52,773 bases of DNA from NCBI GenBank assembly GCA_021733985.1, contig JAIPJT010000016.1, positions 1 through 52,773 on the forward strand. The letters run 5' to 3'. A program made the translations under genes and the position numbers. Source of the stretch: Victivallales bacterium (GTDB taxonomy: Bacteria; Verrucomicrobiota; Lentisphaeria; Victivallales; GWF2-38-69). Of this stretch, positions 1 through 52,773 are shown in pieces. Under the pieces are notes generated by a model. That model worked only from the letters and a program-made list of their open reading frames with translations, was not told the origin of the DNA and did not search any database. Numbering within the stretch: the first letter of the stretch is position 1; each line of letters opens with the position of its first letter.

Positions 1-1
1 T

Positions 2-685
2 TTTCCTATATGCTTACCAATAGCAGTTTCAGCTTTCCACTTCCACAACATTATTCCAACTGTTTCAAAATCATTAAACTATCATAAACCGGCAACATAT
101 AAGGCTATTTTTATAGGTGTTTTTTTAGGATTGCTTATTAATGTTCTCTGGGTGCTTGTTGTTCTCGGTACACTGCCTGAAAATTTTGCAGGTAAAGAAA
201 GTGTTGTTTATTCCTATGTTTATAATTTGACGGCAAACGTTCCAATGTCCCAGTTACTTCAGAACGAATATTTTACAATATCGGCACTGGTTTTTGCTGT
301 ATTATCTGTTACTTCTTCTTTCATGACAAACGGTGCAGGACTGTTCGGGTTTATCAAGGACCTTTGCTATACTTATCTCAAAACGGAGAATAGAATACTT
401 GTAAGTATCCTGGCTTTTGTTCCGCCTCTTGCCATCACTTTAATATATCCTGATCTGTTTATATATGCCCTTTCAATTGTGGGCGGTATTGGTGAAGATA
501 TTCTTTTTGCTCTTCTGCCCGGTATTATAGTGTTCAGACTTTCATATGTTCTCAGCAAAAAAAGTAAAACTTTGAGAGTTGTCGGGACGGTAATGGTAGT
601 AGTGAGCTTTTTTGTCTTATGCTTTGTTGTAGCCAACAAGTTCGGCCTTATTAATATGGCGCCTCCTGCTCTGCATATGAAATAA
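2..685 (+). CDS. Aromatic amino acid (Trp/Tyr) permease, C-terminal part
   Basis: The reading frame is open from base 2, so this is the 3' part of a gene cut by the left edge; the first in-frame TTG at 131 is not a convincing start. The peptide opens with FHFHNIIPTVSKSL, which resembles the helix carrying the F-x-x-x-I-I-P motif of Trp/Tyr permeases (HAAAP family). About five hydrophobic segments follow, ending in LINMAPPALHMK. The family imports tryptophan or tyrosine across the inner membrane with a cation. The substrate cannot be fixed from this fragment. The downstream RND operon is convergent, so the gene ends its own transcription unit. Confidence 0.75.
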   Translation, partial: FPICLPIAVSAFHFHNIIPTVSKSLNYHKPATYKAIFIGVFLGLLINVLWVLVVLGTLPENFAGKESVVYSYVYNLTANVPMSQLLQNEYFTISALVFAVLSVTSSFMTNGAGLFGFIKDLCYTYLKTENRILVSILAFVPPLAITLIYPDLFIYALSIVGGIGEDILFALLPGIIVFRLSYVLSKKSKTLRVVGTVMVVVSFFVLCFVVANKFGLINMAPPALHMK

Positions 686-740
686 ACAGACGTTAACTGA
701 AAAGCTAAATTTTTGAAATGCCGGCTGCATTTCGATACAG

Positions 741-804
741 CTTGGAAGGAGTTACAGAGGGGTTAGAGCTTTTCAAACTTTTAAAGAAGCTCTAAACCTC
801 CAAG
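741..804. terminator. Stem-loop between convergent permease and RND operon
   Basis: A perfect 9-bp stem (TTAGAGCTT at 763-771, AAGCTCTAA at 787-795) is extended outward by CTTGG/CCAAG arms. It lies between convergent genes and could end transcription of either, but there is no clear T-run, so the call is tentative. Confidence 0.35.
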
Positions 805-938
805 CCTGTCTCAAAAGTTGCACTTCTGTCCGGTTCAGTTGTCAGTTGACGACGGTTTCCTCGCTGTTAGTTTTCTTGATTATGTTGTAGATACTTAAGA
901 TTTTATGTCAAAAACACTTTTGAAATGCATAAACCGGG

Positions 939-2078
939 TTAAAGTATAATTTTATCACCGGGTTTCAAGCCGGATAGAACTTTTCTATAATCTTTTTTTT
1001 CAGACTTTACTGTCCTGATAAAAATGCTTTTTGCTGTACCCTCGGTAAGCAGTTTTACCTTTTCTGTCTGGCCTATCCTATGAACGGCTTTTTCGGGTAT
1101 TAGTAAAACTTTTTCTTTGCCTACCTTTATTTTAGCTTTTCCGTACATTCCGGGAACTAAATTTTTATTTTCCCCTATACATACTTTTACAAGAAAAGTA
1201 CTGGTTTCATTATTAATGCTTGGCACAATTTCTTTAACATTTCCTGTGAAATTCTGCTCTAAAGCTTTGACATAGAAGTTAACCTTATCATTTAAACTGA
1301 TTTTCTGTATCAGTGATTCTTTCATAAACATTTCAAGCATAAGTTTATCAGGGTCAAAAACTTTAAAAAGAATTTTTCCGGGGAGACCAATATCGCCGGT
1401 TTCCGCAAGCTGTTCGGATATTATACCTGAGATAGGTGATTTGATTTTACTGTATTCAAGCTGTGTTTGGGCATGCTTCAAAGAGGAGACCGCAGCTTGT
1501 TTTTCGGCAAGAGCTCTTGAGAGGTTCAGCTGTGCCTGTTTAACCCCTGCATCAGCTTTTCTCATTCTTGCTTCTGCCTGTTCAAATCTTTTGACAGAAA
1601 TACTTTTAGAGTCAACAAGTTTTTTTGTTCTTAAATAATCCGAGCTTGCGACCTTATATTCTGCTTCAGCAGCTTTGATTTCAGCTTTAGCAACATTTAC
1701 TTTTGCCTTGAATGAATTTATATTTTCCTTTGCTTTCCTAACATTTGCTTTGAGTTCATTGTTCTCCAATAATGCAAGAGTCTCCCCGCTTTTAACTTTA
1801 TCACCGCTCCTGTGAACGATCTTAGTGATCCTTGCAGTCATCCGGGATGAAATTTCAGCCTCATCTCTACTGTGAATTGTACCTATGGCAAAATAAAATA
1901 CGGGTACTTCGGTTTCTTTGACAGCCAGAGTCCTGTCTGATATCGACTTTTTCTGTGATTTTACTCTGCCCGGTGTAATTTTACTGCCCGAAAAGATACC
2001 GAACTGTGACAGGAAAAGAAGTATAATTACCAATATAAGAATAATACTTATCAATAATTTTTTATTTTTGAAATTCAT
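939..2078 (-). CDS. RND efflux periplasmic adaptor (membrane fusion protein)
   Basis: 379 aa. A single N-terminal membrane anchor (about residues 8-28) is followed by a lipoyl/barrel-sandwich half (IVHRSGDKVKSGETLALLENNELKA pattern). A long Ala/Lys/Glu-rich alpha-hairpin spans about residues 100-215. The second lipoyl half (KIKSPISGIIS) and a beta-barrel domain follow. This is the HlyD/AcrA architecture, which links an inner-membrane RND pump to an outer-membrane channel. AAAGGA precedes the start. The pump gene lies 13 nt upstream, so the two are one operon, in the less usual order pump then adaptor. No TolC-type channel is present. The substrate is unknown. Confidence 0.88.
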   Translation of the reverse strand: MNFKNKKLLISIILILVIILLFLSQFGIFSGSKITPGRVKSQKKSISDRTLAVKETEVPVFYFAIGTIHSRDEAEISSRMTARITKIVHRSGDKVKSGETLALLENNELKANVRKAKENINSFKAKVNVAKAEIKAAEAEYKVASSDYLRTKKLVDSKSISVKRFEQAEARMRKADAGVKQAQLNLSRALAEKQAAVSSLKHAQTQLEYSKIKSPISGIISEQLAETGDIGLPGKILFKVFDPDKLMLEMFMKESLIQKISLNDKVNFYVKALEQNFTGNVKEIVPSINNETSTFLVKVCIGENKNLVPGMYGKAKIKVGKEKVLLIPEKAVHRIGQTEKVKLLTEGTAKSIFIRTVKSEKKDYRKVLSGLKPGDKIIL

Positions 2079-2091
2079 TAGAAATCCTTTC

Positions 2092-5000
2092 TTACTGATA
2101 CTTTTTATGTGTTATAAGAAAATAAACTACAGGAATCACTATCAATGTAAAAACTGTACTTGACATAAGCCCGAATATCAAGGCCCAGGCGAGACCTGAG
2201 AATACCGGATCAAAGGTAATTGGCCAGGCCCCCAGCATTGTTGTCACAGCCGTCAGAACAATAGGCCTGAACCTTACTGTCCCGCTTTCGATCAGGGAAT
2301 CCTTCAAATTTTTTCCTTTTGAAACTGAGTCCTGGACAAATTCTATAAGAACAATACTGTTTCTGATCACGATTCCCCCTAAAGCTATCATGCCTATCAT
2401 AGCAGTTGCAGTAAAAAATACAGGGTTTGCAAAAGATCCGACTTTTTCTCCAGTAAATAAATTAAGTAAATAAAAACCCGGGGCAATTCCAATAATTGTT
2501 AGCGGAATTGCCATCATTACAATAAGTGGCATAAAAAGATTTTTCATCTGAACTGTCATTAGCAGATAAATTCCAATTAATGCTATCCCGAATGCAATGC
2601 CCAGATCTCTGAATACTCTTAGTGTGATGTGCCATTCACCTTCACCGTTCCAGTTTGCCGTGATACCTGAAGGCAGTGGATTGTCATGAAGATTTAACAG
2701 CATTTCGATTATTATATTGCCGGGAGGCAGACCTGCACATTCTGCTGTAACATATACAACCCTTTCAAGGTCCTTATGGTAAATCGGCTGTTCTGAGTTT
2801 GTTTTTACAAATTTGCCCAGCTCGGATAGCTGGACTGATTTACCAAATCGATTTTTAATCCAGATATTTCCCAGTCTGTTTATACTGGACCTGTCCTGTA
2901 AAGGAAGTATCAAATTAATCATCAGGGGATTTCTTTCATTTTCTTTGTGGACTATCCCGAGTTTTCCACCGTTTACTGCGAAACGGAGATTTCTGTATAA
3001 TACTTCCGCTGTCAGATTGTGTGCGGCAAGTTTTGCCTTGTCAATTTTAAACTCAAGTCTGCTGTGCGGAGTTTCGGCCTTATCATCTATTTCAACAATA
3101 TGAACAGGATCTACTTTATGCATACGTTTCTGCAAGAGTTTAGCGCCCCGTATAAGATCCGAGTATCTCTTTTGTTCATCTCCTTTTATTTCAGCAGTCA
3201 ATGTAGAAATAACCGGAGGGCCTGGAGGAACTTCAACGATTTTGACTTTAGCTCCATATTTTTTTGCTATTTCTGTTATTTTTTTTCTTATTCTCAGAGC
3301 GATTCCGTGGCTCTGCATACTACGTTTTGATTTTGGAGCCAGATTTATTCTGATATCTGCATTGTTGCTGTTTTTTCTATAACTGTAACGTCTTATGAGT
3401 CCGTTAAAGTCTACCGGGGAATTTATTCCGGAATAGGTTTCGAAGTCTTTTACCTCCTTTAGTGTTCTCAGGTATTGTTCAAGTTCCTGGGTGAATCTAT
3501 CGGTCTTTTCCAGGGAGGAGCCTTCAGGGAGGTCTACTATAAGCTGCAGTTCGTCCTTATTGTCATACGGGAGCATTTTCAACGGCACTTTTAATAAGAG
3601 CAGTGCGGATGCAGACAGAAGCATAAGAAATACAACAGTTAAGAACATTATCCCTCTTTTTTTATTTAGCAGCGGTGAGAGAATAGATTTATAAAATCTG
3701 CCGATCCAGGCGGACGGTGCTTTTAAATTTGCTGAATTCTCAGCAGGATGTTCGGTTACATTGGAAGTGGCCGTGTTCTTTAACAGTTTATATGATACCC
3801 ACGGTACAAATGTTAATGCGCAGAAAGTAGAGAAAGTTACTGTCAGGGGGACATTCACTGCCATAGGTCCCATATACGGTCCCATCATCCCGGTAATAAA
3901 AAACATCGGGGTAAAAGATATGATTATGGCCAAAGTTGACATTATTACCGGCGGCAGGACTTCCTGAACTGCAGACAGGGTTGCATTTAAGGCATTTTCT
4001 TTACCCATTTTGATATGACGCTGAATATTGTCCACGTTTGTAATAGGGTCGTCTACGACCAAGCCCAAACTCAGTATCAGGGCAAAAAGTGTTACTCGGT
4101 TTATAGTATAACCAAATAAATAATTTGCAAAAAGTGCCATCGCGAAGCTTACAGGTACAGCAAGGCCAACTACAAGGCTTTCGCGCCAGCCAATAGTAAA
4201 ATACAAAAGGACCACCACTGTAATAATAGCAAATATCATACTTTGAATAAGGCTGTTAACTTTGTCATCAGCTATTTTACCGTAATTTCGTGTTACAATC
4301 ATCTCGGCATTATCAGGTAATATTTTGCTTTTCAGCCTATTTGCTTCATTGATGATATTATTTGCGACAGATACAGCATTTGTTCCTTTTTTCTTGCTGA
4401 ACCCTAGAGTTACGGCATTCATTCTTTTGTTCCTGAATTTGCTGTACTGCCGAGAAGCCGGACCGAATCCAAGAGTAACATAACTTACCGGATCAGCCGG
4501 TCCGTCGTATACTTTAGCTACATCTCCGATTCTTATTAACTGGCAGGATATTGGAGTTTCTTTTCCATAAAGAGTCTTATAAAGATATCCGACATCTGTC
4601 AGCATGTCAGGTCTGAGTTTATTGTTAAGAATTACAGCTTTTTTAATATCATTTGCATCATCAAAAAGATTATTGACCAGTAGGCTTTTGGTATGATTAT
4701 TTGAGATTACCTGACCGGCATTTTTTGATATATTATTTCCTGTAACAGCTGCGGCGATTTCTCCGAGAGCAATGTTCATTGATGCCATTTTTTCAATATC
4801 AGGCTCAATTTTAACTTCTCTTTTCCTGCCGCCGAATATTTGAGTTTTTGATATATTTTCAATTTTTTCCAGCCTTACTTTAAGCTCTTCTGAAAGGCGT
4901 CTCAGTTCAAAAGGGCTAAGCTGGTCAGAAAAAACAGTCAAAGTTACAATTGGGACATCATCTATCTCAACGGGTTTGATTATCCAGTTTTTAACGCCGG

Positions 5001-5385
5001 GTGGGACAATATCCTTATTCGAGTCTATTTTATCCCTTAATTTTACTATGGATTTTTCTCTGTCTTCACCGACGTAAAACCTGACTGTTGCCAGCGACTT
5101 ATCTCTTTTACTTATGGAGTAGACATGTTCAACACCTTTGATTTGCCACAAAAGTTTTTCCAAAGGCCTTGTTACGAGCTGTTCTACTTCAGACGGGCTG
5201 TGGCCGGGAAAAGATACTGAAACATCTGCAGTCGGCACAATGATCTGGGGTTCCTCCTCCCGGGGTGTAGAAAAAATTGCTATCCCTCCTAAAAGAAGAG
5301 CTATAATAATTACTAGGCTGGATAAAGGGCCCTGCAGAAATGCGTTTACAATCGAAGATATTAAGCCTGTTGGTTTATTATTCAT
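2092..5385 (-). CDS. RND family efflux permease (AcrB-type)
   Basis: 1097 aa, normal for the family. After the first helix come the PREEEPQI and GHSPSEVEQLVTRPLE motifs of the porter domain. The twelve-helix duplicated plan is visible. The helix-4 proton relay reads GLVVDDPITN, with the Asp pair near residues 445-446. At the helix-10 position where AcrB has Lys940, this protein reads VIRNSIVLIEF, that is Arg instead of Lys. It would export hydrophobic compounds or metal-stress agents in exchange for protons, with the adaptor encoded 13 nt downstream. The start is ATG at 5385 with only a weak SD. Drug versus metal specificity cannot be read from sequence. Confidence 0.9.
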   Translation of the reverse strand: MNNKPTGLISSIVNAFLQGPLSSLVIIIALLLGGIAIFSTPREEEPQIIVPTADVSVSFPGHSPSEVEQLVTRPLEKLLWQIKGVEHVYSISKRDKSLATVRFYVGEDREKSIVKLRDKIDSNKDIVPPGVKNWIIKPVEIDDVPIVTLTVFSDQLSPFELRRLSEELKVRLEKIENISKTQIFGGRKREVKIEPDIEKMASMNIALGEIAAAVTGNNISKNAGQVISNNHTKSLLVNNLFDDANDIKKAVILNNKLRPDMLTDVGYLYKTLYGKETPISCQLIRIGDVAKVYDGPADPVSYVTLGFGPASRQYSKFRNKRMNAVTLGFSKKKGTNAVSVANNIINEANRLKSKILPDNAEMIVTRNYGKIADDKVNSLIQSMIFAIITVVVLLYFTIGWRESLVVGLAVPVSFAMALFANYLFGYTINRVTLFALILSLGLVVDDPITNVDNIQRHIKMGKENALNATLSAVQEVLPPVIMSTLAIIISFTPMFFITGMMGPYMGPMAVNVPLTVTFSTFCALTFVPWVSYKLLKNTATSNVTEHPAENSANLKAPSAWIGRFYKSILSPLLNKKRGIMFLTVVFLMLLSASALLLLKVPLKMLPYDNKDELQLIVDLPEGSSLEKTDRFTQELEQYLRTLKEVKDFETYSGINSPVDFNGLIRRYSYRKNSNNADIRINLAPKSKRSMQSHGIALRIRKKITEIAKKYGAKVKIVEVPPGPPVISTLTAEIKGDEQKRYSDLIRGAKLLQKRMHKVDPVHIVEIDDKAETPHSRLEFKIDKAKLAAHNLTAEVLYRNLRFAVNGGKLGIVHKENERNPLMINLILPLQDRSSINRLGNIWIKNRFGKSVQLSELGKFVKTNSEQPIYHKDLERVVYVTAECAGLPPGNIIIEMLLNLHDNPLPSGITANWNGEGEWHITLRVFRDLGIAFGIALIGIYLLMTVQMKNLFMPLIVMMAIPLTIIGIAPGFYLLNLFTGEKVGSFANPVFFTATAMIGMIALGGIVIRNSIVLIEFVQDSVSKGKNLKDSLIESGTVRFRPIVLTAVTTMLGAWPITFDPVFSGLAWALIFGLMSSTVFTLIVIPVVYFLITHKKYQ

Positions 5386-5478
5386 AAAAACTTTCGGTTT
5401 TAAGTAATTGTTTTTTTAATCATACACAAAATCATACAAAAATTATAGTAAATAAAAGAATACTTTACAATATTTAAA

Positions 5479-5497
5479 CAGGGGTTTTTACCCCCTG
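5479..5497 (-). terminator. GC stem-loop after the TIGR02757 gene
   Basis: CAGGGG (5479-5484) pairs with CCCCTG (5492-5497) around a 7-nt loop, just past the stop of the upstream minus-strand gene. No strong T-run follows on the minus strand, so it is a weak terminator or attenuator candidate ahead of the RND operon. Confidence 0.35.
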
Positions 5498-5560
5498 GAT
5501 GTGACAGCTTAATAATTCAGTCTTTAGATCCGGACTGCGGATTAAGCTTCGCTGCTGAAT

Positions 5561-6346
5561 TTAATATTGATCAATATGGTCATAGCAGAGTTCATTTCTT
5601 ATGCCGAAACGGCTTAATACAAAGTCATATTTTACGGGGTCACTTCTGTTCAGCCGTTTAAAATTTTCTGTAATTTCAAGTGCGGTCCTGAAATCGGCCT
5701 GCTTACGGGAGGTAAGGCCATAATTTTTAGATATTTTATATATATGTATATCAAGAGGCATGATAAGCATAGATTCAGGAATTCTACTGTTCCAGCAGCC
5801 CGGATCCACTTCGTCCCTTCTTACCATCCATCTAAAATACAGCATAAGTCTTTTGCATGCACTGCCGTGTTCAGGTGATGGAAGGAGATAAGACCTGTTT
5901 TTCTTATTATGTATATTCAGTTCGTGGCTGAAAACAGCAGCGGCATCTGAAAAACTGTTGTCTGTTTTTTTCAGGCTCTGGCAGAAAAGTTCATTCAGTG
6001 AGCCGTATTTATTAAGTGCAGTTTTTATACCGCAAAGAAAATTTGACAGGTCTTCTCCGGAAGTGAACCTGTGCCGGAAGTCGGAAAATTCCTTATAGAA
6101 GAGGCCGATTTCTTTAACTTTCATATAATTGTAAGGGGAATAGCCCATTATTTTAAGTACGGCAGTAACACTTTTAAGTATCTGTTTTACGTTTCCGTAA
6201 GCAAGAGAGGATGCAATAAGGCCTGCTATTTCTCTGTCCCTGACTTTATCAAAATGATAAACAAGTTCCAATGGGTCGGGGCTAATATATTTAAACATAT
6301 TATATTTATTATAGAGAGCTTCAAGCCTTCGAAAAGTAAGCTTCAT
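5561..6346 (-). CDS. TIGR02757 family protein (DUF2400)
   Basis: 261 aa, typical for this family. The C-terminal signature is clear: an MPLDIHIYKISKNYGL stretch, then FRTALEITENFKRL and DPVKYDFVLSRFGI. The N-terminus has DREIAGLIASSLAYGNVKQI, another family block. The fold is related to helix-hairpin-helix DNA glycosylases, but I know of no proven reaction, so no function is assigned. AGGAA precedes the ATG. It is transcribed alone, 197 nt after the flavodiiron protein gene. Confidence 0.8.
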   Translation of the reverse strand: MKLTFRRLEALYNKYNMFKYISPDPLELVYHFDKVRDREIAGLIASSLAYGNVKQILKSVTAVLKIMGYSPYNYMKVKEIGLFYKEFSDFRHRFTSGEDLSNFLCGIKTALNKYGSLNELFCQSLKKTDNSFSDAAAVFSHELNIHNKKNRSYLLPSPEHGSACKRLMLYFRWMVRRDEVDPGCWNSRIPESMLIMPLDIHIYKISKNYGLTSRKQADFRTALEITENFKRLNRSDPVKYDFVLSRFGIRNELCYDHIDQY

Positions 6347-6435
6347 TTTTATTTCCTGAAGTTAGTTCTGTATGGCTAACAAAAATATATAACTGAAATA
6401 TATAAAGTGCTTTGAAATGAAATTATTTTTTTCGA

Positions 6436-6487
6436 CTTATGCTGAAAATAATTGAAAGCTACAGCATCAAATATTTCAGCATAAGTT
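6436..6487. terminator. 13-bp perfect stem-loop after flavodiiron gene
   Basis: ACTTATGCTGAAA (6436-6448) and TTTCAGCATAAGT (6475-6487) are perfect complements around 26 nt. It follows the flavodiiron protein stop on the minus strand. The bases after it on that strand are A-rich rather than T-rich, so it may be an mRNA 3'-end stabiliser rather than an intrinsic terminator. Confidence 0.4.
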
Positions 6488-6542
6488 AAAATCCGACTCA
6501 AAGTAATATGGTCGCAGTGTATGAAACTTGTTCATGCAATAG

Positions 6543-7736
6543 TTATTTAGCTTCAATGGCTTTTTCTGCAAGCATTTTACCTACTTCTCTGCATTCCTGC
6601 AGTTTTTCATCTGTCGGCACAAAATTTGATTGAACAGGCTCCTCTTTAAGTATTTCACAGTTCATTTCTTTTAAGTATTCAAGAATCTTATGCTGTCCAC
6701 CTTTTTTAGCCCAGCCGTAAGCCCCGAAAGCTATTGCAGATTTGTCTTTAGGAGCGAGGCCTTTGAGATAAGTTAAATGTTCGGCAACTTTCGGCATTAA
6801 GCCTTTATTTAGGGTAGGGGAGCCTACTGCGAGCACTGCAGCATCTAAAGTTTCAGTTGCTATATCTGTAATATTGGTGTATTTGAGGTCAAACTTTTTA
6901 ACTTCAACGCCGGGGATATCGGCACCTTTATAAATTGCATCTGCCATCATTGCAGTACTTCTCCACATTGTATCGAAAAAAATCAAAACTTTTGGGGTAG
7001 GCTTGCAGACCGTCCAGTCTTTATAGCGGTTTATAATTTCCGGAATATGTTTTGTCCAGATTATTCCATGGCTGGGAGCTATAATATCAATATCAAGTGT
7101 TGATGCTTTTTTCATTGCTGCCGTAACCGGTTTGCCGTACAGCATTATAATATTTGCGTAATACTTTTTTGCTTCATCGAGAGCACAGTTCAAGGGTTCT
7201 TCTGTATCGAATCTTCCTGAAGTTGCATAATGCTGCCCGAAAGCATCCATAGAAAAAAGAATCTTTTCTTCAATGACATAGGTCATCATGGATTCCGGCC
7301 AGTGAGCCATAGGAGTGTTAACAAATGTTAAAGTATGTTTCCCTAACGACAGTTTGTCGCCTTCATTTACTGTTTTAAAATTCCAGCTGTCCGTATTATA
7401 AAGTTTTGACAGTGTCTTCCGGCATTTAGGATTACATACAAGCTCTGCGTTAGGACAGAGGTCCATCAATACTGATATTGATCCTGAATGATCCGGTTCT
7501 GCGTGATTGCAGATAATGTAATCGATTTTTTCAAATTCTGTATGCTTAAGTATATTATCGATTAATTCATCAGCAAAAGGCGCCTTTACCGAGTCGATAA
7601 CAGCGGTTTTGGTGTCTTTGATAATATAGCTGTTATATGTACTTCCCTTCTTAGTTGTGTAACCGTGAAAGTCTCTTACATCCCAGTCTACAACTCCTAT
7701 CCAGTGTATATTCTTTCTAAGTTTTGTGTTAGCCAT
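6543..7736 (-). CDS. FprA-type flavodiiron protein (O2/NO reductase)
   Basis: 397 aa, the length of class A flavodiiron proteins: a beta-lactamase-like diiron domain then a flavodoxin domain. Diiron ligands are visible as H78-x-E80-x-D82-H83, H145, D164 and H223. The FMN loop is FFDTMWRSTAMMADAI from about residue 252. The enzyme reduces O2 to water or NO to N2O in the cytoplasm, taking electrons from rubredoxin. There is no fused rubredoxin domain, so the separate rubredoxin at 9876-10034 and reductase at 8331-9488 are likely partners. It begins 8 nt after the ferritin-like gene, and its SD (AAAGG) lies in that gene's last codons, which suggests translational coupling. Confidence 0.93.
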   Translation of the reverse strand: MANTKLRKNIHWIGVVDWDVRDFHGYTTKKGSTYNSYIIKDTKTAVIDSVKAPFADELIDNILKHTEFEKIDYIICNHAEPDHSGSISVLMDLCPNAELVCNPKCRKTLSKLYNTDSWNFKTVNEGDKLSLGKHTLTFVNTPMAHWPESMMTYVIEEKILFSMDAFGQHYATSGRFDTEEPLNCALDEAKKYYANIIMLYGKPVTAAMKKASTLDIDIIAPSHGIIWTKHIPEIINRYKDWTVCKPTPKVLIFFDTMWRSTAMMADAIYKGADIPGVEVKKFDLKYTNITDIATETLDAAVLAVGSPTLNKGLMPKVAEHLTYLKGLAPKDKSAIAFGAYGWAKKGGQHKILEYLKEMNCEILKEEPVQSNFVPTDEKLQECREVGKMLAEKAIEAK

Positions 7737-7744
7737 AATTCAGT

Positions 7745-8248
7745 CTAAAACCTTTCTTTATTGTATTTAGATGTTTCTGCATATTGTCTAAGTTTTGTAA
7801 GGTGCTTCTGCTCCTCTTCAATGATAAGGTCTATAGCATTCCTTTCATGATCTGTTTCAAGCAGTTTTCTCAAGCCTACATAAAAAACTATGGAATCTTT
7901 TTCTTTTAGAATAGCAGTATCAAATATTTCTTCCTTTCTCATATTATCTGCCAGTTCGCCTCCTTCAGTTTCCTTGTTAAAAACAAACTGGCCGGCTACG
8001 GCATCAAGATATTGTCGGGTAAGTTCATCACTTGTATACAATGAACTTCCGTTTAATACTCCATGTTCTATTTCCGAGAAAGTTTTTTCATGTTCTTTTT
8101 CCTGTTCAGCAAGTTCAGTGAGAAGTCGGTTGATTTCTTTGTTGTCGCTGAATGCTACTGCAGCTTTTTTATAGAATGCAGCGCCGTTTCTCTCAATTTG
8201 TTCAGCTATTTCAAAAATCTCCTGTAAGTTAAATTTGTAGCTGTTCAT
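7745..8248 (-). CDS. Ferritin-like/rubrerythrin-family diiron protein
   Basis: 167 aa four-helix protein with two repeated metal-ligand motifs: EQIERNGAAFYKKAA then EQEKEHEKTF, and KEKDSIVFYVGL then EEEQKHLTKL. These Glu and ExxH residues would bind two irons. It has no rubredoxin domain. Related proteins (COG1633-like) act in peroxide or iron handling, but the exact reaction is unknown. It is first in a two-gene unit with the flavodiiron protein and has the SD TTGGAG. It could also sense or deliver iron to the flavodiiron enzyme. Confidence 0.8.
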   Translation of the reverse strand: MNSYKFNLQEIFEIAEQIERNGAAFYKKAAVAFSDNKEINRLLTELAEQEKEHEKTFSEIEHGVLNGSSLYTSDELTRQYLDAVAGQFVFNKETEGGELADNMRKEEIFDTAILKEKDSIVFYVGLRKLLETDHERNAIDLIIEEEQKHLTKLRQYAETSKYNKERF

Positions 8249-8330
8249 AGTAAAACTCCAATCAAGCTGAATTTATATTTTTTATCATATATCATAAAAA
8301 CCAAGACTGATAAAATTGATGTTGAAAAGA

Positions 8331-9488
8331 TTACTCGAATTTATCTTTCTGCAGATAAAGCTTTTCAAATTTTTTAAAATCTTTATTAGAGCCAAGCATT
8401 TGCACTCCAACCACAATATTTTCATTATCAATATTTATGAGTCTTAAAATGTTTTCATCTTCGTTTTCTTCAAGAACTATCTCCCGGGCATTGCTATCGG
8501 GGTTGCCGACGGCGAAAAGCGAAAAATCGTTATATTTTACTTGCAGAGTTATAGGAGATTCTGTAAAAGTATTAAATGCCGTATCTGTAATGATTGAATT
8601 AATACCGGCTGTTTTTCCCTGTTTTGCAGCTCTCATTGCCGAACACGGTGCGGAAATTTCATTTACTTCGGCTATATCTCCTGCCGCAAAAAATTTATTA
8701 TTGGACGATTTAAGAAATTCATTTACCTTGACTTTTCTTGAGCATTCGATACCGGCATTTTCGGCCAGAGCGGGATTCATGCCTGCACCTATGGACATTA
8801 TAACAAGTTCTGTTTCCACTGTTTCGGATGTATCTGTTTCTAATATTAATTTATCGCCAGATTCATTAATTTTTTCCACGGAGATACCTGTTAATACCTC
8901 AACTTGTCTATTCCTTAAATACTGTTCAAGGGCATTTGACATTTTGGGATTGAGGTTTCTGATGAGCAGTGTTTCGGCCTTTTCTATGACTTTTACATTG
9001 AAGCCGGCATCGACCCCCCTTATTGCAGCCTCAAGACCTATTACTCCGCCGCCTATAATAACAATATTTTTGGCGCTTCCGGTTTTGCTGTTGATTTTTA
9101 AAGCATTTTCCATGCTCCAAAGTGAAACAAGTTTGTCAGGGTTAACTGTTTTCGCGAAAGGGGGTATAATAGGTCTTGCACCGTAAGTAAAAATTATTTT
9201 GTCAAAAAAATAGTTTTTACCAATAGAGTCGGTTACTTTGCATTCCGGGGTAACTTTTGTTATTTCAGTATCTAATTTCAAATCAATATTATTTTTTTGA
9301 TACCATTCTTTCGGATGCATTAGGGCCTCTTCTTTTCCAGCCTGCCCAAAAGCAACAGCAGGCACTCTCGGACGATAATACGGCAGAAATCTTTCGTTTG
9401 AAAAAAGGGTGACTTTACTATTTTTTTTTGCAGCAGCCTGGGCAGCTGCAACCCCTGCATGTCCGGCACCGATAACTCCTACTTTCAT
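8331..9488 (-). CDS. NAD(P)H:rubredoxin oxidoreductase-like FAD enzyme
   Basis: 385 aa. The FAD-binding GAGHAGVAAAQAA motif is at the extreme N-terminus. A second Rossmann motif (NIVIIGGGVIGLEAA) binds NAD(P)H, and a typical ATG-like ending (KFFAAGDIAEV) closes the FAD site. The length and the YYRPRVP motif fit NADH-rubredoxin oxidoreductases of the nitrite-reductase large-subunit-like group. It would pass electrons from NAD(P)H to the rubredoxin encoded about 390 nt upstream and so feed the flavodiiron protein and reverse rubrerythrin. The start is ATG with AGAGGTA. A 15-bp palindrome lies about 42 nt before it. Confidence 0.85.
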   Translation of the reverse strand: MKVGVIGAGHAGVAAAQAAAKKNSKVTLFSNERFLPYYRPRVPAVAFGQAGKEEALMHPKEWYQKNNIDLKLDTEITKVTPECKVTDSIGKNYFFDKIIFTYGARPIIPPFAKTVNPDKLVSLWSMENALKINSKTGSAKNIVIIGGGVIGLEAAIRGVDAGFNVKVIEKAETLLIRNLNPKMSNALEQYLRNRQVEVLTGISVEKINESGDKLILETDTSETVETELVIMSIGAGMNPALAENAGIECSRKVKVNEFLKSSNNKFFAAGDIAEVNEISAPCSAMRAAKQGKTAGINSIITDTAFNTFTESPITLQVKYNDFSLFAVGNPDSNAREIVLEENEDENILRLINIDNENIVVGVQMLGSNKDFKKFEKLYLQKDKFE

Positions 9489-9529
9489 AATTTAAGTACC
9501 TCTTATTTTAAGTTAGTTATAACACGAAA

Positions 9530-9544
9530 TTTGTCTGAGACAAA
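9530..9544 (-). promoter_or_regulatory. Palindromic operator candidate upstream of reductase
   Basis: TTTGTCTGAGACAAA is a perfect 7-bp inverted repeat around one base. On the minus strand its TTGTCT could serve as a poor -35 with TATAAC 16 nt later, which would put the operator across the promoter. Its TTGTCT half-sites recur in the dyads upstream of the sigma-54 regulator (11718-11769). Confidence 0.45.
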
Positions 9545-9818
9545 AAAGTTTTCGTGCAGGCTATAAATAGAACTGCTGCTAAACACTTTATAACTATGCT
9601 GTCCGGGCAAAGTTATTGAACTTGGATAAAATGTCAGGGCAGCCTTTCCCGTCTTTTCTTAAGCTGCAGGGAACGACTGAGGCCGATGCGACGGTTTATT
9701 ATAAAACGGCCTATCAATTTATATCATAATGCAGAGCATTTAACCTGCAAATCCTATTTATTTTACATTAGCTCGAAAAGACGAGTAAGGAAAATAAAAA
9801 GCAAAACTGAGTTAAATA

Positions 9819-9850
9819 ATATGACTTACAGTACACTGTAAGTCATATTG
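9819..9850 (-). terminator. Terminator-like hairpin after rubredoxin
   Basis: A 15-bp perfect inverted repeat (AATATGACTTACAGT and its complement, with AC at the centre) starts 25 nt past the rubredoxin stop. On the minus strand it is followed by ATTTAACTCAGTTTTGC, with a modest T content. It probably ends the ferritin-rubrerythrin-rubredoxin unit. Confidence 0.6.
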
Positions 9851-9875
9851 TATATTGTTTAACAGTGGATTTCAG

Positions 9876-10034
9876 CTATTCGACGGGGGAAAAGCTGTCT
9901 TTGTCCGCTCCGCATTCTGGACATGTCCAGTCTTCAGGTAAATCCTCAAAAGCTGTTCCAGGTTTTACTCCATTGTCCGGATCACCAATTTTCGGATCAT
10001 ATATCCAGCCGCAGATGTCACATACATATTTCAT
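9876..10034 (-). CDS. Rubredoxin
   Basis: 52 aa, found by translating the minus strand. It starts [14 protein letters not shown] and ends in a [14 protein letters not shown] block. The four iron-binding cysteines are C5-x-x-C8 and C38-x-x-C41, and the length is standard. AAAGGAG precedes the ATG. As a one-electron carrier it most likely links the NAD(P)H reductase (8331-9488) to the flavodiiron protein and reverse rubrerythrin. It lies 137 nt after the reverse rubrerythrin gene on the same strand and may be co-transcribed with it. Confidence 0.95.
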
Positions 10035-10171
10035 GATTTAGCTCCTTTCTCAAGTTTAACTTGCATTTAGTTTTAACTTAATACTGACTTTAACCGATTG
10101 CTGTTTTGTTTGCAGTTGCAATGGCAACTTTATATTATTTTAATTAAATTTCATAAAAATTTCAACTTAAT

Positions 10172-10726
10172 TTATTTACCGAAATAGCGTTTTAAGAGTC
10201 CCTGAAACTGCTGACCATGACGGGCTTCATCTTTACACATTTCGTGTACAGTGTCATGTATATCATCGTAATTAAGCTGTTTGGCTCTATCGGCAAGGTC
10301 TTTTTTGCCCTGACATGCGCCATGTTCGGCCTCAACTCTGGCTTGTAGATTGAGCTTAGTGTCTGGCTCAAGCACTTCACCCAGGAGTTCAGCAAATCTT
10401 GATGCGTGATCAGCTTCTTCAAATGCTATTCTTTTGTAAGCTTCAGCAATTTCCGAATAACCTTCCCGGGCGGCCTGCCTGCTCATTGCAAGATACATTC
10501 CGACTTCTGTGCATTCTCCGGTAAAATTTGCTCTTAAACCTTCTATGACTTCCTCGTCAACATCTTTTGCAGTACCTATTTTGTGTTCATCTGCCCACTC
10601 GATTTCACCTGCGGAGGACTTCTGTTCTACGAATTTCTCTTGAGGGGCACCGCATTGTGGGCATTTTTTTGGGGGTTCATCACCTTCATGAACGTATCCG
10701 CACACAGTACATACAAATTTTTTCAT
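10172..10726 (-). CDS. Reverse rubrerythrin (NAD(P)H/rubredoxin peroxidase)
   Basis: 184 aa. The rubredoxin domain is N-terminal ([23 protein letters not shown], Cys pairs near 6/9 and 22/25), followed by the four-helix diiron domain with EEADH and DEARHG ligand motifs. This domain order is the reverse of classic rubrerythrin and is known from clostridial enzymes that reduce H2O2, and some O2, at high rate. The electron source is normally a NADH-rubredoxin reductase, encoded nearby here. AAAGGA precedes the ATG. It sits 36 nt after the ferritin gene, so the two are an operon. Confidence 0.93.
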
Positions 10727-10762
10727 TTTTACAATTTCCTTTCGTTTTGACTATTTAAAAAT

Positions 10763-11278
10763 TTAATTATTTTTAGTATCCTGGGGTGGTGTATAGACTC
10801 TCTGGCCAAGTTCACGGTCAAGCATGAACAGTCCGTCAGTGGAGTTACCGGAGAGTTTTATCTGCTGAAGAACTCCGAGTACACTGGATTCCTCTTCTAC
10901 CTGTTCATTTACAAACCACTGGAGATGAGCATTAGTAGCATGGTCTTTCAGGTCATGAGCCAGATTTACTAAATTATTAATTCTGTCCGTAACTGTCTGT
11001 TCATGTTCGTATGCATGCTGAAAGACCTCTTTCGGTGAATTCCAGTCAGCTCTGGGTTTCGGTATTTCCTGAAATTCAACATTCCCGCCTCTTTCGTGCA
11101 AAAAGTTATAAAGTTTAGTGGCATGAAAAACTTCTTCCTGTACCTGAATTTCCATCCAGTTAGCAAAGCCATTGAGGTTAAGTGATTTTAAATATGATGA
11201 CATCGCCATATAAATGTAGGAAGAGTAAAGTTCAAAATTGATTTGGTCATTTAATGCTTTTTCCATTTTTGCGTCCAT
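10763..11278 (-). CDS. Bacterial non-haem ferritin
   Basis: 171 aa from the ATG at 11278, chosen because AGAAAGGA sits 8 nt upstream. The open frame extends 25 codons further but that extension is unlike ferritin. The ferroxidase ligands follow the FtnA pattern: E16 (NFELYSSY), the EEVFH block near 49-53, then E94 and E130 regions. It oxidises Fe(II) and stores iron in a 24-mer, which lowers Fenton chemistry during oxidative stress. It is second in a unit that starts with a small Cys protein under a predicted sigma-54 promoter and continues to reverse rubrerythrin. Confidence 0.93.
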   Translation of the reverse strand: MDAKMEKALNDQINFELYSSYIYMAMSSYLKSLNLNGFANWMEIQVQEEVFHATKLYNFLHERGGNVEFQEIPKPRADWNSPKEVFQHAYEHEQTVTDRINNLVNLAHDLKDHATNAHLQWFVNEQVEEESSVLGVLQQIKLSGNSTDGLFMLDRELGQRVYTPPQDTKNN

Positions 11279-11349
11279 AATTAATTCCTTTCTAATTCTG
11301 GTTTCGTTTAAAAAAAAACTTAATTTGAAACAATAAATTAACACTTGTA

Positions 11350-11568
11350 TCATTTTAATGTAACATCTTTTCCTGTCTTTAACATGCTGTTTCTATTTAG
11401 TTCTTTTGCAATTTCATTTTTAATCTTATAACAGGAATCCTTTATTATACCATATAGTAAAATACAGTTGTCATTACTGCATCCAGATAAGCCTTCGTCT
11501 GCAGAGTCTTTTAAAGCCTCTGTAATTTTGAGCGTGTTGATCAAATTGTTTCTTGTTTCTTTTTTCAT
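11350..11568 (-). CDS. Small Cys-containing protein, first gene of ferritin unit
   Basis: 72 aa with no recognised domain. The centre reads GCSNDNCILLYGIIKDSCYKIK, with three cysteines in a spacing that could bind metal or form a redox switch. The rest is helical and charged. The SD is weak (TTGAG). It is the first reading frame after the predicted sigma-54 promoter at 11606-11622, with a leader of roughly 27 nt, and it ends 72 nt before the ferritin start. That context, not its sequence, is the main reason for believing it is real. Confidence 0.55.
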   Translation of the reverse strand: MKKETRNNLINTLKITEALKDSADEGLSGCSNDNCILLYGIIKDSCYKIKNEIAKELNRNSMLKTGKDVTLK

Positions 11569-11605
11569 AATAATAAACTCAATATTTAGTAATATATTTT
11601 TGTTC

Positions 11606-11622
11606 AGCTATAATCATGCCAA
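11606..11622 (-). promoter_or_regulatory. Sigma-54 (-24/-12) promoter for ferritin unit
   Basis: On the minus strand the sequence is TTGGCATGATTATAGCT. GG and GC are separated by exactly 10 nt, as in the consensus TTGGCACG-N4-TTGCT. The predicted start is near 11595, about 27 nt before the first gene. A sigma-54 activator gene is divergent, and dyads lie 55-180 nt upstream. Confidence 0.7.
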
Positions 11623-11677
11623 AAGGGAAATATATTTTATTTATATTTTTTGTTTAGTATAAATTTTTCAGCAAAAA

Positions 11678-11785
11678 GTCTCAAATCAATTTCAAATGAT
11701 TTGAAATTAATCAATTGTTGTCTCAAATTTATTCAATGATACAGTTGTTTCAATTGTAAATTGAGACAATTATCAAAAATTTGAG
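11678..11785. promoter_or_regulatory. Ladder of dyad sites for the sigma-54 activator
   Basis: Three dyads share a GTnTCAA...TTGAnAC form: a 21-bp perfect palindrome at 11688-11708 (arm AATTTCAAAT), a looser one at 11720-11742 (GTCTCAA to TGATAC) and GTTTCAATT-N3-AATTGAGAC at 11747-11767. Further CTCAAAT half-sites flank them. TTGTCTCAA at 11718 and TTGAGACAA at 11761 form a perfect 9-bp outer repeat. They sit where an enhancer would for the -24/-12 promoter. Confidence 0.6.
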
Positions 11786-11827
11786 TATGTCAGTTTAAAA
11801 TTATGAAAAGGAGTATCGGGGCAGGAA

Positions 11828-13582
11828 ATGGTAAATTTATTATTTGCATCGTCTTCAGATTTATGTCTGGAACAGATATGCGCTGTTTTTTCTGAAGAAA
11901 AGTTGAAGGGCAGGGGATATAAGATATTTTCTGTTAACACCGGCAATGTGAAAAAAGTAGACAGCAGCATTGTGAAAGTTATGAATGAAATAGGGATAAA
12001 ACTGAAAAAACCTAAAAGTTTCTCTGAGCTGCCCTTTAAGTCAATAGATATATTAATAAGCATAGCTTCGTACGGTATAGAGGAAAAAAGCCTTTTTCTT
12101 CCGGGGTATCCAACAAGGTTAACCTTACAGGTCAGTGAAACTCTGATCAAGGATATTAAAAACAGCAATGATTTAACAGTATACAGGCTGCTTAGGGATG
12201 AGATTGAAAAACTTATAGAAGGTTTTTGTAAACAGTATTATTTAAATGCTTTGAAGGATGCAACGGAGACAACCCGTTTTATTCTAGACAGTTTGGCGGA
12301 AGGCATTATTGCACACGATATGGACAGAAAAATTACCTATTTCAATAAAGCTGCAGAGGAGTTCACCGGATATTCACGGAAGGAAGTTATTGGACGGGAC
12401 TGCCATGATGTATTCCCGGGGAGGTTCTGCGGTTTGAAATGCGCATTCTGTGATGGAGCTCCGGTTTTTGATTCGGTTAACTATGTAACGGATACATATA
12501 CAAAACATGGGATAAAAAAAAGTATCGAAATGTCTGTAGTAGGAATAAAGGGTAACCGTAAAGAGCTTATTGGAGTACTTGCCTCCTTCAGAGACAGGAC
12601 GCGGGAGGTAGACCTTGAACACAGGCTGAAGAAGAATCACAGCTTTGCCGGAATAATAGGCAAAGATCCTAAAATGCTTGAGGTTTTCGAGCTTATAAGG
12701 AGTGTTGCCGATTCCAAAGCACCGGTATTGATTTACGGGGCCAGCGGAACAGGTAAAGAACTTGTTGCCTCTGCTGTACATAATGAAAGTTCCAGAAATA
12801 GGAACCGTTTTGTTACCGTTAATTGTGGAGCGATTCCGGAAAATCTGCTTGAAAGTGAGCTGTTCGGTCACAAAAAAGGGGCTTTTACAGGAGCTGTCCG
12901 CGACAAAAAAGGAAGATTTGAACTTGCAGACGGTGGTACAATTTTTCTTGATGAAATTGGGGATATTTCCCAGGCTATGCAGGTTAAGCTTTTAAGAGTT
13001 ATTCAGGAGGGAACTTTTGAGAAAGTGGGCGGTGAAGAGACTGTAAAAGTTAATGTCAGGGTTATAAGTGCAACAAATAAAAACTTAAAACAGGAAATTG
13101 AGAAAGGTCGATTCAGAGAAGATTTATATTATAGATTGAGTGTTGTGCCTGTTTACTTGCCGCCTCTCTGTGAAAGAAAAGGCGATATTCCTCTGATTGC
13201 AAAAGTGTTACTGAAAAGAGTTCTCGAAAACGAGGGAAGAGATGATAAAGTTACTTTTTCACAGGAGGCCCTAAGCATTCTGATCGATTATGACTGGCCC
13301 GGAAATATAAGAGAGCTGCAGAACTGGCTGCAGTATGCCCTTATTAAAGTTAGCAGAGGCGGCGCCATACGTCCGGAACATTTTCCGAACTTTATACCCG
13401 GAAACGAAAACTCAAAGAGCAGGAAGAATGTTTCAGCTGGTGCGGCAAAAAGAAAAAAATTGTCAGAACAAACTGTCAGGGAAGCGCTTGTGAAAGCGAA
13501 GGGGAATAAAGTGGCTGCTGCAAAAATACTTGGAGTGGGCAGAGCTACTTTATATCGTTTTCTCAACAGCCTCTCCAAATAA
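11828..13582 (+). CDS. Sigma-54 activator: dead LMW-phosphatase/ArsC-like + PAS + AAA+ + Fis HTH
   Basis: 584 aa. Residues 1-135 resemble an arsenate reductase/LMW phosphatase fold: [11 protein letters not shown] lies where FLCTGNSCRSQ would, so the catalytic Cys is Ser and the loop Arg is Leu. The [15 protein letters not shown] helix matches the family end. Residues 148-262 are a PAS domain with a cysteine cluster (C192, C201, C205, C208). The AAA+ domain has GASGTGKE (304-311), the sigma-54 contact loop GAFTGA (351-356) and Walker [11 protein letters not shown] Fis-type HTH ends the protein. It is divergent from the ferritin/rubrerythrin unit, whose -24/-12 promoter it likely activates. The signal is unknown; the cysteines suggest redox or metal. 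Confidence 0.9.
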
Positions 13583-13744
13583 AAAAGTGCATGCTTTAAT
13601 ATAAATTGTTTCGAAGTTTCATAATGGGAGGAACTGCTTTAAGCTTCCAGGCTGAAGCCTTCTTCTTCATTCAACATTCATATAGTAAAATTTTCTTAAC
13701 ACGTTATATTATCCCTGAAAGTTTAACTAAAATGGAATATTCTT

Positions 13745-15607
13745 ATGAACAGATATAATTATAATTATGATGTTATAGTTGCCGGAGGAGGGCATGCCGG
13801 GGCGGAAGCGGCCCATGCTTCGGCAAGACTTGGCGCAAAAACTCTGCTGATCACAATGAATCTGGACCATATAAGCCAGATGAGCTGTAATCCGGCTATA
13901 GGTGGAATCGCAAAAGGTCATGTTGTCCGTGAAATAGATGCTCTCGGCGGAATTATGGCAAAAGTAACAGAGGCTGCCACTTTACAGTTCAGAATATTAA
14001 ACCGAGGTAAAGGACCGGCTGTATGGTCACCGAGGGCACAGTGTGACAAGTTGACTTTTCAGCAGGCAGTTAAATATGAACTTGAAAATAGTGAAAATTT
14101 GTTGATTCATCAGGCAGAGGTTGAATCATTTATACTGAGGAATAATAAGTTTGTCGGTTTGACAACTCAGTTCGGGGATGAATTTTACTCGAAGTCAATA
14201 GTTTTAACGCCGGGTACTTTTCTTCATGGAATTTTGCATTATGGAGATAAAAGTTATCCCGGTGGCAGAGCCGGAGATTTTGCTTCGAATAAACTTGCGA
14301 ATGCACTGCAGAAACAGCTGGGATTAAAATTGGGAAGGTTAAAAACCGGTACTCCACAGAGAATTATGGCTGATTCAATCGATTTTACTCAGATGGTAAG
14401 ACAGTATTCTGAAGAGATTGAAGAAAACTTTTGTTTCTTTAATGAAAAAACTTATCCGCATACCGGAAGAAAAGACTTGAACTGTTTTTTAGTTAAAACT
14501 TCCAAGAAAACGGCTGAAATTGTTAACGAAAATCTTGATAAATCTCCGATATACCAGGGTAAGATAAAGGCCACCGGAACCCGCTACTGCCCTTCTTTTG
14601 AAGATAAGATTGTACGTTTCCCTCATCATGAAACCCATACACTTCATCTTGAACCGGAAGGGGAATTTACAAAAGAATATTATATAAACGGTTTTTCTAC
14701 GAGCCTTCCTGTCAAAGTACAGTGGGAAATGCTGAGATCTATTCCCGGACTGGAAAAAGCTGAAATTTCCCGATATGCATATGCTATTGAGTATGATTGT
14801 GTTTTCCCAAATCAGCTGGACAGATCACTCTCTTTGAAAAAATTTGAAAACTTATTTCTTGCAGGACAGATAAACGGTACTAGCGGTTATGAAGAAGCGG
14901 GAGGGCAGGGGCTGATTGCCGGGCTCAATGCCGCAAGATATTCTGCAGGAAAGAGCAAAGTGGAGTTAGGAAGAGATACTGCATATATAGGGGTAATGAT
15001 CGATGACCTTGTAACCAAAGATATTATAGAGCCCTACAGGTTATTTACAAGCCGTGCAGAATATAGGCTGCATTTAAGGCAGGACTGTGCCGATTTGAGG
15101 CTTTGCAGATTTGCATACGATCTGGGACTTTTGCCTGAAAGTAAATTCCGACAGTTTAAACAGTACGAAGACAAGCTCAACGGAGCAAAGAAAATATGGA
15201 GTCAAGAAAAGTATGAGGGCATAACTTTGGAATCGATTCTAAAGAAATATAAAGGCAAGATAAATGCTCCATATTTGTTTCCCCCTGAAAAGCTTAATTT
15301 GGATCCGGATAATAATATTGACAGAAGAGTTTTTAGGCAGCTGGCGATTCAGGCTCATTATAAAGGATATCTTGAACGTGAAAAAATAGAAATTCAAAGG
15401 CTTGGAAATATGGAAAATATGAAACTTCCGGAAGATTTTGATTATGCCGAAGTAAAAGGTTTAAGAAATGAATCGAGGGATAAGCTAATAAAAATAAGAC
15501 CTACTACTATAGCACAGGCTTCGAGAATAGACGGTGTTACACCTGCTGAATTAACTATCCTCAGGATTTATCTTAAAAAATTACAGAAATATACAAACGA
15601 AGATTGA
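13745..15607 (+). CDS. mnmG: tRNA uridine-5-carboxymethylaminomethyl modification enzyme MnmG
   Basis: 620 aa, full length. The FAD motif GGGHAGAEAA follows the N-terminus. Family blocks follow: SCNPAIGGIAKGHVVREIDALGG, NRGKGPAVWSPRAQ, the TGTFL region, and the INGTSGYEEAGGQGLIAG signature. MnmG works with MnmE to add carboxymethylaminomethyl or aminomethyl groups to U34 of certain tRNAs, using FAD, NADH and methylene-THF. MnmE, RsmG and ParAB, frequent neighbours elsewhere, are absent here. The ATG at 13745 has only a weak SD. Confidence 0.97.
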   Translation: MNRYNYNYDVIVAGGGHAGAEAAHASARLGAKTLLITMNLDHISQMSCNPAIGGIAKGHVVREIDALGGIMAKVTEAATLQFRILNRGKGPAVWSPRAQCDKLTFQQAVKYELENSENLLIHQAEVESFILRNNKFVGLTTQFGDEFYSKSIVLTPGTFLHGILHYGDKSYPGGRAGDFASNKLANALQKQLGLKLGRLKTGTPQRIMADSIDFTQMVRQYSEEIEENFCFFNEKTYPHTGRKDLNCFLVKTSKKTAEIVNENLDKSPIYQGKIKATGTRYCPSFEDKIVRFPHHETHTLHLEPEGEFTKEYYINGFSTSLPVKVQWEMLRSIPGLEKAEISRYAYAIEYDCVFPNQLDRSLSLKKFENLFLAGQINGTSGYEEAGGQGLIAGLNAARYSAGKSKVELGRDTAYIGVMIDDLVTKDIIEPYRLFTSRAEYRLHLRQDCADLRLCRFAYDLGLLPESKFRQFKQYEDKLNGAKKIWSQEKYEGITLESILKKYKGKINAPYLFPPEKLNLDPDNNIDRRVFRQLAIQAHYKGYLEREKIEIQRLGNMENMKLPEDFDYAEVKGLRNESRDKLIKIRPTTIAQASRIDGVTPAELTILRIYLKKLQKYTNED

Positions 15608-15797
15608 TTGATTATACTGTACGAATCATAAAATTGTGAGAATTGGATATATTATATTTTCCGTTTAAACAGTAAATGTAACCTGATATAATAATTTCTG
15701 TTTCAGGGGAGAGGGTGTTTTAATATATATAAAATTATATATAATATTTAATAAATATTTAAATATATAATAAAACTATGAATTAAAGAGGTGTATT

Positions 15798-17117
15798 ATG
15801 ATCAATGACAAAAGCAAAGACGGCCTCAATTTTGAGATTAAGGAACTGAATAATAATAAAGTTTCTTCTCCTCTTGATAAAATAAAAGACCTTAAACTTG
15901 AACAGTCATTTTTTATTGATGATAAGAAAGACAGGTTGAAGTATGATGTGCATTCCGGGGTCAAGCCCGAAGACTTAACATTTGAAATAGCCGGTCCCAG
16001 AAAAAAACTTCATTTTGCACCTTCTGAAACGACTGTTGCTGTAGTGACATGCGGAGGTTTGTGTCCCGGTCTGAACGATGTTATAAGAGCATTGGTCATG
16101 GAACTTGTCTACTGGTACGAAGTTAAGGATATTTGGGGAATAAGATACGGTTATTCCGGCCTGGCTGAAAATCCGGAATATCCTCCTGTTCCATTAACTC
16201 CGTCTTTTGTTACTGATATTAATCAGAAAGGGGGGACAGTACTGGGCAGCAGCAGAGGAGGACCTCCAACTAAAGAAATAGTACAGACCTTGGCAAGGAT
16301 GGATGTGAATATTCTTTTCTGTATTGGGGGCGACGGAACTCTGAGAGGAGCTCATGCAATAGCGGAGGAAGTCCAGAATAAGAATTTAAATATATCAGTT
16401 GTGGGGATACCGAAAACGATAGATAATGACATTCCTTTTGTATATAAAAGCTTTGGTTTTCAGACTGCCGTAGAAATGGCGAGTAAGATTTTAGACTGTG
16501 CCCATGTTGAAGCCAAAGGGGCAAAAAACGGTGTAGGCCTGGTTAAGTTAATGGGACGGGATGCAGGTTTTATCAGTTCCTATGCTACCAGGGCAAACGG
16601 GAATGTGAATTTCTGTTTAATTCCGGAAATGAAGCTTCATACAGAGGGGAAAGGCTGGTTCTATGAAAAATTAAGAGAGCGTATTTTAAGTCGTGAACAC
16701 GCCGTAGTTGCAGTGGCAGAAGGTGCCGGACAGCATTTGATAGGGAGCAGTGGGAATACTGATGCCTCAGGAAATAAAAAATATAATGATATCGGCAGAT
16801 TTATAAGGTTTGATTCAAAAAAATATTTTAAAGAAAAATGGGATATGGATCTTAATGTTAAATATTTTAGCCCGAGTTATACTATAAGAAGTGTACCTGC
16901 AAACAGCCAGGACAGTATTTTCTGTGCAGACCTAGCCAGATATGCAGTTGATGCCGCCATGTCAGGGAAAACAGACTTAATGATAGGCCATTGGCATGGA
17001 GAATTTACCCATGTTCCTTTGAATGCAGTAAAGAAGCGAATAAAACGTGTAAGAAGGGATTCCAGGTTATGGACTAGTGTTCTTACCTGTACCGGACAGC
17101 CTGTATGGTGGTGGTAA
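15798..17117 (+). CDS. 6-phosphofructokinase, plant/trypanosome-like group
   Basis: 439 aa, longer than E. coli PfkA because of an N-terminal extension of about 75 residues. Motifs are CGGLCPGLNDV (85-95), GGDGTLRGA (177-185) and PKTIDND (205-211). Gly at position 180 (GGDG) is the residue linked to ATP use, while Lys in PKTIDND is common to PPi enzymes and the trypanosome/plant ATP group. The mix suggests the ATP-dependent group III type, but PPi use cannot be excluded. AAAGAGGTG precedes the ATG. It catalyses the committed step of glycolysis. Confidence 0.88.
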   Translation: MINDKSKDGLNFEIKELNNNKVSSPLDKIKDLKLEQSFFIDDKKDRLKYDVHSGVKPEDLTFEIAGPRKKLHFAPSETTVAVVTCGGLCPGLNDVIRALVMELVYWYEVKDIWGIRYGYSGLAENPEYPPVPLTPSFVTDINQKGGTVLGSSRGGPPTKEIVQTLARMDVNILFCIGGDGTLRGAHAIAEEVQNKNLNISVVGIPKTIDNDIPFVYKSFGFQTAVEMASKILDCAHVEAKGAKNGVGLVKLMGRDAGFISSYATRANGNVNFCLIPEMKLHTEGKGWFYEKLRERILSREHAVVAVAEGAGQHLIGSSGNTDASGNKKYNDIGRFIRFDSKKYFKEKWDMDLNVKYFSPSYTIRSVPANSQDSIFCADLARYAVDAAMSGKTDLMIGHWHGEFTHVPLNAVKKRIKRVRRDSRLWTSVLTCTGQPVWWW

Positions 17118-17305
17118 TTTATAATATATATAACATTATCGGGTATTAATAATATTTTTAATTTGAATTAATTACGTTTTGATTTTAATTTAGGGAGTTA
17201 TTATATTCTATACTTACAAAATTAAATTTATATCAATTTAATTCATTGTAATTTTTGTGAATAAACCGGGGTATGTTTACTGTTAAAAGCCCAGTTATTT
17301 AAAGG

Positions 17306-17429
17306 TATACACAAGTGTATGCGGTTTTATGGCTTTTGCCCTTCGTAACTGAACCTGGACATACATTTTATTTTTCGACCATATCATTCGATACGGATAA
17401 ATAAACTAAAACGTTTTGGGTATAGTATT
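17306..17429 (+). repeat. Dispersed intergenic repeat, copy A (internally deleted)
   Basis: Left end TATACACAAGTGTATG, right end near GGGTATAGTATT. Relative to copies B and D it lacks about 45 bp after the left hairpin (the CCGGCG...GAAGACGG block) and about 20 bp before GATAAATAAAC. It keeps the CGACC-TATCATTCGATACGG core. It ends directly at the start codon of the GNAT gene. The rest of the 312-nt gap (17118-17305) is AT-rich with nothing recognised. Confidence 0.8.
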
Positions 17430-18143
17430 ATGGATAAATTAGATGAAGCGCTTAATATAGTTAAGGAGAATGAGTCAGAGAACCAAAGTATAATTAATTT
17501 TATTGAGGATAATCCGATTTTCAGCGTTGAGATAACAGGTCATTCGGTTTTGGTAAGAGGATTGAGCGATCAGGCATGGATATATATAAGTAGTAACAGC
17601 AGACCAGAATTCAAAAAACTGGTAAAAAAAATAAATAAAGAAGATAAGTTTTTTGCCGCTATAAAAGAATGGATGCTTCCTTATATCTCTGTAGGCAGAA
17701 AACTTGTTTGGGACTTAAAAACAGCTATGTATGTTTTGCCTGACCATGTTGAATTACCGAAAACTACTAATGAAGTACATCCTCTAAGTGCAAAGGATGC
17801 TGATTACATTCATAAACATTCTATTTTTAATGAGTTTGTTGATGTAAATTATTTCAGGGACAGGATTCTTAAGGGGTACAGTGCCGGAATAATGAAAGAT
17901 AACAGGCCTATAGCCTGGATATTAACACAGGATGACGGAGCTTTAAACTTTCTGTATGTAATGAAGGAGTATAGAAGGCAGGGGCTTGCCAATTCTGTTA
18001 TACTGGCTCTGACAAAAAAGATCAGGAAGTGTGGGCGGCAGCCGTATATGTATATTGAAGACAGTAGAAATGAAACTATCAGGCTGGCTACTAATCTTGG
18101 TTTTGAAAAAAAAGAAACTGTTCACTGGTTTAGCCTTGCATAA
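17430..18143 (+). CDS. GNAT family N-acetyltransferase
   Basis: 237 aa. The C-terminal half (from about residue 130) is a GNAT fold: LNFLYVMKEYRRQGLANSVILALTKKI carries motif A (R/Q-x-x-G-x-A) for acetyl-CoA, then YIEDSRNETIRLATNLGFEK is motif B. The N-terminal 120 residues form a separate domain of the sort seen in FR47/glycine-acyltransferase-like proteins. The substrate is unknown. Its start codon abuts a dispersed repeat copy, which therefore supplies the 5' leader; no clear SD is visible. Confidence 0.8.
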   Translation: MDKLDEALNIVKENESENQSIINFIEDNPIFSVEITGHSVLVRGLSDQAWIYISSNSRPEFKKLVKKINKEDKFFAAIKEWMLPYISVGRKLVWDLKTAMYVLPDHVELPKTTNEVHPLSAKDADYIHKHSIFNEFVDVNYFRDRILKGYSAGIMKDNRPIAWILTQDDGALNFLYVMKEYRRQGLANSVILALTKKIRKCGRQPYMYIEDSRNETIRLATNLGFEKKETVHWFSLA

Positions 18144-18462
18144 TTATTAAAAACCTGATTCAGTGAGCTTTTTGCAGCGCTGTAGAAGCGCAGGCATTCA
18201 AGCACGCAATGTAGTGACTAATTAAGCCTTTTAATGCCAAGTAGATAAAGTGCTGAAAAAAGCCCCTTGCGGGTTAGTTTATAAAATATTCTTTTTTACC
18301 CCCAAGGTAAAATATTAAATTTTATATAAATTATTTACTATAAATAAAATAAATCTATTTTTTAAAAATCATTTCACGGATTCAGGAAAAATTCTTTAAC
18401 GCAAATTAAATCGGCTTTTGTATAAAGGCGTCAAAGTTATGAACCCCTTTTTCGTGTTACAT
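18144..18462. other. Gap with a long imperfect stem-loop
   Basis: There is no gene. GCTTTTTGCAGC (18167-18178) and GCTGAAAAAAGC (18252-18263) are near-perfect complements (11 of 12) with a short GCGCT/AGCGC hairpin just inside. This could be the 3' end structure of the GNAT transcript. The remainder is AT-rich. Confidence 0.4.
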
Positions 18463-20439
18463 TTAAATATTAAAATATTCGTCAAGAAGCTCCCCTTTAT
18501 TTAGTTCTTTTATTTTGTCCCTTATCAGTGCAGCTCTTTCAAATTCGAGGTTCTCAGAAGCTTCAAGCATTTCCTTTTTAAGTGAAAGTATTAAGTCTTT
18601 AAATTCTTTGTCAGTTTTAATGTTAAGTTCTGTTTCTTTAGAAACTGTTTTCTGATACGGGGCAAAGTCATCTCTGACCTCTTTTATTACAGTCTGAGGT
18701 GTTATATTAAATTTTTTATTGAATCTTTTCTGTCTTTCTCTTCTATGCTCTGTCAGTTTAAGCAGCCTTTTTATTGCCGGAGTTATTTTGTCAGCGTATA
18801 GGATAACTTTACCCCCCGCGTTACGTGCTGCTCTGCCTGCAGTCTGTACAAGCGATCTTTCTGATCGAAGGAATCCCTCTTTATCCGCATCTAAAATCGC
18901 AACAAGAGAAACTTCAGGTAAATCGAGGCCTTCTCTCAGTAGGTTTACTCCGATCAAACAGTCAAAATCAGACTTTCTTAATGCAGTAAGTATTTCAACT
19001 CGCTGCAGTGCATCTATTTCTGAATGTATATATTTTGTCCTTACTCCCAGGTCACTGAGATAGTCAGATAATCTTTCTGAACTTTTTTTGGTTAATGTAG
19101 TAACAAGAACGCGTTCTTTTTTTTCTGCCCTGTTCTTTATCTCTCCAATAATATCATCTACCTGGTTTTCAAGTTTACGTAATTCAATTTCAGGGTCAAG
19201 AAGGCCGGTCGGCCTTACAACCTGTTCAACTACCTGGCTACTTATTTCAATTTCATATTCTGTCGGAGTTGCGGAAACATAAATTGTCTTATTTAAAAGT
19301 TTATTAAATTCTTCAAAAGACTGCGGCCTGTTGTCCAAGGCGGAAGGCAGCCTGAAACCGTAATTGACCAAAGTCTGTTTACGGCTTCTATCAGCATTAT
19401 ACATAGCCCTTAGTTGGGGGACCGTAACATGTGATTCATCTATAAAAAGGATATAATCTTTCGGGAAAAAGTCTATCAGACAAAACGGACGGCTCCCCGG
19501 GGGACGTCCGGCTAAATGTCTGGAATAATTTTCAATGCCGCTGCAGTATCCAATTTCCTTTAACATTTCAAGGTCATACATTGTCCGCTGGTAAATTCTT
19601 TGAGCTTCGACCAGCATATTATTTTGTTCAAAAAACTTTACACGTTCATTTAACTCTTCATAAATTGTTTTCTCTGCAGCCAGAATTCTATCATGCGGAA
19701 TAACAAAATGCTTTACAGGAGGGACTATACATTCATTAACTTTAGATTTCAGTTTTCCTGTAAGAGAATCATGAAGGCTTAATTCATCAATTTCATCATC
19801 AAAGAAGGAGATTCTTAAAAATTCTTTTTTATGGCCGAAAAAGATATCTACAATATCGCCTCTCACTCTGAATTTTCCTTCGGCAGGAGTTATATCATTG
19901 CGGTCATACTGGATATTGACAAGCCTCTTAATAAGTTCCTGTCTGTCAAGTATATTTCCGACTTTTAAGTATATGCTCATATTTTTATAGTCGTCGGGTG
20001 AACCTAAGCCGTAGATACAGGAGACGCTTGCTATGATTATTACATCCCTTCTAGTCATTAAAGATGTAGTGGCCGACAGCCTAAGCCTTTCGATTTCGTC
20101 ATTAATACTCGAATCTTTAGCTATATATGTATCTGTTTGGGGAATATATGATTCGGGTAGATAGTAATCGTAGTAGCTTATGAAATATTCTACGGCATTT
20201 TGAGGGAAAAAGGACTTGAATTCGCTGTAAAGCTGTGCTGCCAAAGTTTTGTTATGTGAAATCAAAAGTACCGGTTTCTGTGCATTTTGGATAATATTAG
20301 CCATAGTATAGGTTTTACCGGAGCCGGTTACACCGAGCAGTACCTGGCTTGTGTAGCCTTTCATTATGCCCTCTGTAAGCTTCTGTATTGCTTCAGGCTG
20401 GTCTCCCGCAGGAGGATATTCTGTATTTAAGTTAAACAT
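18463..20439 (-). CDS. uvrB: Excinuclease ABC subunit B
   Basis: 658 aa, full length. Walker A GVTGSGKTYTM (K42), the damage-probing beta-hairpin YYDYYLPESYIP (near residue 90), helicase motifs including DESHVT and the SATPTEYE block, QTAGRAARN motif VI, and a C-terminal UVR domain (about 618-655) that contacts UvrC. It verifies lesions after UvrA loading and recruits UvrC for nucleotide excision repair. It stands alone; uvrA and uvrC are not in the window. Confidence 0.98.
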   Translation of the reverse strand: MFNLNTEYPPAGDQPEAIQKLTEGIMKGYTSQVLLGVTGSGKTYTMANIIQNAQKPVLLISHNKTLAAQLYSEFKSFFPQNAVEYFISYYDYYLPESYIPQTDTYIAKDSSINDEIERLRLSATTSLMTRRDVIIIASVSCIYGLGSPDDYKNMSIYLKVGNILDRQELIKRLVNIQYDRNDITPAEGKFRVRGDIVDIFFGHKKEFLRISFFDDEIDELSLHDSLTGKLKSKVNECIVPPVKHFVIPHDRILAAEKTIYEELNERVKFFEQNNMLVEAQRIYQRTMYDLEMLKEIGYCSGIENYSRHLAGRPPGSRPFCLIDFFPKDYILFIDESHVTVPQLRAMYNADRSRKQTLVNYGFRLPSALDNRPQSFEEFNKLLNKTIYVSATPTEYEIEISSQVVEQVVRPTGLLDPEIELRKLENQVDDIIGEIKNRAEKKERVLVTTLTKKSSERLSDYLSDLGVRTKYIHSEIDALQRVEILTALRKSDFDCLIGVNLLREGLDLPEVSLVAILDADKEGFLRSERSLVQTAGRAARNAGGKVILYADKITPAIKRLLKLTEHRRERQKRFNKKFNITPQTVIKEVRDDFAPYQKTVSKETELNIKTDKEFKDLILSLKKEMLEASENLEFERAALIRDKIKELNKGELLDEYFNI

Positions 20440-20520
20440 ATTAAAGAAAGTTTCTTATAAATAAAAAAACTAAACCTATTTATTAGTCGAGTGCAGTGTG
20501 GAAGAAAATGCTGTAAAAAC

Positions 20521-20910
20521 TCATTTCCCAAAATTTTCCTGCCAGTGATAAACAGTATGAATTCTGAAAGTAGTAAGAAAAATTTCAATTAGTTCATATC
20601 TGTATATTACATCAGGCATGCCGATTTTATTAAGATAATCTTTTGATGCGTTTTTAATTCGCTTAGCCTGTTCTCTTCCAAGTAATATTCCTATATTTTT
20701 AATTTTTTCAGGAGAGTATTTTCTTGTTTTTACTTCTATAAAGCAGATTTCGCTACCATCCCTTGCTATGATATCTATTTCCCCGCTTTTAACTCTGTAG
20801 TTTTTCAAAAAAATGTCATATTTTTTAATTTTAAGAAATTTTAAGGCTATATTTTCGCCTTTACGGCCAAATTTCAAATGCTTTGCTTTTATAATTGAAA
20901 AACTTTTCAT
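20521..20910 (-). CDS. YraN/UPF0102 family nuclease-like protein
   Basis: 129 aa. The family pattern is clear: GRKGENIALKFL, then NYRVKSGEIDIIARDG and CFIEVKTRKY, the D-ExK core of a restriction-endonuclease-like fold. A C-terminal helix (GREQAKRIKNASKDYL) completes it. Biochemical function is unsettled; a role with DNA processing has been proposed from the fold. It lies 81 nt upstream of uvrB on the same strand and may share its transcript. Confidence 0.88.
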   Translation of the reverse strand: MKSFSIIKAKHLKFGRKGENIALKFLKIKKYDIFLKNYRVKSGEIDIIARDGSEICFIEVKTRKYSPEKIKNIGILLGREQAKRIKNASKDYLNKIGMPDVIYRYELIEIFLTTFRIHTVYHWQENFGK

Positions 20911-21086
20911 TTAACATCAATTCAGTTATTGGCTCTTTGGTTTTTTAAAGAAAACCTGAATTTGTAAGATAATTTATAAAAAATAAATAGCGAATTTTAC
21001 AAATATACAAAAAAAAACATTAATTTTCTATTTTTAGTTAGTAAATTCCTAAAAAGGACTTAGATTAGTAATCCCTTTTATAAAAC

Positions 21087-21163
21087 GGCGTGGTGCCCAA
21101 GTGGTCTAAGGGAGTGGTCTGCAAAACCATTATTCACCGGTTCGAATCCGGTCCACGCCTCCA
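21087..21163 (+). tRNA. tRNA-Cys (GCA)
   Basis: Acceptor GGCGTGG pairs with CCACGCC. The discriminator base is T, the usual Cys identity base, and CCA is encoded. The anticodon loop CTGCAAA places GCA at 21121-21123. The T-loop reads GGTTCGAATCC. Confidence 0.95.
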
Positions 21164-21170
21164 TCCATCT

Positions 21171-21461
21171 TTATTCCTGGTTCTGCTCTGTATAGGTAAC
21201 TTTGACTTTCGATGCAAAATTATGGTTTATAATCAGTCTACTTCCGGACACTCTTATGATCATACATCCATTTTCAGAATATGCTTTTTTAATAAGTTCA
21301 ACAGGCGCTCCAACCCGGATTCCTAAGCTTATTATTCTATTTCTATAATATCTGTCTTTACATAATTCAGAAACATAAGCTTTTATTCCGTAATCTAAAT
21401 TGGAGAGGAGAATTCTGCTTTTGTTTTGTTTAATTAGCCCTTTTCTATGACGCCATTTCAT
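21171..21461 (-). CDS. FeoA-like SH3-domain protein
   Basis: 96 aa. The core from about residue 17 follows the FeoA pattern: LSNLDYGIKAYVSEL, RNRIISLGIRVGAPVEL, and IIRVSGSRLIINHNFASKVKV. There is a basic N-terminal tail of about 15 residues. FeoA proteins are cytoplasmic partners of the FeoB ferrous-iron transporter. No feoB is here, so it may be a solo copy or a regulator-like SH3 domain. AAGGTG precedes the ATG. It converges on tRNA-Cys, ending 7 nt from it. Confidence 0.75.
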   Translation of the reverse strand: MKWRHRKGLIKQNKSRILLSNLDYGIKAYVSELCKDRYYRNRIISLGIRVGAPVELIKKAYSENGCMIIRVSGSRLIINHNFASKVKVTYTEQNQE

Positions 21462-21642
21462 TAATTATTTGCACCTTATTCAAAAAATCATATTTAAAAC
21501 TTATCCTTAAACACCAGTTTTTAAATATAGCATTTAATTCATCCCATTTTTGCTGTATTGCGGGAGAAAAGGTTTGCGCTCTCCTTTTTTGTCTCAGAAA
21601 GAATTAAACTTCATTTACGAAGTTCAGTGGAACTGTATAAAA

Positions 21643-21680
21643 ATATATCCAATACGAAAATTTATTCATATTGGATATAT
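21643..21680 (-). terminator. Stem-loop after ferredoxin gene
   Basis: ATATATCCAATA (21643-21654) and TATTGGATATAT (21669-21680) are perfect complements with a 14-nt loop, 30 nt past the ferredoxin stop. On the minus strand a short TTTTTATAC stretch follows the hairpin. It is a plausible intrinsic terminator. Confidence 0.55.
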
Positions 21681-21710
21681 CAACATCTATTTAATGCAAA
21701 GTGAGCTACC

Positions 21711-21881
21711 TTATTCCATAGAAATAGCTTCAAGCGGGCATTCATCAACACAAGCACCACAATCGATGCATTCATCAGAAACAACCGCTGCATCATCTTT
21801 CATAGTAATAGCTTCTACAGGACAAGAACTTTCACAGCTTCCGCAGCCTGTGCATTTTTCATTATCAACAACAGCTGGCAT
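21711..21881 (-). CDS. 2[4Fe-4S] ferredoxin
   Basis: 56 aa, found by minus-strand translation. Two CxxCxxCxxxCP clusters are complete: C10-x2-C13-x2-C16-x3-C20-P and C38-x2-C41-x2-C44-x4-C49 region (DECIDCGACVDECPLEA). This is the clostridial-type low-potential electron carrier of anaerobic metabolism. GGAGGT lies just before the ATG and suggests strong translation. It is monocistronic, with a hairpin behind it. Confidence 0.95.
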   Translation of the reverse strand: MPAVVDNEKCTGCGSCESSCPVEAITMKDDAAVVSDECIDCGACVDECPLEAISME

Positions 21882-22067
21882 TTTGTACCTCCATCATTTG
21901 TTTTTTAGTTTTTATTCAAGGTAAATTAGAATTAGAATCCAGTAAACATTAAGCTACTGTACTATAAATAATTTACTTAATTAAGTATAAGTTAAACTTT
22001 ACTTCTGTCAAGAGCATTTAATTTACATATTAAAATATAAAATTCAAGATAAACTAGAGCTTAAAAT

Positions 22068-22466
22068 TTAAAAAGGCAGCCTGGCAGTAAAAGCTCGTAG
22101 CGAGTGTTGCCAGTTATCTGTATCATCATTTAATTTATCTATTTCTCTATTTATCGCTTTCAGTTCTCCTCCGTCAAGCCACATTCCTTCACATTCACTG
22201 CAGTACTTCATTATAATATCAGAAAATGAAAGAAAATTCACATCAATCATATTTATATTCTCGCATGCTGGACATTTCAGTTCTGACTGTCTTGTCGGAT
22301 CCATATTTTCAAGAGTAGAATACTCTAAATCTCCTGCCAGAGGGTGTGCTATTTTATTCAGTTCTCCCTTTTTCAGAAAAATACCCGAACAGGTTTTACA
22401 GGATTCTACATTGACTCCATCAATTTGATGTTTTTTTAATTCAGTACCATCTCTGGGACATTTCAT
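22068..22466 (-). CDS. Zinc-ribbon protein with two zf-TFIIB domains
   Basis: 132 aa. Two tandem modules are seen: MKCPRDGTEL...VESCKTCSGIFLKKGELNKI and LKCPACENI...KYCSECEGMWLDGGELKAI. The second has all four cysteines (C65, C68, C89, C92). The first has lost one (C3, then D6, with C23 and C26). The G-x-x-L-x-x-GEL ending is the signature of the zf-TFIIB family (COG3809-like). The function is unknown. It is a single gene with SD AGAGGTGG. Confidence 0.8.
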   Translation of the reverse strand: MKCPRDGTELKKHQIDGVNVESCKTCSGIFLKKGELNKIAHPLAGDLEYSTLENMDPTRQSELKCPACENINMIDVNFLSFSDIIMKYCSECEGMWLDGGELKAINREIDKLNDDTDNWQHSLRAFTARLPF

Positions 22467-22571
22467 TTTCCACCTCTTTTTTAATTTTAAAAAATCGATT
22501 GTTTAAAATTTAATACAAAAAACATAAACTAACAATAATTTCTACGTAAAATTATTATAAATCAACTTGTA

Positions 22572-22691
22572 TATACTCTATACGATTTATTTTTATTTAA
22601 CCACGTTGAATAACCGTGGCGAGAAATGCAGTCCGATTTTGGGCTGGGCATTGTTAAAAAAAATCTCTAAAACCGCATACACTTGTGTATA
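22572..22691 (-). repeat. Dispersed repeat, copy G (variant interior)
   Basis: In minus orientation the left end is TATACACAAGTGTATGCG and the far end matches copy F (TATACTCTACGATT-like), but the interior around 22600-22660 is unlike other copies. The left end runs into the 3' end of the nucleotidase gene and supplies its last codons and stop. Confidence 0.6.
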
Positions 22692-24133
22692 TTTATAAAT
22701 TTCAAAAGTGCCTTTCTGATAAAAATATTGGTTTCTATTTTTTTTACAGAATTATCTTTTCCAAATTTTCGCAACAGTTCGAGCCTGTTTCCGGCTCCGG
22801 CCATGTCAAATGAGTTTACAGCAACACTATACACTTTATCATTACGGATAAATATTTTTCTATTTTTAGATAACAATTTTATACTATCAGTTTTTTTTAA
22901 GTTTTTATAGTCTATTTGAAGCCCGGCTATAAGTAGAGTTTTATATTTACAATTTTTTATGTATTCTAAATACTTTTTTGTTAAAAGTTTTAATTCTTGG
23001 CCTGTTAAATATATTACAATTACTTTATCTTCGTAAGGTATTAATTTAAAGAGATCTCCGTAGTTCTTTATTCTTAATTTGTTACGGTTTTTTGAAATAC
23101 TGCAGATGGCTGCCTGGGTTTTAGCATATCTCTTCATCGCGAAAGGGATCAGATTGCAGACGGGCCTATCTTTGTTAGAAATATTTTCCAGTTTGCTGTT
23201 TTTTAATTTTTCGAGTACGTTTATTTTATTGTTCATTTTAATTGGTTTATAGGCGGCTGTAGAAACAATTCTGGTAGAAATCCTTTTTTTTGTGTTTTTG
23301 AAGTTAATCTTTATTTTTGAGAAGTATTCAGCATATGCACCGGGCTCTACAAATACTGTTCGGCCGGCCAGAAGCTTCCCCGGTATAGTTTTATGGGAAT
23401 GAGCACCTAATATCAGGTCTATCTGAGGAAATTTCCAGGCTATATTTATTAGATTACTGCCTTTGGGGTATCTTTTGGACTGATAAAGTCCCTGATGTGC
23501 TGCCAATATTATAAAATCAGGTTTTCTATCTAATACTTCAGTTAGTGTTTTTCTTAATACTTTTTCTATCGGAACCACTTTTATACCTTTATATCTTTTG
23601 CCCCAGAGCCAGTAATCTATATTGGGGTTCGTCATCCCTATAACGGCAATTTTTTTTCCATTCTTTTTATATATTTTCCATGGGATTATTTTCGAGCAAA
23701 TGTTTTTTACTTTTAAATTTGCCGCGATTATATCACAATTCAGTTGTTCTGTTAATTTTATAAAACTTTTTCTGCCGAAATCAAAATCGTGATTTCCGGG
23801 GATGAATGCATCAAATTGGATTTTATTAAATATCGGGACTGTTATTTGGCCTTTTGTTTCAGCTCCTTCAAAAGTTCCCTGAAACAGATCACCGCAGTCA
23901 ACCAGCAGACATTTATCGTAACCCCCGTTTTCTTTTATACATTTTTTAACTGCTGCGGCAAGTTTAAGCATTCCCCCTTTTTTTCCGATAACTACAGAAT
24001 GAATGTCTGAAGTCTGAATTACAGTAACCTGCCTTTCCCGTGTATCAGTAGATTTAAAAAGGTAAATCCCGGCAGCAATCAGGACAAAGGAAAAAAGAAT
24101 TCTTAATTTAAATTTTTTATTTGTCTGCAACAT
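22667..24133 (-). CDS. 5'-nucleotidase/UshA-like metallophosphoesterase
   Basis: 488 aa with an N-terminal membrane anchor or signal (about 9-26), so probably periplasmic. Metallophosphatase motifs: D43-x-H45 (TSDIHS), GD82 (DCGDLFQG), GN114-H115-D, a mid-domain AAHQG, and GAHSHK. The C-terminal half contains the 5'-nucleotidase-type nucleotide-binding domain (residues about 310-470) with a short form of the NSFDMAGAGNR block. It likely hydrolyses nucleotides or related phosphoesters. The final residues NIHKCMRF and the stop are encoded by dispersed repeat copy G, so the original C-terminus was probably replaced. Confidence 0.82.
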   Translation of the reverse strand: MLQTNKKFKLRILFSFVLIAAGIYLFKSTDTRERQVTVIQTSDIHSVVIGKKGGMLKLAAAVKKCIKENGGYDKCLLVDCGDLFQGTFEGAETKGQITVPIFNKIQFDAFIPGNHDFDFGRKSFIKLTEQLNCDIIAANLKVKNICSKIIPWKIYKKNGKKIAVIGMTNPNIDYWLWGKRYKGIKVVPIEKVLRKTLTEVLDRKPDFIILAAHQGLYQSKRYPKGSNLINIAWKFPQIDLILGAHSHKTIPGKLLAGRTVFVEPGAYAEYFSKIKINFKNTKKRISTRIVSTAAYKPIKMNNKINVLEKLKNSKLENISNKDRPVCNLIPFAMKRYAKTQAAICSISKNRNKLRIKNYGDLFKLIPYEDKVIVIYLTGQELKLLTKKYLEYIKNCKYKTLLIAGLQIDYKNLKKTDSIKLLSKNRKIFIRNDKVYSVAVNSFDMAGAGNRLELLRKFGKDNSVKKIETNIFIRKALLKFINIHKCMRF

Positions 24134-24339
24134 ATGATAATTTAAATCAGATAAAAGTTAATGATAAAGGTTAGGGCAAAACATGATTCAATTATATTCA
24201 AATAGTCAACTTTTTTTGGTTTTTAATTTGAATATTTATGTTATATAATCATATTATAAGGTCTTAGTCTATAAATTCATTAATGATTATAAATATTATA
24301 CAGCATTGTTATTTTTTGCTTTAAAAAGGAGATTCTGTT

Positions 24340-24495
24340 ATGTCACGCCATCCAAGTCTAAAAGGAAGCACTAAAATAATCAAAACAAGAAATGTACTTA
24401 AACGTTTTGAAAGAATTGACAAGCTTCAAAAAGAAGGTCGCTGGGAAGAAGGCGACAAAGTTTTAGGTTTGCCTAAAACAAAAGTAGAAAGATAA
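24340..24495 (+). CDS. Small basic protein, TIGR04137-like
   Basis: 51 aa, strongly basic. Sequence blocks are RHPSLKGSTKI, RNVLKRFERIDKL and GDKVLGLPKTK. From memory this pattern matches the small basic protein family TIGR04137, found mostly in the PVC superphylum and suspected to be ribosome-associated. AAGGAG sits 8 nt before the ATG and a strong terminator follows 21 nt after the stop, so it is a compact, probably highly expressed single gene. The family assignment is recollection, not a search. Confidence 0.8.
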   Translation: MSRHPSLKGSTKIIKTRNVLKRFERIDKLQKEGRWEEGDKVLGLPKTKVER

Positions 24496-24516
24496 AAAAA
24501 GATTTTTTTGAATTTT

Positions 24517-24547
24517 AAAGCCGGCTTAAAGTTAAGCCGGCTTTTTG
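24517..24547 (+). terminator. Strong intrinsic terminator
   Basis: AAAGCCGGCTTA (24517-24528) and TAAGCCGGCTTT (24533-24544) form a perfect 12-bp GC-rich stem with a 4-nt loop, followed by a T-run. It closes the small basic protein gene. Confidence 0.9.
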
Positions 24548-24930
24548 TTTGCCCAGCAAAGCTGGCAAACCCGTCATGCTGTAAGAAGCATGAAACACCC
24601 TGTTCAGGGGGAAGTTAATCCGAATTGCAAGGGCAGTATTGGTAACGGTATTGTCTGAAGGAAGCAATAGGAAGTAAACAGTACATAATGAAAGTGAACC
24701 TGTTTCGGCGCTGTTGGTAGGTAAGCGTGCAAAATATCGCAAAGCCTGATACCTGAACATATCAACAGTGTGATTGAGGATGAGATTGTTTACAGGGACC
24801 AGTGTATTAACTGGGGAAGCCTTATACTATTCTGTTTTTTTTGACAGATATTGATGTACAAGCAGAAATGCAAGACTGATAGAAGTAGTGTGAGGTGGCA
24901 GATGAGCCAGTAGCAATGATAGAATCTCTG
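24547..24930 (+). ncRNA. Structured relic, group II intron domain I-like
   Basis: No gene, and the base composition is clearly richer in G and C than its neighbours. It begins with three back-to-back hairpins: GTTTGC/GCAAAC with CAGC/GCTG (24547-24570), TCATGCT/AGCATGA, and CCCTG/CAGGG. The stretch AATTGCAAGGGCAGTATTGG...CTGAAGGAAG and the later GTAAGCGTGCAAAATATCGC resemble, from memory, the 5' domain of bacterial group II introns. No reverse transcriptase or domain V is present, so it would be a 5' fragment. Another structured RNA is possible. Confidence 0.4.
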
Positions 24931-24956
24931 CCTATTTCAATAACTTTGTTGTTTTT

Positions 24957-26591
24957 CTAATAGAGTTTAGTGTAAATTTTAATATCTGCGTTCTTCTTTC
25001 TTCTCCTTTCTGAAGTAAGAATGTAAAACAAAATGGGGTGATTGGTTATATTAATATCTTTTAAATTTACTGAGCCTTTATTTCTAACATAAGCAGCCTC
25101 TATAGAATAATTACTGCCTGTCGTACTTTCTATTTTCTTCAAAATTAAAAGCGCTTTTTTAATATTTCCATTTAAATAAAATGCTGCAGCAAGTAACTCT
25201 GCAGAATTTAGATTCATTTTTTTTATTTTCTCCAGATTCACTACTGCTCGACCATATCTTCCTTTATACATAGCCGTAACAGCTATTCCCCTGTATGAAT
25301 AAGAAGGTATTGGGGCTTTTTTGAATGGATCTGTAATTACAAATACTAAAATTATGCATATTAAATAAATTAAAGTTTTTATCATTTTTCTTTTGTTAAT
25401 GTTTTCAAAAATAATATAAATTGCTGCTGATGCAATAATTATCATTGGTGGAATCCCGGGTATTCTGAAACGTCCAATAATAAAGAAAAGAGAAATGCTG
25501 ATATAATATGGAAAGAAAAAAGCCCAACAAGACCACAGGTTATAAATGTTCTTGTATGTTAGAGCCAGGCCTACAATGAAGAGCGCTGCAATTAATCCAA
25601 ATGGAATAAAAAACAGTTTTAATATCCATAAGTTCTCTTTAAAGAGATAAAAATTCACATTCTGGGGATATTCAAAAGAGCTCCAGTAGGCAATTAGTTT
25701 TTTAAACTGATGCTCCCAAAACGCTATTGAATCAATATTTAGTTTTTTCCCGTAGGGAACCATGGCATTATATACATCAGAACCTTCTGTATTTGCGTAA
25801 TTCCAAGTTGGCGCAGCATTTGTTGTCAAATATAAACCTGAATAATTTTTATTATGTAACAATACCGGTGTCCACAAACTTGCACAAATTAAAGCAATGA
25901 CAATAAAACCCTGCAAAAGCTTTGTAATATTCTTATTTCTATAAGCTTCAACGAAATAACCTGCAGCAAAAAAAGGAATTATTACTAAGAAATTTGTTCT
26001 TATTAAACACAGTAGGCCAAATGCAAATCCGGTAGCCGTAAAATAGAGTATAAATTTTTTATTGCAGTTTTTTTCGCTTCTTAGTAAACATGATAGTTTT
26101 ACAGTAAAAAACAGGGTTAACGATGCTAAAAAAAATTCGAAAACTGTACTGTGAAGTATAATTATCCAGTAAAATGCTCCACCATAAAAAAGAGTTAAAA
26201 ATGCTGCTAACCACCCTGTCTTTCTATTAAATAGCCTATCTGCAATTAAATAAATTATACCAACTGTAGAAGAATAAAATAAAGCCTGAATTGTAGCTAT
26301 ACCGAAGAGATTTCTCCCTATTAAAATCATAAAAGCTAAAATATAGCTGTAAAGAGGAGCCCTGAAAAAAGGCTCTGTCCCAGGCCAGTTTCCATTGATT
26401 ATGCCCTGTGCGTTCTCAAGATAGGCTTTCATATCCAGTGACGGTTGGAAGTTAATAAAAATTCCATACCAGTCAGCAGCCTGCCTTATATACAGAAAAG
26501 CTAATGTTAAAGAAATAACAAAAATAATTAGAAAATCTTTAAACTGATATGAATTTATTATTAAATTCGTACTATTCGCCCGGTATTTCAA
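24957..26591 (-). CDS. PMT/ArnT-like (GT39/83) membrane glycosyltransferase
   Basis: 544 aa from a TTG at 26591 chosen because AGAAAGGA lies 6 nt before it; the frame runs open to 26621. A first hydrophobic helix is followed by the periplasmic loop LDMKAYLENAQGIINGNW...FFRAPLYSYILA, which fits the D-x-x-x-Y...R-x-P-L-Y pattern of PMT_2 lipid-phosphosugar glycosyltransferases. About eleven membrane segments and a small soluble C-terminal domain follow. It would transfer a sugar from a polyprenyl carrier to an envelope acceptor, which is unknown. The neighbouring divergent genes encode similar polytopic proteins. Confidence 0.75.
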   Translation of the reverse strand: MKYRANSTNLIINSYQFKDFLIIFVISLTLAFLYIRQAADWYGIFINFQPSLDMKAYLENAQGIINGNWPGTEPFFRAPLYSYILAFMILIGRNLFGIATIQALFYSSTVGIIYLIADRLFNRKTGWLAAFLTLFYGGAFYWIIILHSTVFEFFLASLTLFFTVKLSCLLRSEKNCNKKFILYFTATGFAFGLLCLIRTNFLVIIPFFAAGYFVEAYRNKNITKLLQGFIVIALICASLWTPVLLHNKNYSGLYLTTNAAPTWNYANTEGSDVYNAMVPYGKKLNIDSIAFWEHQFKKLIAYWSSFEYPQNVNFYLFKENLWILKLFFIPFGLIAALFIVGLALTYKNIYNLWSCWAFFFPYYISISLFFIIGRFRIPGIPPMIIIASAAIYIIFENINKRKMIKTLIYLICIILVFVITDPFKKAPIPSYSYRGIAVTAMYKGRYGRAVVNLEKIKKMNLNSAELLAAAFYLNGNIKKALLILKKIESTTGSNYSIEAAYVRNKGSVNLKDINITNHPILFYILTSERRRKKNADIKIYTKLY

Positions 26592-26871
26592 GACAATTCC
26601 TTTCTGTGCTTCAGGGCACAAATTTTCATTAGGTCTAATATATATATTTTTTTTTATTTACTATTTAAATCTCTTCATTTTTTCATAGAATTTTCTTTAT
26701 AAGAACACACTGAAGTTAAAATACTTAATCGATTGAAGTTTATTTATCCATGCCGATATTTGATAAGGATTGTTGCTTTTTCGCAGAACGAGGAAAAGCG
26801 CCGTTTAGGTGTTGTACTAAGGACATTGCTAATAAATCTCTTTCAGCTTACAATTCGGGTTATCTTTGGAA

Positions 26872-28341
26872 ATGCATAAATCTTTATATAATTTTATGTT
26901 AAAAAAACAAAATAATCTAATAATTATATTATTTATTTTATTTATTTTACCCAGAATCAGTATTATTTACTATAGGACAGTAAACAAAATAAACAGGGAA
27001 GATATAATGCTGTATGCCACTTATTCCCTTGATTATACAGCCGCAGCATTATCCGGACAGAATTTTTACAAATACAGTTTCAGGGAACAGCAAAAACGTT
27101 TGAAAATTTTAAACAGGCAGAAAGGGTTTAAGAAAAACACAGACAGTTTCGGCTATTTTGAATATCCCCCTTTAGCTCTTCAATGGATTGTACTTCCAGG
27201 AAGAATTCTAACTGAATTTATCGATTTCTCAAAAACTTCTAGACCGATCATAAAATATTCCAAATATTATTGTATGCTTTACAGGCTCCAGTGTCTGGTA
27301 TTTGAATCGTTAATTTTTATATTTTTTTTAATATTTATTTTCAGGAGCAATATCACTCAACTTGCAAAGTTTAGTTCATCATTATGTCTTGCATTTATAA
27401 ATTTGTTAATGCCTCTAAAGCTTTACGAAAGAATTGATCTTTTAATTGCCTATTTGCTACTTACATCCGTACTTTTACTGTTTTGTTCCAAACATTATAT
27501 ATGGTCGTATTTAGCATTAGCTGTTGCAGTTAGTTTAAAAATAATCCCTGTAATCCTTATACCTGTATTGATAATTTACACATTAAAACCAGGCAGTTTC
27601 TTTAAACTGAAAACTATCATTAAAGATACGGGATTGAAAACATTTTCATTTATTTTACTTATATCATGTTTAACCGTCCCTTTTATTATTAAGTACGGCT
27701 CCGTTAGTCTTAATTTTATAAAATATCATACACAAAGAGGAATCCAGGAAGGATCAGTTTATGCCGGTTTTCTACAAACTTTTTATAAAATTATAGGAAA
27801 AACCAATTATAGATATTTCAATTTCGGTTCATATAATATAGAAGACATTTTCGGATACGGTGCTGATATTTTAAGTATACTTGTTGTTTTAGCTTTAATC
27901 GTTTTTTACTGTTTTGTTGCGGGAAAAACATATACGGTATATCAAAGTTGTGTTTTAAGCGACAACAAAATCTCTATTTACAATTTAATAAACAGATTGC
28001 TCTTAGTCAGGATTATCTATACCGTTTTTCTCGTTTTCTTTGTATTTTCAAAAATATTATCACCACAATATATTTACTGGATAGCACCACTGCTTGCTTT
28101 TGAGTTTGCCTACTCCGATGAAAATTCCATAAAAAATGTAATATTTTTTGTTTTTATAGAAATTTTAACTTTCGTGTTCAGCATTAGAAAAATGTTGCCA
28201 TTTGAAATAAACTATATAGAAACTGTTATTTTACTAACCAGAAATATTTTAATAATATGGTTCACTATAATTATGCTGAAGCAGTGTTTTAGTAAAAAAA
28301 GGACTGTTAATAATGAGATTAAAAGAAGCACCATCATATAA
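26872..28341 (+). CDS. GT87-like polytopic glycosyltransferase
   Basis: 489 aa from the ATG at 26872 (a TTG two codons earlier is possible; neither has a clear SD). About ten to eleven membrane helices. The first loop carries DIMLYATYSLDYTAAALSGQNFY and then FGYFEYPPLALQW, like the D...G-x-x-x-Y...YPP-L motif of GT87/DUF2029 mannosyltransferases that use polyprenyl-phosphate sugars. It overlaps the next gene by 29 nt, so they are co-translated. The acceptor is unknown, probably a surface glycan or glycolipid. Confidence 0.65.
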   Translation: MHKSLYNFMLKKQNNLIIILFILFILPRISIIYYRTVNKINREDIMLYATYSLDYTAAALSGQNFYKYSFREQQKRLKILNRQKGFKKNTDSFGYFEYPPLALQWIVLPGRILTEFIDFSKTSRPIIKYSKYYCMLYRLQCLVFESLIFIFFLIFIFRSNITQLAKFSSSLCLAFINLLMPLKLYERIDLLIAYLLLTSVLLLFCSKHYIWSYLALAVAVSLKIIPVILIPVLIIYTLKPGSFFKLKTIIKDTGLKTFSFILLISCLTVPFIIKYGSVSLNFIKYHTQRGIQEGSVYAGFLQTFYKIIGKTNYRYFNFGSYNIEDIFGYGADILSILVVLALIVFYCFVAGKTYTVYQSCVLSDNKISIYNLINRLLLVRIIYTVFLVFFVFSKILSPQYIYWIAPLLAFEFAYSDENSIKNVIFFVFIEILTFVFSIRKMLPFEINYIETVILLTRNILIIWFTIIMLKQCFSKKRTVNNEIKRSTII

Positions 28342-29308
28342 ATTCGCTCTTATTTATTTTATCCTGTCATTTATCCATATAAGAGTAAAGTTGGCAATAG
28401 CCCCTAACTGGTTTAACGGGAAGCTTGAATTCTGTCATAATCTTCTACTGAACTTTCAATATACAAATAATGAACAGTCCCGTTTACTGCAATTTTATAT
28501 ACCGGAATTTTTTCATCGTCTTTTCGGACTTTCAATTTTTCACTCTTATCTTCTGCAAAGATGGCTTTTCGTTTTTCTTGCACTTTACTTTTTTCACTGG
28601 TTTTTAAAAAAATGGTTTAAAGAAGAAGGATGTTTTATCTGTGTGATTTTTCTTACGGCAGTGACCCCTTTAACTTTTTATAACCATCTCCAGGAAAGTG
28701 CGCCGCTGCTTTCGTTAACTTTTCTTCTGTGTTTATGGGCAATACGAGAGGACCATAAAATATTATATTGCCTTATTTTAATATTCGGTACTATTAACAA
28801 TGAAACAATACTTTTTATGCCGGCTATATTTTTCTTTTATAACTTTAAAGGATTTTCACTTAAGAAATTCTTAAACTCTGCAGCTGATACAGTCTTTTGG
28901 GCACTGCCCGCCTATTTAACCTTCGGCTATATTCGCTATTTGACAAGAGGCTGCAAACACCTTGGAAATATTTTAAAAATACCTGATAACTTACATGGTT
29001 TGAGCTTATGTTTACAGCTTTCACCTTTAGATTACTGGAAAGCGTTCTATTTTTTCTTTATTTTTCTATATGGTTGTTTCTGGGTATTTGCTTATCTGAA
29101 GTTCAGGGAGAAACCTTTCTTTCTTCGCCGGGCATTATTAACAGTACCACTATTTATTATTCCGCATTTTATTACAGGTATTATTGCAGAAGCCAGACAA
29201 ATGCTTCCAATTGGATTTATCCTTATTCCTGCAGCAGTAATTTACCTGTTCCCGAATATAACCTGCGACAATAATCACAAAATCAATCATAATAACAGAG
29301 AAATTTAA
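28313..29308 (+). CDS. Polytopic membrane protein, glycosyltransferase-like
   Basis: 331 aa with about eight membrane segments. AAAGGA sits ahead of the ATG inside the end of the previous gene. The N-terminal loop (APNWFNGKLEFCHNLLLNF...LLQFYIPEFFHRLFG) has the position of a catalytic loop in GT-C enzymes but lacks an obvious acidic pair, so I cannot name a family. The 29-nt overlap implies that it works with the GT87-like protein. Confidence 0.6.
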   Translation: MRLKEAPSYKFALIYFILSFIHIRVKLAIAPNWFNGKLEFCHNLLLNFQYTNNEQSRLLQFYIPEFFHRLFGLSIFHSYLLQRWLFVFLALYFFHWFLKKWFKEEGCFICVIFLTAVTPLTFYNHLQESAPLLSLTFLLCLWAIREDHKILYCLILIFGTINNETILFMPAIFFFYNFKGFSLKKFLNSAADTVFWALPAYLTFGYIRYLTRGCKHLGNILKIPDNLHGLSLCLQLSPLDYWKAFYFFFIFLYGCFWVFAYLKFREKPFFLRRALLTVPLFIIPHFITGIIAEARQMLPIGFILIPAAVIYLFPNITCDNNHKINHNNREI

Positions 29309-29500
29309 AAAAAATATTTTTCATCCATTGTGCAAATGATAAAATAGAAGTAACTTCTTGTTTTTAAACATTTAACCTTTTTTAAATTTCTCTGCTGCAT
29401 TTTTTAGGATCATGCACCAATGTCCGGTCCGGAATTGGACAATCTCGCTTCCCTTGTCATACAAAGTGGATAAATAAAATTCAATTGTTTACGAGTGTAT

Positions 29501-31459
29501 TTATTTCTTTGGTTCAGGCGTAAAAGCGTTATTTCTGTAAATATAATCCATTATCGCCTGTGTATTGAATAATCTATTTTTCAATCTTCCGGATATGAAA
29601 GGCAGCTTAAGAGGATGGCGTTCGTTAGGATCACTTTCAAGATTGAAGATTTTAGATTTACCGGTAAGACAGGAATAAATATATTTATACTGTTTTTGTC
29701 TTATTGCAAGATGTTTTAAATAGAAAGGGGAATTCATGATTGCAAATCTTCGCTCAGCCTTTCTTGTCAAAGCAGTTCCTATAGAATGATTAACTGAAGA
29801 AATATTGCAAATATCCAAAATTGTAGGCAATATATCTACCTGACTTCCTACAGCTTCAATCTTTTTCGGCTCTTCAATTCTCCCGTCCGCCAGTATTAAA
29901 AAAGGAATCCTGCAATTTTCCTCATAAAGATAACGTATAAGCATATAATTATTTTTATGTTCTCCCATCGGATTAGGGGTATCTGATAATATAAAAACAA
30001 TAGTCTTTTTTGACAGATTATTTTTTCTAAGGAGATCCATAAAATAGCCGAGAGCATAATCAGTGTAATGAAAAGTCTGAAGAAAACTATAATATTCATC
30101 ATTTTCATCCACCCCAAAATCCGGAACTTTAAAGTTCACAGGTTTTTTCCAGGGATGATGGTTTGTTATAGTAAACGCTGTAATAAATGCCTTACGTCCT
30201 TTAATGTCCTGATTTTTCAACCATTTAACCATATCCTCCATTAAATATTTATCATGAAGTCCCCAGCTAGTTTTTTCTGCATGGGGATGCCTTTTTAAAA
30301 AGTAATCTTTCCCATGTACTTCATCAAAGCCATGCCTGGGAAAAAAAAGATCTTTTCGCTCAAAGAAAAGCGATCCGTTATGAAAATAACCGGTAATATA
30401 GCCTTTTGATCTAAAAATCTGAGGTAGTCCAATTAAAGGGATATCATATTCCTGAGATTGTATGGCTCTTTTAGTAAATCTTGGATATATCCCGAACAGA
30501 GTAGCAATTACCGCCCTGGTCGTTTGTATTCCGTTTGCATAGAAATTGGTGAAGAGTATTCCTTCTTTTGAAAGGCTGTCAAAATCAGGGCTCGGAGAAG
30601 GAGTAGACTCTGCTCCTAATACACCTATATCTGCAGCTCTGAAGGATTCTAAAAAAAGTATGATAATATGAGGTGTCTCATCTTTGTCACATTTTATGTT
30701 AAATAATTTTTTACCTTTGAATCCATAAGTATATTTTAATAAGGGATAACTTTTATCTAACTTCCTGTATCGTTCATTTTTTGGTGTTAAATATTTGGAG
30801 ATAAGCTTTTCAGCATCAACTTTACTTTTTTTATCATCAGAAAAGGATTCTAAAATACCTTTGAATAAAAAATTATTGATTAGGTAACCTGTCTTTGGCT
30901 TAAGCCCATTAGTATAAATCACAGCTAAAATAATAACTGGAATGAAAAACATTAATTTCAGAAAATCAACTGTTTTAGCTTTAAAGCATCTAACGTAAAA
31001 AATAAAAACCAATAAAGCAGAACAGCAAATCAATACTCCTCCTGTTATAAGCCAGTACAAACCCATTTCCTTTGCGGAATCATAAAAAGGCATAGGGCTC
31101 AAAAAGAAAGATAAAAATGAATAGTTCATCCTAATCCCGCTATTCAAATAAAGCAGAAAATCAAATAAATAGAACAGATTGATTATACTAAAAAATAGTA
31201 ATAACAGAGCGGCTGCCGCATATTTCCCTAGGAGTTTGTGCATCGATAAAACTATAATTATTGCTAAAAAGGCTATGCTGATATCCTGCATGAAACCTAC
31301 AATAAAATTAACTATAAAAAACAACTGCGGAGTATTGTCGGTAATGCCTGTTCTAACGACTGTAATAATGCGTAAGATTACAGGAAGTATAACAAATATT
31401 CCTGATAAAAAAAGAATATTATAAATAAACTTTACCCAATTTTTCCTTAAATTCTGCAT
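29501..31459 (-). CDS. LtaS/sulfatase-type membrane phosphotransferase
   Basis: 652 aa. Five N-terminal membrane helices (to about residue 195) precede an extracytoplasmic sulfatase-fold domain. Motifs: HIIILFLESFRAADIG with the metal-binding Glu, then NGIQTTRAVIATL with the nucleophile candidate Thr313/314, and ILSDTPNPMGEH near the second metal site. This is the architecture of lipoteichoic acid synthases and of phosphoglycerol or phosphoethanolamine transferases. In a Gram-negative host it more likely decorates envelope glycans, in line with the glycosyltransferase genes next to it. Repeat copy B ends 5 nt before the start codon, and no SD is seen. Confidence 0.82.
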   Translation of the reverse strand: MQNLRKNWVKFIYNILFLSGIFVILPVILRIITVVRTGITDNTPQLFFIVNFIVGFMQDISIAFLAIIIVLSMHKLLGKYAAAALLLLFFSIINLFYLFDFLLYLNSGIRMNYSFLSFFLSPMPFYDSAKEMGLYWLITGGVLICCSALLVFIFYVRCFKAKTVDFLKLMFFIPVIILAVIYTNGLKPKTGYLINNFLFKGILESFSDDKKSKVDAEKLISKYLTPKNERYRKLDKSYPLLKYTYGFKGKKLFNIKCDKDETPHIIILFLESFRAADIGVLGAESTPSPSPDFDSLSKEGILFTNFYANGIQTTRAVIATLFGIYPRFTKRAIQSQEYDIPLIGLPQIFRSKGYITGYFHNGSLFFERKDLFFPRHGFDEVHGKDYFLKRHPHAEKTSWGLHDKYLMEDMVKWLKNQDIKGRKAFITAFTITNHHPWKKPVNFKVPDFGVDENDEYYSFLQTFHYTDYALGYFMDLLRKNNLSKKTIVFILSDTPNPMGEHKNNYMLIRYLYEENCRIPFLILADGRIEEPKKIEAVGSQVDILPTILDICNISSVNHSIGTALTRKAERRFAIMNSPFYLKHLAIRQKQYKYIYSCLTGKSKIFNLESDPNERHPLKLPFISGRLKNRLFNTQAIMDYIYRNNAFTPEPKK

Positions 31460-31463
31460 AAAT

Positions 31464-31650
31464 TATACACAAGTGTATGCGATTTTTTTAATCCGGCGTA
31501 CTTCCCAATAGCGAAAACGAAGACGGAATGGTTTTATACTTAGTAAATGAACTTGGAATACACGTTATTTTTCGACCTTATCATTCGATACGGGTCAATG
31601 CCGTATGGTGTGATGGATAAATAAACCAAATCGTTCTGGATATATTATTG
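31464..31650 (+). repeat. Dispersed repeat, copy B (full length)
   Basis: 187 bp from TATACACAAGTGTATG to GGATATATTATTG. It fills the gap between the aldehyde dehydrogenase stop (37 nt away) and the LtaS-like start (5 nt away). Internal structure includes ATACAC/GTGTAT at the left end and ATACGG/CCGTAT in the core. Confidence 0.85.
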
Positions 31651-31686
31651 TTAAACTAAAATTTTTGAACAATTTTTTTCTTAAAA

Positions 31687-33051
31687 CTATTTCATATAAA
31701 CGGATTTAATGTTAACAAATTCCTTTATTCCATGATGAGAAATTTCTCTTCCATAGCCGCTGTTTTTTATACCGCCGAATGGCAGTCTTGGATCTGATTT
31801 TACAAAATCGTTAATTGCGCATAAGCCGACTTCAAGTTCGTTCCCGATTCTGCGACCCCTTTCAATATCTTTTGTAAAGACCGCGCCTCCAAGGCCGTAC
31901 TCAGTAGCATTCGCCAGTTCAACGGCTTCTTTTTCATTTTTAACGGGAATAATCGCTGCAACAGGACCGAAAGTTTCTTCATCAAATGCAGTCATTCCTT
32001 TTTTAACATTAGTAAGTACTGTGGCTTCATAAAGAAATCCTTTCCTGTCAGGAATATTCCCCCCCAAAATACATTCGGCACCTTCGTTAATACTTTTAAC
32101 AACCTGAGTATGTAATGAGTCTCTAATATCTTTTCTTGCCAGCGGGCCGTAAAGCGTATTTTTATTTTCCGGCTTATCTATTTTAAATTTTTTCATTTCT
32201 TCGACAAACAAATCTTCAATAACTTTTTGCTGATGCTCCATTACAAAAAAACGTTTAGCGGATATGCATGTCTGTCCTGAATTAATAAGCCTGCTTGTAA
32301 CACACAGCTTTACTGCTTTTTCTATATCAGCGTCTTCTAAAATAATATATGGGTCACTGCCCCCCAGTTCCAGTACTGTTTTTTTTACGGCTTCCCCGGC
32401 TGTTTTTGCAACACTTTTGCCGGCTTGGACACTGCCTGTTAAAGAAACAGCTTTAACTGTCGGATTTTTTATAATATCTGTTATTTGCGGAATACCGACA
32501 ATCAGTGTTTTGAAAGTGTCTTTAGGGAAACCGGCTTCTTCAAAAGCTTTTTCTATGGCCAGTGCGCATCCTGTAGTATTCGGAGAATGTTTCAAAAGAA
32601 CAGTGTTACCGGCCATCATCGTAGGCACTGCAAATCTCAGAACCTGCCAAAACGGGAAATTCCAGGGCATAACACCTAAAACAGTACCGATCGGCGTGTG
32701 AGTAATATAACTCTCGGAAGCTTCTGTTTTAATTATTTCATCAGCAAGAAACTTTTCAGCATTTTCAGCATAATATCTGCAAACCATTGTGCACTTCTCT
32801 ATTTCCGGGACTGCTGTGGTTATCGGCCGGCCCATTTCCCGCATCATTATTGCAGCATATATTTCTTTATTTCTTAAAAGAATATGAATTAATCTTTGAA
32901 ACAGGGCTGCCCTTTTTTCAAATGATATATTTTTCCAGTAAATAAAAGCTTTGGCAGACTGATTAAGAATTGTTGAAATTTCTTTTTCTGTGTGAAACGG
33001 GTATCTTTCTAAAATTTCCTCAGTGAATGGATTAACTGTTACAATGGACAT
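31687..33051 (-). CDS. NAD(P)-dependent aldehyde dehydrogenase (succinate-semialdehyde type)
   Basis: 454 aa from the ATG at 33051, which has AAGGAGC 6 nt upstream; a 15-codon open extension is rejected. Blocks: VMPWNFPFWQ, KHSPNT, LTGSVQAGKSVA (cofactor), catalytic ELGGSDP Glu and SGQTCISAKR Cys, and DETFGPVAA. The short length and the N-terminus (VTVNPFTEEILERYPFHT) fit the Sad/YneI-like succinate-semialdehyde dehydrogenases, but the true aldehyde is uncertain. It stands alone upstream of repeat B. Confidence 0.85.
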   Translation of the reverse strand: MSIVTVNPFTEEILERYPFHTEKEISTILNQSAKAFIYWKNISFEKRAALFQRLIHILLRNKEIYAAIMMREMGRPITTAVPEIEKCTMVCRYYAENAEKFLADEIIKTEASESYITHTPIGTVLGVMPWNFPFWQVLRFAVPTMMAGNTVLLKHSPNTTGCALAIEKAFEEAGFPKDTFKTLIVGIPQITDIIKNPTVKAVSLTGSVQAGKSVAKTAGEAVKKTVLELGGSDPYIILEDADIEKAVKLCVTSRLINSGQTCISAKRFFVMEHQQKVIEDLFVEEMKKFKIDKPENKNTLYGPLARKDIRDSLHTQVVKSINEGAECILGGNIPDRKGFLYEATVLTNVKKGMTAFDEETFGPVAAIIPVKNEKEAVELANATEYGLGGAVFTKDIERGRRIGNELEVGLCAINDFVKSDPRLPFGGIKNSGYGREISHHGIKEFVNIKSVYMK

Positions 33052-33177
33052 TTTTGGGCTCCTTCTTAGTAGTTTAACCCGGTTTAAATCACACAAGGCA
33101 ACAAAATGCAGCTCTAGTAACTACCGCTAATTGCTGTTAACGATGCAGGTGCAGCGCAATGCGTAAACCCGCAGCGG

Positions 33178-33272
33178 TTTGAACTTTACAAATTAATATA
33201 AATATCACTTTCAAAACATTACAGTTGAAAATATATATAAATAAGTTATTTAAAACCTTTGTAAAGTTCAAA
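33178..33272. repeat. 15-bp perfect inverted repeat around 65 bp
   Basis: TTTGAACTTTACAAA at 33178-33192 and its exact complement TTTGTAAAGTTCAAA at 33258-33272. The 65-bp spacer is AT-rich. It could be a long hairpin, a paired operator or a tiny non-autonomous element. Confidence 0.55.
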
Positions 33273-33372
33273 TGCATAATCATAATTTGGGTTAAAATTG
33301 TTGTACGGAATATAAAAATTTTAAATTATAAAAAATTTATTATTTTACAGTTGTAATAATAAGAGTTAAATT

Positions 33373-33546
33373 TATACCCATAACGTTTTGGTTTATTTAT
33401 CCGTATCGAATGATATGGTTGAAAAATAAAATGTATGTCCAAGTGCAGTTACGAAGGACAAAAACCATTCCGCCTTCGTTTTCGCTATTGCGGAACTATG
33501 CCGGATTAAAAAAAACTGCATACGCATACACATACACTTGTGTATA
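33373..33546 (-). repeat. Dispersed repeat, copy C
   Basis: Nearly full copy in minus orientation, lacking about 20 bp of the GTCATACCGTATGGTGTGATG segment. Its TATACACAAGTGTATG end lies 37 nt before the yjbQ start codon. Confidence 0.85.
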
Positions 33547-33582
33547 TGTTTAATATTAATAATTTAATACAGGAGTTTCAAA

Positions 33583-34002
33583 ATGAAAAGTTACAAAAAA
33601 GAATTGTGGTTTAATGTCCCGGGTAGAAGAGGTTTTGTTAACATCACCCGGCAAGTTGAAAAATGTTTGAAAGAATCTAAGGTTCAGGAAGGTCTGGTAC
33701 TTGTAAATGCAATGCATATAACTGCGTCAGTTTTCATTAATGATAATGAAAGCGGGCTTCACCATGACTATGAAAAATGGCTTGAAGGACTGGCCCCACA
33801 TCAACCATTATCACGATATGAACATAATTCTACCGGTGAAGATAACGGTGATGCACACCTAAAAAGGCAGGTTATGGGAAGGGAAGTTGTTGTCGCCATT
33901 ACTTCCGGACAATTGGATTTTGGCCCCTGGGAGCAAATCTTTTATGGTGAATTTGACGGTAGAAGACGTAAGCGGGTACTTGTAAAAATAATAGGTGAGT
34001 AA
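33583..34002 (+). CDS. YjbQ family protein (UPF0047)
   Basis: 139 aa, usual length. Family blocks: [79 protein letters not shown] and [16 protein letters not shown]. YjbQ proteins show weak thiamine-phosphate synthase activity in vitro, but their normal role is unclear. AGGAG precedes the ATG. Repeat copy C lies directly upstream. Confidence 0.93.
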
Positions 34003-34180
34003 TAATTCTGAAATTATCTTTATTAGAAATAAAACAAAATTTAATATTGCTAAATATTTTATTTTTAATATTATATAGGATATACTTGCAGATAAGTCAG
34101 ATTATTTTTTGAAACAAAAAGGTTTCACGGTTGTCTGATTTAACTTGAAGGGTGAATTAATCAAAATTTAACTTGTGAAA

Positions 34181-34263
34181 TATGATATTATACAAAAGTC
34201 GATTTAATTTATTTACCCATCACACCATGCGGTATTGATCTGTATCGAATGATAAGGTTGAGA
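34181..34263 (-). repeat. Dispersed repeat, fragment E
   Basis: Right-end fragment in minus orientation: TTATTTACCCATCACACCAT...TGTATCGAATGATAAGGTTG matches the 3' half of copies B and D. The left half is missing. It lies 33 nt before the auxiliary lipoprotein start codon. Confidence 0.7.
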
Positions 34264-34295
34264 ATTAGTAATTAAAATTCCTGTAGGTTTTAGAC

Positions 34296-34874
34296 ATGAA
34301 ATATGTTTATAATTGTTTTATCTGTTTTATAATTGTTTTATCTGTTTCCAGCTGTACTCCATTTAAAGGCAGCGATACAATACACTATTTTACAATAAGT
34401 ATGCCACAGCCTTTAATAAATAAAAAGGAGAAAGCGGCTGTGAAGGCAAGAATAAAAGTATGCCGTATTACAGCAGACGGTGTTTACGGCAGAAAAATGT
34501 ATTTTACTGCCCCGCCTAACGGAGTGTTTTTTGACAGTTGTAACTGTTGGGCCCAGAAGCCCGCAGTAATGTTAACAAACTATTTTTCAATATACCTTGG
34601 TTCAAGAATGGCGCCAGAAGGAAAAGTTATAAAAGTTTATTATTCACTTTCCGGAAAGATATTGAGTTTTGACGCTAATATGAAAACAAAAAAAGCAAAA
34701 CTGATGATAAAGCTCCAGCTTGAAAATAATAATGGGAAAATCCTAATAGATAAGATATATACTGTGCAAAAGAGGATGAAAAAGCTGACTGCTTCAGATT
34801 TTGCACAGGCTATGACAGAGGCTTCCAGGGAAACAGCTTCTTTATTTTATCAGGATTTAAAAAAACAATTTTAA
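34296..34874 (+). CDS. PqiC-like ABC/MCE auxiliary lipoprotein
   Basis: 192 aa. A signal peptide ends in the lipobox VSSC (Cys20). The mature part has the pattern of ABC-type transport auxiliary proteins (DUF330/PqiC): HYFTISMP, ARIKVCRITADGVYGRKMYF, SCNCWAQKPAVMLTNYFSIYL. Such lipoproteins work with MCE-type lipid transporters at the outer membrane. The usual ATPase, permease and MlaD genes are not adjacent. A 20-bp tandem duplication (34307-34346) lies inside the signal peptide. The next gene, hpt, follows at 14 nt. Confidence 0.75.
   Translation: MKYVYNCFICFIIVLSVSSCTPFKGSDTIHYFTISMPQPLINKKEKAAVKARIKVCRITADGVYGRKMYFTAPPNGVFFDSCNCWAQKPAVMLTNYFSIYLGSRMAPEGKVIKVYYSLSGKILSFDANMKTKKAKLMIKLQLENNNGKILIDKIYTVQKRMKKLTASDFAQAMTEASRETASLFYQDLKKQF
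34307..34346 (+). repeat. 20-bp tandem duplication in signal-peptide codons
   Basis: TTATAATTGTTTTATCTGTT occurs twice head to tail. Since 20 is not a multiple of three, the second copy is read in a different frame, giving YNCFICF then IIVLSV. Both are hydrophobic. Confidence 0.9.
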
Positions 34875-34888
34875 ATTGGGAAATTATT

Positions 34889-35425
34889 ATGGAAACAGTG
34901 GTTAATCCGAGAGTTCTTGTTAATGAAGAAAAAATTAGAGAAAGAGTGAAAGTATTAGGGGAAAAGATCACGAATGAATATCAGGGAAAAAAACTTACAA
35001 TTATCTGTATTCTTAAAGGCTGCATCCCGTTTGTAGCAGATTTAATAAGGAATATCCCTATACCTTTTAAAGTTGATGTGATTCATGCTTCTTCGTATAT
35101 TAATACTAAAAGTTCCGGGAAGGTGAACATTCATTCAGAACCGCTACTCAATTTAAAAGGCAGGCATGTTCTTTTAATAGATGATATACTCGATACCGGG
35201 AAAACACTGAGCATAATTTCAACACGGATTCATGAAAAACATCAGCCTGAATCCATTAAATTCTGTGTACTGCTTGATAAGCCGTCAAGAAGAACGGAGA
35301 ACATATTTGCGGATTATGCAGGGTTTGAGATACCTAATTCATTTGTCGTTGGATACGGCCTGGATTTCAACGAGTATTACAGGAACCTTCCGTACATTGG
35401 AATATTAAATTCAGATCAGTGCTGA
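34889..35425 (+). CDS. hpt: Hypoxanthine phosphoribosyltransferase
   Basis: 178 aa, full length. PRPP-binding loop LLIDDILDTGKT (about residues 95-106), the ICILKGCIPFVADL block and the C-terminal VVGYGLDFNEYYRNLPYIG motif. It salvages hypoxanthine and guanine to IMP and GMP in the cytoplasm. It starts 14 nt after the lipoprotein gene with a weak GGGA SD, so the two probably share an mRNA, although their roles are unrelated. Confidence 0.93.
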   Translation: METVVNPRVLVNEEKIRERVKVLGEKITNEYQGKKLTIICILKGCIPFVADLIRNIPIPFKVDVIHASSYINTKSSGKVNIHSEPLLNLKGRHVLLIDDILDTGKTLSIISTRIHEKHQPESIKFCVLLDKPSRRTENIFADYAGFEIPNSFVVGYGLDFNEYYRNLPYIGILNSDQC

Positions 35426-35518
35426 ATCAAAGCAATCATTTGAATTTCAAAGAAGGTTTTGCCCGGAACCTGCAGATATAGTAGTGTGTATATGTAGGTA
35501 AACAAAAACAATATTGAA

Positions 35519-35992
35519 TTAAATTAATTTTACAGCAGCAATTTTGTATGTGTTGTCTTTTCTTTTTGTAATATAGATTTCTATCAGAATATCATCTTTT
35601 GTTTTAGAGTAACGGGCTTTCCAAAGCATTATTTTATAGTTTCCTTTTTTCCAGAAGCCTACATATTCTTTGCCTTTGAAGTTCCCAAGTTCATTTTTGA
35701 CTGCATCAGCTGCTTCTGTAAAAACTTTTTTATTAAAATATTTTTTGTTCTGTTTTGTAAAATCACGGCTGTAGAGAGCGTAGTTATTTTCAGATAGTCC
35801 TTCTATAATGCTTGTTATCATCAGTTTCCCTGCCTCGATAGAAGTTTTACATTCGGAGACTCCTTTAGTAGCTGAAACGGTGTTTGCTTTTTGGGGCTTT
35901 TTGATCTTTTCATCTACTTTTGTTGTTGAGCATGAGCTAAACATCAAAAGTGCGCATAAAATAATAAGTAACGAGGAAATTTTTTTTACCAT
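35519..35992 (-). CDS. Lipoprotein with DUF3887-like domain
   Basis: 157 aa. Signal peptide with lipobox (MFSSC, Cys at 21). The mature region (residues 55-157) has the pattern LSENNYALYSRDFT, KVFTEAADAVKNELGNFKG and a closing set of beta strands (YKIMLWKARYSK, DILIEIYITKRKDN), which resembles the small NTF2-like DUF3887 fold. The function is unknown. SD CAGGAG. It is a single gene, convergent with hpt. Confidence 0.7.
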   Translation of the reverse strand: MVKKISSLLIILCALLMFSSCSTTKVDEKIKKPQKANTVSATKGVSECKTSIEAGKLMITSIIEGLSENNYALYSRDFTKQNKKYFNKKVFTEAADAVKNELGNFKGKEYVGFWKKGNYKIMLWKARYSKTKDDILIEIYITKRKDNTYKIAAVKLI

Positions 35993-36303
35993 TTTTTCTA
36001 CTCCTGAGATTTTAGTAATTACAACTGAAACAACATCTTTGGATTAAGGATAAAACATAAAAACAACTTTTCTATCGGAGTACTTGCTTGTGTCATGGAA
36101 AAGACGCAGCAGTTATGCAAAAAAAAGGGTATTTCTGCCTTCCGTCTTCATTAAACTATAGTTGGTTTAAGAAGGCGCTACTCCGACTATTTGAATTAAG
36201 ATATTATGAAAATATACAAATCTTATTATACCCTATAAAACAACAGCTACCATATATATGAGACTTTTTTTTAATTTTTTTCAGCATAGTTTTTTGCAAA
36301 AAA
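35993..36303. other. Gap with long-range inverted segments
   Basis: There is no gene. TCGGAGTA (36075-36082) pairs with TACTCCGA (36179-36186), and within it AAGACG pairs with CGTCTT, so roughly 112 nt could fold into a long stem. The rest is AT-rich. Confidence 0.4.
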
Positions 36304-37308
36304 TTATTCTTTCCAATATTTAGGAAATTTTTTAGAATTTTTAATCATAATAAAAGTTTCAATACCTATCAGGCAAAGTGAATTTTTTGATTTAAGTATT
36401 TTATCATGAAATTCTTTTTGAATTTTATTTAAATCAAAGCTGATTTTGGGGATTCCTTTGATTTTAGATTTTTTTAAGTAATTGTTCAGGATAATGTTTG
36501 ATTTTCGATACCCCGGTGCCGGCAGTTCAAGTTTATAAATTACAGTCAAAGGTTTTTGTCTCAGCCCGTTGTTGAAGATTTTACTTAGATTAACGGGCGG
36601 TTGGTTTAATATCTCTTTTAGAGTTTTCTGCCAATAGCAACCACTTGTAAAGTCAAAAGTATAAACTTGATTATTTTTCTGAGATAAAGCAAAAATATAC
36701 AGGGGTGTTTTTTGGATTTGGTCAAACACCAATGCTGTATGAGTCACATAGCCTGCCTGTTCGGCTAAGGCGGCAAAGAGTAGATGTTTATCTATAATAT
36801 CACCTTTTTTGTTCTTCCATACCTGATGAAAAAATGCCGGCCTGCTGTTAATGTTTTTTTTATATTCAGTTAATTTAATTCTCTTGTTAACTTTATTAAA
36901 AATATTTTCAATGACAGGTTTTTGCGGTTGAGACTTTTTAAATTTGTTTACTAAGCTTTTTAGCAGATACATATCTCGCCAGTAAAAGTAATCAAATAGA
37001 CTGTATGGGGGATTGAAAAAAGTAGATTTAATTTTAGCAGTTTTTGCAATATCAAGAAGTTCCGGTTTTGGAATGTAAGGAAACTGTTTGGGCGATATTT
37101 TTCTGGCAGCCTGAATAGCCTGAATAGGTTTTTCCCTGATTACAGCCTGTAACCATTTTCTTACATCGTCTTCATTAAATTTCGAAGTTTTATCTTTGTA
37201 TATCCGGGTAAAATTATAATCTCTTATTAAACCTGTGACCATTATTGATATTAATAAAAGGCAAATTATAACGGATAATGTTGCAAATATATATTTTTTT
37301 TCTTTCAT
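36304..37308 (-). CDS. Membrane-anchored hypothetical protein
   Basis: 334 aa, with one N-terminal membrane helix (about 7-28) and a large extracytoplasmic domain rich in Lys and aromatic residues. A central stretch (DKHLLFAALAEQAGYVTHTALVFDQ...YIFALSQKNNQVYTFDFTSGCYW) loosely follows a transglutaminase-like layout (helix, then His strand, then Asp strand). No catalytic Cys is in the expected helix position, so I do not assign that activity. It is a single gene with no informative neighbours. Confidence 0.7.
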   Translation of the reverse strand: MKEKKYIFATLSVIICLLLISIMVTGLIRDYNFTRIYKDKTSKFNEDDVRKWLQAVIREKPIQAIQAARKISPKQFPYIPKPELLDIAKTAKIKSTFFNPPYSLFDYFYWRDMYLLKSLVNKFKKSQPQKPVIENIFNKVNKRIKLTEYKKNINSRPAFFHQVWKNKKGDIIDKHLLFAALAEQAGYVTHTALVFDQIQKTPLYIFALSQKNNQVYTFDFTSGCYWQKTLKEILNQPPVNLSKIFNNGLRQKPLTVIYKLELPAPGYRKSNIILNNYLKKSKIKGIPKISFDLNKIQKEFHDKILKSKNSLCLIGIETFIMIKNSKKFPKYWKE

Positions 37309-37400
37309 CCTTTATACACTCTGATTTAATGTTAAAGTAAATCATGTAAAACATAAGTCAACACTTAATTTAAAATTGTTATTATATAAAAGGGCATTGA

Positions 37401-37452
37401 TATACACACTACGATTCATTTTTATTTATCCATCACATCATTGGATATGACT
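37401..37452 (-). repeat. Dispersed repeat, fragment F
   Basis: Right-end fragment: TATACACACTACGATT then TTTTTATTTATCCATCACATCA. It is closest to the far end of copy G. It lies 55 nt before the macrodomain start codon. Confidence 0.55.
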
Positions 37453-37506
37453 TGTGCTGTATAGCTTGGCAATCAATAAATTACGCATGTAAGAATGGAG
37501 ACTATT

Positions 37507-38010
37507 ATGGAAATTTCGATAGTATACGGTGATATAACAGAACTTAATGTTGACGCGATCGTTAATGCTGCAAATTGTTCATTGTTAGGCGGCGGCGGAG
37601 TAGACGGTGCTATTCACAGTAAAGCCGGCTCCGGACTTTTAGAAGAATGTAAAACCTTTAACGGTTGTAATACAGGTGAGGCTGTAATTACAAAAGGTTA
37701 TAAACTGCCCGCTTCTTATGTGATTCATACACCGGGACCTGTCTGGAAAGGCGGTAATTCAAATGAATCTCTGTTATTAAAAAACTGTTATAAAAACTCT
37801 TTGAAAATAGCAGAAGAAAAAAAGCTCGATTCAATCGCATTTCCTGCAATAAGCACAGGCGTTTACAGATTCCCTTTAGAAAAGGCTGCCAATATAGCAG
37901 TGGATGCAGTGAGTAAATGGGAAGGAGAATTTCCACGGAAAGTAATATTCTGCTGTTTTTTAAAGAATATAAAAGATATGTATGATAAAATAGTTAAAAA
38001 CTATAAATAA
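37507..38010 (+). CDS. Macrodomain protein (O-acetyl-ADP-ribose deacetylase type)
   Basis: 167 aa from the ATG at 37507, chosen for the AATGGAG SD 7 nt before it. Motifs: [18 protein letters not shown], the [14 protein letters not shown] loop, [10 protein letters not shown] and [12 protein letters not shown]. These mark the MacroD/YmdB-type macrodomain, which removes acetyl from O-acetyl-ADP-ribose or ADP-ribose from protein. The isolated setting (repeat fragment before, tRNA after) gives no partner. No DarT toxin or sirtuin gene is nearby. Confidence 0.93.
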
Positions 38011-38060
38011 AATTACGGAAATTTTTTAAAATATCTTGAAATATACTGCCGGTTGATTAT

Positions 38061-38080
38061 ATTCAGTAACCTTACTGAAT
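38061..38080. terminator. Short perfect hairpin after macrodomain gene
   Basis: ATTCAGTAA and TTACTGAAT form a 9-bp perfect stem around CC, 50 nt past the stop and 24 nt before tRNA-Gln. T-rich bases follow only loosely. Confidence 0.4.
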
Positions 38081-38103
38081 GATTTCAGTTAGGCTTTTCT
38101 AAA

Positions 38104-38177
38104 TGCCCGATGGTGTAACGGTAGCACAACTGGTTCTGGTCCAGTTTGTTTGGGTTCGAATCCTAATCGGGCAACCA
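38104..38177 (+). tRNA. tRNA-Gln (CTG)
   Basis: Acceptor TGCCCGA pairs with TCGGGCA, then A and an encoded CCA. Anticodon loop TTCTGGT gives CTG at 38136-38138. T-arm GGGTTCGAATCC. The weak U-A first acceptor pair is typical of glutamine tRNAs. Confidence 0.93.
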
Positions 38178-38232
38178 TATAAAAAAAAGAAATACTACTT
38201 CTGTTCTCCACTGAATTATAAGTTTAAAGAAT

Positions 38233-38970
38233 TCAATTTGACAAATAAAGTTCAAAATATTTTTTATTCATTATTTTGTGTATTCTTTCAGCAAACGACT
38301 TTCTATTTTCCCCTTTTTCCGGATATATAGAATCTAAATAATGAACATCAACCTTGACTTTTTTCATTTTGAGGACACGCCATATATGTTGTGGCAAAGT
38401 TAATTCTGTCCAGCAAACATCGTAGTCATGGTAATGAATAAGTATCGGGATAACAGGGAACTTTCCCTTAATTGCTGATTCGAAAACAGTGGATTTGAAT
38501 TTTTGGAGGCCTTGTCGACAATCTGAAATTTTTCCTTCAGGGAATACAATTAAATCAATTCCGTGTTGAAGTGTTTCGATAAATTCATTCAATGTCTTTT
38601 TTGAACCCTGCCGTGAGCTTCTATCCACCCAGATCGGACGAGATAGCCCCAGATACTTTCCTGCTAACGGCCATTTAGCGATATCAGTGTTAGGGGAAAA
38701 TCTTATGCTGAACAATGATGAAGTTGTCAGTATATCCAAATAGCTAAGGTGGTTTGAAACAATTATTCCACTGACTTCAGGTTTATTTCCATAAGTATAC
38801 TTCTTTAAGCCAATTATTGCAGAGTTAACTTTTGACCAAAGTTTTGTCGCTGCCGCCAAACGACTGATAGCGTTCCAGCCTCCGGGGTGTAGAATTATAC
38901 CTGCCACTCCTGTCAACAGACACCATATAATAATCAGAAATATTTTTAAAACAGCTCTAAAAACACACAT
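38233..38970 (-). CDS. 1-acyl-sn-glycerol-3-phosphate acyltransferase (PlsC-like)
   Basis: 245 aa from the ATG at 38970; the frame is open to a TTG at 38991 that lies within repeat copy D. An N-terminal membrane helix precedes the acyltransferase motif I SNHLSYLD (NHx4D), a WVDRSSRQGS block, and FPEGKISD (motif III). It adds the second acyl chain to lysophosphatidic acid at the inner membrane. PlsX is encoded at 42.5 kb, so two steps of phospholipid synthesis are in this window. Its leader is the end of repeat D. Confidence 0.87.
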   Translation of the reverse strand: MCVFRAVLKIFLIIIWCLLTGVAGIILHPGGWNAISRLAAATKLWSKVNSAIIGLKKYTYGNKPEVSGIIVSNHLSYLDILTTSSLFSIRFSPNTDIAKWPLAGKYLGLSRPIWVDRSSRQGSKKTLNEFIETLQHGIDLIVFPEGKISDCRQGLQKFKSTVFESAIKGKFPVIPILIHYHDYDVCWTELTLPQHIWRVLKMKKVKVDVHYLDSIYPEKGENRKSFAERIHKIMNKKYFELYLSN

Positions 38971-38982
38971 TTTTATTTTTTT

Positions 38983-39170
38983 TATGCACAAGTGTATGCG
39001 ATTTTTTTTAATCCGGCGTAGTTCCGCAATAGCGAAAACGAAAACGGAATGGCTTTTGCCTATCGTAAATGAACTTGGAAATACACTTTTTTCCCGACCT
39101 TATCATTTGTTACAGGTCATACCGTATGGTGTGATGGATAAATAAACCAAATAGTATTGGGTATATTATT
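38983..39170 (+). repeat. Dispersed repeat, copy D (full length)
   Basis: 188 bp. The left end is slightly changed (TATGCACAAGTGTATGCG); then AATCCGGCGTAGTTCCGC, the CGACCTTATCATT core, GATGGATAAATAAACC and GGGTATATTATTG. It spans the gap from 13 nt before plsC to 9 nt after the pyruvate-kinase-like stop. Confidence 0.85.
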
Positions 39171-39178
39171 GAGTATTC

Positions 39179-40150
39179 CTAACTATTAGCTATTCTTAAG
39201 TTATCTAAAAAATCAGATACAGCGAGCGGATTGTTTCCTATAGCTGTTTCATCCGACATAACAATACCTTTGAAACCATTTTGTTCAATGTTAAATAAAT
39301 GAACAATTTCGGATCTTGTTGGAAAAGAAAATTCAGTCATGTGTTCCAAAACCTGTCCGGCCAAAGTGCAGTCACATTTCAGTTTCGGAATATTATCAGC
39401 AAATTGTTTCTGAAGCTTTCCGAGATTATACAGGCCGGCCTGTGCTCCGAGGTCTCCTCTGCATAACCAAATTTCATCAAACTTATCATCGATATTTCTT
39501 AAATGTTCAAAAGTTTCAGGCCTTTCAACTTTAGCTGTAAGTTTTCTTTTTCCGGTTAAAGTTTTCAAAAAATCAGCTTCACTGCCATCAAGTAGGAAAG
39601 AATATGCAAAACATGTAAAAGAAAACTTCATTGAACAATTTATAATTTTCTCATCCTGATACGATATGTTTGTAAGTTTTATTGGATGTTTATCAATATT
39701 TATTCCTTTGCCTGTACTCAGCCTTCCATTTTTTAATACAGTAGCTGTAGCAGTATTTTTGTTAACATTATCAATTTTAATTTTTACTCTTGCATCATTC
39801 AGGGTTATAATGTAATCGGCTTTAACTGTTTCAAAAAATTCATGGTGAGGCACCGGGACAAACTCCGGTTTGACTGAACGGTCAGCAAGCTCTAATTTAA
39901 TTTTTTTAGGCAGTTTGTTAGTTTCAGGATAAAACCCCATCCTCATTTTGTTTCCCTGTAAATCTATCACTACAGGAATCGCTCTTCTGTTTTTTTTAAA
40001 AATCCTATCTAATTTCTCAAGCCATCGATTCAGCTGATTTCCTGTCAGATGAGAAGAATTGAGTCTGAATGCATCTGCAGTTTTTAATAATTTTGAAATA
40101 ACTGTATCAGTTTCAGAAGAAGGCCCTAATGTAAAAATATACTTCAACAT
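39179..40150 (-). CDS. Pyruvate-kinase-like protein lacking the C-terminal domain
   Basis: 323 aa against about 470 for pyruvate kinase. Recognisable blocks: FTLGPSS (6-12), FRLNSSH (28-34), VIDLQGNKMRMG (61-72), a B-domain-like segment (about 73-155), KVERPE (K207, E209), CRGDLGA (230-236), AGQVLEHM (264-271) and MSDETAIG (298-305). The allosteric C-domain is absent. In the ATQ motif Thr is Gly265, and the protein is divergent throughout. It may bind phosphoenolpyruvate or a related ligand without acting as a normal kinase. It is a single gene before repeat D. Confidence 0.7.
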   Translation of the reverse strand: MLKYIFTLGPSSETDTVISKLLKTADAFRLNSSHLTGNQLNRWLEKLDRIFKKNRRAIPVVIDLQGNKMRMGFYPETNKLPKKIKLELADRSVKPEFVPVPHHEFFETVKADYIITLNDARVKIKIDNVNKNTATATVLKNGRLSTGKGINIDKHPIKLTNISYQDEKIINCSMKFSFTCFAYSFLLDGSEADFLKTLTGKRKLTAKVERPETFEHLRNIDDKFDEIWLCRGDLGAQAGLYNLGKLQKQFADNIPKLKCDCTLAGQVLEHMTEFSFPTRSEIVHLFNIEQNGFKGIVMSDETAIGNNPLAVSDFLDNLRIANS

Positions 40151-40180
40151 ACTTTGTTAATTTATAAAAAGTTTTAAAAA

Positions 40181-40217
40181 AAAGAGCCGATTATTAATCA
40201 ATAACAATCGACTCTTT
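40181..40217 (-). terminator. Intrinsic terminator after parvulin gene
   Basis: AAAGAGCCGATT (40181-40192) pairs with AATCGACTCTTT (40206-40217) with one mismatch. On the minus strand a run of eight T follows directly. It starts 25 nt past the peptidyl-prolyl isomerase stop. Confidence 0.85.
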
Positions 40218-40241
40218 GACTCATAATTCTAAATACTGAAG

Positions 40242-41393
40242 TTATTCAGCTTTTTCACTTTTCTCAGAAACTTTTAAGTTAACAACCGGTTTTAACTCTT
40301 CAATTTTGTCATTGACCATTTTTTTGATCTTTTCAGCAGTTTTTTCCTGTTTCAGCTGTTCTTCGATTTGGTTAATAAGTTTATCATTAAGTTTAACATA
40401 ACCGCCGGGGTCATATCCTGTAACATCAATTATATGCCATCCAAATTTAGTTTTAACTTCACCGTATTCATTAAAACCGCCTTTCACACCTGCGTGTTCA
40501 AGAGCCAGTTCCCAGCATTCTGTTTCAAATGCAGGTACCATTTGGCCTTTTTGGAAGCTTCCGAGTTTACCACCGTTTTTAGAACTTGGTCCATCACTGT
40601 TTTTTTTAGCAAGCTTAGCAAAGTCTTTTCCTGCTTTAACTTCTTTATATATCTTGTCGGCTTTTGCTTTAGCTTCAGCCCACGCTTTTTTCTTGTCAAT
40701 TTTCTTTCCATCCTTTTCAAAAACAGGTTTTATCAAAATATGTGAAGCAGTTACAGTTTCCGGTTTCTTGAAAAAAGTTTCTTTATTTTCTTCATAGAAT
40801 TCCTTGGCATCTTCCTTTGTAATTTTTACAGAGGGTTCAATTTTTTCTTTCATCCATTTCTGGACAACTTCAGCCTGTGCCAGCTGTTTTTTTACATCTT
40901 TTATATTAAGTCCCTGTTTTTTAACAATATCTTCAAAAGTTATATTCTCTCCTTTTGGAAGCTGTTTTTTGAATTTTTCACAAAACTTTTTATAAGTCTG
41001 TTTTTCTATTTCTGGGGTTACCTTAAATCCGGCATTGGCGGCAAGTTCTTCGAGTACTTTAGCTTTAATGAGATCATTTGTCATAGCCACAGCCATCTGT
41101 TTATACTGCTCTTCACCTATTTTTCTGCCTGTAGCTTTCAGCATACGTACCTGAGGTGTTAAAGTCTTAACAAGCTCTTCCTTAGTGATCTTTTTATCAC
41201 CGACCGTAGCTACTACTTCAGGGATAAAATCCCAGGTTTTAGGATCCAGTTTTGGCATTTTCGGCATAGCCGGGACAGATCTCTGAACAGCTTTTCCTCT
41301 GGACTGCTTTGCTGCTGATGGTTTGTCAGCGGCAATACATACGAAGCTAATTGTACATAATACCACAGTTAAAAGACTCATCTTTTTCTTCAT
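40242..41393 (-). CDS. Parvulin-type peptidyl-prolyl isomerase, exported
   Basis: 383 aa. A signal peptide (MKKKMSLLTVVLCTISFVCIAADK) directs it to the periplasm. A SurA/PrsA-like N-domain (about 60-190) precedes one parvulin domain (about 203-330: ASHILIKP, DFAKLAKKNSDGPSSKNGGKLGSF, FGWHIIDVTGY). It assists folding of secreted or outer-membrane proteins. The acidic and lysine-rich C-tail is unusual but not unique. AGGAG precedes the ATG, and a strong terminator follows. The unannotated lipoprotein gene lies 54 nt upstream on the same strand. Confidence 0.9.
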   Translation of the reverse strand: MKKKMSLLTVVLCTISFVCIAADKPSAAKQSRGKAVQRSVPAMPKMPKLDPKTWDFIPEVVATVGDKKITKEELVKTLTPQVRMLKATGRKIGEEQYKQMAVAMTNDLIKAKVLEELAANAGFKVTPEIEKQTYKKFCEKFKKQLPKGENITFEDIVKKQGLNIKDVKKQLAQAEVVQKWMKEKIEPSVKITKEDAKEFYEENKETFFKKPETVTASHILIKPVFEKDGKKIDKKKAWAEAKAKADKIYKEVKAGKDFAKLAKKNSDGPSSKNGGKLGSFQKGQMVPAFETECWELALEHAGVKGGFNEYGEVKTKFGWHIIDVTGYDPGGYVKLNDKLINQIEEQLKQEKTAEKIKKMVNDKIEELKPVVNLKVSEKSEKAE

Positions 41394-41447
41394 TTCTCTA
41401 CTCCTTTTGATTTTTTTAATAATAGAATAATTAATTTATTTAAAGGA

Positions 41448-42485
41448 TTATTCACAATACACGAAAAAAGGGTACAATACAAATGGATTTATAGAATAAA
41501 AATCAGTAAACTTGTCTGGTTTTGTCTTGTACCAACCCGCTGTTTCATTCTTATCAAGCTGAAAACTGTTTCTTATTACACTGGAAAGTGCATTTCCTTC
41601 TTCAGAATATCCTGTTTTTATCAAAATAAATGCTCTGATCAGCATTGAGCTGAAGCTGTCCGGAGGAATATTCAAAAGCCTCTTATATATATTGTTTCGA
41701 ACATCTGCTTTTGAATTAAGAGCCTGCCTGAATAATAATATATCGTTATCACTTTTTATAATACTATTGTCAGTATTTAAATCCTTCCAGTTACTCGACA
41801 TTAATTTTTCATAATTTTGTACTGCACGATCCTTTGCCTTTTCTATTGATAGTTGGGCTATGGCAGTACTTAATATGCTGCTGTCAGTTATCCGGATGAC
41901 GTCTATATCAGCCTTTAAGTCATTTACTGCCATGATTTCTTCTCTCGACATTAAAATTCTTGCCCTGTCAAGACTGTAGTCTGTAAAGGTTTTTAAGGGC
42001 TTAATAAATTTGTTAGTTTGGATAAGACGGTTCAACTCTCCGGTAGGTATTGCGATCTCAGATGAAGTTTTTGCATTTACTATTTTTTCTGTCAGTTTGT
42101 TAGCTTTAACTAGTGAGTTAAGCTTTTTGCGGGCGTTAAGAAGTTGCGGCCTTGCCCCGTACTTCTGAACAGCATTATCAATAATTTCTTTTGCTTTGTT
42201 AATTTTTCCATCATCTAATGAATTTTGTACTTCTGCGAATTCAGAGTCTATTTCAATTTTATATTCAATATTAGCCAGGTAGTAATCTGATGGACTTAGC
42301 AGTCTTAGTCGTTTCACTTTTTGGACGGCAATCTGATATTTATCGTTTTTTAATGAATTAAACAGTGAATAAATCAGATCAGTTTCAGCTTTTGGAGGAG
42401 GTGGAATATTGTTGCTTTTGCTGCAGGCGGTTACAAAAATCGTAAACATTAGCAAAAACGGTAGATATTTTGACATAAATTTCAT
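41448..42485 (-). CDS. Helical-repeat lipoprotein of unknown function
   Basis: 345 aa. The signal peptide ends in a lipobox (FVTAC, Cys21). The rest is alpha-helical with TPR-like spacing (for example KNDKYQIAVQKVKRLRLLSP, DDGKINKAKEIIDNAVQKYG). I recognise no named family. It follows plsX by 21 nt and precedes the parvulin gene by 54 nt on the same strand, so it may be the last or middle member of the coaD-plsX transcript. An envelope assembly role would fit but is only inference. Confidence 0.7.
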   Translation of the reverse strand: MKFMSKYLPFLLMFTIFVTACSKSNNIPPPPKAETDLIYSLFNSLKNDKYQIAVQKVKRLRLLSPSDYYLANIEYKIEIDSEFAEVQNSLDDGKINKAKEIIDNAVQKYGARPQLLNARKKLNSLVKANKLTEKIVNAKTSSEIAIPTGELNRLIQTNKFIKPLKTFTDYSLDRARILMSREEIMAVNDLKADIDVIRITDSSILSTAIAQLSIEKAKDRAVQNYEKLMSSNWKDLNTDNSIIKSDNDILLFRQALNSKADVRNNIYKRLLNIPPDSFSSMLIRAFILIKTGYSEEGNALSSVIRNSFQLDKNETAGWYKTKPDKFTDFYSINPFVLYPFFVYCE

Positions 42486-42506
42486 ATTTCAGTTAAAGGT
42501 ATGCCT

Positions 42507-43514
42507 TTAAAATGTAATGTTAGATTCTTCAAGTTTTCTAACAATAGCGCCGTTTAAATCCTTTTTGACAAGTTCGTAAGCAACTTTTATGGCATTTTTA
42601 ACGCCCTTGGGTGAAGAAGACCCATGACCAATTATACAAATTCCGTTTACTCCTAAAAGCGGTGCTCCGCCATACTCTTCACTGTCTCCCATCTGTTTTA
42701 GTTCCAAAAGCGGTTTCTGTGCCAAAAGCGCCGTAGTCATTCGGAAAGGATTTTTTGTAAATGCTTTTTTTATCATATGCATAGCCAGCTTGGAAAGGCC
42801 TTCGCATGATTTAAGTATAGCATTACCTACAAAACCGTCACAGACGACAATATCCGCTTTTCGTTCAAAAATATCTGTTCCTTCAACGTTCCCTACAAAA
42901 TTTACAGGAGTGTCTTTAATCAGCTTAAATGCTTCTTTTGTTAGCTCATTTCCTTTAACATCTTCATCGCCTACGCTCAGTAAACCGACTTTGGGTCTGG
43001 AAATTCCCAATATTGATTTACTGTAAAGCTCACCCATAATTGCAAACTGTGCAAGATTAATAGGTTTACAGTCCACATTGGCACCTGCATCAAGCAGTAT
43101 AACTTTACCCTCTTTGGCGGGCATAATAACAGCAATAGCCGGTCTTTCAACCCCGGGCAAAGTCCTCATTTTTACTTTTGTGGCGGCGACTGCGGCACCG
43201 GTATGGCCGATAGTAACGATAGCATCAGCTTCACCTTTGCCTACAATGTCAGCACCTACAGTTATTGATGAGTTTTTTTTATTCCTCAATGATACCGTAG
43301 ATGAATCGTCCATTTTAACTGTCTCTTCAGCATGGACCAGCTCCACTCTGGGATTTTTATCCAGAGAATGTCGACGCATAAGAGGGGCAAGGCTTTTGGT
43401 TTTTCCAACAAGAACTATTTCGAAGCCTTTAAAGTTTTCTAAAGCTTCTGCTACACCTTCTAAAACTGATTTGGGAGCATAATCGCCCCCCATTGCATCA
43501 ACTACTATTTTCAT
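42507..43514 (-). CDS. plsX: Phosphate acyltransferase PlsX
   Basis: 335 aa, full length: VDAMGGDYAPKSVLEG at the start, IVTIGHTGAAVAA, LDAGANVDCKP, SVGDEDVKGNELTKEA, and the GAPLLGVNGICIIGHGSS block. It makes acyl-phosphate from acyl-ACP for PlsY. The start codon shares one base with the rpmF stop (TAATG), a sign of translational coupling. The rpmF-plsX order is the classic one. Confidence 0.97.
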   Translation of the reverse strand: MKIVVDAMGGDYAPKSVLEGVAEALENFKGFEIVLVGKTKSLAPLMRRHSLDKNPRVELVHAEETVKMDDSSTVSLRNKKNSSITVGADIVGKGEADAIVTIGHTGAAVAATKVKMRTLPGVERPAIAVIMPAKEGKVILLDAGANVDCKPINLAQFAIMGELYSKSILGISRPKVGLLSVGDEDVKGNELTKEAFKLIKDTPVNFVGNVEGTDIFERKADIVVCDGFVGNAILKSCEGLSKLAMHMIKKAFTKNPFRMTTALLAQKPLLELKQMGDSEEYGGAPLLGVNGICIIGHGSSSPKGVKNAIKVAYELVKKDLNGAIVRKLEESNITF

Positions 43515-43693
43515 TATTCTTCTACTGTTATGACTTGTTTATCTTTGTAATTCCCGCATGATTTGCAAACTCTATGGGGCAAAACCGGTTCATTGCAAAC
43601 CGGGCAAACTCCGCTTTCAATACCTTCATAACGGCCTGCGGCCTTGCGATGCCTTTTTTTAGACTTTGACTTTTTACATCTTGGTACAGCCAT
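43514..43693 (-). CDS. rpmF: 50S ribosomal protein L32
   Basis: 59 aa, found by minus-strand translation: MAVPRCKKSKSKKRHRKAAG followed by a zinc ribbon with C30-x2-C33 and C43-x2-C46. Length and N-terminus are typical. AAGGAG precedes the ATG. It overlaps plsX by one base and follows the YceD gene. Confidence 0.96.
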   Translation of the reverse strand: MAVPRCKKSKSKKRHRKAAGRYEGIESGVCPVCNEPVLPHRVCKSCGNYKDKQVITVEE

Positions 43694-43779
43694 TTTTTAA
43701 CTCCTTATAATTAATATAATATTTCTAATCAACAATATATTATAAAATATATCCTATTTCTCCAATTTTTCAGTTTTAA

Positions 43780-44244
43780 TTAAAATTTTATTTTATCAAG
43801 TTCCTTCCATATATCGTCATCATTATTTTTACCACTGCATGAGCAGTTCGAGACATTAAGATTCTGACCGCATTCCGGGCAGATTCCTCTGCAGTTTTCA
43901 CTGCAGCGCAGTTTCATCGGAAATTTTATTAAAATATCTTCGCGAATATCATCCGTTAAGTCAAGTTCACTGCTCGCAGGATTTTCATAAAAGTGGCAAA
44001 TTTCTTCATTTTTGAGTTTATAGTTATATTCTGACAGACATTTACCGCATTTACAGACCAGAATTGTTTCTGCTTTTCCTTCTACTAAAACTCCATTATT
44101 TACAGAATATACTTTCAAAAAGAAATCAATTTCATTGGGGCATTTAATAAATTCTGTATTTTTAATTTCTAAAATATCAGAATTTTCTGTCCCTTCAAAA
44201 ATTTTCCCTTCCGGGGTTAAGTTTAAAATTCCAACTTTAATCAT
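43780..44244 (-). CDS. yceD: YceD/DUF177 family protein
   Basis: 154 aa. Family features: a middle block CKCGKCLSEYNYKL and LTDDIREDILIKFP, then the Cys-rich end CSENCRGICPECGQNLN. YceD-type proteins sit next to rpmF in many bacteria and are linked to 23S rRNA biogenesis. The cysteines probably bind zinc. It starts 3 nt after coaD and is followed by rpmF after 86 nt, so it belongs to the coaD-yceD-rpmF-plsX run. Confidence 0.87.
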   Translation of the reverse strand: MIKVGILNLTPEGKIFEGTENSDILEIKNTEFIKCPNEIDFFLKVYSVNNGVLVEGKAETILVCKCGKCLSEYNYKLKNEEICHFYENPASSELDLTDDIREDILIKFPMKLRCSENCRGICPECGQNLNVSNCSCSGKNNDDDIWKELDKIKF

Positions 44245-44247
44245 TGT

Positions 44248-44739
44248 TTACTTTTTAATAAAATTTTTCTTTTTCAGCGCTTCTATTACAGCAGAATGAA
44301 CAAAGGGTGAAATATCACCTCCCATTCGTGCTATTTCTTTAATCATACTGGAACTTACAAACGAATATTCAGGGCTTGGCATCATGAAAATTGTTTCACA
44401 TTTATGATCCAGTTCTCTGTTCATGAGCGCCATTTGAAATTCATATTCAAAATCAGCAACAGCCCTTAATCCTCTAATAACAAATCCTGCATTGAATTCT
44501 CTCACAGCATCAACCAGCAGACCCTGAAACGAGACAACTTTTATATTCCCGCAGTTTACATATTCACAGGCTTTTGAAATTAGGAATTTTTTCTCATCAG
44601 TAGTAAACAAAGCATTTTTACTTTCATTTACTGCTACTGAAATTATCAATTTATTAAATAACCCGGCTGCTCTTTTAATAACATCCAAATGTCCATTAGT
44701 TATCGGGTCGAAACTTCCTGGAAATAGTCCAATCTTCAT
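44248..44739 (-). CDS. coaD: Phosphopantetheine adenylyltransferase
   Basis: 163 aa. Signature LFPGSFDPITNGHLDVIKRA (nucleotidyltransferase T/HxGH), RGLRAVADFEYE, and the C-terminal SSSMIKEIARMGGDIS block. It adds AMP to 4'-phosphopantetheine in CoA synthesis. AGGAA precedes the ATG. rsmD lies 89 nt upstream on the same strand, the usual pairing. Confidence 0.97.
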   Translation of the reverse strand: MKIGLFPGSFDPITNGHLDVIKRAAGLFNKLIISVAVNESKNALFTTDEKKFLISKACEYVNCGNIKVVSFQGLLVDAVREFNAGFVIRGLRAVADFEYEFQMALMNRELDHKCETIFMMPSPEYSFVSSSMIKEIARMGGDISPFVHSAVIEALKKKNFIKK

Positions 44740-44784
44740 TTCAGTTCCTGTAATATTATTCAGTAATAATCGAAAAAGATAAAA

Positions 44785-44818
44785 ATATAACTGAAAAAAA
44801 ATAATTTTCCAGTTATAT
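44785..44818 (-). terminator. Hairpin between rsmD and coaD
   Basis: ATATAACTG (44785-44793) and CAGTTATAT (44810-44818) form a perfect 9-bp stem, extended by an A-tract/T-tract. On the minus strand a short TTTTTATC run follows. It may partly end the rsmD transcript before coaD. Confidence 0.5.
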
Positions 44819-44828
44819 GATTTATTTC

Positions 44829-45407
44829 TTATAAGTTATTTTCAGGTTTCAAAAAATAAAACCTTGATTTGCCGTGTTTTTTTATAGAATTAATCCGCCA
44901 CATTTTTAAAAAGTTCGGGTTTAAACCAGGCGGATACTTATCTGAAGTTTCCAGAATCAATAATGTACTGCCTGCCCAGGAAACGAATTTTTCACTTAAA
45001 AACAAAGTATCTATAATATTTGTTGTTAGTTCATAAGGCGGATCAGCAAAAATAATATCTATTTTGTTGTGGAGTTCAGGAAAATTCAAGTGAAATTTCT
45101 TAGAATCACCTTCAATCACCTTAGCAGTGCACTTAACACCTGCATTTGTTAATTTTAATATGTTTTCTCTTATACAGCTACAATTGATTGATGATTTTTC
45201 TGAAAAATATATTTTTACTGCGCCTCTGCTGGCTGCTTCCAGCCCCAATACCCCGGAACCGGAAAAAAGATCAAGGACAGTAAGCCCATCCCAGTCCCCA
45301 ACTGACTCAAAAATTGACTTCCGGGCAATTACCGCCGTCGGCCGAACCGCTGTCCCTTTCGGTATATTCAACTCTAAATTTTTTGCTGTTCCGGAAATGA
45401 TCTTCAT
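44829..45407 (-). CDS. rsmD: 16S rRNA (guanine966-N2)-methyltransferase
   Basis: 192 aa. MKIISGTAKNLELNIPKG start, the PTAVIARKSIFESVG block, SAM-binding VLDLFSGSGVLGLEAASRGA, and catalytic FADPPYEL (D/NPPY motif). It methylates G966 of 16S rRNA. It is the gene before coaD, as in many genomes. Confidence 0.93.
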   Translation of the reverse strand: MKIISGTAKNLELNIPKGTAVRPTAVIARKSIFESVGDWDGLTVLDLFSGSGVLGLEAASRGAVKIYFSEKSSINCSCIRENILKLTNAGVKCTAKVIEGDSKKFHLNFPELHNKIDIIFADPPYELTTNIIDTLFLSEKFVSWAGSTLLILETSDKYPPGLNPNFLKMWRINSIKKHGKSRFYFLKPENNL

Positions 45408-45447
45408 ATTTTTGCTACTTTATCTATGATAATTTTAGTTATAAGTA

Positions 45448-47154
45448 TTAGTCTACAGTAGACATTTTTACATCAATCAGCCTTAACTGCGGAGTCCTGC
45501 CTGAATTATACTCATTAATCTGCGGGGTTGCTAAAACATCCCACGGGGAGGGCGGTAAAAGATCCGGTGTAATGTTAAACATTATAAACGGTATGCTATG
45601 TCTGTTAATATCTTTTAGATAGCCTCTTGAGTGGAATTTTCCTGCAGTTGTATAATAAGGAACATTTAGGTTCGTCAGCCTGTAAACAGGTTCTTCATTC
45701 ATATACCCGAATGGTTCCATATTGGCCATTTCCTCAAAAAAGTCGCTGTTAATTTCGGATATAAAAATATCTCCGTCAAACATTATCGTTGGCAGAATAC
45801 TTTCCGGAGGCAGTTTCTCTTTTACAGCTTTTTCGAAACGTTTACAAAGTTCTTTTATATTTGACACATCAAGAGATAGCCCGACCGCCATGGGGTGACC
45901 TCCATACCTGATAAGTATGTCAGAACTTTTGGAAAGGATTTCTACCAGGTTAATATTTGCTGCAGATCTACCCGATCCATAAGCAATCCCGTCAATAATG
46001 GTCAGTACTATCGAAGGCCTGTTGTATTCTCTTGAGATTCTGGACGCTACATTCCCAATAATACCCTGATGCCAGTTCTCACCATATACTAATATAGAAC
46101 TGTTTTCGTAAATCTTAATTTTTTCCTCAATTTGGGATTCAACTTCCCGGAAAATGGAATTTTCTTTGGCTCTTCTCTGTAAATTGTAGTCTTTCAGGGT
46201 ATTGGCAAGTTTAATCGCGTCGACTATGCTGTTGGTCATAAGTAAATCATAAGCAATCTTGGGGTCTCCCAAACGGCCTGCTGCATTGATGTGCGGGGAC
46301 AGTTTGTAGGATATTTTATTGGAATTAATTTTATTTATATGGGAGTTTTCGCATAAGGCACGTACACCCGGCCTGATCTGTTTCCTTAAACGCTTTATTC
46401 CGTTTTTTGCGAGTATCCTGCTCTCTCCGGTAAGAGGGACTATATCAGCAATAGTTCCCAGTGCAACCAGGTCCAGGACTTCTCTCAAATCAGGCCTGTT
46501 GAAAATTAAACCGTTATCAAGGCCGTATTTTATAAAAGCATGAGCTGTTTTAAATGCAACTCCGACACCTGCCAGACAGCTTAAATCACTTATGCCTTTA
46601 TGTACTTTAGGGTTAACAATAGCATGTGCCTCCGGCAGGAGAACTCCCTGCTCGTGGTGATCGGTGATAATTACATCCACACCCAAGCTGTTTGCTTTTT
46701 TTACTGCCTCTACACTTGTAATTCCGCAGTCTACGGTAACAAGGAGGCTGTATTCATAGTCTTCAAGGGTTCTTTCCAACGATTCCGGCGAAAAGCCGTA
46801 ACCGGTATCAAAGCGCTGGGGAATAAAAACCGAAACCTTAGCTCCGTTTTCGGATAAAATCGTAGCAAGCAGAACAGAAGCAGTTATGCCGTCAACATCA
46901 AAATCTCCATGAATTAATATATTTTCGTCTCTCTTAAGAGCTTCCCATAACCTTTTTGCTGCTTTTTTCATCCCAGGTATTCTGAACGGTGAGCTTAATT
47001 TTTTCAAAGATGCATTAAAATATGTATTTACATTTTCTTTATTAATTCCTCTTGCGGCTAAAGCTACCGCAATAGGTCTTGAAAATCCATGATACTTTAT
47101 AAGTTCACTTAAATCCGATCCAGAATATTGTTTTTTAAGCCATTGTGTTTCCAC
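45448..47154 (-). CDS. recJ: Single-stranded-DNA-specific exonuclease RecJ
   Basis: 568 aa. DHH phosphoesterase motifs: HGDFDVDGITASVLL, VDCGITS and ITDHHEQG, then HINAAGRLGDP, and the DHHA1 region GENWHQGIIGNVASRISREY with YGGHPMAVGL. A C-terminal OB-type domain is present. It degrades ssDNA 5' to 3' in recombination and mismatch repair. The start is GTG at 47154 with AAGG about 10 nt before. It lies 40 nt upstream of rsmD. Confidence 0.96.
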   Translation of the reverse strand: METQWLKKQYSGSDLSELIKYHGFSRPIAVALAARGINKENVNTYFNASLKKLSSPFRIPGMKKAAKRLWEALKRDENILIHGDFDVDGITASVLLATILSENGAKVSVFIPQRFDTGYGFSPESLERTLEDYEYSLLVTVDCGITSVEAVKKANSLGVDVIITDHHEQGVLLPEAHAIVNPKVHKGISDLSCLAGVGVAFKTAHAFIKYGLDNGLIFNRPDLREVLDLVALGTIADIVPLTGESRILAKNGIKRLRKQIRPGVRALCENSHINKINSNKISYKLSPHINAAGRLGDPKIAYDLLMTNSIVDAIKLANTLKDYNLQRRAKENSIFREVESQIEEKIKIYENSSILVYGENWHQGIIGNVASRISREYNRPSIVLTIIDGIAYGSGRSAANINLVEILSKSSDILIRYGGHPMAVGLSLDVSNIKELCKRFEKAVKEKLPPESILPTIMFDGDIFISEINSDFFEEMANMEPFGYMNEEPVYRLTNLNVPYYTTAGKFHSRGYLKDINRHSIPFIMFNITPDLLPPSPWDVLATPQINEYNSGRTPQLRLIDVKMSTVD

Positions 47155-47317
47155 CTTTTTTTTGCCTTATTATTATTAATATTCAAATTTTGAATTTAAT
47201 TTAGTGCCTTAAATAAAAAATTCGTTCTTACAAATAAAAAAAAATGATTTTTATTATTTTCAGATTGCAAAAATAATACTGTAGTTTATATTCATAACCT
47301 ATTCAAAAAATCTTATA

Positions 47318-47404
47318 GCCGATGTGGCGGAATTGGCAGACGCGCTGCGTTCAGGGCGCAGTTCCTGCAAAGGAGTGTGGGTTCGAGTCCCACCATCGGC
47401 ACCA
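47318..47404 (+). tRNA. tRNA-Leu (CAG), integration site of element
   Basis: Acceptor GCCGATG pairs with CATCGGC, then A and an encoded CCA. Loop TTCAGGG gives anticodon CAG at 47352-47354. There is a long variable arm, as expected for Leu. An integrase gene starts 124 nt after its 3' end on the same strand, so the 3' half of the tRNA probably served as attB. Confidence 0.95.
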
Positions 47405-47527
47405 ATTTTACCTCAAATTCCTTCATTTTGTGCCATTTTTTGCCATTGCACTTTTCAAATCTTCAAAAATACGCTATAATAAGTCATATCAGATATTTTT
47501 AAGTTTTAAATATTTGAAGGGATTATT

Positions 47528-48844
47528 ATGAGCGAGAAACCAGTTCAACTTGAAATCGGCAGTGTTTTTAAAAAGCAGACTAAAGGGAATTATTATTTCC
47601 GATACCAGATAAATGGTCAGCGAAAATGTATAAGTCTTAAAACTTCCATTAAAAAAGATGCCGTTGTTAAAGCTAAAGATATGATCCCTATATTAAAAGC
47701 AACAACTACAGAAGTAATATCTGCTCATGTAAAACATGCAAGAGACCTCATTGGCAAGCATAAAAAATTAAGACTTGTTGATGCCTGGGACATTTATTCT
47801 AAACACCCAGAAAAATCAACTCCTTCCACCGTTGCTGAAGTTTTAGGTTATCAGGCATCGTATAAAGAGTTTGTCAATTATATTGATGATAATGATAAAA
47901 TGATTCATGAAATAACGGAGGGAATAGCTTGGGAATATTCAGAACACCTTCGTAGTCTTAATATTTCTGTAGATACTCATAATAGAAAAATTGGAAGGAT
48001 CCGTAAAATCTTTGAAGTCCTTGAAGGGTATCGTGATGGTAAAAATCCTTTTGCCGTAAAGTCTGTTAGGCGAAAGACTAGAGAAGAACAGGCAAATAAA
48101 GTCAGACGTTTAAGCTTTACACATGAGCAAGAGCAACATCTACTGCAGGTTCTTGAGGACGATAAATACAAAGTTATGTATAAGCCTGAAATCCGGGTTA
48201 TTTACCATATTGGAATGTTTACCGGGCAAAGATTTAAAGACTGCGTATTACTCAAATGGTCTAATGTAGATATAAATAAAAAAAGAATCTGGGTAATGCA
48301 ATTTAAAACCGGTAAAGAAGTTTCAATACCTATAGCTCCCAAACTTTTAACGGTGTTAAAAGACGCTCAAGAATGGAAGACAGACCAGTACGTCTGCCCT
48401 AATGTTGCTATGAGATATAACAAAGTAGATAAGAATGGAAAGAATGTAGGGAACAACCTTGTTAATATCGATGCCTTAAGAGTTATCAAATGGATTGGCC
48501 TTGAGCCTTCTGTGGAAGTTCCGGGCAGAAAAAAGAAAGTTACAGTTTATGGTTTTCATTCATTACGGCATAGCTTTGTTTCGCATTGTGCAGAAACCGG
48601 ACTACCTAAAGCTGTTGTTCTTTCAATTATAGGTGCTAATTCTGAAATTATTGATAAGCATTACACTCATATAGGCGATGAAGCTCAGGAAAAAGCAATA
48701 GCTGCAATATCTGACCACTTTGAAGACTCAACAGAAGACAAAATAACCGATGGGGATAAGATTCGGAAAGCACTTACCTACATTGAAAGACTACCTTCAA
48801 AAAACTGTCAAATTCAGGATATTGAAAAGATTTTAAAAGGTTAA
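47528..48844 (+). CDS. Tyrosine recombinase (integrase)
   Basis: 438 aa. N-terminal arm-binding domain (to about 85), a SAM-like core-binding domain (about 85-190) and a catalytic domain with R235 (FTGQRFKD), K260, H344-x-x-R347 (HSLRHSF) and Y379 (KHYTHI). It would cut and join the element at the tRNA-Leu site. GAAGGG precedes the ATG, and TATAAT at 47475-47480 is a likely -10. The C-terminal 50 residues beyond the Tyr are extra. It marks the left end of the mobile region. Confidence 0.93.
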   Translation: MSEKPVQLEIGSVFKKQTKGNYYFRYQINGQRKCISLKTSIKKDAVVKAKDMIPILKATTTEVISAHVKHARDLIGKHKKLRLVDAWDIYSKHPEKSTPSTVAEVLGYQASYKEFVNYIDDNDKMIHEITEGIAWEYSEHLRSLNISVDTHNRKIGRIRKIFEVLEGYRDGKNPFAVKSVRRKTREEQANKVRRLSFTHEQEQHLLQVLEDDKYKVMYKPEIRVIYHIGMFTGQRFKDCVLLKWSNVDINKKRIWVMQFKTGKEVSIPIAPKLLTVLKDAQEWKTDQYVCPNVAMRYNKVDKNGKNVGNNLVNIDALRVIKWIGLEPSVEVPGRKKKVTVYGFHSLRHSFVSHCAETGLPKAVVLSIIGANSEIIDKHYTHIGDEAQEKAIAAISDHFEDSTEDKITDGDKIRKALTYIERLPSKNCQIQDIEKILKG

Positions 48845-49065
48845 AAGTCTTATAATTGCTATGGATTCTATTTATGGATATTGCGTTATTTTATATATTT
48901 ATATTATTTATTTACTCATATTATATATATTTTTTTATTTTTATTTCTATTATTTTTCGTTATATATGCGTTTTATATAACATTAAATATATATTATTTT
49001 TTATTATATTTTTTATATGAGCTCCAAATAGGCTTAATTAATACTTAAATATAAGGTTATATTAC

Positions 49066-51252
49066 ATGATGAATGAAGGAAACTTTTATAAAAAGGAAAG
49101 TGTTCTGAATTACTTGAATTCCACTTTCATGAAACAGACACTCATTCCAAATGACAAAATTCAGCCTTTAAGAGATATAATTCTTGCGGGCAAAGTAACA
49201 TTAAAATTGCTGTCAATATTAAGAGATGAAAAAGAAATGGCATTTTGTTTTGGAGTAGGGAAAAAAGAAGGGCATTACTATCATCTTAATGACAATTTCA
49301 AAATTGTTATTAAGGAGACTACTGTTTTAGTCAGCGATAATTTTAATAATCAAAAAATATTCAAACTGTTTCCGGGTGCTGTATTGTATAGGCAAAACCT
49401 TAACCAGGATTACAACTTAAACCTGCAGTGTTTTTACAGCCCATTGATCGTACTGTATGCTATCATTAAAGGAATTGCTGAAAACTTGGCATTAAAACAG
49501 TTAGTAGAGCACTTCAATATCTCAAGCAGTTTTAAATTAGATATAACCTTACCGAAAAATTCATGGCTTAAGAAGCAGTCTAATGTTTCAAATTTAAACT
49601 TTATAAATATGAATATGCAACCAGCAATTGCTATAGATGAACCCTATAAAGATTATGAGGCAGTGTATGTAAATTGTATTAATAATATTCAAAAACAATT
49701 CAATCCAAATCACATAGGTTATATTCATACAATATTTGATAAGCTCAACAGACCCATACAAAGTTTCCTATTTAATAATTATTTTACTGAACTTCCAGTA
49801 ACTTATTATGCTGGTTTTGATTCAGCCTATATTTATAGCTTGCCAGTACCAACGGAGAGTATATCGCTAGTAAATTTAGATTTGATTGAAAATGACTTTA
49901 GGAAAAATCCTGTTATTATAGCTGATTCGACAACATCTGCTCAAAATTGGAGATATCAATATGAAAATGATACCAGTTTATATTTGTCTAATAATGTTTT
50001 CATATGGACTTCATGGTTTGGTCTGGATGAAACTGCGGAGATACTGGACATAGCCCCTCTCCGTAATAGAGAGATATATTTTTATTCATTATATGCAAAT
50101 TGGTCTCCTCGGTTTAAAAAATCTGTAGATATACTCATCAAAAGATTTAAGGAAGAATTAAATTGTGAACCGCACATAGCAAAAAAAATAGATGATTACC
50201 AAATTTTGAGTAGCAATGAGTATTTAACAACCTATCAAAAAGGCCCGTCCATTCGAGTAATGAGGGATATCCTCCTTGAAGAAATAGATAATAAAAGACT
50301 TTCGGAAGAAGTATTATCCAAAGCTATAATTCAAGATGTAATCGATGAGATGAGCCTAACCTTAATTGAATCAGCCAACCCCTTAAACCTCAGCTGGTTT
50401 ATGCATTCGCTTGCCTTCTCTATATCTGAGGGGCTGAATCTTTTTAAGAACAAAAATATATGGGTTACTAAAGAAAGCGTGTGTGTAAATTTTATCTCAT
50501 GTAAAATAGCTGAATCAAATAACAAGAAAATATTATCCAGATTATTAAATTTTTATCCCACGAGTGAGAGAGAACCATTTTCTAACTTTAACTTCATTTA
50601 TACCCCTGAAAAGAACAATCTTTATGATTTTCTTAAAGACAATAACTTGATAAAAATAATTTCAAATAAAAATCAACAGGCATCTGTACTTTTCCTTGAT
50701 AATATTATTGATTTCCAGGAGTTCGATTTAAGTTATGAGTTAAAAGTAAAAGACTATTTTCAACAATTACAGGACTTAGGCTGTACAATTATTATCTCAA
50801 ATTTAAAATCAAAAGCTGTTGAGACTGAACATCACGATAAATTTAAAGCTTTATTTCATAATACAATCAGCTTATCTGAGATACCAGGTGAACAGAACAA
50901 ACTGATTCTTGATGCTGAGACTCTAGGTGTTTCTCAACCTAAACAGGTAATAGAACTTAAATTAGGTGTTAAGCCCGAAGGCTGGCATGTTATTGATTAC
51001 GAATTTTCTAAAGCTGACAAAATTAATATCGTCGAACAATGCTGGCGTTCAAACAAAAATATTGATGAAACTATGCTTGCTACTGGCATCAAAAATCGAA
51101 GAACCATAAATAACTACAGAAATAAAGTTATTGATAAATATCTGTCTTATGGCTGGGACGACCAGAAAATAGCAAAGAGGCTAAACACTACTATGAATCG
51201 GGTTAAGAAAAGGAAAGATGAAATGGATAAACGGGTAGGTAATAAAAGGTAG
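49066..51252 (+). CDS. Toprim + RepA-ATPase-like protein with eroded catalytic motifs
   Basis: 728 aa, no close family recalled. Residues 281-370 follow a toprim layout (NPVIIADSTTSAQ, then PLRNREIYFYSLYANW), but the first acid is Asp287 and the DxD position reads L342-Y-A344. Residues 430-635 follow a RepA-type RecA fold: NPLNLSWFMHSLAFSISEG sits where Walker A would (Lys becomes L442), then VLFLDN (541-546) as Walker B and LGCTIIISNL. Two helix-turn-helix segments (about 652-690 and 697-720) end the protein. It is probably a replication-linked DNA-binding protein whose enzymatic sites are lost. Domain calls come from pattern reading only. A 221-nt extremely AT-rich leader precedes it. Confidence 0.6.
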   Translation: MMNEGNFYKKESVLNYLNSTFMKQTLIPNDKIQPLRDIILAGKVTLKLLSILRDEKEMAFCFGVGKKEGHYYHLNDNFKIVIKETTVLVSDNFNNQKIFKLFPGAVLYRQNLNQDYNLNLQCFYSPLIVLYAIIKGIAENLALKQLVEHFNISSSFKLDITLPKNSWLKKQSNVSNLNFINMNMQPAIAIDEPYKDYEAVYVNCINNIQKQFNPNHIGYIHTIFDKLNRPIQSFLFNNYFTELPVTYYAGFDSAYIYSLPVPTESISLVNLDLIENDFRKNPVIIADSTTSAQNWRYQYENDTSLYLSNNVFIWTSWFGLDETAEILDIAPLRNREIYFYSLYANWSPRFKKSVDILIKRFKEELNCEPHIAKKIDDYQILSSNEYLTTYQKGPSIRVMRDILLEEIDNKRLSEEVLSKAIIQDVIDEMSLTLIESANPLNLSWFMHSLAFSISEGLNLFKNKNIWVTKESVCVNFISCKIAESNNKKILSRLLNFYPTSEREPFSNFNFIYTPEKNNLYDFLKDNNLIKIISNKNQQASVLFLDNIIDFQEFDLSYELKVKDYFQQLQDLGCTIIISNLKSKAVETEHHDKFKALFHNTISLSEIPGEQNKLILDAETLGVSQPKQVIELKLGVKPEGWHVIDYEFSKADKINIVEQCWRSNKNIDETMLATGIKNRRTINNYRNKVIDKYLSYGWDDQKIAKRLNTTMNRVKKRKDEMDKRVGNKR

Positions 51253-51277
51253 AACTATTCTGAACTGGACATTGTTA

Positions 51278-51604
51278 TTACTTACTCATTATATAATCAA
51301 CAACATCAGTATTTCTATATCTTACACTTGAGCCTACCATTCTTCTTTTGAACGGTAAAGCTCCTTCCTTTTCAAGCTTTTTAAAGTTACTGAGCCCCAG
51401 TCCCAGCATCTCCGCTGCCTCTTTCTGGTTAATGAGTTTTGGTACAACTACCGGTCTGAGTTCTCCTTTTTCGCATATGTTCCTTAGCTGTGAAATAATT
51501 TCTTTCGCTTCGGGCACTGAAACTATACCTTCATCTGTCATTATATTAAGGTATCTGGATATTAGTTTAATAGTATGAGGCTTTATCGTTAAGCAATCAT
51601 TCAT
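51278..51604 (-). CDS. AlpA/excisionase-like DNA-binding protein
   Basis: 108 aa. The C-terminal half is an HTH of the MerR/excisionase kind: LINQKEAAEMLGLGLSNFKKLEKEGALPFKRRMVGSSVRYRNTDVVDYIMSK, typical of AlpA or Xis proteins in integrative elements. The N-terminal 50 residues are an extra helical region. It is divergent from the HUH gene and convergent with the large gene. AGGAG precedes the ATG. It could control excision or repress the replication gene. Confidence 0.82.
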   Translation of the reverse strand: MNDCLTIKPHTIKLISRYLNIMTDEGIVSVPEAKEIISQLRNICEKGELRPVVVPKLINQKEAAEMLGLGLSNFKKLEKEGALPFKRRMVGSSVRYRNTDVVDYIMSK

Positions 51605-51986
51605 AATTTATTCTCCTATGCTTACTGGTTGCATAGGATGTCTGAATGACTTTTATTTTAAATAAAAGCTTCATATTGTATGACTTATTAATATCTGCAT
51701 GAATTACTTTATCCATATTATGAGGAATAAATCAGACAACAAAAGAGCAAAATAAAACTGCTGACTTCTAAGAATAGTTTAGGATGTAGCTTATTTTACC
51801 CTGGGACACAAAGTGGGATTTAGGTAATATCTTTATATATCTTTATATCTAAGCTTAGATAAACAAATCACATTCAACAACAAAGCATTCAATCTCTCTT
51901 AATCCAGCTTGCACATATCACAATACGCCCCACTCTGCGGTCATCTCATAGACCAACAATTCCATAACCAAAGAAAGGAACTAAGC
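51605..51986. promoter_or_regulatory. Control region or origin candidate
   Basis: A 382-nt gap with no gene. A 10-bp direct repeat (ATCTTTATAT at 51829-51838 and 51839-51848) runs into a perfect 16-bp palindrome TATCTAAGCTTAGATA (51846-51861), about 125 nt before the HUH start. In elements with HUH initiators the nick site often lies near the gene, so this is a candidate origin, or else an AlpA-like operator. Confidence 0.4.
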
Positions 51987-52607
51987 ATGGCTAAAGTAAC
52001 TTTTGAACCAACTTTTAAAGATAAACCTATCCTCACAGATAAGAAAAGAAAACTTGGCTGCAATATCGATATACTTAATAAAACAGAGCAGCTATTTGAG
52101 GAAGCAATTAATAAGCACTGTAAAGTGTTTTTTATGAGGATGGACTTAAGATTGCCTTCAGATGCAATAACTTCCAATGACAATAATGCAATTAAGAACT
52201 TCATGAACAGCTTTGTCAAACATTTAGACAGGAATAAACTTGACCCTAAATATTTATGGTGCAGAGAACAGTCTAGAGAGAAGCACCAGCACTATCACTC
52301 GTTCCTACTACTTGACGGTAGTAAAACAAGGAATATCCACAATCATATAAAAAAAGCTGAACAGCTATGGAGTAAGCAGTTTAACTTAGATGAACACACT
52401 AACAATGGCTTGGTAGATGATTGTACTACTGGGAGAAATGGTAAGCAGAAGAATGGAATTATAATAAACAGAAGTAAAGAAGACTTCAAATTCCAATACG
52501 ATAACGCATTTAAATGGAGCACATATTTAGCTAAGGAAAATACTAAGTCCAATATCCCTAAAAATAATAATTCATATGCCTCTTCTAAGCTTAGCAACAA
52601 AAAATAA
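51987..52607 (+). CDS. Inovirus Gp2/YfjJ-like HUH replication protein
   Basis: 206 aa from the ATG at 51987, which has GAAAGGAACT upstream; an open extension of 26 codons is rejected. Family pattern: KVFFMRMDLRLP, YLWCREQ, then HQHYHSFLLLDG with an HxH metal motif (H102, H104), and KWSTYLAKENTK with Tyr180-x-x-Lys183, which fits the catalytic Tyr of HUH endonucleases. Such proteins nick DNA and start rolling-circle replication. It would act at an origin on the element. Confidence 0.78.
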   Translation: MAKVTFEPTFKDKPILTDKKRKLGCNIDILNKTEQLFEEAINKHCKVFFMRMDLRLPSDAITSNDNNAIKNFMNSFVKHLDRNKLDPKYLWCREQSREKHQHYHSFLLLDGSKTRNIHNHIKKAEQLWSKQFNLDEHTNNGLVDDCTTGRNGKQKNGIIINRSKEDFKFQYDNAFKWSTYLAKENTKSNIPKNNNSYASSKLSNKK

Positions 52608-52731
52608 CACAACCTGAATTAATATACAAACATCTGTAAGCGTCAATTTCGCCCCATCTTTTAATTAACATACCCGGAATTATATTCTGGTATCCGTTAA
52701 GTAATGAAAATAAATAAACGAGGAGACCAGG

Positions 52732-52773
52732 ATGTTGAATATCCGAAAAACAACTTATGAGAAATGGCTTCGG
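52732..52773 (+). CDS. Start of a gene cut by the right edge
   Basis: ATG at 52732 with GAGGAG 7 nt upstream, then 14 codons reading MLNIRKTTYEKWLR with no stop. The strong SD supports a real gene, but the fragment is too short to name. Confidence 0.45.
   Translation, partial: MLNIRKTTYEKWLR

Follow-up and report, generated by a model that had tools for sequence, protein, structure and literature searches.

A Toprim-RepA-like protein with a dead ATPase in a Lentisphaeria integrative element, probably a maintained non-enzymatic replication factor

The helicase slot of an integrative element in a bacterium of the class Lentisphaeria is filled by a protein in which the Toprim catalytic residues and most of the invariant ATPase residues have been replaced. 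The gene lies in the window, by which we mean the whole stretch of DNA that we analysed (52,773 nucleotides, the entire contig C27), and it encodes a 728-aa RepA-like protein with a Toprim-like domain and a dead ATPase (49066..51252, + strand). As judged from sequence comparisons, this protein descends from a Toprim-RepA (AAA_25) replicative helicase. We propose that the gene has not simply broken down and that its product probably persists as a replication factor without enzymatic activity, a condition shared by six relatives.

A tRNA-Leu (CAG) gene (47318..47404, +; ARAGORN) is the probable integration target of the element. The gene for a tyrosine integrase of 438 aa starts 124 bp downstream of it (47528..48844, +; Pfam Phage_integrase, E 1.1e-16; phrog_1, E 1.1e-41), and the RepA-like frame starts 220 bp past the integrase gene. 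Convergent to the RepA-like gene is that of an AlpA-like excisionase or regulator of 108 aa (51278..51604, -; Pfam HTH_17, E 2.4e-6; NCBIfam excise domain, E 8.5e-5, under the cutoff), followed by a YagK/YfjJ (inovirus Gp2-like) rolling-circle-type initiator (51987..52607, +; Pfam YagK_YfjJ_C, E 2e-14; REP_ORF2-G2P, E 1e-6), whose HxH and Tyr motifs are retained in the alignment. The order in the window is integrase(+), RepA-like(+), AlpA(-), YfjJ(+). The TTG start listed for YfjJ (window 51909-51986) is probably wrong; the ATG at 51987 has AAGGA before it. The contig stops at 52773, 166 bp past YfjJ, which leaves the element's right end out of view; in a search for attR, no second copy of the tRNA-Leu 3' end was found in the assembly.

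As the initial annotation had stated, the gene at 49066-51252 (+) is intact over 728 codons, from an ATG and with no internal stop. In 200 shuffles of its own bases the longest open run reached 140 codons, and of the six possible frames a codon-usage score prefers the annotated one. The loss of motifs is unlikely to stem from a misassembly or a frameshift, because the homology stays in the same reading frame before and after each lost motif. The protein is hard to recognise directly: sequence searches against Pfam, PHROG, NCBIfam and PDB gave no match, AAA_25 did not match at E<=1 in the direct Pfam search, and searches of 84,980 genomes and of viral contigs, plasmids and phages turned up no close relative. 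Database matches such as DUF4939 and aroE, at E 0.01-0.1, were set aside as chance-level.

The ancestry becomes apparent through more distant relatives. A distant homologue (L002/L003, 955 aa, from G058, the MAG 'Lentisphaeria bacterium RGIG3449', which is also the nearest useful relative of the host) is 23% identical over ~330 residues (BLASTP E=3e-14) and has an intact AAA_25 (RepA ATPase) domain (E 2.6e-23). Iterated searches extended the set to ~60 relatives, from Lentisphaeria, Verrucomicrobia, Desulfovibrionaceae, Alphaproteobacteria, one Acidobacteria genome and viral contigs. The A3 profile, which includes the window protein, matches RSF1010 RepA in PDB (1g8y) with E 1.9e-8. In Foldseek, the model of residues 257-728 finds T7 gp4 (E 2.7e-9) and Twinkle (E 3.8e-9) as its best PDB matches over ~430 columns, and the RecA core also matches KaiC, Rad51 and DnaB; taken together, the sequence, profile and fold matches support the proposed architecture of Toprim, RepA/RecA and HTH parts. 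The AlphaFold models are of moderate confidence (mean pLDDT 54 for the full length and 68 for the fragment) and were built from an alignment that includes intact relatives, so they back the fold and not its details.

Two of the domains can be placed approximately, and lie where the initial annotation had put them. A Toprim-like domain spans residues 281-370 (49906..50175, +), as seen in alignments and as a beta-alpha-beta arrangement in the model (pLDDT mostly 60-89); its beta-alpha topology comes from the moderate-confidence model, and the Foldseek alignments to T7 gp4 and Twinkle are long enough to span this part. A RecA/RepA-like core follows at residues 420-632 (50323..50961, +; pLDDT mostly 70-88, with Foldseek and the A3 profile in agreement). 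The initial annotation had placed two helix-turn-helix motifs behind this core, and only the second is backed by relatives: the one at residues ~696-720 (51151..51225, +) aligns with the HTH of relatives, Pfam HTH matches occur among relatives, and the window model has helices at 699-706 and 710-727. The other putative HTH (~663-690) sits in an insertion that is missing from the compared relatives. No zinc-binding domain was identified in the window protein.

How much catalysis is left? In the Toprim part, motif 1 reads VIIADST (A286-D287-S288) and lacks the catalytic E. At the expected DxD site we find S-L-Y-A-N (341-345), which bears out the reading L342-Y343-A344, and there is no acidic residue between E336 and D354. 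All the Lentisphaeria relatives that we compared are equally devoid of Toprim catalytic residues, even those with a perfect ATPase, and the decay of the Toprim is therefore a family trait in Lentisphaeria. Outside this class the Toprim is intact: L048 matches Toprim (E=2.4e-6), L050 and L046 match Toprim_3 (E=3.2e-9 and 2.2e-8), and in the alignment all three have the Glu together with D-N-D or D-D-D.

For the ATPase we took 23 ATPase-intact relatives as the reference for the motif columns, and in these, four residues show 100% conservation: the Lys of the P-loop, the Glu that follows beta-2, the Asp of Walker B and, in the HH motif, the second His. At these four positions the window protein has L442, K480, D545 and L580, so that only the Asp is retained. 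Residues 435-443 (50368..50394, +) read ESANPLNLS in place of the Walker A xxxxGxGKT, and L442, which had been proposed to stand at the Lys position, indeed pairs gap-free with the invariant Lys of the 23 intact relatives. K480 (50503..50505, +) replaces a catalytic Glu found in 23/23 of them, and N579-L580 (50800..50805, +) replaces the HH motif in the alignment. Also missing are the RG(S/T) loop and the column of the C-terminal Arg. Among the strongly conserved ATPase columns, the window protein keeps 4/17 and the intact relatives 11-17. The Walker B segment VLFLDN (50686..50703, +) still carries D545, an Asp present in 7/7 of the eroded proteins described below. The residues that form the fold are retained as well. 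Hence the view that every visible catalytic motif is eroded holds for Walker A, Glu, HH, Arg and Toprim, and fails for Walker B.

GK[ST] is absent from the entire window protein, which therefore has no overlooked intact Walker A. Homologues do have an intact Walker A, a finding that the initial annotation would have counted against itself. They have it at the homologous position, which shows descent from an active ATPase and does not refute the loss in the window protein.

The erosion had been described as a single event, and the relatives separate it into two: the Toprim loss is family-wide, and the ATPase loss is distinct and rarer. The same residues are thus lost in all compared Lentisphaeria relatives as far as the Toprim is concerned, and in seven proteins only for the ATPase. 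We envision that the family ancestor in Lentisphaeria would first have lost Toprim (primase-type) catalysis, and that one branch of the family would then have lost the ATPase.

These seven ATPase-dead proteins are the window protein, L109/L110, L111, L112, L149 and L151. Among 58 relatives whose P-loop can be read, 55 keep its Lys. Apart from the window protein, those without a P-loop are L111 (G078, APLSNNT), L109/L110 (G077 and G079, DSD-STT) and L151 (G111, ASPMDRT). L112 (G147) and L149 (G003) keep GKT and have lost the Glu and the HH motif, with one His remaining in L112; L109-L111 keep the Glu and have lost the P-loop and the HH motif. The hosts belong to families f1, f2, f4 and f13, in two orders. 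From the resemblance of the motifs we had at first suspected scattered, independent losses, and this was abandoned when the trees grouped the dead proteins: once every motif column is left out, the seven come out as one group, which has support 94/93 and appears in 93% of bootstrap trees. The group is recovered without L111, without L111 and L151, or without the window protein, and its support drops to 59 when three members are removed. Its branches are long, that of the window protein reaching 2.16, so this support is not decisive and long-branch attraction is possible. Given the grouping, a single origin of a relaxed state in which only some members lost the P-loop is no less likely than independent losses.

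Are these genes kept, or are they on their way out? The long window branch would fit simple decay, in which the RepA-like gene drifts functionless with a frame that happens to be unbroken so far, the element being immobile or another helicase standing in. We judge this unlikely. The 728-codon frame is intact at only ~22-23% identity to the nearest relatives, from which we take it that the window gene has been maintained; its codon usage still matches the coding frame, and all six other dead proteins have intact frames of 590-730 codons. Purifying selection could be measured on the dead pair L109/L110, the window gene being without a close relative in the searched collections. For the pair as a whole dN/dS is 0.40, with 0.08 in the Toprim part and 0.54 in the ATPase part; the C-terminal part has no amino-acid change, and the indels are whole codons. 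Neutral evolution can be rejected for the whole (P=2e-4) and for the Toprim part (P=3e-5), whereas in the ATPase part the rejection is weak (P=0.03). In the intact pair L038/L039, dN/dS in the ATPase part is 0.13. This pattern indicates that the protein is kept in the sister pair, with the dead ATPase domain under less constraint. The fast ATPase region of L109/L110 can be cited for decay, and it fits both relaxation and a new function; the constrained Toprim and C-terminal parts argue against decay. The earlier suggestion that the gene is maintained is in this way supported by the intact frame in the window, and by selection as measured in L109/L110.

The gene neighbourhood bears on the role that the protein may have. 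The search for homologues beside integrase and AlpA genes brought out a conserved module in the elements of the relatives: intact and dead elements alike have the integrase, the RepA-like gene, a convergent AlpA and YfjJ in this order, and the dead proteins occupy the helicase slot of the module. This placement bears on another reading, in which the protein would act solely as a regulator, its HTH exerting transcriptional or copy-number control from the scaffold with no part in replication. Dead members do keep the C-terminal HTH, and the gene is convergent with that of AlpA, itself a regulator or excisionase. However, the slot that the protein fills is that of the helicase in a replication module that includes YfjJ, and the big Toprim and RecA scaffolds are kept. 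The strong constraint on the Toprim of L109/L110 argues against a simple HTH regulator, which would not need these scaffolds, and a purely regulatory role is in our view quite improbable.

A PIF1-family helicase lies beside YfjJ in 3/3 dead elements in which this flank is covered (L112, L149 and L151), a presence that would also suit decay with another helicase substituting. The same helicase accompanies 6/11 intact relatives (Fisher P=0.26) and is therefore a part of the module and not a marker of ATPase loss; it recurs across the Lentisphaeria module (L112:12989-14341, L149:12247-13722, L151:9949-11580, and in L162, L161, L158, L163, L157 and L118). The window genome assembly has no module-type PIF1, in a search that gives E below 1e-90 in the genomes with a module-type PIF1. 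PIF1 as a specific substitute for the dead ATPase was rejected on these grounds. A join of G077 contig C185, which carries PIF1, to C30, which carries L109, through a 57-bp end overlap was discarded, as we read the overlap as falling in an integrase-like coding repeat.

Several other features of these elements were observed. In three dead elements a sigma-54-activator-like AAA+ gene (Pfam Sigma54_activat/Sigma54_activ_2) lies divergent and upstream of the RepA-like gene (L149:7243-8544, -; L110:5526-6983, +; L109:5221-6084, +; genomes G003, G079 and G077, in which the last two loci belong to the sister pair), and none was detected beside intact RepA-like relatives. L118 (G155) has two YfjJ genes, 1634-2290 and 5257-5943, on either side of its PIF1 helicase, and by alignment one alone has a full HxH (HWH vs HYV). 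On the closed chromosome G003:C1, L024 and L027 (at ~376 kb and ~463 kb) agree in span, score and gene layout, which suggests that an intact element was recently duplicated or transposed. L041 (a Desulfovibrio sp. MAG) and L044 (a Halodesulfovibrio MAG) group with the Lentisphaeria family, suggesting either element transfer across phyla or contig misbinning. Finally, a 248-aa frame near a contig end (L114/L065, G119:C19:5972-6385) matches the RepA-like N-terminal part only and is either a truncated gene or a stand-alone N-terminal protein.

With moderate confidence, we take the window protein to be an ATP-independent, DNA-binding replication or maintenance factor that works beside an intact YfjJ initiator. 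Of the outcomes that the initial annotation had considered, a pseudo-enzyme turned structural or regulatory initiator is thus the one that we favour. Drawing on established knowledge of RepA, gp4 and HUH initiators, we propose that YfjJ would nick the element DNA and that the RepA-like protein, without using ATP, would bind this DNA through its C-terminal HTH and its non-catalytic Toprim/RecA scaffold. It could then serve as an origin-binding or loader/scaffold factor next to YfjJ, and unwinding would fall to another helicase, PIF1-family in several sister elements and a host helicase in the window organism. A more far-reaching proposal, tentative and rather doubtful, is that all seven proteins form one maintained family of ATP-independent initiators or loaders derived from Toprim-RepA, acting as origin scaffolds, leaving unwinding to PIF1-type or host helicases and possibly interfering, too, with intact RepA rings of rival elements.

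RSF1010 RepA and T7 gp4 are ring-oligomer ATPases, and a dead subunit might co-assemble with the intact RepA of a co-resident element, either poisoning the ring or borrowing its activity. Dead and intact relatives do share the genomes G077, G078, G079, G003 and G111, and RepA-type ATPases form rings. We consider this very improbable: neither the window genome G000 (95.9% complete) nor the rest of G147 yielded an intact relative, and the identity between dead and intact proteins, ~20-25%, is low for co-assembly.

Replicative helicases are normally intolerant of ATPase loss. The dead set, in which the P-loop (in four lineages) or other catalytic residues are lost and Toprim and HTH apparently remain under selection, offers a natural means to separate a scaffold or loader role from unwinding. 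The family also displays a stepwise loss, the primase site going first and the ATPase later.

Metazoan Twinkle is regarded as having lost its primase activity. In mitochondrial Twinkle and T7 gp4, the best PDB fold matches across both domains, a Toprim-like domain precedes the RecA domain as in the window protein; both keep a helicase ATPase that the window protein has lost. The RSF1010 RepA hexameric helicase (1g8y/1nlf/1olo) and Pfam AAA_25 (PF13481) share with it the RecA-fold core and the position of the Walker B Asp. Compared with them, the Walker A Lys, catalytic Glu, HH and C-terminal Arg are all replaced in the window protein, which in addition has an N-terminal domain, a Toprim-like domain and an HTH at its C-terminus.

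In the open-access literature searched, we came upon no group of RepA-like proteins of integrative elements that lack the P-loop or are otherwise dead and yet appear to be maintained, which is weak evidence of their absence, and no description of the Lentisphaeria integrase/RepA-like/AlpA/YfjJ module. The nearest described elements are Pseudomonas tRNA/tmRNA genomic islands, for which the available passages name integrase, AlpA and an inovirus Gp2-like protein as core genes (PMC12595487). These three are common to both, the hosts differ, and the same passages mention no Toprim-RepA protein and report no ATPase-dead member (PMC12595487).

Also comparable with the window protein are the Toprim-AAA_25 proteins L048 (Pseudomonadota), L050 (Alphaproteobacteria) and L046 (Verrucomicrobia), which belong to integrated elements and have the same domain order and a C-terminal HTH and, unlike it, an intact Toprim E, DxD/DDD and all ATPase motifs. 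The intact Lentisphaeria relatives (L036, L037, L115, L158 and others) lie in the same module and share its non-catalytic Toprim, whereas their ATPase motifs are intact. The parts of the module and of the protein are of known kinds.
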